Shown here in pieces: positions 1-38,810 of a stretch of DNA of 38,810 nt. The stretch comes from an uncultured PS1 clade bacterium (lineage in GTDB: Bacteria; Pseudomonadota; Alphaproteobacteria; MED-G09): positions 1-38,810 of the forward strand of contig CACLNZ010000008.1 of assembly GCA_902608415.1 (NCBI GenBank), written 5' to 3'. Positions within the stretch are counted from its first letter, which is position 1; each line of letters starts with the position of its first letter. The notes beneath the pieces were generated by a model. The model was not told where the DNA came from. It searched no databases and saw only the letters and a list, made by a program, of their open reading frames with translations. Position numbers and translations under genes: made by a program.

Positions 1-146
1 AAGTAGTCCTCCAAGGTTTTAATTCAACTTTCAAAATGTTAGATAATAGAGCTTCTGGCTCTACTGATAATAATTTTTCACAAGATAATGCAATTTCAGA
101 CTCTAGCAATTTTGATACTGAAATTGATGATGATATCCCTTTCTAA
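1..146 (+). CDS. ssb: single-stranded DNA-binding protein, C-terminal part (truncated by window start)
   Basis: Frame starting at base 3 translates VVLQGFNSTFKMLDNRASGSTDNNFSQDNAISDSSNFDTEIDDDIPF*; the OB-fold end 'VVLQGF..FKMLD' and the acidic DDDIPF tail are SSB hallmarks. Not in the ORF track. Confidence 0.93.
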   Translation, partial: VVLQGFNSTFKMLDNRASGSTDNNFSQDNAISDSSNFDTEIDDDIPF

Positions 147-269
147 CTTATTGATTATTAATAATTAATAGTTAGAAAATAACACATTAATATTTTGTAG
201 ATATAGCCATAAAATGGTAAAATAGTCTTTAAAGAATCAATATTTGATTCGTGTTTAAAGGCGAGGTAA

Positions 270-2990
270 ATGTCAGATACAACTGACGAAGATCCAATTG
301 ATAGCAAAGATATATCTAATACTAATTTAGATCAAGAAATGCGTCAGTCTTATCTAGATTACGCTATGAGCGTTATAGTATCTAGAGCGTTACCAGATGC
401 CCGTGATGGTTTAAAGCCTGTTCACAGAAGAATTCTTTATTCAATGCATGAAGATGGATATGACTTTAACAAGCAATATAGAAAATCAGCAAGAGTTGTC
501 GGGTCAGTAATTGGTAAATATCATCCGCATGGCGATCAAAGCATCTATGATGCCCTTGTAAGAATGGCTCAACCTTTTTCCCTTCATCTTCCATTGGTAG
601 ATGGACAAGGAAATTTCGGCTCTGTTGATGGTGATCCACCAGCCGCAATGAGATATACAGAAGTAAGGATGGAAAAAATTGCTCACCATCTTCTTAATGA
701 TATCAATCTAGATACAGTAGATTTTCAAGAAAACTATGATAATTCTGAGAGCGAACCTATTGTTCTGCCAGCTGAATTTCCAAATCTGCTTGTTAATGGT
801 GCTGGCGGAATTGCTGTAGGTATGGCTACAAATATTCCTCCTCATAATTTAAATGAAATCACAGAAGCATGTATGTTTATGATTGATAACCCCCAAACTG
901 ATGATCAGGAAATGGATCAAAGATTGTGTGAAATTGTGCCAGGTCCAGATTTTCCAACCGGAGGAATAATTTTAGGAAAAAGCGGCGCTAGGAGTGCTTA
1001 CACAACTGGTAAAGGGTCGGTGGTAATTAGAGCTAAAGTAGAAATTGAAGAAATACGTAAGGATAGAGAAGCATTAATTGTCACAGAAATACCATATCAA
1101 TTAAATAAAGTATTACTTATACAGAAGATTGCTGATTTAGTTAGAAACAAAACAATTGAAGGGATATCTGATTTAAGAGATGAAAGCGATCGTCATGGAA
1201 TGCGGATAGTTATAGAATTAAAACGTGACTCTGTCGCAGAGGTAATTTTAAATCAGCTTTATAAATTTACTCAACTTCAAACTTCTTTTGGCGCAAATAT
1301 GGTTGCTTTAGATAAAGGAACCCCTAAGCCAATGAAGCTAAGAGAAATGCTTACTTGTTTCATTGATTTTAGAGAAGAAGTTGTAACTCGAAGATTAAAA
1401 TTTAAATTAAACAAAGCTAGAGACAGAGCCCATCTCTTGGTTGGTCTTGCCATTGCAGTTTCAAATATAGATGAAATTATAAAACTTATCAGATCTTCAA
1501 AATCACCTGCTGAGGCAAGAGAGGATTTAATGGATCGTGAATGGCCTGCTAAGGATGTTAAATCGCTTATTAAATTAATTGATGACCCTAGGCATGGAAT
1601 TACGGCTAAGGGTAACTGTTCATTTACTGAAGAACAAGCTAGAGCAATTTTAGAATTAAGACTTCAAAGATTAACTGCAATGGGTATTGACGAAATCAAG
1701 TCAGAATTAGACGACTTAAAAGGGACAATAGAAGATTTACTATTGACGCTTGGCGATAAAGGTAAAATTTATGATATCATTAAAGATGAACTGACATATG
1801 TTAAAGATAACTTTGCCGTTGAAAGAAGAACAGAAATTCTTGGAGAGTTAGATGATGTTGAAGATGAAGATTTAATAAAAAAGGAAGATATGGCTGTCAC
1901 CGTAACTAGGTCGGGCTATATAAAGCGCGTCCCTTTATCGACTTATAGAGCACAAAATAGAGGCGGTAAAGGTAGAGCAGGCATGCAAACAAAAGATGAT
2001 GATTTTGTAAGACATATTTTTATTTCTAACACTCATCAACCAATTTTATTTTTCTCATCCAAAGGAATGGTTTACAGATTAAAAACTTGGAAATTACCGC
2101 TTTCTAGTCCTCAAGCAAAAGGAAAGGCCATGGTTAATCTTCTACCATTGGATGAAGACGAAAGAATAACAACAGTAATGTCTTTGCCTGAAAATCAAGA
2201 TGAATGGAAGAATTTATATGTAATATTCGCAACTTCTTCTGGTGGTGTAAGAAGAAATTCATTATCAGATTTCTGGCGTATTAATAAAAATGGTAAAATT
2301 GCTATGAAGTTAGATTCTAAGGAAAGAATTATTTCTGTTCAAACATGTACAGAAGATAACGATATACTTTTAGCAAGTAAGAAAGGTCAAAGCATTAGGT
2401 TTAATGTAGATAAAGTTAGAGTATTTGCATCTAGATCTTCTACAGGCGTTAGAGGCATTAGATTATCAAAAAATGATAGTGTTGTTGGTATGGCGGTGTT
2501 AAACAGAGTAAAGGCATCAAATGATGAGCTTAGAGCTTATCTAAAAATGTCATCTATGATGCGTAAAGCAACAGCAGATGAGAGTAACGATGACGACGAC
2601 GATCTAGACTTTGAAGGAAATGATATAGAGCTTTCAACTGAAAGATATTCAGAATTAGCTGCAAGTGAAGAAATAATTCTAACTGTTGCCTCTAATGGAC
2701 AAGGAAAAAGATCTTCTGCATATGAATATCGAACAACAAACAGAGGCGGAAAAGGTGTTATAGGAATTAAAATGACTAAATCACACGGTGATTTGGTTGC
2801 TTCATTTGTTGTTGATGAAAATGATCAAATTATGCTTATAGATAATAGTGGAAAATTAATTAGATGTCCTATTACAGATATAAGAATCATGGGAAGAACA
2901 ACTCAAGGCGTAAAAATATTTAATATAGACAAAAACACACATGTTGTTAGTGTAGAAAGAATTTTCGAAAGTGAGGGAGAGAAAGAATGA
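270..2990 (+). CDS. gyrA: DNA gyrase subunit A
   Basis: [39 protein letters not shown], active-site AAMRYTE, and GyrA-box-like NRGGKG in the C-terminal domain. Confidence 0.96.
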
Positions 2991-3469
2991 AGGTGGCTGT
3001 TTATCCAGGTTCTTTCGATCCATTTACCTTAGGTCATAAGGATATATTATTAAGAAGTTCAAGGATTTTTGATAAAGTTATAGTTGCTATTGGCGAAAAT
3101 CACGGTAAACAAAACCTTTTTTCTATTGAAGAAAGGATTAAAGATATATCAAATGAAATCAATGATATAGGAATCAAAGATAATGTATTAGTTGAATCTT
3201 TTAGTGGTTTAATAGTTGATTTTGCAAGATCTAAAGATGCTAGTATTTTAATTAAAGGTGTAAGGGGCCCTGTAGATTATGACTACGAATTACAGATGGC
3301 AGGAATGAATTCCACAATGAATCCTGATATTGAGACTATTTTTCTTATATCGAGACCTGAATTCAGCTATATTTCTTCATCTTTAGTTAAACAAATTGCC
3401 CTAATGAAAGGTGACTACACAAGCTTTGTTAGCTCAATCATTGAAAAATCTATCAAAAGTAAAATATAA
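2987..3469 (+). CDS. coaD: pantetheine-phosphate adenylyltransferase
   Basis: [19 protein letters not shown]; 160 aa; 4-nt overlap (ATGA) with gyrA. Confidence 0.95.
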
Positions 3470-3470
3470 A

Positions 3471-4046
3471 ATGCCTATAATTAATAGTTTTTCAATACTC
3501 AGTTTTTTATTTTTTTTTATGGGGGTATCTATGTCAGATATAAATGCAGAGAATGTTAAATCACAAAATCTAGTGATGGAAATAACACAAAATTCAGAAA
3601 TAACAGATCCTTCTGAGAATCCTCCAATTGGCAAGGTTATTATAAGGCTTTACCCAGATGTAGCTCCTAAACATGTTGAGCAAATTACAATGTTGGCTAA
3701 AGAAGGTTTTTATGATGGGATAATCTTTCATAGAGTTATTGAAGGTTTTATGGCGCAAACTGGGGATCCTACTGGAACGGGAATGGGTGGTTCAGATCTG
3801 CCAGACATAAGAGCAGAGTTTAGTGATGAGCCATTTGTGAGAGGAACTTTAGGCATGGCGCGATCACAACATCCAGATAGCGCAAACTCACAATTTTTTA
3901 TTTGTTTTGAAGAGGCTTCTTTCTTAAATGGGCAATACACCGTTTTTGGAAAAGTATTGGAAGGAATGAAATATATAGATAAAATCATGCGCGGTGAACC
4001 GCCTGATTATCCTGATAAAATAGTATCAATAAAGCTGTCTGATTAG
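3471..4046 (+). CDS. peptidyl-prolyl cis-trans isomerase, cyclophilin type, with N-terminal signal/anchor
   Basis: GKVIIRLYPDVAPKHVEQITMLAKEGFYDGIIFHRVIEGFMAQTGDPTGTGMGG, SQFFICF; start chosen at MPIINSF (3471) rather than 3411 because 3411 overlaps coaD. Confidence 0.92.
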   Translation: MPIINSFSILSFLFFFMGVSMSDINAENVKSQNLVMEITQNSEITDPSENPPIGKVIIRLYPDVAPKHVEQITMLAKEGFYDGIIFHRVIEGFMAQTGDPTGTGMGGSDLPDIRAEFSDEPFVRGTLGMARSQHPDSANSQFFICFEEASFLNGQYTVFGKVLEGMKYIDKIMRGEPPDYPDKIVSIKLSD

Positions 4047-4051
4047 GGTTT

Positions 4052-5098
4052 ATGTTTCTTAAAGATTTTTCTTTTGAACTACCTAATGACTTAATAGCAG
4101 TTAAACCAGTTTATCCAAGAGACTCATCAAAATTGCTTGTTTTAAAATCCCTTAATTCTTATCAAAATTCTTTATTTTCTGATATTTGTGATTATTTATT
4201 ACCCGGTGATTTATTAGTAGTTAACAACACTAAAGTTAATGCCTCTAAAATTATTGGTTTAAAAAAAAGCACAAAATCAAAAATAGAATTTACTTTTATT
4301 TCTAATGAAAAAGATGGCATTTGGCTATGCTTTGCTTTACCAGGTAAAAAAGTTTCTTTAGGTAATTTATTTATTTTTCATGGTGTTGAGGGAAAAGTTA
4401 TTAATAAAGATAAAGAAAAGGTATATTTAGATTTTGGAGTAAAAAATAATGAATTTATAACCATTCTTTCAACTTTTGGTGAAATTACACTTCCTCCGTA
4501 TATATCAAAATTAAGAAATCTTGAAGATCAAGACAATGAAGATTATCAAACCATATATGCACAAAAAAGCGGTTCAATAGCTGCTCCAACAGCAGGGCTT
4601 CATTTTACAGATAACCTTCTAAAAAGAATTAAAAGAAAAAAAATTGATATTGAGAGCATTACCTTAAATATTGGTCCAGGCACATTTTTGCCCCTAAGGA
4701 ATGATAAAGTTGAGGATAACAACCTACATTCAGAAAAATTTTATATTTCTAACCAATCATCAGGCATTCTTAATGACGCATATCATAGTAAAGAAAGAAG
4801 GATTATATCTGTTGGGACAACTTCTCTAAGAGCACTAGAGTCTTCTTTTGACAGTAAAAATTTTTTTAAACCTTTAGATACAGCTACTAATATATTTATT
4901 TATCCTGGCAAAAAGATTAAATCAATCGATGGCCTAATAACAAACTTTCATTTACCTCAATCATCACTTTTTTTGTTAATATGCGCCTTAATAGGAACGA
5001 AAACAGCGTTAGATATGTATAATTATGCTATAGAAAACAAATATAGATTCTATTCTTATGGAGACGCATGTTTTTTATTAAATAAAAATTATGGCTAA
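4052..5098 (+). CDS. queA: S-adenosylmethionine:tRNA ribosyltransferase-isomerase
   Basis: FELPNDLIAVKPVYPRDSSKLLVL, TAGLHFTDNLL, GTTSLRALES, LITNFHLPQSSLFLL. Confidence 0.96.
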   Translation: MFLKDFSFELPNDLIAVKPVYPRDSSKLLVLKSLNSYQNSLFSDICDYLLPGDLLVVNNTKVNASKIIGLKKSTKSKIEFTFISNEKDGIWLCFALPGKKVSLGNLFIFHGVEGKVINKDKEKVYLDFGVKNNEFITILSTFGEITLPPYISKLRNLEDQDNEDYQTIYAQKSGSIAAPTAGLHFTDNLLKRIKRKKIDIESITLNIGPGTFLPLRNDKVEDNNLHSEKFYISNQSSGILNDAYHSKERRIISVGTTSLRALESSFDSKNFFKPLDTATNIFIYPGKKIKSIDGLITNFHLPQSSLFLLICALIGTKTALDMYNYAIENKYRFYSYGDACFLLNKNYG

Positions 5099-6203
5099 AT
5101 TTAAGTTTAAAGTTTTAAAAAAAGATGGCTATGCCCGTAAAGGTCTTATTGAGACTAAAAGAGGCAATATTAAAACACCAGCATTTATGCCTATAGCTAC
5201 TCAAGGAGCAGTTAAGTTTACTCCCATAGAACTTATAGAACAGATTGGATATGAATTAACTCTTTCAAATACTTATCACTTGTTATTAAGGCCAGGATTA
5301 GAAAGGCTTTCTAAGGTTGATGGTGTTTCAGAGTTTATGGGATGGAATAAGCCTGTATTAACCGATTCTGGAGGTTTTCAAATTATGTCGCTATCAAAAT
5401 TAAGAAAAATATCGGAAGAAGGAGTAAAATTTCAATCTCATATTGATGGTACATCACATTTTTTAACTCCTGAAAATGTAATTGATCATCAGAATATTAT
5501 TAAGTCTGATATTCAAATGGTTTTAGATGAATGTATTCAGTATCCCGAGTCTTACGAGAATGTTAAAAAATCAATGGAATTATCACTTAGATGGGCTGAG
5601 AGGTCCAGAATACATTATACGAAAAATAAAAGTAAAATTTATGGTGCTCAATTTGGAATAATTCAAGGCGGTGTATTTGAAGATTTAAGGGAGATATCAG
5701 TTTCTGAAATAGTTAATCTCGATTTTGAGGGATATGCTATCGGCGGACTGGCTGTAGGTGAGGGTCATGAAAAAATGATTGAGGTTGTAAATTATACTGC
5801 ACCCCAACTGCCTGAGGATAAAGTTAGATATCTGATGGGGGTTGGAAAACCTAATGATATTATTGAGGCAGTCTACAGAGGGGTTGATATTTTTGATTGC
5901 GTCATCCCAACCAGGGAAGGAAGGCATGGTATAGCTTATATTGGTTCTAGCTCTATTAATATAAAGAATTCTAAATTTGAGAGTGATTTAACTCCATTAG
6001 ATGAAGGTAGTGATTACTTTGTTTCAAAAAAATATTCAAAAAGTTATTTAAATCATTTATTAAAAATTAAAGACCCTTTAGGGCCAATGTTAATTTCTCT
6101 TCATAATCTTAATTATTACTTTAATTTGATGACTGATTTAGGAATGTCCATTGAAGAAGGTAGATTGGATACTTTTAGAGAAGATTTTTATAAGGATAAT
6201 TAA
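5091..6203 (+). CDS. tgt: tRNA-guanine transglycosylase
   Basis: TPAFMPIATQGAVK, LSNTYHLLLRPG, VLTDSGGFQIMSL, GGLAVGEG, RYLMGVGKP; overlaps queA. Confidence 0.97.
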   Translation: MAKFKFKVLKKDGYARKGLIETKRGNIKTPAFMPIATQGAVKFTPIELIEQIGYELTLSNTYHLLLRPGLERLSKVDGVSEFMGWNKPVLTDSGGFQIMSLSKLRKISEEGVKFQSHIDGTSHFLTPENVIDHQNIIKSDIQMVLDECIQYPESYENVKKSMELSLRWAERSRIHYTKNKSKIYGAQFGIIQGGVFEDLREISVSEIVNLDFEGYAIGGLAVGEGHEKMIEVVNYTAPQLPEDKVRYLMGVGKPNDIIEAVYRGVDIFDCVIPTREGRHGIAYIGSSSINIKNSKFESDLTPLDEGSDYFVSKKYSKSYLNHLLKIKDPLGPMLISLHNLNYYFNLMTDLGMSIEEGRLDTFREDFYKDN

Positions 6204-6380
6204 TTTTGTGAGGTTTCACTGTTATCTTCTTTATCAATTTTAGCAGCTTTTATGCATTCTTCTTTTTCAACTCCCGCAGCTGTACAAATTAATTCACCTG
6301 CAACAGGAATTTCCTCTTTTATTGACGAGCATGAAGTTAGCAATAAAAAAACAAATAAAGAAAATAAATAACTTTTCATA
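6200..6380 (-). CDS. small lipoprotein
   Basis: MKSYLFSLFVFLLLTSCSSIKEE...: signal peptide plus lipobox LLTSC; overlaps the tgt stop convergently. Start taken at MKSYLF rather than at 6406. Confidence 0.6.
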
Positions 6381-6489
6381 AATATCCCCATATCCCAAAT
6401 TAGCATATTTAAGTAAAATTCAAAATATCTTAATTTTAATCGATTTTATTTGATTTGACCTAAGCAAACATTTAAAAGATATCTTGTGT

Positions 6490-6565
6490 GGGCCCGTAGC
6501 TCAGTAGGTAGAGCACCTCCCTTTTAAGGAGATTGTCACAGGTTCGATCCCTGTCGGGCTCACCA
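6490..6565 (+). tRNA. tRNA-Lys (anticodon TTT), CCA encoded
   Basis: GGGCCCG acceptor arm pairs with CGGGCTC (one G-U); D-arm GCTCAGTAGGTAGAGC; anticodon loop CTTTTAA; TPsiC arm CAGGTTCGATCCCTG; 3' ACCA. Confidence 0.96.
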
Positions 6566-6712
6566 TCCTTAAAACAAGGTCAACCTTACTTTTAAGAGAT
6601 TTTCCACTCAAATTTGATTTCTTAAATTTATTAGTTTCTGCAAAGTTTCTGCAAAAAAAATTGTGCTAGTTATAAAAAAGATTAATCTTTGTTTAACAGG
6701 GAGGAAATTATT

Positions 6713-7219
6713 ATGGAAAATCTTAGTATATGGGTTGAACTACTTGGTAGTGTTGGAATATTAATTACTTTAATTTTTTTAGTTATCCAAACACGAACAG
6801 CTAATAAACTAGCTATAGCTGAATCACAAAGAGAACAAAGACATATTTGGCAGGAAATGATGTTCTTTATGGCTGATAATAGTTCTGAATATCGTGAATT
6901 TGTAAATAACTATGATGGCATGGATCCTGATAGGCAAACAAAAGCTGTTATGGCTTTTTTTGCTATGGGCAATCAATTAGACACACTACTAAAACTAAAA
7001 GAAAAAGGTTTAGAGACAGATGATACTATTCGCTACTCACTAGATGCTTTTGTTGGTCATATGAGCACAAAAGGGGGTAATAAATTCTGGAATGAAATGG
7101 TAGATATAGATTTCTATGGCGATAATGTTCTTAATGCTGTTGGTAAAAGGCTAAAAGAAATGAATGCGCCAAATGATGATTTTATAAAGTCAGCTAAATG
7201 GCTTAGACCAGATAATTAA
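6713..7219 (+). CDS. small N-terminally membrane-anchored protein of unknown function
   Basis: Start at ATG 6713 preceded by strong SD (cagggagga); MENLSIWVELLGSVGILITLIFLVIQTRTANKLAIAESQREQRHIW...: one TM helix plus soluble domain. Confidence 0.8.
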   Translation: MENLSIWVELLGSVGILITLIFLVIQTRTANKLAIAESQREQRHIWQEMMFFMADNSSEYREFVNNYDGMDPDRQTKAVMAFFAMGNQLDTLLKLKEKGLETDDTIRYSLDAFVGHMSTKGGNKFWNEMVDIDFYGDNVLNAVGKRLKEMNAPNDDFIKSAKWLRPDN

Positions 7220-7254
7220 ACAATGAGGACCTTATAAAGAAAGTTTTATTGGGT

Positions 7255-7917
7255 TTAGTCATCTTCACCGCCACACATGACATCTAACAATACACCATTA
7301 GGAGTCCCAGTTGTTGCGTACATCCAAACATTATCACTTTTCTCAGATAACTCTATTTCCTCGCCATCACCCATGAGACCAGAATAGCCAAAGATACGAA
7401 CTGGTCTGGCTCTAACTTTTTCGCAGTCTATTTCAAAATACATGCTTAGAGATTTGAAATCTGTTCCTTGTGTAGATGTATCTTGCATCGTAATGACATA
7501 TTTATTTCCATTACGCTGAAAGTAACTTTTGGTATCCACATAATATTTGATACCAACATCTGTTTCTGCATATAACTCCCAACTTGGTGTATAAGTATCT
7601 GTTTTAATTTTTAAATTATATTGCTCACTTACACTCTCAATACCACCAATATTTGTTGTATTTGTGTAACCAAGTTCATCTAAGATTACTTTTGCTCTAC
7701 CTGATCTATTACCGCTTCTGCAATACAATAAAATTTCTTCATCTTTAGAAATTGCATAATTTTCGATATCTTTTTTAATCTCGGATAAGGGAATATGAAT
7801 AGCGCCTTCTATATAACCAGCTCTCCATTCTTCATCAGTTCTGACATCTATCATTACGGAATAAGCATTCCCACTCAACCCAAATATCAAAACTAACGAT
7901 ATAAGTATTTTATTCAT
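7255..7917 (-). CDS. exported rhodanese domain fused to a surface-adhesin-E-like C-terminal domain
   Basis: Signal peptide; rhodanese active-site loop LLYCRSGNRSGRA; C-terminal YYVDTKSYFQRNGNKYVITMQD...SMYFEIDCEKVRARP...WMYATTGTPNGVLLDVMC resembles the Adhesin_E family. Confidence 0.8.
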   Translation of the reverse strand: MNKILISLVLIFGLSGNAYSVMIDVRTDEEWRAGYIEGAIHIPLSEIKKDIENYAISKDEEILLYCRSGNRSGRAKVILDELGYTNTTNIGGIESVSEQYNLKIKTDTYTPSWELYAETDVGIKYYVDTKSYFQRNGNKYVITMQDTSTQGTDFKSLSMYFEIDCEKVRARPVRIFGYSGLMGDGEEIELSEKSDNVWMYATTGTPNGVLLDVMCGGEDD

Positions 7918-8051
7918 TAGAAAAATATAGCATAAAAAAATAAACCTGCGACCACTTCTTTATTAAGGAGAGTGTCACACCTTTAATTAATTTATTAAAA
8001 ATTTGTACTATTTTTAAAGAAGTTTAATCTTTTATCAGCAAGGAGAAACTT

Positions 8052-8168
8052 ATGAAGAGAGTTTTATTAGGTTTAGTAATTACAATAGCTATGGCAATAT
8101 TATTCTTATTTTTTGGTAATTGGTTGGACGAGCTAAAGCATCTAATTGATGTGAAACATGTTCACTAA
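8052..8168 (+). CDS. small single-TM protein, 38 aa (below the track cut-off)
   Basis: SD aaggag 6 nt upstream; MKRVLLGLVITIAMAILFLFFGNWLDELKHLIDVKHVH*. Confidence 0.6.
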   Translation: MKRVLLGLVITIAMAILFLFFGNWLDELKHLIDVKHVH

Positions 8169-8207
8169 TTTTATATTTATTATTGAAGTACTTTAAAGGA
8201 GAATAGT

Positions 8208-8558
8208 ATGAAGGGTGCTAAGGAAATTATTGAAACATTCTGGAAAATCCAAGATGAAGGCGATTATACAAAGGTAATAGAGCTATTTGCAGAAGATGCT
8301 GTTTTAGTTGATCCTTTTTTTGGAACATTTGAGGGTAAAGAAGCAATTGGTGAATTTATGAAAAAAATGAACAAAGAAATGACCTCAAGAGAGACAAGTT
8401 TTGTTGCAAAAGAAATAGATGGAGGTGGAGAGGTTGCTTGGGCACAATGGACTGCTAAAACTCCAAATGGTGATGTAGAAGGCTGTGGCTTATATAGAGT
8501 GAAGAATGGGATGATGACTTACTATAAAGACTATATGAACGCAACTAAAGAGAGTTAG
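8208..8558 (+). CDS. NTF2-like / SnoaL-fold protein
   Basis: AKEIIETFWKIQDEGDYTKVIELFAEDAVLVDPFFGTFEGKEAIGEFM; SD aaaggag. Confidence 0.88.
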   Translation: MKGAKEIIETFWKIQDEGDYTKVIELFAEDAVLVDPFFGTFEGKEAIGEFMKKMNKEMTSRETSFVAKEIDGGGEVAWAQWTAKTPNGDVEGCGLYRVKNGMMTYYKDYMNATKES

Positions 8559-8647
8559 ATAAAATAAAAATTAAATTTAATTAAACAAATACTATCTTTA
8601 ATTAGATTTTTATTCTATAAGCTCTTTAAATTTTAAGGAGATTAAAA

Positions 8648-8866
8648 ATGCCATCAGGTAAAGTTAAGTGGTTCAATGCTAATAAAGGTTTTGGATTTAT
8701 TGAAAACGATGAAGGCGGTGAAGATGTATTCGTACATATTTCTGCTGTTCAAGAATCAGGATTAGGAACTCTAAATGACAATGATCATGTGAATTTCGAG
8801 ATTGTTGAAAATAGAGGAAAAAATGCCGCTGCAAATCTATCAAAAGTAGAATCAAGCGAAGAATAA
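8648..8866 (+). CDS. cold-shock domain protein (CspA family)
   Basis: [32 protein letters not shown]. Confidence 0.97.
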
Positions 8867-8932
8867 ATATTAAACAATTCATTCTCATATTATAAATTAA
8901 CTCATAAATGGACTTAAGGTCTCTTTGAATAT

Positions 8933-9538
8933 TTATGATTTTGAGCTTTCTCTATCTTTAAATTTCAAATGCCATGAGTTTATATTGCTAAATTCGTTGT
9001 GAATTTTTAAATTTAGGCTTTCAGCAAATGTAAATGTAGAAAATAAAGTACAATCTGCAATAGTAGGTCTATTGCAGATTAAAAACTCATGTCCTGATAT
9101 TTCATTTTCTAATATTTGAAGATTCTTTTTGTAACAATTTAGTGCCATTTCCGCAGCTTCTTCTGATTGGGGCCCCTTATCTTGAAAAAAAGGTGAAACA
9201 TTATGGACATAATTTCCAAGTTCAATCATTAGACCAAGTTCTACAAGGCGATCAATTTCTTGGATTTTTGCTTTTTCCAGTGGATCTTTTCCTAGCATAT
9301 TTGGTTCATTTTTTATGCCTTCAAGGTATTCAATAATAGCTCTTGATTCTCTAATTATAGTTCCATCATCAAGCTCTAAGAAAGGTACAGTTCCTAAAGG
9401 ATTTTTCTTTAACATTTCCGGAGTTCTTAAGGCATGATTAAGTAAATCCACTGCAATATAATCAATCAGTATTTGTTTTTCATATGCAAAAATTCGAACT
9501 TTTTGAGCATTTGGAGCCGGATAATCATACATTTTCAT
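8933..9538 (-). CDS. glutathione S-transferase family protein
   Basis: MYDYPAPNAQKVRIFAYEKQI, NPLGTVPFLELDDGTIIRESRAIIEYLE, PTIADCTLF. Confidence 0.93.
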   Translation of the reverse strand: MKMYDYPAPNAQKVRIFAYEKQILIDYIAVDLLNHALRTPEMLKKNPLGTVPFLELDDGTIIRESRAIIEYLEGIKNEPNMLGKDPLEKAKIQEIDRLVELGLMIELGNYVHNVSPFFQDKGPQSEEAAEMALNCYKKNLQILENEISGHEFLICNRPTIADCTLFSTFTFAESLNLKIHNEFSNINSWHLKFKDRESSKS

Positions 9539-9555
9539 TTTAATTCCTTTTAATG

Positions 9556-9912
9556 CTATTCTTTATTTTTAATTCTTCTTAAATGCATATTGTACAAATA
9601 AAAAGCAAATGGTTCATAAAATAAATTCATAATAAATATACAAATTCTGTTATCTAAAAGATAGCTTAGCCACTTAAATCCTTTAGTATTTTTCCAAATC
9701 AAAATAAAAGCTCTTGCCCCCACATATTCAACTCCATTTAGATATGCATGCATTCTTCTGTTGTATTTATTTTCTAATAATGAAGAGTCATTATATACAA
9801 TTCCTGTCGATCGTGATTTGTAAATACTAATTTCTCTTTTGCAGATCGGGCATGAATTATTGAAATATATATCAATTGTACCTTTATTTTTGATTTTATT
9901 GGTCATCATCAT
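9556..9912 (-). CDS. DCC-family (DUF393) thiol-disulfide oxidoreductase-like protein
   Basis: IDIYFNNSCPICKREISIYKS (CxxC at the DCC position), NGVEYVGARAFILIW. Confidence 0.88.
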   Translation of the reverse strand: MMMTNKIKNKGTIDIYFNNSCPICKREISIYKSRSTGIVYNDSSLLENKYNRRMHAYLNGVEYVGARAFILIWKNTKGFKWLSYLLDNRICIFIMNLFYEPFAFYLYNMHLRRIKNKE

Positions 9913-10015
9913 CTTCTACTTGTAATAAAACTTTTTTCAACAATTTATATTCTTCACTATCTTCACCTAATGTTTTCTTGAAATAATCTAATGCTCTTTT
10001 AGTTTTATCAGTCAT
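9896..10015 (-). CDS. 39-aa acidic-tailed mini-protein overlapping the DUF393 start
   Basis: MTDKTKRALDYFKKTLGEDSEEYKLLKKVLLQVEDDDDQ*; same strand as DUF393 and overlaps its start. Confidence 0.5.
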   Translation of the reverse strand: MTDKTKRALDYFKKTLGEDSEEYKLLKKVLLQVEDDDDQ

Positions 10016-10087
10016 TAAGTCAAAATATCTCGTATATAAAGAATTTAATATATATCAATTATAAATAAAATCATTTAAGTAGTTAGT

Positions 10088-10174
10088 ATGATCAATTTTT
10101 ACAAAAAACCTTGTGAATGCTGTAATTCAGACTGTAGTTGTAGTTGTAGTTGTTGCAACTGTAGTTGTTGCTAG
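10088..10174 (+). CDS. putative 28-aa cysteine-rich micro-protein (11 Cys)
   Basis: ATG-to-TAG ORF: MINFYKKPCECCNSDCSCSCSCCNCSCC*. No clear SD; built partly on a TGTAGT microsatellite, so coding status is uncertain. Confidence 0.4.
   Translation: MINFYKKPCECCNSDCSCSCSCCNCSCC
10132..10171 (+). repeat. imperfect TGTAGT/TGTTGC low-complexity tandem repeat
   Basis: ctgtagttgtagttgtagttgttgcaactgtagttgttgc. Confidence 0.85.
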
Positions 10175-10190
10175 TTTTAATTTATAAATT

Positions 10191-10304
10191 TTAGTTATTA
10201 CTTTTTCTTCCAAATATTTTTAAAACTATCATCAGTATGATGATGCTTATAGGAACCGCGCCAAGCTTTAAAATATGAATTACGCCTTCAATTAAGTTTT
10301 CCAT
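10191..10304 (-). CDS. 37-aa single-TM mini-protein
   Basis: MENLIEGVIHILKLGAVPISIIILMIVLKIFGRKSNN*; hydrophobic core with a basic C-terminus. Confidence 0.5.
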   Translation of the reverse strand: MENLIEGVIHILKLGAVPISIIILMIVLKIFGRKSNN

Positions 10305-10380
10305 TTCATTTCTCTATTTTAATGAATATAAATAAATGCATTGTAAGAACAATATTTTTAAAGAATTAAAAGGTGTTTAG

Positions 10381-10677
10381 ATGAGAAATGTTATTATAAT
10401 TGCTTTTTTAACTTTATTACTAAGTGTACCAAGTTACGCTCAGTATAAAGAGCCAAAACTAAGAAACAATTTAAATATTTATAAAAAAGAAAGAGAAACT
10501 AAGAAAATAGCAACTTTAATTAAAGATGAATGCAAATATTTAAAGCTAAGTGCAATTAGCCTTGTTAAAGAATCATATTTATTAAATAAAAATAATAATA
10601 TAATTTCAGATGAAGAAATGAAGTTAATTAAGGATGCGCATTATTTTTCGGTTAATTGGTCATCATTATGTGATTAG
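10381..10677 (+). CDS. small exported protein of unknown function
   Basis: Signal peptide MRNVIIIAFLTLLLSVPSYAQ followed by a soluble 77-aa domain with two Cys. Confidence 0.65.
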   Translation: MRNVIIIAFLTLLLSVPSYAQYKEPKLRNNLNIYKKERETKKIATLIKDECKYLKLSAISLVKESYLLNKNNNIISDEEMKLIKDAHYFSVNWSSLCD

Positions 10678-10683
10678 TTACCA

Positions 10684-10869
10684 ATGAAGAAAGTAAAAAA
10701 ATATATATTAAATTTAAATTATACCCAAATCTCATTAATAATTACTTATGTCATTAATATGTTGGTTCCTCATAATTTACTCAATATGACATCAGGTAGT
10801 TCAAATTTTTGGACTGGTTTAATATTGATAATTTTATTTTTATTATTTAAAGAAAGAAAGGAAAGTTAG
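10684..10869 (+). CDS. small membrane protein (61 aa)
   Basis: Two hydrophobic segments in the track translation; 6 nt after the previous stop. Confidence 0.5.
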   Translation: MKKVKKYILNLNYTQISLIITYVINMLVPHNLLNMTSGSSNFWTGLILIILFLLFKERKES

Positions 10870-10892
10870 TGTGAAAAATTCCTTCATTTTAA

Positions 10893-10988
10893 ATGATTAA
10901 AAATATTCTTAGAGCATTATTTCCTGTTTTTGTTTTAATGCTCTTCTTATTATTAATTTTATATTTAAATGGTTTGGTTAAAAGTTAG
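10893..10988 (+). CDS. 31-aa single-TM mini-protein
   Basis: MIKNILRALFPVFVLMLFLLLILYLNGLVKS*. Confidence 0.4.
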   Translation: MIKNILRALFPVFVLMLFLLLILYLNGLVKS

Positions 10989-11006
10989 TTAAAAATCGGA
11001 GATGTT

Positions 11007-11789
11007 ATGAAGAAATTATTTTTATTTTTGTTTTTATCATTTTTTATAAATGATTTTTCAAGTGCACATAGTCTTTCAGAGTCCATTAATAGCAATCATA
11101 GGGTTGAAAAAAATATTTTAAGAGATAAATATAGAAATCCCTATGAAACACTTTCCTTTTTTAGAATTCAGCCTGAAATGACTGTAGTTGAACTTTCTCC
11201 TGGTAGAGGTTGGTATACAGAAATTCTAGCAATGCTTATGTATGACAAGGGAAGATATATAGTAGCTCCATATAATCCAAATTTAGGCGGATATGCAGAA
11301 CGATTATGGAAAAGCTATAATGAGTTTCTCAAAAGTAATGATATTTATAGTAAGGTAGAAACAACATTTTTATTTGATAAATTAGCTGAGGATAACAGTG
11401 TTGATGCAGTATTAACTTTTAGAAATGTTCATAATTGGATTAATAATAATGATGAAAATGCAAAAAAAATATTTAAACAATCTTTTTCAGCTCTGCGATC
11501 CGGTGGTTATTTTGGAATTGTTGAGCATAGAGCTAATAAAGAAACCTCTTTAGAGGATATGTATAAATCTGGATATATGACAGAAAAATTTGTTATTGAT
11601 CTTGCAAAAAATGCTGGTTTTTTACTTATCGATAAATCTGAAATAAATTCAAATAGTAAAGATTTAAAAAACTATCCTAAGGGGGTATGGACCTTACCAC
11701 CATCTTTACGACTTAAAGACGAAGACAAGAGCAAATATCTTGAAATAGGTGAAAGTGATAGGATGACTTTATTGTTTCAAAAACCTTAA
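11007..11789 (+). CDS. predicted class I SAM methyltransferase (COG4798-like) with N-terminal signal peptide
   Basis: MKKLFLFLFLSFFINDFSSA signal; motif I VVELSPGRGWYTEIL; LRSGGYFGIVEHR. Confidence 0.85.
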   Translation: MKKLFLFLFLSFFINDFSSAHSLSESINSNHRVEKNILRDKYRNPYETLSFFRIQPEMTVVELSPGRGWYTEILAMLMYDKGRYIVAPYNPNLGGYAERLWKSYNEFLKSNDIYSKVETTFLFDKLAEDNSVDAVLTFRNVHNWINNNDENAKKIFKQSFSALRSGGYFGIVEHRANKETSLEDMYKSGYMTEKFVIDLAKNAGFLLIDKSEINSNSKDLKNYPKGVWTLPPSLRLKDEDKSKYLEIGESDRMTLLFQKP

Positions 11790-11807
11790 TTTTTTTAACT
11801 AAATTTG

Positions 11808-11879
11808 ATGAAGAGATTGATAATATTTTTATTACTCTTATTATTGATCATCTCGATTATTTTTAAGAGGATATTTTAA
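11808..11879 (+). CDS. 23-aa hydrophobic mini-ORF coupled (TAATG) to the downstream NTF2-like gene
   Basis: MKRLIIFLLLLLLIISIIFKRIF*; its TAA overlaps the next ATG. Confidence 0.4.
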   Translation: MKRLIIFLLLLLLIISIIFKRIF

Positions 11880-12370
11880 TGAGAAAAATTTTTTTAACAT
11901 TTTTTTTTGGATTTATTATGACAGTAAATTTTAATGCACAAACTCAAGACTTAGATACATCTGATAGAATAACAATTGTAGAAAATATGAATAAATATGC
12001 AATAGGTATAGACACTAAGGATTATGAGCTATTTAGATCAATTTTTTTAGATGATGTAGAGGTTACAGTTATTTATGACCCTAATTGGAGGGGTGGAGAA
12101 GAAGTAAAATTTAATGGAAAAGAGAGTTGGGTAAAGTATGTTGAAGAATCTATAAGCCAATATAGAGCCACTCAACATATGCTTGGCAATCCAATGATTA
12201 GTTTTGATGGCAAAGTAGCTATTGTAAGAACTGATTTACAGGCGTCACATTATTATATTAAAGATCCAGAAGCCAAGACCACTTTATGGGGTTTTTATGA
12301 AACACATATGGTTAAAAATGAAAATTGGAAAATAATCAAACATACTTTAACAAGCATAGGTTCAGAATAA
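11879..12370 (+). CDS. exported NTF2-like / SnoaL-fold protein
   Basis: Signal peptide; DRITIVENMNKYAIGIDTKDYELFRSIFLDDVEVTV; GFYETHMVKNENWKIIKHTL. Confidence 0.85.
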   Translation: MRKIFLTFFFGFIMTVNFNAQTQDLDTSDRITIVENMNKYAIGIDTKDYELFRSIFLDDVEVTVIYDPNWRGGEEVKFNGKESWVKYVEESISQYRATQHMLGNPMISFDGKVAIVRTDLQASHYYIKDPEAKTTLWGFYETHMVKNENWKIIKHTLTSIGSE

Positions 12371-12376
12371 ACTTAT

Positions 12377-12493
12377 ATGTCTAAAAAGGACGAGAAGAAA
12401 AAACGACCAATAAGACAAAAACAAGGAACTTATGAAAGAGTTATAGATAGTAAGAAAAAATATAATCGAAAAAAAAATAAAACTAATCTATAA
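12377..12493 (+). CDS. 38-aa highly basic mini-protein
   Basis: MSKKDEKKKRPIRQKQGTYERVIDSKKKYNRKKNKTNL*. Confidence 0.45.
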   Translation: MSKKDEKKKRPIRQKQGTYERVIDSKKKYNRKKNKTNL

Positions 12494-12517
12494 ATTCTAT
12501 TTTTAATAGGAGTTAAA

Positions 12518-12679
12518 ATGAATCTATTTAATATGGCTAAAGACCTTAAGGGTATGGAAAAAATGATGAAACCAGCGCTTCAAAAATTTATGAAAGAATC
12601 TGGTTTTGTAAAAAAAGAAGAATTAACAAAATTAGAAAATAGAGTAAAAGAATTGGAAGATAGAATTAATAAAATTTAG
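12518..12679 (+). CDS. 53-aa coiled-coil mini-protein
   Basis: SD aggag; MNLFNMAKDLKGMEKMMKPALQKFMKESGFVKKEELTKLENRVKELEDRINKI* with a heptad-like C-terminus. Confidence 0.6.
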   Translation: MNLFNMAKDLKGMEKMMKPALQKFMKESGFVKKEELTKLENRVKELEDRINKI

Positions 12680-13084
12680 TCATAATTTTTTTAGAATGCC
12701 GCTAAAAGATGCTATTATACCTTCACTATTAAAAATTTTTCCTTTCACGAACAATAATGATTTTGTTGCTTTTGTGATTTCTCCATTAGAAAAAATAATT
12801 CCTTTTTTATATGAGGCCATTAGAAATTCAGTAGAACAGCTAATAGTTACATAATTACTTTTTGAAGTGTATTTATGCCCAATTATAAATAAAGCATAAT
12901 CTGCAAAACTCATTATCATCCCTCCATGCAACGAATTAATTGAATTTGTATGATGGTCTTTAAAGTCAAAAGCGGCAGTTGGCTTATTATCTTCAATTTT
13001 AAAGTAGAAAGGACCAACAAAATTCTCATAAGGTTCTTCCACATGCCATGTTTGAAAATCTTTTAACTCTTTTGGTTTATTCAT
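12680..13084 (-). CDS. PaaI-like hotdog-fold thioesterase
   Basis: HHTNSINSLHGGMIMSFADYALF. Confidence 0.88.
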   Translation of the reverse strand: MNKPKELKDFQTWHVEEPYENFVGPFYFKIEDNKPTAAFDFKDHHTNSINSLHGGMIMSFADYALFIIGHKYTSKSNYVTISCSTEFLMASYKKGIIFSNGEITKATKSLLFVKGKIFNSEGIIASFSGILKKL

Positions 13085-13144
13085 TTTGTTATCTATAAGT
13101 AAATTTACATATAATTATTTTTTATTTATCATATAATTAAATAT

Positions 13145-13678
13145 ATGGAGAAAAATGGAATTATGACAGATGAAAATCAACTATCTTCAGAAGAAATTAA
13201 AAAACTTAGAAACCTTATTGATACAGAAGAAATTAAAAAACTAAGGCTTAAATATTCATACCATATGGATGCTAGAGAATTAGATGATTTAATGGATGTT
13301 TTTGCAGATGGTGCAGTATGTGGATATGGACCATATGGTGATTGGGAAGGTAAAGAAACTATATACAATAATTATAAGGAAACCTTTAAAGATACAATTA
13401 ATACACCTTTTGTGAGCATGCATATAAACACAAACCATTTAGTTGAAGTTACTGGTCCAGATACAGCAAAAGGTAGAGTATACCTTTTAGATGTTATAAC
13501 TAAAAATATGGATGGATCAGATATCGAAGAGGGTAAGAGTAATTTTTTATGGTTTGCTTTATATGATGAGGAATATATCAAAATTGATGGCGAATGGAAG
13601 GTCAAGAGAATGGATTTACACTTTTTCTGGCCTGAAAGACATATTGCTAAAGACTTTTCAACTAAGTTTTTGTTCTAA
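13145..13678 (+). CDS. NTF2-like / SnoaL-fold protein
   Basis: LRLKYSYHMDARELDDLMDVFADGAVCGYGPYGDWEGKETI; EEYIKIDGEWKVKRMDLHFFW. Confidence 0.88.
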   Translation: MEKNGIMTDENQLSSEEIKKLRNLIDTEEIKKLRLKYSYHMDARELDDLMDVFADGAVCGYGPYGDWEGKETIYNNYKETFKDTINTPFVSMHINTNHLVEVTGPDTAKGRVYLLDVITKNMDGSDIEEGKSNFLWFALYDEEYIKIDGEWKVKRMDLHFFWPERHIAKDFSTKFLF

Positions 13679-13682
13679 AAAT

Positions 13683-14252
13683 ATGATTAAAGTATTCAAC
13701 AGGATAATAGTTTTATTTTTGATCATTTTTTGTATTCAGCCAAACTCCTATGCTTCTGTAATAGTATTAGGAAAGGGCGATGCATCGTTATGTTATCAAT
13801 CAGCCAAAACAGGCACAGGAGGCGTAACTGCTGTCAATACATGCCTTTCAGCTATTAATGATATTGTTTTAACTAAGAAAGACTTATACGCTACATATGT
13901 TAATTTAGGGATAATTTACAATAACTCAAAAAAACCTGATAGAGCTATTGAGTATCTAAATAAAGGTCTTGAATATAATGAGACTGAACCAGAGTCACTT
14001 TTAAGTCTTGGTAATAGTTTTTATTTGAAAAAGAATTATGAAAAAGCCATTGAATTATATAATCAATCATTAAATAAAGGGTTAAATGATATATCAGCAG
14101 TATATTTCAATAAAGGCCTTGTGTATGAAAGATTAAGTAATGTTGATTTAGCAATTAAATTCTACAAGAAAGCTGTTGAGTTAAAACCTCAATATTATGA
14201 TTATTTTGAAAAAAGAGCACGACTTCAAAGATCTGGTGAGTGGGCAAATTAA
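13683..14252 (+). CDS. exported TPR-repeat protein
   Basis: Signal peptide after ATG 13683 (MIKVFNRIIVLFLIIFCIQPNSYA); TPRs YVNLGIIYNNSKKPDRAIEYLNKGLEYN, LLSLGNSFYLKKNYEKAIELYNQSL, YFNKGLVYERLSNVDLAIKFYKKAVEL. Confidence 0.9.
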   Translation: MIKVFNRIIVLFLIIFCIQPNSYASVIVLGKGDASLCYQSAKTGTGGVTAVNTCLSAINDIVLTKKDLYATYVNLGIIYNNSKKPDRAIEYLNKGLEYNETEPESLLSLGNSFYLKKNYEKAIELYNQSLNKGLNDISAVYFNKGLVYERLSNVDLAIKFYKKAVELKPQYYDYFEKRARLQRSGEWAN

Positions 14253-14256
14253 ATAA

Positions 14257-14373
14257 ATGATAAAGTTTTTATTAGGAGTTTTGCTTGGAATAATTATGTC
14301 TATTTATTTTCAAGAAGAAATAACGGATTTAATAAATAATTTAGATAAAATTCTTAATTATCTCATTAGTTAA
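14257..14373 (+). CDS. 38-aa single-TM mini-protein
   Basis: MIKFLLGVLLGIIMSIYFQEEITDLINNLDKILNYLIS*; layout similar to the 8052 ORF (TM then amphipathic helix). Confidence 0.5.
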   Translation: MIKFLLGVLLGIIMSIYFQEEITDLINNLDKILNYLIS

Positions 14374-14377
14374 TTAA

Positions 14378-15121
14378 CTAAAACTCATAACCAATTTTGA
14401 ATCCATATTTTGAATTCTTTTTGTCTGTTCCAATTGGAGGAGATGAGTCATGGGCATATTCATAATTAATGTTAATAAAGAAATTATCTGTAGCTTTTAC
14501 TTTTAGACTTAGCCTTAGAAGTGATCTTATTTCAGAGAAATCCTCTACATCTGGTTGAAAATAGATCAAAGTATTAATTGATGTATTGTTTGAAATGTTA
14601 AATAAATAATTTAAATAGGTGTTTGCTCTTACTGTATTTCTCTCATCAAGATTAATCCTTTTTTCATTTTCATCAAATAGACCAACTCCTAGCCTTAAAT
14701 TTTTTATTGGACTAAGTCTTAGTCCTATTCCAATAAGATTTCTTTCTTCGATTTTTTCTAAAGGTTTTTCATTCGTTTGAATAAAAAATTCTGCCGCTAT
14801 AAGTGATGATATTTTTCTGGCAAACCTAAGATGCAGAAATGTATTGTCTTCATTTATTCTTTCATCTTTTTCTCTTCTAGAATAATTAAATATTAAAAAC
14901 CTATTCCAAACCTCATTATTAAAATCAAACCTTGTTCCTATTGAATAATTTGTTCTATCGACTGTTCCACTTGAACCGTCAAAGCCAATATTAAGTGATA
15001 GTTTAGTTCCAATTAAATCTTCTTTACGTGATGTTTCTATATCAACAATTTGACTCTCTAGAGTAGTGCTAAAAATAATAAAAGAGATAAGGGTTAAAAT
15101 TTTTATATTATAAAAACTCAT
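14378..15121 (-). CDS. DUF481-like outer-membrane beta-barrel protein
   Basis: Signal peptide; repeated alternating amphipathic strands; C-terminal aromatic KYGFKIGYEF. Confidence 0.75.
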   Translation of the reverse strand: MSFYNIKILTLISFIIFSTTLESQIVDIETSRKEDLIGTKLSLNIGFDGSSGTVDRTNYSIGTRFDFNNEVWNRFLIFNYSRREKDERINEDNTFLHLRFARKISSLIAAEFFIQTNEKPLEKIEERNLIGIGLRLSPIKNLRLGVGLFDENEKRINLDERNTVRANTYLNYLFNISNNTSINTLIYFQPDVEDFSEIRSLLRLSLKVKATDNFFININYEYAHDSSPPIGTDKKNSKYGFKIGYEF

Positions 15122-16101
15122 TTTATATTTTCTTTAATGTGAATGTCTCTTTGTGGAAAAGGAATTTCAATATTATTTTCTTTAAATTTATTCCATATAT
15201 CAAACATTACCTCACTTTGTGGACCGAATCTTCCTTCATCAACATCACCAATCCAAAAATGAAGTAAAAAATTAACTGAGCTATCAGCGAATTCTCTCAA
15301 AAAGCAATTCGGCTGCGGATCTTTGAGTGTTCTCGGGTGTTCTATAGCAGCTTCCAATATTAGTTTTTTTACTAGATTTAGATCTGAAGAGTATGAAACA
15401 CCTATGGTTATTTCTATTCTTGAGTCAGTATCTGAATGTGTATAGTTTATAACTTTACTTGTAATAAGATCTTCATTTGGCACCATAACTTCTTTACCAT
15501 CAAAAGTTCTTATCCTCGAATTCCTTTGCCCAGTGTTTTTAAGAGTACCTAAAGTGCCATCATTTAATTGAATAATATCTTCATTTTCTATTGTGCTATC
15601 AAAAAGAAGAATAATGCCACTAACATAATTCGATATAATTTTTTGTAATCCAAATCCAATACCTACTACTAGAGCAGAAGTTAGAAATGCTAAACTTGAT
15701 AAATCTACACCAAGTATATTTAGGCCAATTATAATAAATAAAATAAACAAAAATATTTTAGATATTAGGGAGATCCTATTAATTGTATTTGAATTAAATA
15801 TTGAGGAATTTAATTTTGATAGTTTGTTTATACTTTTATCAGCCAAATCAATCACAAAACCAGTAATTGAAAAGAATGCTGTTGAAAGCAAAATAAATCT
15901 TATGCCATCGTAAACAGTATAACGATCTTCATTTATAGAAATTGATAGCGTTTCAGAGTCAAGAATATTTTTAACCGACTGAAGAAATGAAAGGTTGTCT
16001 AATGAAAATAAAATTAATAATGAAAAAACCAAAATGGATATGGCCAAAAATAATCTTGGTATAAAAATGGCAAGAACTAATTTTCTAAAAAAAGTTTTCA
16101 T
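15118..16101 (-). CDS. MscS-family mechanosensitive channel
   Basis: ALVVGIGFGLQKIISNYVSGIILLFDSTIENEDIIQLNDGTLGTLKNTGQRNSRIRTFDGKEVMVPNEDLI. Confidence 0.95.
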   Translation of the reverse strand: MKTFFRKLVLAIFIPRLFLAISILVFSLLILFSLDNLSFLQSVKNILDSETLSISINEDRYTVYDGIRFILLSTAFFSITGFVIDLADKSINKLSKLNSSIFNSNTINRISLISKIFLFILFIIIGLNILGVDLSSLAFLTSALVVGIGFGLQKIISNYVSGIILLFDSTIENEDIIQLNDGTLGTLKNTGQRNSRIRTFDGKEVMVPNEDLITSKVINYTHSDTDSRIEITIGVSYSSDLNLVKKLILEAAIEHPRTLKDPQPNCFLREFADSSVNFLLHFWIGDVDEGRFGPQSEVMFDIWNKFKENNIEIPFPQRDIHIKENIK

Positions 16102-16218
16102 TTAAATTTAATTATCAGATTCGCGGTATTTATTTATTATTATTATTGTATTAGTGTTAAATAAGTATCTGCTATTATTAAGTAGATTCAAAGAACACTA
16201 ACAACTGGAGTAATTATT

Positions 16219-16572
16219 ATGGAAAATACTGATATTATCATTACAGCTACATTTGATGTTGATCCGAAGGAGTTGGATGATTTAATGACGAAATGTAAAC
16301 CACTTATAGATGGTGCTCTTGAAGAGGATGGCTGCCAGGATTATAGCTGGACTTTAGATCCATTTGTACCTGGACGCATATGGGTAATGGAAAGATGGGA
16401 AAGCGAAGAATCATTAAAAAAACACTTTGAAGATGAGTGGTACAAAAATATGGGAGCAACTTTAAATGAGGTAGGTCTTTTGAATGCTTTCTCAGCAAAA
16501 TATAAAATAGTAAAACAGGAGCCTGTTTATGATGATTCAGGAACTCCAAGAGCTGATTTTTTTAGTGAATAA
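16219..16572 (+). CDS. antibiotic biosynthesis monooxygenase (ABM)-like / putative quinol monooxygenase
   Basis: KCKPLIDGALEEDGCQDYSWTLDPFVPGRIWVMERWESEESLKKHFE. Confidence 0.88.
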   Translation: MENTDIIITATFDVDPKELDDLMTKCKPLIDGALEEDGCQDYSWTLDPFVPGRIWVMERWESEESLKKHFEDEWYKNMGATLNEVGLLNAFSAKYKIVKQEPVYDDSGTPRADFFSE

Positions 16573-16608
16573 TTAAGATAATAAGAAATAAATTATAGGA
16601 AATACGAT

Positions 16609-17067
16609 ATGAGTGATGAATATGCAATTAGACAATTAGTGGAAAAATACGCTGATGCAGTAAACAGAGTAGATAAAGAAGATTGGGCCTCTACTTGGTG
16701 TGAAGATTCAGAATGGGATTTGAGTAGTATGCCTGCTGTAACAGGAAAAGATGCAATTGTTGAATTATGGGTTAATGCTATGTCAGGCTTCCCTTTTGTT
16801 GCTCAGTTGATTCAAAATGGTACAACTGAAATTAATGGTGATACAGCAACTGGTAGATGGTATATTGTTGAACATATACAAACTACAGAAAAAGACTCTG
16901 ATGGTAATCCTGTAGGTTTTTTTAATATTGGTGTTTATCAAGATAAATATATTAAAGAAAATGGTAAATGGTTCTTTAAATTAAGAAAATATGCTGTTCT
17001 TTATAATGATAATGGAACAGGAAATATGACTGGAACTGCTAATCCTTACCCTGAATTGATAAAATAA
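16609..17067 (+). CDS. NTF2-like / SnoaL-fold protein
   Basis: YAIRQLVEKYADAVNRVDKEDWASTWCEDSEWDL; GRWYIVE; ENGKWFFKLRKYAVLY. Confidence 0.9.
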   Translation: MSDEYAIRQLVEKYADAVNRVDKEDWASTWCEDSEWDLSSMPAVTGKDAIVELWVNAMSGFPFVAQLIQNGTTEINGDTATGRWYIVEHIQTTEKDSDGNPVGFFNIGVYQDKYIKENGKWFFKLRKYAVLYNDNGTGNMTGTANPYPELIK

Positions 17068-17071
17068 TATT

Positions 17072-17488
17072 GTGGCAAAACTAGGTTTTACAGGTATTGG
17101 TGTTTCTAATTTAAGAAAATCATCCGATTTTTATCAAAAGATTTTAGAGCTAGAAGAAAAAGGTACATATGAAAATGTTGAAGTTGATCTTCAGGATGGC
17201 AGTAGTTTTTGTATAGATGAAATTGTTTTAGGCGAGACTGGCTCTGAAGAAAAACTCCTTATTTTGATGAACTGGCCTAATGAAAAAAGATTATATGATG
17301 GCCTTAATATTAAAGTAGTTTTTGCTGTTGATGATGCTAGTTTAACAATGGATTTAATCCGTAATAATGGTGGTATTGTTGATCGTGAGGCCTTACCTCA
17401 TTACACAATTGAAGGTGGTTTAGTAGGCTTGGCTAGAGATTTTGATAACAATGTTATTGAGATTGTTCAATGGCCAAAAGAAGCCTAA
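17072..17488 (+). CDS. VOC-family (glyoxalase/bleomycin-resistance) protein
   Basis: GFTGIGVSNLRKSSDFYQKILELEE; ARDFDNNVIEIVQ. Probable GTG start. Confidence 0.9.
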   Translation: MAKLGFTGIGVSNLRKSSDFYQKILELEEKGTYENVEVDLQDGSSFCIDEIVLGETGSEEKLLILMNWPNEKRLYDGLNIKVVFAVDDASLTMDLIRNNGGIVDREALPHYTIEGGLVGLARDFDNNVIEIVQWPKEA

Positions 17489-18351
17489 AACTCAGGAAAA
17501 TCCTTTCCAAAAGGAATATCAAAATTATCTAATGAAGGATTTAAATTATATGTCATGTTTCTAAGATAATTTGATAATTCATCATTTGTCATAGACTCAT
17601 CTAAGGTATCAAAATTTATTGGATCGCCAATTCTTAATGGAACTGATGAGTTTATTCTTCTTCTTACTTCATGAAAGAGTAATGCAGATCTTAAAGTTTG
17701 ACTAATATGGCTTGCAACATGAAATAAACGACTGTTTTGTCCATAAAAATATATTGGTAGAATAGTAGCTTTGCTGCGCTTTATTAATCTAGCAGTAAAG
17801 TTTCTCCATTTTGGATCATAAGCCTCTTTAGTAAACACAGTATTAGTTGTAGAAACAGTTCCACCTGGAAAAATTACTACAGCACCGCCATCATTAAGAA
17901 AATTTCTAGCAGTCTTTCTTGTTTCTATATTTGTGTTAAGTGCTTCTTTAGTTCCAGAGAAATCAATAGGCAGAAGATAGCCCTTTGTTTCAGGCGCTCT
18001 TAATAATAAGGCATGAGTTAAAACCTTGAATTCTTTTCTTATTTTTTTAGATAACCAACAAATAACTAAACCATCAAGCACACCAAAAGGGTGGTTAGCC
18101 ACAATAACTAAAGGACCATCTTTTGGTATTTTTACAATTTTTTCTTCATTATATTTTACATTTAATTCTAAAACATCAATACATCCATCCCAAAAGTCTT
18201 TCCAATTTTCTGGCTGAGTTTGATAGCTTCTATAAAGGTTATACAATTTAGGTTGGCCAGAAAAAAATTCAATAGACCGTATGAAGGCTTTTCTTGAAAA
18301 CGAATCTTCTGGATTCGCATAACTAAAATATTTTGTATCTAAATATTCCAT
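17485..18351 (-). CDS. PlsC-like lysophospholipid acyltransferase
   Basis: GPLVIVANHPFGVLDGLVI; GGAVVIFPGGTVS. Confidence 0.88.
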   Translation of the reverse strand: MEYLDTKYFSYANPEDSFSRKAFIRSIEFFSGQPKLYNLYRSYQTQPENWKDFWDGCIDVLELNVKYNEEKIVKIPKDGPLVIVANHPFGVLDGLVICWLSKKIRKEFKVLTHALLLRAPETKGYLLPIDFSGTKEALNTNIETRKTARNFLNDGGAVVIFPGGTVSTTNTVFTKEAYDPKWRNFTARLIKRSKATILPIYFYGQNSRLFHVASHISQTLRSALLFHEVRRRINSSVPLRIGDPINFDTLDESMTNDELSNYLRNMTYNLNPSLDNFDIPFGKDFPEF

Positions 18352-18354
18352 TCA

Positions 18355-19107
18355 TTAATCTTTGTCTTTTACTTTACCAATAGTGGGCATATGTCTCAAA
18401 TAATCTTTATCACTAATTTTTATCAGAGTATATTTAGTATTTGATGCAGGGGCAAATAGAGGTTTATTTCTTTTCTTTAATAATGGAGCAAGAATCATTC
18501 CAGCTATAAAGCCTCCAATATGTGCGGAATAGGCTACTCCTGATTGACCCTGATCTATAACATTAATTAATTGAAGACCCATCCAAATCCCAAGCACAAT
18601 GAAAGCGGGTACAGTAATTAGTCGAACAATAAAAACTATCCACATAAATACCCAAATTTTTGCTCTTGGGTACATGATTAAATATGCCCCTAACACTCCT
18701 GCAATTGCCCCGCTAGCACCTATCATAGGGACAGGGCTAGTAGGATCATAAAGAATTTGAGCAAAAACCGCGGCAAAACCACATAATAAATAAAATATTA
18801 TGAATCTAACTTTTCCAAAACTATCTTCAATATTATCTCCGAATATCCATAAATAGACCATGTTACCTATGAGATGCGATATATTACCATGAACAAACAT
18901 TGAGCTTATTATTGTAAACCATTGATTATTAATGTTATTTATTAATTTGACTGGCGTTATTCCGAATGATCTAACAAAATTATTGAAATCTATCTGATTT
19001 AATCCCATTTGGTAGAAAAATATCAAAGAACATAGGATTATTAGAAGCCAGGATATATAAGGCCTTATTGAGGTCGGATTATCATCTCTGAATGGAAAAA
19101 AGAACAT
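18355..19107 (-). CDS. rhomboid-family intramembrane serine protease
   Basis: FVHGNISHLIGNMVYLWIFGDNIED; GASGAIAGVLGAYL; HIGGFIAG. Confidence 0.95.
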   Translation of the reverse strand: MFFFPFRDDNPTSIRPYISWLLIILCSLIFFYQMGLNQIDFNNFVRSFGITPVKLINNINNQWFTIISSMFVHGNISHLIGNMVYLWIFGDNIEDSFGKVRFIIFYLLCGFAAVFAQILYDPTSPVPMIGASGAIAGVLGAYLIMYPRAKIWVFMWIVFIVRLITVPAFIVLGIWMGLQLINVIDQGQSGVAYSAHIGGFIAGMILAPLLKKRNKPLFAPASNTKYTLIKISDKDYLRHMPTIGKVKDKD

Positions 19108-19216
19108 TTAATAAATACCTAGCTATCCTTATTTTTAGTTACATAGAGATACAAGAGTTGATTTCAAATATACAACAAAATCAGTCATTTTATCCAATCA
19201 TTAATAACATTAAACT

Positions 19217-20545
19217 ATGACAAAAAAAATAACATCAATAGTTCTTGCTGCCGGAAAAGGAACAAGAATGAATTCAAGCTTACCTAAGCCAATGCATTCT
19301 GTAGCTGGAAAACCTATGTTGTCTCATATAATAGAAAACATAAATGCAGCAAGTATTAATGATATTATAGTCGTTATTAACAATGATAGTGATGATTTAA
19401 AAAATTATCTCAATAAAAACCATCCTGATATAAGAACTTCCATTCAAAAAAATCAAAATGGAACTGGTGATGCAGTTAAATCTGTATTTAATAATTATGA
19501 TTTATCCGACAGTGATGGGGTAGTAGTTGTTTTTGGTGATACCCCTTTACTAAGACCAGAAACAATTCAGAAACTATCAGAATCCTCTGTAAAAAGTGAT
19601 TTAACTATTATGGTTTTTGAAGCTGATAACCCTAAAGGATATGGAAGAATTATTTTAAAGGACAACAAGCTTCATTCAATCGTTGAAGAAATTAATACTA
19701 CTGAAGAAAATAAGAATATTAAACTCTGCAATGGTGGTGTTATGGCATTTAAAAATAATGATTTAGGAAAACTTTTGGAATTACTTAAAAATGACAACCC
19801 TAAAAAAGAATTTATTTTATCTGATATGGTTGAAATTATTAACAATCAAGGCGGTTTATCTGAATACATACAATGCGAAGAACTTGAAATTTTTGGTGTT
19901 GATACAAAAATAGGTTTAGCAAAAGCTGAAAAAGAATTTCAAAATAGATTAAGAGAAAAATTTATGTCCGCAGGAGTCACTTTACTTGATCCTGAGTCTG
20001 TTTTTTTTCAATCAGATACTGTTATTGAAGAAAATGTTGTAATTCAAAATAATGTCTTTTTTGGAAAAAATGTTCATTTAAAAAGTGGTGTGTTTGTAAG
20101 ATCATTTTCATATGTGGAAGAGGCTATCATTCATGAAAATGCCACAATTGGACCATTTTCTCGTCTTAGAGGCAATGTAAGCATTGGTATGGATTGTAAA
20201 ATAGGGAATTTCGTCGAAGTTAAAAACTCAACTTTAGCTAAAGATGTTAAAGCAAGTCATCTCTCCTATCTGGGAGATAGTCAAATTGAAGAAAATGCGA
20301 ATATTGGAGCAGGAACAATTACTTGTAATTATGATGGTGTAAATAAAAACAAGACTCATATTGGAAAAAATACTTTTATTGGGTCTAACGCTTCCCTCGT
20401 TGCGCCTGTTGAAATTGGAGACAACGCTCATATTGGTGCTGGTTCAGTGATTACAAAAAATGTTGAAAAAGAAAGTTTAGTTTTAACAAGAGCGCCTTTA
20501 AAGACTGTTTCAAATTGGGCAAAGAAATTCTTAGGCAATAATTAG
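19217..20545 (+). CDS. glmU: bifunctional GlcNAc-1-P uridyltransferase / GlcN-1-P acetyltransferase
   Basis: VLAAGKGTRMNSSLPKPMHSVAGKPML; left-handed beta-helix hexapeptides; GAGTITCNYDGVNKNKT. Confidence 0.97.
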   Translation: MTKKITSIVLAAGKGTRMNSSLPKPMHSVAGKPMLSHIIENINAASINDIIVVINNDSDDLKNYLNKNHPDIRTSIQKNQNGTGDAVKSVFNNYDLSDSDGVVVVFGDTPLLRPETIQKLSESSVKSDLTIMVFEADNPKGYGRIILKDNKLHSIVEEINTTEENKNIKLCNGGVMAFKNNDLGKLLELLKNDNPKKEFILSDMVEIINNQGGLSEYIQCEELEIFGVDTKIGLAKAEKEFQNRLREKFMSAGVTLLDPESVFFQSDTVIEENVVIQNNVFFGKNVHLKSGVFVRSFSYVEEAIIHENATIGPFSRLRGNVSIGMDCKIGNFVEVKNSTLAKDVKASHLSYLGDSQIEENANIGAGTITCNYDGVNKNKTHIGKNTFIGSNASLVAPVEIGDNAHIGAGSVITKNVEKESLVLTRAPLKTVSNWAKKFLGNN

Positions 20546-20554
20546 GAGATTTTT

Positions 20555-22387
20555 ATGTGTGGTATTTTTGGTGTTATAGCAAATAACGATAATGTAAAAG
20601 ATCAAATTTTCGATGGTCTGAGAAGACTTGAATATCGTGGATATGACTCTTCAGGCATCGCAACCATTAATAATGATCAGATTAATTGTATAAAGTCTCA
20701 AGGTAATTTAGATCAGCTCCAAAAAAAATTAATTAATGAAGAGTTATTAGGTAATATTGGTATAGGTCATACTAGATGGGCTACTCATGGGGTTCCTAAC
20801 GAAGCAAATGCTCACCCGCACACAACTGATGAAGTTGCAGTTGTTCATAATGGTATTATTGAGAACTTTTCTTTACTTAAAAATCAGATTGCAGAAACAG
20901 GTATAAACTTTAAAAGTGATACTGACACTGAAGCAATTACACATCTCATTACTCTATATTTAAAGTCAGGGATGGGAAGTTACGATGCTATAAGAGCTAC
21001 AACTGAAGATATTCAAGGATCTTATGCATTGGCAATCATAATAAGATCGGAACCAAATAAATTATATGCTGTTAGAAAAGGAAGCCCTCTTGCTATTGGG
21101 TCATCAGAAAGTAAAAATTATATTGGGTCAGATGGTTATTCCTTAGGTAATTATTGTAATGAAGTTGCCTATTTAAAAGACGGAGACATCGCGATCATAA
21201 AGAGCGATACTTTTGAGATTTTTGATAGCCAAAATGAATTTGTAAATAGAAAATCGCAAATAATAGATCAGACCGTTACACTATCAGAAAAAGGTGTATT
21301 TAAGCACTTTATGTCAAAAGAGATTCATGAGCAGCCAAGTGTAATTCAAGATTCTATTAGTCATTATATTAATAATGAAGACTTAACAGTGAATTTACCA
21401 AAATTACCATTTAATATTACTAATTTGAAAAACATCACTTTAGTCGCGTGTGGAAGCTCATATTATTCTGGATTAGTTGCCCGTGAATGGTTTGAAAAAC
21501 TAGCTCGTGTGAAAGTTGATGTTGAAATTGCTTCTGAGTTTAGGTATCGAGAGGCTCCAACGGATTCAAGCGGACTAACTGTATTTATCTCTCAATCAGG
21601 TGAAACAGCTGATACTTTAGCGGCTTTAAAGCATTGTAAAAAACTTAATCAAAAAACTATTTCAATAGTGAATGTACCAAATTCCTCTATGTGTAGAAAC
21701 TCAGATTCATCTCTTAAAATTTTTGCTGGACCTGAGATAGGCGTTGCATCGACTAAGGCCTTTACCTGTCAGCTCGTTGTTTTGGCATCTTTAGCTATTC
21801 ATATTGGAAGGATAAATGGAAATCTATCTGATGATGATGAAAATAATTATGTAAAATCACTACTTGATATCCCAAGATTAATTTCAAATGTCTTAGATCA
21901 AGAAGAAGATCTTATTAAAATTGTAAAAGAATTAAATCCAATAAAAAATGCTTTATACCTTGGAAGAGGGCAAATGTATCCTGTTGCTCTTGAGGGTGCA
22001 TTAAAACTAAAAGAAATTTCTTATATTCATGCAGAGGGTTATCCTGCTGGTGAAATGAAGCATGGGCCAATAGCTCTTTTGGAAAAAGGTCTTCCTGTAA
22101 TAATTGGTGCGCCATCATTTAACTTATTTGATAAAACAGCATCCAATCTTTATGAGGTTATTGCAAGAGATGGAAATGTTTTACTTGTTACTGATCAAAA
22201 GGGTTTAAATCATCTTGGCGATATTGCAGAAAAAATAAAATCATTTATAGTTGATGAGGCCAATATTATTACTGCACCATTTATTTATACCATTCCATAC
22301 CAACTTTTTGCTTATCATACAGCTCTTCTTAAAGGAACTGATGTTGATCAACCAAGGAATTTAGCGAAATCAGTAACTGTGGAGTAG
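20555..22387 (+). CDS. glmS: glutamine-fructose-6-phosphate aminotransferase
   Basis: MCGIFGVIA; RRLEYRGYDSSGIA; HTRWATHG; DQPRNLAKSVTVE* C-terminus. Confidence 0.97.
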   Translation: MCGIFGVIANNDNVKDQIFDGLRRLEYRGYDSSGIATINNDQINCIKSQGNLDQLQKKLINEELLGNIGIGHTRWATHGVPNEANAHPHTTDEVAVVHNGIIENFSLLKNQIAETGINFKSDTDTEAITHLITLYLKSGMGSYDAIRATTEDIQGSYALAIIIRSEPNKLYAVRKGSPLAIGSSESKNYIGSDGYSLGNYCNEVAYLKDGDIAIIKSDTFEIFDSQNEFVNRKSQIIDQTVTLSEKGVFKHFMSKEIHEQPSVIQDSISHYINNEDLTVNLPKLPFNITNLKNITLVACGSSYYSGLVAREWFEKLARVKVDVEIASEFRYREAPTDSSGLTVFISQSGETADTLAALKHCKKLNQKTISIVNVPNSSMCRNSDSSLKIFAGPEIGVASTKAFTCQLVVLASLAIHIGRINGNLSDDDENNYVKSLLDIPRLISNVLDQEEDLIKIVKELNPIKNALYLGRGQMYPVALEGALKLKEISYIHAEGYPAGEMKHGPIALLEKGLPVIIGAPSFNLFDKTASNLYEVIARDGNVLLVTDQKGLNHLGDIAEKIKSFIVDEANIITAPFIYTIPYQLFAYHTALLKGTDVDQPRNLAKSVTVE

Positions 22388-22466
22388 TTTACAACAGTAA
22401 ATTAGACTTTGAGAGAAAGTATAAATAAGTTATCGTTTGTTTATTGTTTTTTGATTAGAGTTATTT

Positions 22467-23498
22467 ATGGCAACAGTTAAGCAAATTGGAAGTCTTTTAG
22501 AAAAATCTTTCGAAAAATGGGATTTCAAAAAAGCAATTAGATTAAGTGATAATGAGTCAAAAACAAGAGACTATTTAATAGAGCCCCTTTTCAATTTACT
22601 TGGTTTTAATAAAATGGATCATTACTCCCATGAATTCAGCTTAAGGAATTCAAAGGGCGGGATAAAAAAAGTTGATATGGTTGTAACCCTTAACGGTAAA
22701 AACCCAATAATGTTAGTAGAATGTAAAAAAGCAACTTTAAATTTAAATAAATCTCATTTTAAACAGTTATCTAAATATTTTGAGCATCACAAAGAGTCCA
22801 AAGTTGGAATTCTCACAAATGGAGTTGTTTATGAATTTTATACTGTTAAATGGAATGATAAAAAAGTTTTAAGCAATAAGCCCTTTTTAATTTTTAATCT
22901 CAAAGATTTTACAAGGGCAGATTTAGAGGAAATTGCAGTTTTTCATATCCAGCTTTTTGATGTGAAGGAGATTTTAAAAATTTCAGAAAAAACATATTTT
23001 CTTAATGACTTTAATATAGCGCTTACTAAAACATTATTCCCAGGGAGTGATGAACTTTTAAAGATTATTTATCAAAATATGGGTGGAAAAATAACTACAG
23101 ATAATGTTAAAATTCGATTGCGTAAACTTTTAAATTCAGTTTCACTTAATGAGTCCATTGAAAAAATAAAAGTTCTTGAAGGGAAAGAGTCCTCAACAGG
23201 AATTTTTACCTCTGGTGAAGAGCTTAAAGCATTTCAGATAATAAAAACTATTTTGGTAATGAACCCTAGACTTAAACCTCATTACGATAGATTTAGTTTT
23301 AAGGATTACAAGGGGCAATTTAAAATAGTTGTAGATGAAATGCCCTCGAAAGAGATTTGTAACCTTGCTATCGCCAAATCAACTAAAAGCATATCAATAG
23401 AGAATAATTCTTATGATTTAAAAAATATTTCTACTATTGAGTTAACTAAGTTTAAGAAGAAATTGGTAGATTCTGCTATAAAATTTTTTAAAAATTAA
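22467..23498 (+). CDS. orphan type I restriction enzyme R-subunit N-terminal (HsdR_N)-like protein
   Basis: DYLIEPLFNLLGF; PD-(D/E)XK core VDMVVTLNGKNPIMLVECKKA; no hsdM/hsdS or helicase neighbours. Confidence 0.8.
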   Translation: MATVKQIGSLLEKSFEKWDFKKAIRLSDNESKTRDYLIEPLFNLLGFNKMDHYSHEFSLRNSKGGIKKVDMVVTLNGKNPIMLVECKKATLNLNKSHFKQLSKYFEHHKESKVGILTNGVVYEFYTVKWNDKKVLSNKPFLIFNLKDFTRADLEEIAVFHIQLFDVKEILKISEKTYFLNDFNIALTKTLFPGSDELLKIIYQNMGGKITTDNVKIRLRKLLNSVSLNESIEKIKVLEGKESSTGIFTSGEELKAFQIIKTILVMNPRLKPHYDRFSFKDYKGQFKIVVDEMPSKEICNLAIAKSTKSISIENNSYDLKNISTIELTKFKKKLVDSAIKFFKN

Positions 23499-23553
23499 TA
23501 ATCTATTATTTATTGTTGTAAAGCACTCGATAACTGAGGAGTAGAAAGAAAAA

Positions 23554-23916
23554 ATGAATAATAATGTTGAAGGGGGATGTTTTTGCGGTTCAGTTCGCTA
23601 TAGTTTTAAATTTGATGAATATCCATCCGCAAATTGTTATTGTTCAATATGTAGACGAATTTCAGGTGCCCCATTTGTTTCTTGGCTAGCTATTCCTGTT
23701 GTTCTTTTTAAATATCTTAATAGTAAACCTAAAAAAATAAAATCTTCCTCTCATGGAGCTCGTTTCTTTTGTGTGGAATGCGGCACTCCAATAGCTTGTG
23801 TTCTTGAAGAAGATTCAAAAAATATTAATATTACTATTGCCAGTCTCGACAAGCCGCAAGAATTTGAACCAAAAGCTAATATATATGTTGATGATATGCT
23901 TGATTGGCTGAAATAA
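23554..23916 (+). CDS. GFA (glutathione-dependent formaldehyde-activating)/CENP-V-like zinc protein
   Basis: GGCFCGSVRYSF; NCYCSICRRISGAPFVSW; FFCVECGTPI. Confidence 0.93.
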   Translation: MNNNVEGGCFCGSVRYSFKFDEYPSANCYCSICRRISGAPFVSWLAIPVVLFKYLNSKPKKIKSSSHGARFFCVECGTPIACVLEEDSKNINITIASLDKPQEFEPKANIYVDDMLDWLK

Positions 23917-23972
23917 AATCATGAATTATATTTTTGCTTATTCACAGTTTTTATACTAAGTATAAAATCGTG

Positions 23973-24377
23973 ATGATTAATAAATTTAAAATTGATGGTT
24001 TAGCAATTTCATTGTCTTTCTTATGTGCAGTTCATTGTCTATTTATGCCATCTTTTATTATTCTGGCGCCTAGTTTGTTATCTATTTCATTTGATAATGA
24101 GTTTATACATTATCTAATTTTAGCGTTAGCAATCCCTATTAGTGTATTCGCTTTATCTGCAGGTTATAAAGCTCATAAAAACTTATCTATGATATTTATA
24201 GGGTTTTTGGGTTTATCAATTCTTTTGTTTGCAGTTTTGTTTGGTAACAATCTATTTGGAGAAATTGGAGAAAAAGGCCTGACATTATTCGGTTCAGTCA
24301 TCGTTGCTTGTGCTCATTATAGAAATCTAAAAGTTTGCAAGGAATTAGATTGTGATTGTCACGATAGTTCAGTTTAA
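23973..24377 (+). CDS. MerC-domain membrane protein
   Basis: DGLAISLSFLCAVHCLFMPSFIIL plus multiple TMs; start taken at ATG 23973. Confidence 0.85.
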   Translation: MINKFKIDGLAISLSFLCAVHCLFMPSFIILAPSLLSISFDNEFIHYLILALAIPISVFALSAGYKAHKNLSMIFIGFLGLSILLFAVLFGNNLFGEIGEKGLTLFGSVIVACAHYRNLKVCKELDCDCHDSSV

Positions 24378-24473
24378 CTTTTATAATTCAAAACTTTAAG
24401 AGAAAATAAACTTCTTATTATTGAATATTTTATAATTATTGTTTTACACTTATATTTTTTAAAGGAGAAAATT

Positions 24474-24920
24474 ATGTTATCAAAATTAGTCACATTAAAG
24501 TCTTATGTCTTTACTTTTATAGTCTTAACATTTTTTACAATTAGTAGTTTAAGCGCTTTTGATATAAGCAAGAATGCTTCTAAAGGAAACTTTGAAATCA
24601 CCTCATGGAAAGCAGGAGGTGGTTATAGCGTAATTACTTCTGCTGGTTTTGTTGATGGTTATGGAAAGGTTTATCTTACTCATAAGTTTAAAGCGAATAG
24701 CGGAGAAGCATTATCCGGTGACTTTACAGGCGCTGCAAGAGCAATTAGTAAAAATGGAGATATGGCTTTTGCAAGTCTTCAAGGAATTTGGAAGCGTGAA
24801 GGAAAAACCTTAACCATACATACATTGGATTCTCTTACTGACGGCACCGCTAATTATGCTAAAGGTACATTTGATCTGTATGAAGGCACACTTAAATTCG
24901 ATGTTTTTTCGATTGAATAA
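24474..24920 (+). CDS. exported protein of unknown function
   Basis: SD aaaggag; signal peptide; beta-rich mature region, no recognised family. Confidence 0.75.
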   Translation: MLSKLVTLKSYVFTFIVLTFFTISSLSAFDISKNASKGNFEITSWKAGGGYSVITSAGFVDGYGKVYLTHKFKANSGEALSGDFTGAARAISKNGDMAFASLQGIWKREGKTLTIHTLDSLTDGTANYAKGTFDLYEGTLKFDVFSIE

Positions 24921-24941
24921 TCAAGGTTATAGGAGAAAATT

Positions 24942-25331
24942 ATGTTTAGTCATGTGATGGTTGGAACAAACGATATAGAAGAAACTAAAATTTTTTATGA
25001 TAAATTATTAGGTGTTCTAGGAGCTTCACCAGGAGTGCTTTCACCAAATCTTACTGGTCAAAAAAGGTATTTTTATGCTCACGATAATTCTATGTTTGTT
25101 ATAACTGAACCAATTGATGGAAACGAAGCTACCACAGGAAATGGTTTAACGATTGCCTTTAATGTTGAGAACGAAGAAGAGGGCAATTTGTGGCATCAAA
25201 CAGGAATTGAAAATGGTGGAACAACTATTGAAGATCCACCTGGAGTTAGAGATTATGGTGAGATGAAAATATATCTTGCCTACTTGAGAGATCCTTCAGG
25301 TAATAAACTTTGTGCAATTAAAAGAATGTAA
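24942..25331 (+). CDS. VOC-family protein
   Basis: FSHVMVGTNDIEETKIFYDKLLGVLG; YLAYLRDPSGNKLCA. Confidence 0.93.
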   Translation: MFSHVMVGTNDIEETKIFYDKLLGVLGASPGVLSPNLTGQKRYFYAHDNSMFVITEPIDGNEATTGNGLTIAFNVENEEEGNLWHQTGIENGGTTIEDPPGVRDYGEMKIYLAYLRDPSGNKLCAIKRM

Positions 25332-25351
25332 TCAGTATTTGGAAAATCTTT

Positions 25352-26305
25352 ATGATTAATTCAAAATTTTACCCCTTTTTTATAGCCTTAGTCTTATCTA
25401 TCCTTTTTTTTATTATTTATATTTTACTTGGCAATCAAGGGATAATCTTATCCCTTGAGCCAAATGAAAATATTGGTGATATTTCTAGATGGTGCGAAAG
25501 AGTTAGTGGAAGTATTTTTAGAGAGCCATCCAATGCATTAAGTAATATAGGATTTATGATTCTTGGATTATTAATGTTTTTGGTTTTAGGAAAAGACATA
25601 AAATCCAATAATTCTAATCAATTTACTGGATTAAACTCAATTTCAATACTTTATGCGGGTGCAGCAATATTTCTTGGGCCAGGTTCATTGTTAATGCATG
25701 GAACACACACAGAATGGGGTGAGTGGGCCGATAATTTAAGTATGATAATGTATATTATCATTCCATGGCTTTTAAACATTAAGGAAATGGGTCGATGGTC
25801 AATTAAGACATTCTTTTCTTCATATTTCCTAATTGTTTTTGTTTATGCTGTAACAAGATGGCTATTTGGATCAGAATTAGGCATTAACCTTGACTTATTT
25901 GGTCTATCAATCGGTTTATGGGTTATATCCGAGACGCTTTTTCGATTTTGGTCTCCATTATTTAGATGGTTTTCAGGTTTTATTGGCTTTCTTGTAGCAT
26001 CAGTATTTGGAATCTTTCCTGCAGAAATATTCTTAAACTTTAATGATTTTTGGTGGGTTCTTTTATTTTGGATACCGGCAATATTTTCACACCATCCACC
26101 TCGCGTAAAGAGAGATTATACACCTTGGTTTTACCTAGGAATGGGATCTTATGTGCTTGCTTTCATTATATGGCTTCAAGGTTATCCAAATACACCATTT
26201 TGTTATCCGGACTCTATTATTCAGCCCCATGCAATTTGGCATTTGATGACCGCTTTTTCTACCTGGTGTTTCTTTATTTTTTTTAGAACTGAACAAAGAT
26301 TATAA
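25352..26305 (+). CDS. CREST-superfamily / ceramidase-like integral membrane hydrolase
   Basis: EPSNALSNIGFM; GSLLMHGTHTEWGEWADNLSM; PHAIWHLMTAF: the three His/Asp/Ser/Glu motifs of alkaline ceramidase-type proteins on a multi-TM scaffold. Confidence 0.75.
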   Translation: MINSKFYPFFIALVLSILFFIIYILLGNQGIILSLEPNENIGDISRWCERVSGSIFREPSNALSNIGFMILGLLMFLVLGKDIKSNNSNQFTGLNSISILYAGAAIFLGPGSLLMHGTHTEWGEWADNLSMIMYIIIPWLLNIKEMGRWSIKTFFSSYFLIVFVYAVTRWLFGSELGINLDLFGLSIGLWVISETLFRFWSPLFRWFSGFIGFLVASVFGIFPAEIFLNFNDFWWVLLFWIPAIFSHHPPRVKRDYTPWFYLGMGSYVLAFIIWLQGYPNTPFCYPDSIIQPHAIWHLMTAFSTWCFFIFFRTEQRL

Positions 26306-26596
26306 GAAAAAGAAGTACAAAGGTAATCGAAAAACTAGAAAAACTTTTAGAATTTGAAAATTTCTTTTCAATTCAATATCACTAAAGTTTGAGTTAGTTT
26401 TTTTATTATCACTTGAAAAAATTACACTATCACTATTCATCCTTTTAATTCTCTTAATTATTAATGTTTTTTTATCTGGTTGAGCAATAACAATATCATT
26501 AGCCTGAATTTTTTTTGTCTTATATGCAAACACAAAATCATTATGATTTAGTGTGGGCTTCATGCTAGTCCCAGAAACTTTATAGAGTTTAAGCAC
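26300..26596 (-). CDS. sodX: S26-family peptidase, Ni-SOD maturation protease
   Basis: VSGTSMKPTLNHNDFVFAYK (catalytic Ser) and TLIIKRIKRM (catalytic Lys); overlaps sodN. Confidence 0.88.
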   Translation of the reverse strand: MLKLYKVSGTSMKPTLNHNDFVFAYKTKKIQANDIVIAQPDKKTLIIKRIKRMNSDSVIFSSDNKKTNSNFSDIELKRNFQILKVFLVFRLPLYFFFL

Positions 26597-27062
26597 TCTC
26601 TAGTTTTGGTCTTACAATATTAAGTTCAGGAGGATATGGCGCTTTAATAATTTCAGTATCAATGCCCTTTGTTTTCCAAAAAATTGTTGCAAATTCATTT
26701 ATTTTTGCAACCAATTCTTCAGCATTTTCTCTTTTTACATCTTGTTTGCATTTTGAAGCTGTCATCATTATATCATGCACGAGATTATGTATGTTTGGAT
26801 GAGATTCAATTTGAGGGGCCTTGAAATAATCACCCCAAATTATAGTTACTTCATTTTTAACAATTTTTGCTTGAGTTTCTTTTTCAATAACTAATCTAGA
26901 TTTATGTGCTTCTGACTTAAGGGTGCTATCAGAAGGATCAATCTCATGCAAAAGATCAATAAGTCTCACAACGCTAAGTGCAGCTACTTGAGCAATTGCT
27001 GGATCATAGATTTTACAGGGTATATCACAGTGAGCTTCAACTTTTTCCATTGGTTTAAACAT
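26589..27062 (-). CDS. sodN: nickel superoxide dismutase
   Basis: Ni-hook AHCDIPCKIYDPAIAQVAALSV after a short leader; KAPYPPELNIV C-terminal region. Confidence 0.95.
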   Translation of the reverse strand: MFKPMEKVEAHCDIPCKIYDPAIAQVAALSVVRLIDLLHEIDPSDSTLKSEAHKSRLVIEKETQAKIVKNEVTIIWGDYFKAPQIESHPNIHNLVHDIMMTASKCKQDVKRENAEELVAKINEFATIFWKTKGIDTEIIKAPYPPELNIVRPKLESA

Positions 27063-27064
27063 AT

Positions 27065-27250
27065 CTACTTCCTTATCTTTTTTGTAAGTTTAATTTTTTT
27101 TAAGTAAGTATCCTTAAAAATCATTATTCCTATTATTGCTAAAACTAAATACAATAATTCAACATGAATGAATGAATGATGATGTCCTGGATGTGCAAAA
27201 AGATCATTAGCTAAAAACACTAAAAGACTAAATAATATTAATTTTTTCAT
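27065..27250 (-). CDS. small exported/anchored protein with HPGHHH at the predicted mature N-terminus
   Basis: MKKLILFSLLVFLANDLFA|HPGHHHSFIHVELLYLVLAIIGIMIFKDTYLKK...; 2-nt gap to sodN. Confidence 0.75.
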   Translation of the reverse strand: MKKLILFSLLVFLANDLFAHPGHHHSFIHVELLYLVLAIIGIMIFKDTYLKKIKLTKKIRK

Positions 27251-27266
27251 TTCTTAATCCCTTTTA

Positions 27267-29492
27267 TTAAAATATGTACTTAATTGATGCGCTAAAAGTT
27301 CTTCCTGAATTTGAATAAAGTTCTAGCTCAGGATCATCAACTGTTTTTCCATTTATAGATGCCCAGTCATAAAATTTTTCATTTGTTATATTTCTAATTG
27401 CCATATTAAGCGCAATGTTATCACTAATATTTGCATTGAAAAATAAATCAAATGTAGCTCTTCCAGGTGTTTCAACTAGATTACTACAACCTGATCTTCC
27501 GCAGACAGGAGCTAATCCATCAATACTACCTTCAGTAATATTAGCAAAGCCCCTAATATTAAATCTTCCTGTATCAGAGCTCCAATTTAAACCTATTATA
27601 GTTTGATCCGGATCAATAGAAATTAACTTTTCTCCATTTTGTTCACCATCACTATTAGAATAACCAACATATAATGAATAATTTTCATTTATTAATGCTT
27701 GTGCTTCAAACTCAAAACCATCAATCGTAACATCATTAAGATTGACATATTGATAAATGCTTATACCTCTTGGCGATCTACCAGTTAGTTGAGTGTCTAT
27801 AAAATCTTCATAATCATTTTCATAATAAACTAATGACCAATTCAATCTTGAGGAGCCTAAAATATTATTTCCTCTCAAGCCAATTTCATAACCATCACTT
27901 TCCTCAGAATCAAGATTTGGATTCGGCGCCACACTGTAATAAAAAGCAAAATTAGTAAAAGAAATATTTGCACTTTCATAGTCTGGGCTTCTAAAGCCTT
28001 CTGCATATTGTGCAAATATTGATATACTATCACTGATATCATATATAAATCCTAATTTTCCTGAAACTGCGCTATCGTCAATATATGACAATGCATTTCT
28101 TGCAACATTACTTCTATTAAAGAGTTCATCTACTGAAGGTTTAAGTTCATAGGAGTCATATCTTGCTCCAATAACAAGACTAGCTTTTGATGTAATTTCG
28201 ATTCGATCAGAAAAATAAATACCCTGTCTAATTGTTTCCGTATCAGGAAATGTTTTATCAGGATATGTGTGCCCACCAATATTGTAATTTAATTGTCTAG
28301 TTATAAGATTTGTTTCATATCTATATCTTGGTCTTTCTACTTCTATAGACTCATATTCAAATCCATAAACAATTTGATGTTTTATTCCAGACGGATTTCC
28401 TATTTCTTTAAAAAATTCAGAAGAAAAACCGTATATCTCTTGGTTAAATTGAAAATTTTGAAATTCTGCATATGGTGTTGGTCTAGCTCTCATTCCCATC
28501 TCAAAAATTAATTTCGATTTATTTGTAATTTGATCTTGATCAGTTTTTTGGGTAAAAGCAGTTATTCTTCCTTCATCAAATAAAATATTTTCTCTAGTGA
28601 ATCCTAATTCTATTGAATATCTATGTCTTGTTGAATCATCTAACCCTAGTGCAGAAGAAGTTTGAATAGGGGTAGGAAAAAAACTAAAACCTGTTTCGGT
28701 TGTTAAATCCCAATCATTTTTCCATTCTTGTACATCAGCAACAAATGTAACATCAATACTCTCATTTAATAGAAATTTAATCTTTGCAAGCACACTATTA
28801 GACTCACCTGTCATTCTATTTGGTTCAATCTCTGTATTATTATGAAGTTTTCTCTCATTTGTATCTCTACGAGTAACTTGAATAAGTCCTTCAATATTGT
28901 TTCCTACGAAGGCGGACATTAAACCAACTTTTGTTGAGTCAGAAGATTCGTCGTATGAAACTGTTGCTGAGTAATAGGGGTTATCTTTGGATGCTAAATC
29001 TGATGCATCCTTTGTAGTATAAGAAATTGCTCCTGCTAACCCATCTGAGCCATAAAGAGCTGAACTTGGGCCTTTTAAAATCTCAACTTTTTTTACGAGA
29101 TCAACATCAACTACATCTCTACCATAACCTACATAGGAATCCGGTATTCTTACACCATCAATAAGTACGTTTACTCTTTTGCCCCCAAGACCTCGAATTC
29201 TAAATCCTTCATTAAATATTCTTCCATATCCGTCACTTCTTGGTGCTGATACCCCAATAGTATTTTCAATTAGATCAACAATATTATTTGCAATTCTCTT
29301 TTCAATATCATCTGATTTAATTACTGAAACTGAACCTATTACTTCACTTAAGGGAATAGGGGCTCTTGAAGATATAACTGTTATTTCTTCTATATTTACT
29401 AGGCTATTATTTGAAATATCTGCTGTATCATTAGCTTTTACATTTACAGACATTGAGATTAGGGCAATTAAACATAATATTATTTTAAACAT
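27267..29492 (-). CDS. TonB-dependent outer-membrane receptor, heme-receptor-like
   Basis: Signal peptide; TonB box EEITVIS; plug GFRIRGLGGKRVNVLIDGVRIPDSY; EGFRSPDYES and NPNLDSEESDGYEIGLRG; C-terminal SASIKYIF. Confidence 0.95.
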   Translation of the reverse strand: MFKIILCLIALISMSVNVKANDTADISNNSLVNIEEITVISSRAPIPLSEVIGSVSVIKSDDIEKRIANNIVDLIENTIGVSAPRSDGYGRIFNEGFRIRGLGGKRVNVLIDGVRIPDSYVGYGRDVVDVDLVKKVEILKGPSSALYGSDGLAGAISYTTKDASDLASKDNPYYSATVSYDESSDSTKVGLMSAFVGNNIEGLIQVTRRDTNERKLHNNTEIEPNRMTGESNSVLAKIKFLLNESIDVTFVADVQEWKNDWDLTTETGFSFFPTPIQTSSALGLDDSTRHRYSIELGFTRENILFDEGRITAFTQKTDQDQITNKSKLIFEMGMRARPTPYAEFQNFQFNQEIYGFSSEFFKEIGNPSGIKHQIVYGFEYESIEVERPRYRYETNLITRQLNYNIGGHTYPDKTFPDTETIRQGIYFSDRIEITSKASLVIGARYDSYELKPSVDELFNRSNVARNALSYIDDSAVSGKLGFIYDISDSISIFAQYAEGFRSPDYESANISFTNFAFYYSVAPNPNLDSEESDGYEIGLRGNNILGSSRLNWSLVYYENDYEDFIDTQLTGRSPRGISIYQYVNLNDVTIDGFEFEAQALINENYSLYVGYSNSDGEQNGEKLISIDPDQTIIGLNWSSDTGRFNIRGFANITEGSIDGLAPVCGRSGCSNLVETPGRATFDLFFNANISDNIALNMAIRNITNEKFYDWASINGKTVDDPELELYSNSGRTFSASIKYIF

Positions 29493-29518
29493 TGAACTTT
29501 CCTTATATGGTTAATTGA

Positions 29519-29539
29519 GAATGAGAATGATTCTCATTC
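29519..29539. promoter_or_regulatory. predicted Fur box in the divergent TonB-receptor / hmuT-like intergenic region
   Basis: gaatgagaatgattctcattc is a perfect 10-1-10 palindrome with the 9-1-9 layout of the GATAATGATAATCATTATC consensus. Confidence 0.85.
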
Positions 29540-29576
29540 GCATTTACATTTATATCAATATCTGCATAATTTCAAT

Positions 29577-30455
29577 ATGTTAAGAAAAATCATTATATTT
29601 ATGTCGGTATATATATTATTTACCGTAAATACATTTTCTTATGATGACTGTAATAAAGCCAATAATTCATCCAGAATTACAGTTGCTGGTGGATCAATAA
29701 CGGAAATTTTATTTTTTTTGGGATATCAAAGAAATATTATTGCTCTAGATATAACCTCAAACTATCCAGAGGAAACAAAAGAATATCCATCAATAGGTTA
29801 TGTAAGAAATCTATCTGCTGAAGGAATATTATCTCTTAAACCAACATTGATAATAGGAGAAGATGATATGGGTCCTCCTAGCGTTATTGAGCAAATTAGA
29901 AGAACTGGACTAAATATTAATATTATAAAAGAAAATCATACATCTGAGGGTATTGTTCAAAAAATTGAATGTATAGGTAAAATTATAAATAAAGAAAATC
30001 ACACACATTTACTAATTGATGAATTGATTAACCCATCAATTAAAGAATTGAAAAAAATATCAGCTAATCCAATTTTAGCTGATATTAAAGTTATGTTTAT
30101 CTTAAATATGGATAGTGGAACACCTGTGGTATCAGGAAGAGAAACATCTGCCAATGGTTTTATTGAGATGACAGGAGCAACAAACGCATTTGATGGTTTT
30201 GATGGATGGAAGCCTGTAGGTACTGAATCCATCATAAATGCTTCTCCTGATTACATTTTGATTTCTAATAGAGGCGCACACTCATATGCAGATTTAGATA
30301 AATTATTTGATCATCCTGCTATTAAATATACTCCAGCAGCAAAAAATAGAAATATTATTGCTTTAGATGGTATGGAAATGCTTGGTTTTGGTCCTAGAAC
30401 AATATTTTCAGCTTTAAAGTTATCAAATATTTTTAGTGAAAATCATAATGAATGA
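29577..30455 (+). CDS. hmuT: periplasmic hemin-binding protein (BtuF/HmuT-like)
   Basis: Signal peptide; RITVAGGSITEILFFLGYQRNIIALDITSNYPEE; SIGYVRNLSAEGILSLKPTLIIG. Confidence 0.85.
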   Translation: MLRKIIIFMSVYILFTVNTFSYDDCNKANNSSRITVAGGSITEILFFLGYQRNIIALDITSNYPEETKEYPSIGYVRNLSAEGILSLKPTLIIGEDDMGPPSVIEQIRRTGLNINIIKENHTSEGIVQKIECIGKIINKENHTHLLIDELINPSIKELKKISANPILADIKVMFILNMDSGTPVVSGRETSANGFIEMTGATNAFDGFDGWKPVGTESIINASPDYILISNRGAHSYADLDKLFDHPAIKYTPAAKNRNIIALDGMEMLGFGPRTIFSALKLSNIFSENHNE

Positions 30456-31485
30456 AAAAAATATATTGGGCTTAAATTTAAGTTTTCTTTCAGGTAAGCA
30501 AACATTATCGCTTTTTATATTTCTTTCTGTTTTAATTCTCATTTTAATTATAGCTTTTTCAAATGGTAGTTTTGATTTTTCTTTTATTTCTCTTCTTAAA
30601 GGAGAGACAACACATATTGAAAGGACTATTTTTTTTGAAATAAGGATTCCAAGGGTTATCCTTGCATGTTTAGTTGGTTCGAGCCTAGCCATTTCAGGAG
30701 CTTGTTTACAAGGTTTATTTAGAAATCCATTAGCAGACCCAGGTCTTATAGGTGTTTCAGCTGGAGCAGCTTTAGGAGCTTCAATTATAATTGTTTTTGG
30801 TTCAACAATATTTTCAAAATTTGTACTCTCCACTTTTTTACTTCCAATTGCTGCATGTATTGGTTCAGGTGTAGTAATTTTCTTACTTTTCCTTCTTACA
30901 AAAGGATTTGGTCATCAAGGAGTAACATATATGCTTCTTGTTGGTATTGCTATTAATGCAATTGCTTCTGTTGGTATAGGTATTCTTACTTTTATAAGTA
31001 CAGACTCTGAACTGCGAGGTTTAACTTTTTGGACTATGGGTAGTTTTGGAGGAATTACATGGCCTTTATTATTACCAGCAATTTTTATCATAATTATAGC
31101 ATTTTTCTTTCTATCACCAGTTCTTAGAGATTTAGATATCTTACAATTAGGAGAGTCTGAGGCAAAAAGTCTTGGTATTGATGTCCAGAAGTTAAAATAT
31201 AGGGTAATTTTTACATCTGCCGCAACTGTAGGAGCAAGTGTTGCTTTATCAGGAATGATTGGATTTGTTGGTTTAGTTGTTCCTCATTTAGTTAGATTAA
31301 TTGCTGGAGTTAATCACTCTTATGTTATTATAGGGTCTGCGTTATTAGGTTCTTCACTTATGGTTATAGCTGATTTATTAGCCAGAACATTAATCCAACC
31401 CGCAGAACTTCCAGTAGGATTAATAACAAGTGCAATTGGATCACCTTTTTTTCTATGGTTAATATTTAGGATAAATAAAGCATGA
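30448..31485 (+). CDS. hmuU: FecCD-family ABC permease (hemin)
   Basis: RIPRVILACLVGSSLAISGACLQGLFRNPLADPGLIGVSAGAALGA; GFVGLVVPHLVRL. Confidence 0.92.
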   Translation: MNEKNILGLNLSFLSGKQTLSLFIFLSVLILILIIAFSNGSFDFSFISLLKGETTHIERTIFFEIRIPRVILACLVGSSLAISGACLQGLFRNPLADPGLIGVSAGAALGASIIIVFGSTIFSKFVLSTFLLPIAACIGSGVVIFLLFLLTKGFGHQGVTYMLLVGIAINAIASVGIGILTFISTDSELRGLTFWTMGSFGGITWPLLLPAIFIIIIAFFFLSPVLRDLDILQLGESEAKSLGIDVQKLKYRVIFTSAATVGASVALSGMIGFVGLVVPHLVRLIAGVNHSYVIIGSALLGSSLMVIADLLARTLIQPAELPVGLITSAIGSPFFLWLIFRINKA

Positions 31486-32261
31486 GCATTTATTCAGAGA
31501 AAATTTCTCTTAAATATAACGATAAGAGTATTTTGGAAGATATTAATATTGAGATTAAAAAAGGAATGATTTTATCTATTCTTGGTCCTAATGGCGCTGG
31601 AAAATCATCTTTATTAAATATTTTATCTGGAGATATTGAGTCAAACATAGGTAATGTATTTTATGATAATACAGATATAAAAAATATATCGATACAAGAA
31701 AGAGCTTTTATAAGAAGTGTGATGTCACAAAACCAGCCTATTGTTTTTGACTTTAGTGTAAGAGATATCGTTGAAATGGGCTGGCTTGATAAAGGTAATA
31801 TAAAATATTCTAATAATATTAATAACGCAATTATCGGTGTCTTAAATGATTGTGAGATTGCTCACCTAGAAAAAAGAAAATTTAACACTTTATCTGGCGG
31901 CGAGCAAAGAAGAGTTCATTTCGCAAGATCACTAATACAGTTATGGCGAGAGTCAGGTAATAAAGATTCTAGATATCTTATGTTAGATGAACCCACATCA
32001 AATCTAGACTTATCTCATCAAATAAAATTAATGAATATGTTAAAGAAATTAGCGAATAATGGGGTTGGTATATTGTTGATTTTACACGATCTTAATTTGG
32101 CTTTTAATTTTTCTGATTATATTGCAATAATTAAAAATGGAAAATTATTTGCCTATGATAAACCCTTAAATATTATTAATAAAAATATTTTAGAAGATGT
32201 TTTTGAGTTAACATTTAATGTGGATATTATTGATAACAAAATTAATGTAAATTATATCTAA
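31482..32261 (+). CDS. hmuV: ABC transporter ATPase (hemin import)
   Basis: Walker A GPNGAGKSS; signature LSGGEQRRV; Walker B YLMLDEPTSNLD. Confidence 0.92.
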   Translation: MSIYSEKISLKYNDKSILEDINIEIKKGMILSILGPNGAGKSSLLNILSGDIESNIGNVFYDNTDIKNISIQERAFIRSVMSQNQPIVFDFSVRDIVEMGWLDKGNIKYSNNINNAIIGVLNDCEIAHLEKRKFNTLSGGEQRRVHFARSLIQLWRESGNKDSRYLMLDEPTSNLDLSHQIKLMNMLKKLANNGVGILLILHDLNLAFNFSDYIAIIKNGKLFAYDKPLNIINKNILEDVFELTFNVDIIDNKINVNYI

Positions 32262-32262
32262 T

Positions 32263-32982
32263 ATGCTTAATAAAATTAAATATGAAAATGATGCTATTTC
32301 TCTACTTCGAGGAAGTAATATGGCCATTTTGTCTACATTATCAAAAAAATTTGAAGAATTTCCTTTTGGCAGTTTCATAACTTACATAACTGATCAAAAT
32401 AGATCAGTATACATATACGCAAGTGATTTAGCCGAACATACAAAAAATATCCATAATAACTCTAAATCATGCATTACAATATTTAATACAAATAAAGATG
32501 GGGATAAGCAAAATAGCTCCAGATTAAGCATTATGGGCCATTTTCAAAAAGTTGAATCTAATGATCTTAATAAATGTGAGGAGCGCTTTTTTAAGTTTTT
32601 ACCAGAAAGTAAAAAATACTCGCAAACCCATGATTTTAATTTTTATAAAATGAATCCTAACAAAATTAGATGGATTGGTGGTTTTGGAGAAATAGCTTGG
32701 TTAAATGATAAGAATTGGCAAATAAGTAATCCTGATTGGAGTGAAGAAGAGGGTTCTATGATTAATCATATGAATGAAGATCATAATGATGTTGTTGTTT
32801 CTTGTTTGAAGGGATTTCATGATATTGATGATGAAGCTTGCTCAATGATTGGTATAAATATTGATGGATATTACATAAAATCTAATAAAGTTATCTATTA
32901 TATTCCTTTTAAAAAGCCTTGCTTAAATTCTAAGGAAATAAGAGCCGCATTAGTGGATCATGCCAACTTATTTAAAAGTTAA
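32263..32982 (+). CDS. HugZ/HutZ-family heme-utilisation protein (PNPOx-like plus DUF2470)
   Basis: MAILSTLSKKFEEFPFGSFITYITD; KIRWIGGFGEIAWL; MINHMNEDHNDVVV. Confidence 0.88.
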   Translation: MLNKIKYENDAISLLRGSNMAILSTLSKKFEEFPFGSFITYITDQNRSVYIYASDLAEHTKNIHNNSKSCITIFNTNKDGDKQNSSRLSIMGHFQKVESNDLNKCEERFFKFLPESKKYSQTHDFNFYKMNPNKIRWIGGFGEIAWLNDKNWQISNPDWSEEEGSMINHMNEDHNDVVVSCLKGFHDIDDEACSMIGINIDGYYIKSNKVIYYIPFKKPCLNSKEIRAALVDHANLFKS

Positions 32983-33051
32983 AAAAACGCTTTCAATATT
33001 AAGATTAATTTGCTGTAAATAAACTTCGTACATTTAATTCCGGGAGTAATT

Positions 33052-33747
33052 ATGAAAAATTTATTATTTATTTTAGCATTATTGGTTTCAGTTAATACAC
33101 TTGCTGATGGTCATGTAAAACCTGAAGAGGGTGCATTTACATCTTTATATGTAGCAGCAGCGGATGTAGATAAGTATACAGATTTTCTTAGAGAGAATAG
33201 TGATGCCTTCAAAGCTATAGGGTCAAGCGATGCTGGTGTTTGTATAACTAGATCTGGAAATCAATATCCTGGACAAATGATGGTTTGGAATGCTTTCCCA
33301 AGTGTAGAAGCAGCTATGATTGGTTCTTTAAAGTATGATCCTAATACAGCAACTGGTCAAATAACAAAAATGAGAGAATTAAAACATTCTACAATATGGA
33401 AATCATTAAAATCATTTCGTTTAGAACCTGGACACGAAGTTGTAGCTAGATTTAAGATTAAACAAAAGAATATTAATGCTTTTGTTGAGATTATGGCAGA
33501 ATTAGAAAAAGAGGTTCAAAAAAATGGTCATCCTAATTTTTTTAATGGTGTTATGGTATCTATAGCTGGTGGTAAAGAGTCGCAAACTATAAAAGTTAGG
33601 AATATTACTAATAGTGCTTCTGACCAAGGTAAAATAGTTGATGAGTATTTCTCAGGTAAATATAAATTATTTGATGAAGCTGTGGCACTTACAGAAGGTT
33701 TTGTTGATGAACAAATACAAGTTTGCGAACAAATTTATAAACAATAA
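33052..33747 (+). CDS. exported protein of unknown function, possibly two related half-domains
   Basis: Signal peptide MKNLLFILALLVSVNTLA; halves beginning YVAAADVDKYTDFLREN and VARFKIKQKNINAFVEIMAE; SD gggag. Confidence 0.75.
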   Translation: MKNLLFILALLVSVNTLADGHVKPEEGAFTSLYVAAADVDKYTDFLRENSDAFKAIGSSDAGVCITRSGNQYPGQMMVWNAFPSVEAAMIGSLKYDPNTATGQITKMRELKHSTIWKSLKSFRLEPGHEVVARFKIKQKNINAFVEIMAELEKEVQKNGHPNFFNGVMVSIAGGKESQTIKVRNITNSASDQGKIVDEYFSGKYKLFDEAVALTEGFVDEQIQVCEQIYKQ

Positions 33748-33761
33748 AATAGGTTCTTATT

Positions 33762-35216
33762 ATGAGTGAAGTAGGTATTTCATCTATAGTTGGTTATATA
33801 CCAAAGTTAAGATTATTAAGAAAAAGCGTCGCAGAATCTAATGCTTGGCTTGCTCCAAACCTTATGGGAAAGGGGAAAGGAACGAGATCTATGGCTGGTT
33901 GGGATGAAGACAGTGTAACTATGTCTGTTGAAGCTGCTAGAAGATTGCTTGGTCCGGAAGACGATAGATCACATGTTGATAGTGTGTTTTTAGCTTCTAC
34001 TACAATGCCATTTGCAGACAGATTAAATTCAGGGATAGTCAGAGCTGCGCTAACATTAGAAGAATCAACTCAATGTACTGATATATCTTCAACCCTAAAA
34101 TGTGGAACAACAGCCTTAATAAATGCCATTGCATCTGTTCAATCTGGTAAAAGTAATTATTCTCTAGTTTTATCTTCTGATAAAAGAAAATCAAGAGTTG
34201 GAAGTGCGCAGGAACTTGATTTTGGTGATGCTTCAGCTGCTATTGGAATAAATAACAAAGATATTATTGCAAAAGTATTGTCTACATCATCAGTTTCAGT
34301 TGATTTTGTTGATCATTTTAGAGCTCCAAATGAAGAATTTGATTACAATTGGGAAGAAAGATGGATTCGAGACGAGGGTTATTTAAAAATTATTCCTAAA
34401 CTAATTAATAATTTACTTAAAGAAAATGATATAAACCCCTCAGAAATAAAGAAATTTATACTTCCATGTATTTTTCCTAGGGTACCACAAACTATTTCAA
34501 AAATTTGTGGTATAGATCCAGAAAATGTTGTTGATAATTTAGCATTAAATGTTGGTGATTCCGGATCTGCTCATCCTTTATTAATGTTAACTCATGTTTT
34601 AGAGAATGCTGAACCAAATGAAAAAATACTAGTTTGTTCATTTGGAGGCGGCGGGGATGCAATTCTTCTCGAAACAACTAAATTAATTAGCAAATTTAAA
34701 AATGATGAATCTATTTCTGCGCTATTAGATAATGGCGTTGAAGAGACTAACTATATGAAATATTTAACTTTTAATGATCTTGTTAAATGGGAAAAAGGTA
34801 TGAGAGGTGAAATCGATAGGAAAACAGCCCTTACAACTCTTTATAGGCATAATGATGCTATTATAGGTCTTGTTGGAGGTAAATGTTCTAAAACGGGAAC
34901 GATACAATTTCCTGCATCAAGAATATCTGTAAGCCCAAATAGTCCTGATATAGATACGCAAGAACCTTATAAACTTGCAGAAAAGAAAGCAAACATACTT
35001 TCTTGGTCAGCTGATTACCTTTCATTTTCAGTAAATCCACCTAATTATTATGGAATAGTATCTTTTGAAGAGGGTGGAAGGATTATGATGGATTTCACAG
35101 ATGTTGGTGAAGGTGAAATAGAATCAGGCAAAGATGTTAAAATGGTTTTCCGAATAAAGGCTATTGATGAAGCAAGAGGCTTTACAAGATATTTCTGGAA
35201 AGCTGTACCTATTTAA
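33762..35216 (+). CDS. HMG-CoA-synthase/KAS-III-like thiolase-fold protein fused to a C-terminal DUF35-type OB domain
   Basis: Cys motif STLKCGTTALINAI, GDASAAIG, NVGDSGSAHPLLML; C-terminal LVGGKCSKTGTIQFPASR...GIVSFEEGGRIMMDFTDV. Confidence 0.85.
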   Translation: MSEVGISSIVGYIPKLRLLRKSVAESNAWLAPNLMGKGKGTRSMAGWDEDSVTMSVEAARRLLGPEDDRSHVDSVFLASTTMPFADRLNSGIVRAALTLEESTQCTDISSTLKCGTTALINAIASVQSGKSNYSLVLSSDKRKSRVGSAQELDFGDASAAIGINNKDIIAKVLSTSSVSVDFVDHFRAPNEEFDYNWEERWIRDEGYLKIIPKLINNLLKENDINPSEIKKFILPCIFPRVPQTISKICGIDPENVVDNLALNVGDSGSAHPLLMLTHVLENAEPNEKILVCSFGGGGDAILLETTKLISKFKNDESISALLDNGVEETNYMKYLTFNDLVKWEKGMRGEIDRKTALTTLYRHNDAIIGLVGGKCSKTGTIQFPASRISVSPNSPDIDTQEPYKLAEKKANILSWSADYLSFSVNPPNYYGIVSFEEGGRIMMDFTDVGEGEIESGKDVKMVFRIKAIDEARGFTRYFWKAVPI

Positions 35217-35258
35217 AGTGAATTATGATAAAAAATATTAAATTAAACGGAGAATCTG

Positions 35259-36455
35259 ATGGCTTCAGGAATTAAGGATAAAGTTGCAATCTTAGGAATG
35301 GGTTGTTCAAAATTTGGTGAAAGATGGGATACTAGCGCAGATGATCTTATGGTTGAGGCCTATATTGAAGCTCTTGATGATGCTGGAATAGAACCAAATC
35401 AACTTGATGCTGCATGGTTTTCTCATCACATAGATGATATTGGTGCCGGTAAAGGTGGTACGCCTATGTCAATAGCCCTAAGACTTCCAAACATTTCTGT
35501 AACTAGAGTAGAAAACTATTGTGCATCGGGGTCTGAAGCTTTAAGAGGCGCTGTTTATGCAGTTGCAGCTGGTGCTGCTGATATAGCAATTGCACTTGGT
35601 ATGGAAAAATTAAAAGATACGGGTTATGGTGGCTTACCAGCAACAAATTATGGTACTTTTGGTCCACAAATTGGACCGTCAGGATCTGCGCCTGGTAATT
35701 TTGCACAATTAGCTTCAGCTTATAGAGCTAAGCACGGTGTTTCTGCTGAAGATATGAAAAGAGCTATAGCGCATGTATCTGTAAAAAGTCATGCTAATGG
35801 CGCAAAAAATCCAAAAGCTCATCTTCAAAAGGAAGTTACAGAAGAGCAGGTATTAAACGCACCAATGATTGCAGAACCTCTTGGACTTTTTGATTGTTGT
35901 GGTGTTTCAGATGGAGCTGCTGCAGCGATCGTAACAACTCCAGAAATAGCTAAAAGTCTTGGTAAAGATAATCTTATCAGCGTTAAAGCGCTTCAATTAT
36001 CAGTTTCTAATGGCCTAGAATCTCATCACAATACTTGGGATGGTTCTTATTTTCATACAGTTAGAATAGCTGCAAAAAAGGCTTATGCTGAAGCGGGTAT
36101 TACAAAGCCAAGAGAAGAAATATCAATGATGGAAGTGCATGATTGTTTCTCTGTTACTGAATTAGTAACAATGGAAGACCTTTTCATATCTGAAGAAGGA
36201 CAGGCTGTTAAAGATGTTATGGATGGGTTTTATGACGCTGATGGACCTATTCCCTGTCAAATAGATGGCGGATTAAAATGTTTCGGACATCCTATAGGTG
36301 CTTCAGGCTTAAGAATGATTTATGAAATGTATCTTCAACTTCAAGGTAGGGCAGATAAAAGACAGTTAAAGAATCCTTCAATAGGATTAACTCATAATCT
36401 AGGCGGACAACCAGCTAATAATGTTTGTTCAGTAGCAATTATTGGATCTTTATAA
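35259..36455 (+). CDS. thiolase-superfamily acetyl-CoA acetyltransferase / SCP-x type thiolase
   Basis: VENYCASGSEALRGAV; MMEVHDCFSVTEL; GGLKCFGHPIGASGLRM. Confidence 0.92.
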   Translation: MASGIKDKVAILGMGCSKFGERWDTSADDLMVEAYIEALDDAGIEPNQLDAAWFSHHIDDIGAGKGGTPMSIALRLPNISVTRVENYCASGSEALRGAVYAVAAGAADIAIALGMEKLKDTGYGGLPATNYGTFGPQIGPSGSAPGNFAQLASAYRAKHGVSAEDMKRAIAHVSVKSHANGAKNPKAHLQKEVTEEQVLNAPMIAEPLGLFDCCGVSDGAAAAIVTTPEIAKSLGKDNLISVKALQLSVSNGLESHHNTWDGSYFHTVRIAAKKAYAEAGITKPREEISMMEVHDCFSVTELVTMEDLFISEEGQAVKDVMDGFYDADGPIPCQIDGGLKCFGHPIGASGLRMIYEMYLQLQGRADKRQLKNPSIGLTHNLGGQPANNVCSVAIIGSL

Positions 36456-36950
36456 TTAATCTTTTGAATATCCATCTTTAATTCCCTTGAGGTAACCTGA
36501 ATAATTAGGTTGATCAATAGATAGCTTTGCCATTGTTGTTCTAACCAAATGATCCTTTAATTCATTATTGTCTCTATCTAATTCTTTATCGCTTATTCTT
36601 TTACATAAAACTTTATTAAGATCTTTAATATTGCCTTTTTCATTTAATAGTTTTTCTAGTCTAATAATTTCCTTTTCTTCATAACTATTTATTAGATTGA
36701 TCTCTCTTTTGATAATTTGAAGAGAATTCCTTGCTACAAAAGCATAAAACCTATTATGACCCGTAAGATGTGATATTAAATCATCATTAATAAATTCTAT
36801 TATTTCGTTAATTTTTGATTCATTAATTTGGTTAATATTTTTTAAAGTATCAATATGATTTTTTGTATTTGGAAAATCTTCAAAATTTAAATCTTCCAAA
36901 AAGCTTGTAATTGAAATTATTAACTCTTTTATGGTTGGTTCACTTCTCAT
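36456..36950 (-). CDS. DUF6285-like protein
   Basis: RSEPTIKELIISITSFLEDL...NRFYAFVARNSLQIIKREINL; overlaps the phosphotransferase stop, the usual DUF6285 context. Confidence 0.65.
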   Translation of the reverse strand: MRSEPTIKELIISITSFLEDLNFEDFPNTKNHIDTLKNINQINESKINEIIEFINDDLISHLTGHNRFYAFVARNSLQIIKREINLINSYEEKEIIRLEKLLNEKGNIKDLNKVLCKRISDKELDRDNNELKDHLVRTTMAKLSIDQPNYSGYLKGIKDGYSKD

Positions 36951-37939
36951 GACATAATTAATTTCCTGACTAAATCAATTTCTGTTTCAGAGGATCTTCT
37001 TCCTATAGAGGCTCTATCAATAGATTTATCGAATCCAGATCGATAAATTTCAATCATATTTAAGCACATAATTCCCCATTTTAATGTTCCTAAGACTTCC
37101 CAAAATTTTAATCTTTCTTTATCAAGCTTTTTACCTAAAACTTTTTCATATGATATATACATATCTTCTCTCTCGCCAAAACCTCCAACAGGAAGCTCTA
37201 TCTTATTAAATCTCCAACTATTTACACAAATCCAGGATAAATCTTCATAAGGATCACCTATATGAAATAATTCCCAATCTAAAACCCCAGGAATTAAATT
37301 ATCATTAGATATTATTAAATTTCCATTCCTAAAATCTCCATGTATTAATTTTTTAGTAATTTTTTTCGGAATATTGTCCTTAAGCCAACTAATTGTATAA
37401 TCAAATACAGGTATATTTTGATTATGGGCTTTATAAACTTCTTCATATTTTAATAATTCATCTTCTGCTTCTGATATTTTAATATTATCAAATTTTGATA
37501 TTGGAATTTTATGGATATTTGCAATGATTTCACCACACTTTTTTGCAAGTTTTGGTCTAATCATTTTAAATTTATCACTATTGACTATTCTATTGCCTAA
37601 TGTTTCTCCCTCTATATATTCCATAAAGAAACCTTTTCCAATATTCTTATCGTTTATAACTTCGATAATTTTAGGAACAGGAACATTATAATCATTAGCA
37701 ATATTCATTACTTTTGCTTCATCAATTATATCAACAAAATTACTGCTTTCTTCATCTTTAAGGTTTCCTCCAGGAGTTCTTCGGAAGACTATTTTCTTTT
37801 TATTTTTTTTTGTATTAAGAATTATCTTCCAAGACTCATTACTTGAACCTCCTGAAAGTCGTGAAATATCTTCAATAGATATAAAATCAGGAATAAAATC
37901 AGTTATAATTTCACTTAATATTTTTTGTAAGTTTTCCAT
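36947..37939 (-). CDS. APH-fold phosphotransferase (ACAD10 N-terminal-like)
   Basis: LSGGSSNESWKI; FFMEYIEGET; KLIHGDFRNGNLIISNDNLIPGVLDWELFHIGDPYEDLSW. Confidence 0.93.
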   Translation of the reverse strand: MENLQKILSEIITDFIPDFISIEDISRLSGGSSNESWKIILNTKKNKKKIVFRRTPGGNLKDEESSNFVDIIDEAKVMNIANDYNVPVPKIIEVINDKNIGKGFFMEYIEGETLGNRIVNSDKFKMIRPKLAKKCGEIIANIHKIPISKFDNIKISEAEDELLKYEEVYKAHNQNIPVFDYTISWLKDNIPKKITKKLIHGDFRNGNLIISNDNLIPGVLDWELFHIGDPYEDLSWICVNSWRFNKIELPVGGFGEREDMYISYEKVLGKKLDKERLKFWEVLGTLKWGIMCLNMIEIYRSGFDKSIDRASIGRRSSETEIDLVRKLIMS

Positions 37940-37996
37940 TATGAAAAAATGTTAAAATACTATTATCTATAATTATTTTTATGCTACAAGGTAAAT

Positions 37997-38626
37997 ATGT
38001 CTAATGATACACAACAAAAAATATCTTTAATCAGAAGATTACGAACTTATTTCTTAACTGGTTTAGTTGTCGCTGCCCCAATTGCTATAACTATATGGGT
38101 AGCTATCTGGTTTATCGAAAGTGTTGATTCTTGGTTTTCACCATTTATACCAAACGCACTACAAGACTCTCCTTATAGTTTACCGGGAATTGGAGTTATT
38201 GCTTCATTATTTATTTTAACTGGTCTTGGTGCTTTAACAGCTAACATTTTTGGAAAAACAATTCTTCAATTTGGAGAAAGTCTTTTAGATAGAGTTCCGG
38301 TTATAAGAAATATATACGGCGCTCTTAAACAAATATTTGAAACTGTTGCTACACAATCTAATAAGAATTTTAAGGGTGTTGTCTTATTTGAGTATCCTAG
38401 AAAAGATATTTGGGCGCTTGGTTTCGTTACTACTGATGCCAAAGGCGAAATAGCAGATAAAAAGGGTGATGACCTATTATGTATTTTTGCTCCAACGACA
38501 CCTAATCCAACATCTGGTTATTTATTATTTGTACCACGTGAAGATACAATTCAAATGGATATGTCAGTTGAGGAGGCCGCTAAATTGATTATATCTGCTG
38601 GAATTGTTGTTCCAGATCAGGATTAA
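37997..38626 (+). CDS. DUF502 membrane protein
   Basis: RRLRTYFLTGLVVAAPIAITIWVAIWFI; DRVPVIRNIYGALKQIFET. Confidence 0.95.
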   Translation: MSNDTQQKISLIRRLRTYFLTGLVVAAPIAITIWVAIWFIESVDSWFSPFIPNALQDSPYSLPGIGVIASLFILTGLGALTANIFGKTILQFGESLLDRVPVIRNIYGALKQIFETVATQSNKNFKGVVLFEYPRKDIWALGFVTTDAKGEIADKKGDDLLCIFAPTTPNPTSGYLLFVPREDTIQMDMSVEEAAKLIISAGIVVPDQD

Positions 38627-38810
38627 CCTGCATCAAGATATTTTAAAGCCTCATCTTTGCTAAATAATTGAAGCAGTAATCTTATATTTTTGTTTAGTCC
38701 GTTATTCTCTACAATTTTTTTGGCATTTTTATTTGCCAAATCAAGTAAGTCATTATCTTCGTTAAGATTGGCCATTTTAAAAATATGAAAACCTGATTGT
38801 CTAGTTCCTA
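38623..38810 (-). CDS. recG: ATP-dependent DNA helicase RecG, C-terminal part (truncated by window end)
   Basis: Reverse strand reads GTRQSGFHIFKMANLNEDNDLLDLANKNAKKIVENNGLNKNIRLLLQLFSKDEALKYLDAG*; GTRQSG..F..ANL..D..LL is the RecG C-terminus. Not in the ORF track. Confidence 0.88.
   Translation of the reverse strand, partial: GTRQSGFHIFKMANLNEDNDLLDLANKNAKKIVENNGLNKNIRLLLQLFSKDEALKYLDAG

Follow-up and report, generated by a model that had tools for sequence, protein, structure and literature searches.

A 28-residue cysteine-rich ORF in an uncultured PS1 clade bacterium, a possible miniature metallothionein-like microprotein

Within the window, as we call the whole analysed stretch of 38,810 nucleotides, we identified a 28-aa ORF at positions 10088-10174 of the plus strand, which encodes the peptide MINFYKKPCECCNSDCSCSCSCCNCSCC* with 11 cysteines (39 %). 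Translation confirmed the coordinates, the length, the number of cysteines and the ATG and TAG codons given for this ORF by an earlier sequence-only reading of the same DNA. We tentatively interpret it as a genuine, lineage-restricted cytosolic microprotein that may serve as a miniature-metallothionein-like buffer of metal and thiols. A syntenic ortholog is present in the congeneric OCS116 cluster bacterium AG-430-B22 (G003, GTDB contig QCOD01000007.1).

The cysteines are arranged as CxCCxxxCxCxCxCCxCxCC in the C-terminal two thirds of the peptide, with three CC pairs and with Ser or Asn as spacers. The N-terminus is short and aromatic/basic (M-x-N-F-Y-K/R) and, as judged from the sequence, does not resemble a signal peptide. 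The runner-up among the 420 window ORFs of at least 20 aa had a Cys fraction of 17 %, and the highest value in the windows obtained by 200 first-order Markov simulations was 26 %, both well below the 39 % of the Cys ORF. This null model contains no tandem repeats and a repeat-driven accident stays compatible with it, therefore the decisive evidence is the ortholog in G003.

The Cys ORF fits between two minus-strand micro-ORFs and overlaps neither of them, as the sequence-only reading had described. The first one (39 aa, MTDKTKRALDYF..., 9896-10015) is conserved in G003 and in a second congeneric genome, G005, and it overlaps the start of a gene for a DCC1-like thiol-disulfide oxidoreductase (PF04134, 9556-9912, minus strand). 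The other one (37 aa, MENLIEGVIHILKLGAVP..., 10191-10304) contains a hydrophobic stretch and is conserved within the genus and, to a weaker degree, in G008. The locus can be recognised by its flanks MTDKTKRALDYF... and MENLIEGVIHIL..., and the same two micro-ORFs lie on either side of the copy in G003. The 5′ intergenic region (10016-10087, 72 bp), divergent with respect to the 39-aa micro-ORF, held no promoter-like site common to both genomes.

The copy in G003 was the one clear match among the genomes of 61 relatives (E 6e-8). Its peptide, MKNFYRNPCDCCTADCSCNCSCCNCSCC, has the same start, stop and length, is 75 % identical and retains all 11 cysteines. The two ORFs differ by 17 bases, 12 of them at third codon positions, and five of the differences are switches between TGT and TGC. 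In the Cys frame, 9.5 of 11 synonymous sites differ as opposed to 7.5 of 73 non-synonymous sites, which gives pS 0.86, pN 0.10 and pN/pS 0.12 for this single pair of orthologs. In permutations matched for bases, with the types of base change kept, retention of all 11 cysteines was rarely reached by chance (P=0.0056), and the low number of amino-acid changes in the whole ORF gave P=0.05. The figures for the C-terminal part alone are weaker (0.055 for Cys retention and 0.18 for amino-acid changes) because C/T changes at the wobble sites of Cys codons are silent anyway. DNA identity between the window and G003 is 80 % for the ORF, 63 % for the 5′ intergenic region and 82 % for the next gene on the 3′ side, and 15 of the 16 bp that separate the ORF from this gene are conserved, so that the ORF does not form an isolated conserved island. 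Conservation of cysteines with synonymous drift, the pattern that the sequence-only reading had proposed to look for in relatives, was thus found in one congeneric genome, with no indel in the repeat. We regard this as moderate, not conclusive, evidence that selection may act on the Cys peptide.

The situation in G005 was different. This congeneric genome (95 % complete) contains both flanks with only about 16 bp between them and no remnant of the ORF, and its locus is shorter by about 160 bp, the Cys ORF included. An orthologous region lacking the ORF had been named beforehand as evidence against it, and such a region does exist, but the history of the DCC gene makes it look like a later deletion. 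In the DCC gene tree, rooted with another genus of the family, G003 and G005 grouped together (support 93 and 96) and the window branched outside, so a loss in G005 is the simpler history. The tree of the right flank differs, as it places G005 with G002 (support 85), and recombination at the locus is likely. The contig of G002 stops within the flanking micro-ORF, just short of the expected position of the Cys ORF, and the locus is not contained in the remaining three genomes of the genus. The Cys ORF is therefore present in two of the three genomes where the site is readable. In G005 the 39- and 37-aa micro-ORFs are arranged head to tail, separated by about 16 bp, and together with the DCC gene they could form one operon there.

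We did not identify any further homologue in 385 alphaproteobacterial genomes, and GTDB-wide and IMG/VR scans with back-translated peptides yielded no confirmed relative. The strict pattern CxCxCCxCxCC matched 66 stretches in GTDB and 23 in viral sequences. When these were read in frame, the only 28-aa ORF of this kind was the OCS116 ortholog; the remaining matches were either low-complexity frames or the Cys tails of long proteins. Weak peptide matches in G030, G009 and G004 fall within well-formed genes, in a different frame or antisense to them, and were put down to chance. Phage and plasmid collections contained no match to the Cys ORF, and Pfam, NCBIfam and PDB searches gave no match to its peptide. 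We consider it probable that the ORF encodes a real mini-protein for handling metals or thiols, which the cells can dispense with and which is confined to a very narrow lineage.

It is possible, though doubtful, that the ORF yields no functional product and is a young repeat-derived frame, arisen by slippage of TGTAGT units encoding Cys-Ser, that is open in two related genomes by chance. The ORF indeed rests partly on a microsatellite, as had been noted before: a TGTAGT tract of 3.5 perfect copies (21 bp, 10133-10153, plus strand) lies inside it and encodes Cys-Ser repeats. The absence of a Shine-Dalgarno sequence, also noted before, was confirmed, and it would fit this explanation together with the loss in G005, the single homologous genome and the amino-acid difference test with P=0.05 for the whole ORF and 0.18 for the C-terminal part alone; a Shine-Dalgarno sequence is, however, lacking also in about half of the 40 window ORFs checked, including several long ones. 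Against a chance frame, the start, the stop and the lengths of both the ORF and the repeat are unchanged across about 20 % DNA divergence, and the repeat in G003 is interrupted by point changes and contains no indel. The retention of all cysteines and the excess of synonymous differences argue in the same direction. Judged from the two aligned copies, the Cys ORF is more than a microsatellite accident.

Other frames of the same DNA were considered as well. Frame +2 and a Thr-rich antisense ORF are not conserved and were ruled out as coding. One antisense Gln/Leu-rich frame shows a pN/pS similar to that of the Cys frame because the two share wobble positions. In both genomes this frame is directly preceded by a stop codon, and the two copies share no start codon for it; it was rejected as a gene.

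The main functional rival is a regulatory leader peptide, on which the ribosome, in response to a shortage of Cys-tRNA (or to metal binding by the nascent chain), would pause at Cys codons and so control a downstream gene. Mycobacterial Cys-rich short ORFs are cysteine-responsive attenuators (PMC4633059; Canestrari 2020, cited in PMC9094748). The mycobacterial regulatory uORFs (cysA2 leader and others) are, like the Cys ORF, very short with Cys codons clustered towards the C-terminus (PMC4633059), and here, in the window as in G003, the 3′ end of the ORF can be drawn as a hairpin with a T-rich stretch behind it. However, the layout is wrong. The mycobacterial uORFs are located directly upstream of a co-directional operon, whereas no co-directional cysteine or sulfur operon directly follows the Cys ORF, and a conserved minus-strand gene intervenes before the next plus-strand gene. 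The latter starts at 10381, 206 nt downstream, encodes an unassigned secreted-type 98-aa protein, is no recognised cysteine or metal gene, and shares 85 % identity with its counterpart in G005, where the Cys ORF is absent. Moreover, simple attenuation does not need conserved spacing of cysteines with Ser/Asn. We consider a cysteine-responsive leader improbable. CruR, an upstream ORF of the DUF2946 type in Bordetella, also contains Cys and takes part in copper sensing (PMC9426467), but it is longer and carries CXXC and C-terminal RAPP motifs. The Cys ORF lacks this pair of motifs (no RAPP motif) as well as the operon layout, and it has no DUF2946 match.

Alternatively, an RNA hairpin acting as a terminator or small RNA could be the conserved element, with the peptide frame being incidental. 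The predicted hairpin (10130-10166, plus strand; consensus of 15 pairs) is located within the Cys-Ser codons upstream of the T-rich stretch and could be a possible intrinsic terminator or a by-product of the repeat. It is drawable on both the window and the G003 sequence with no broken pair, and terminator-like matches were rare in shuffled sequences. On the other hand, its folding z-score is about -1.4, no more stable than expected, no pair has changed on both sides between the window and G003, so there is no compensatory change, and 24 % of base-matched permutations retain all pairs. The Cys-Ser codon repeat is self-complementary by itself via G-U pairs. As pairing is retained no better than chance, we rejected the reading as an intrinsic terminator or as RNA alone, which seems quite improbable. 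The sole Rfam match in the window is a tRNA. A RiPP precursor processed by neighbouring thiol enzymes is very improbable: the short leader-like N-terminus, the Cys-rich core and the adjoining DCC1-like oxidoreductase are compatible with it, but a profile scan of the adjacent genes recovered no typical RiPP maturase, protease, transporter or exporter, most occurrences of the DCC gene are not accompanied by the Cys ORF, and the GST beside the ORF is not conserved.

The last two points bear also on the redox link that the sequence-only reading had drawn from the neighbouring GST and DCC genes. The DCC gene (PF04134) was identified in ten genomes of the family, of which only two contain the Cys ORF and eight have no detectable one, and G003 contains the ORF without the GST, having a different 119-aa ORF in its place. 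From the cold-shock gene to the DCC gene, the DNA of the window and of G003 is not alignable. A gene replacement is seen in this interval, with the GST in the window (8933-9538, minus strand), the unrelated 119-aa ORF in G003 (L002:620-979) and neither of them in G005, and the locus looks like a small variable spot. Of the earlier interpretation as a whole, the conservation of cysteines with synonymous drift stands and the link to redox neighbours does not. No metal-related gene adjoins the Cys ORF, whose neighbours vary between genomes, and we recognised no SmtB-like divergent repressor beside it.

Returning to the metallothionein-like microprotein, the ORF would be translated into a 28-residue soluble cytosolic peptide, soft metal ions, with Cu(I) or Zn(II) as the most likely candidates, would be enclosed by the C-terminal CxCCxxxCxCxCxCCxCxCC in a metal-thiolate cluster, and the product could act as a small metal and thiol buffer. 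Metal binding is plausible from the composition; the choice of metal, and of buffering over detoxification or thiol redox, is our inference. The peptide shows the broad properties of metallothioneins, as it is short, has a Cys content in the range of about 20-40 % in CxC/CC arrangement, and is conserved at 11 of 11 cysteines in its single ortholog. Neurospora crassa and Agaricus bisporus have functional copper metallothioneins (fungal family 8) that are 26 residues long and contain 7 Cys, so such a size suffices (PMC4755600). These resemble the Cys ORF in nearly equal size, richness in Cys and C-X-C pairs (PMC4755600), but family 8 has 7 Cys in a published pattern without CC pairs, as opposed to 11 Cys and three CC pairs in the Cys ORF, and we detected no homology in sequence. 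SmtA/BmtA (Pfam PF02069, Metallothio_Pro) are likewise small, Cys-rich, bacterial and soluble. Their model spans 51 positions, whereas the Cys peptide is about half as long, has no His and does not match it; no Pfam match was obtained for P0001 (E<=0.1) or P0002 (E<=0.01). PF02069 was not found in 18 genomes of the family, while the Synechococcus elongatus control was recovered. MymT of Mycobacterium tuberculosis is required for Cu resistance and has a predicted capacity of up to six Cu(I) (PMC7558416). It too is a small Cys-rich ORF that was formerly unannotated (PMC7558416), but it is a 4.9 kDa actinobacterial protein with a known role in copper resistance, and the library search shows no homology. 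The Cys ORF thus appears similar in kind to metallothioneins and, by sequence, is a member of no described family.

A bolder proposal, which we hold to be rather unlikely, is that the ORF represents a class of bacterial metallothioneins which, with only 28 residues and 11 Cys, would rank among the shortest and the densest in cysteine known so far, and to which a TGTAGT repeat gave rise de novo in a lineage of streamlined ocean alphaproteobacteria where no canonical bacterial metallothionein was detected. If the peptide is translated and binds metal, this ocean bacterium with its streamlined genome would possess a very small metal-thiolate protein that may have originated from a simple repeat, and the de novo origin of a metallothionein-like peptide could be tested directly on this case. 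Such an ORF would also escape annotation pipelines with a lower limit of about 30 aa.

Several other Cys-rich sequences were encountered. The Cys pattern recovered proteins of about 360-430 aa from Nocardia, Streptomyces, Actinomadura and relatives (L058, L061, L064, L065, L074, L085, L088, L090, L104 and L111), which are unrelated to the Cys ORF and in which a conserved CC..DPYHDPWTGEPK-like stretch precedes a terminal Cys-rich tail (CDCDCCDCDCC). The viral contig L142 (IMGVR_UViG_3300032236_000387) contains a long frame, open for about 465 codons and full of CDCCNCDCC repeats. Elsewhere in the window, a MerC-family membrane protein (PF03203, 23934-24377, plus strand) with the C-terminal sequence CKELDCDCHD adjoins a GFA-family gene (23554-23916).
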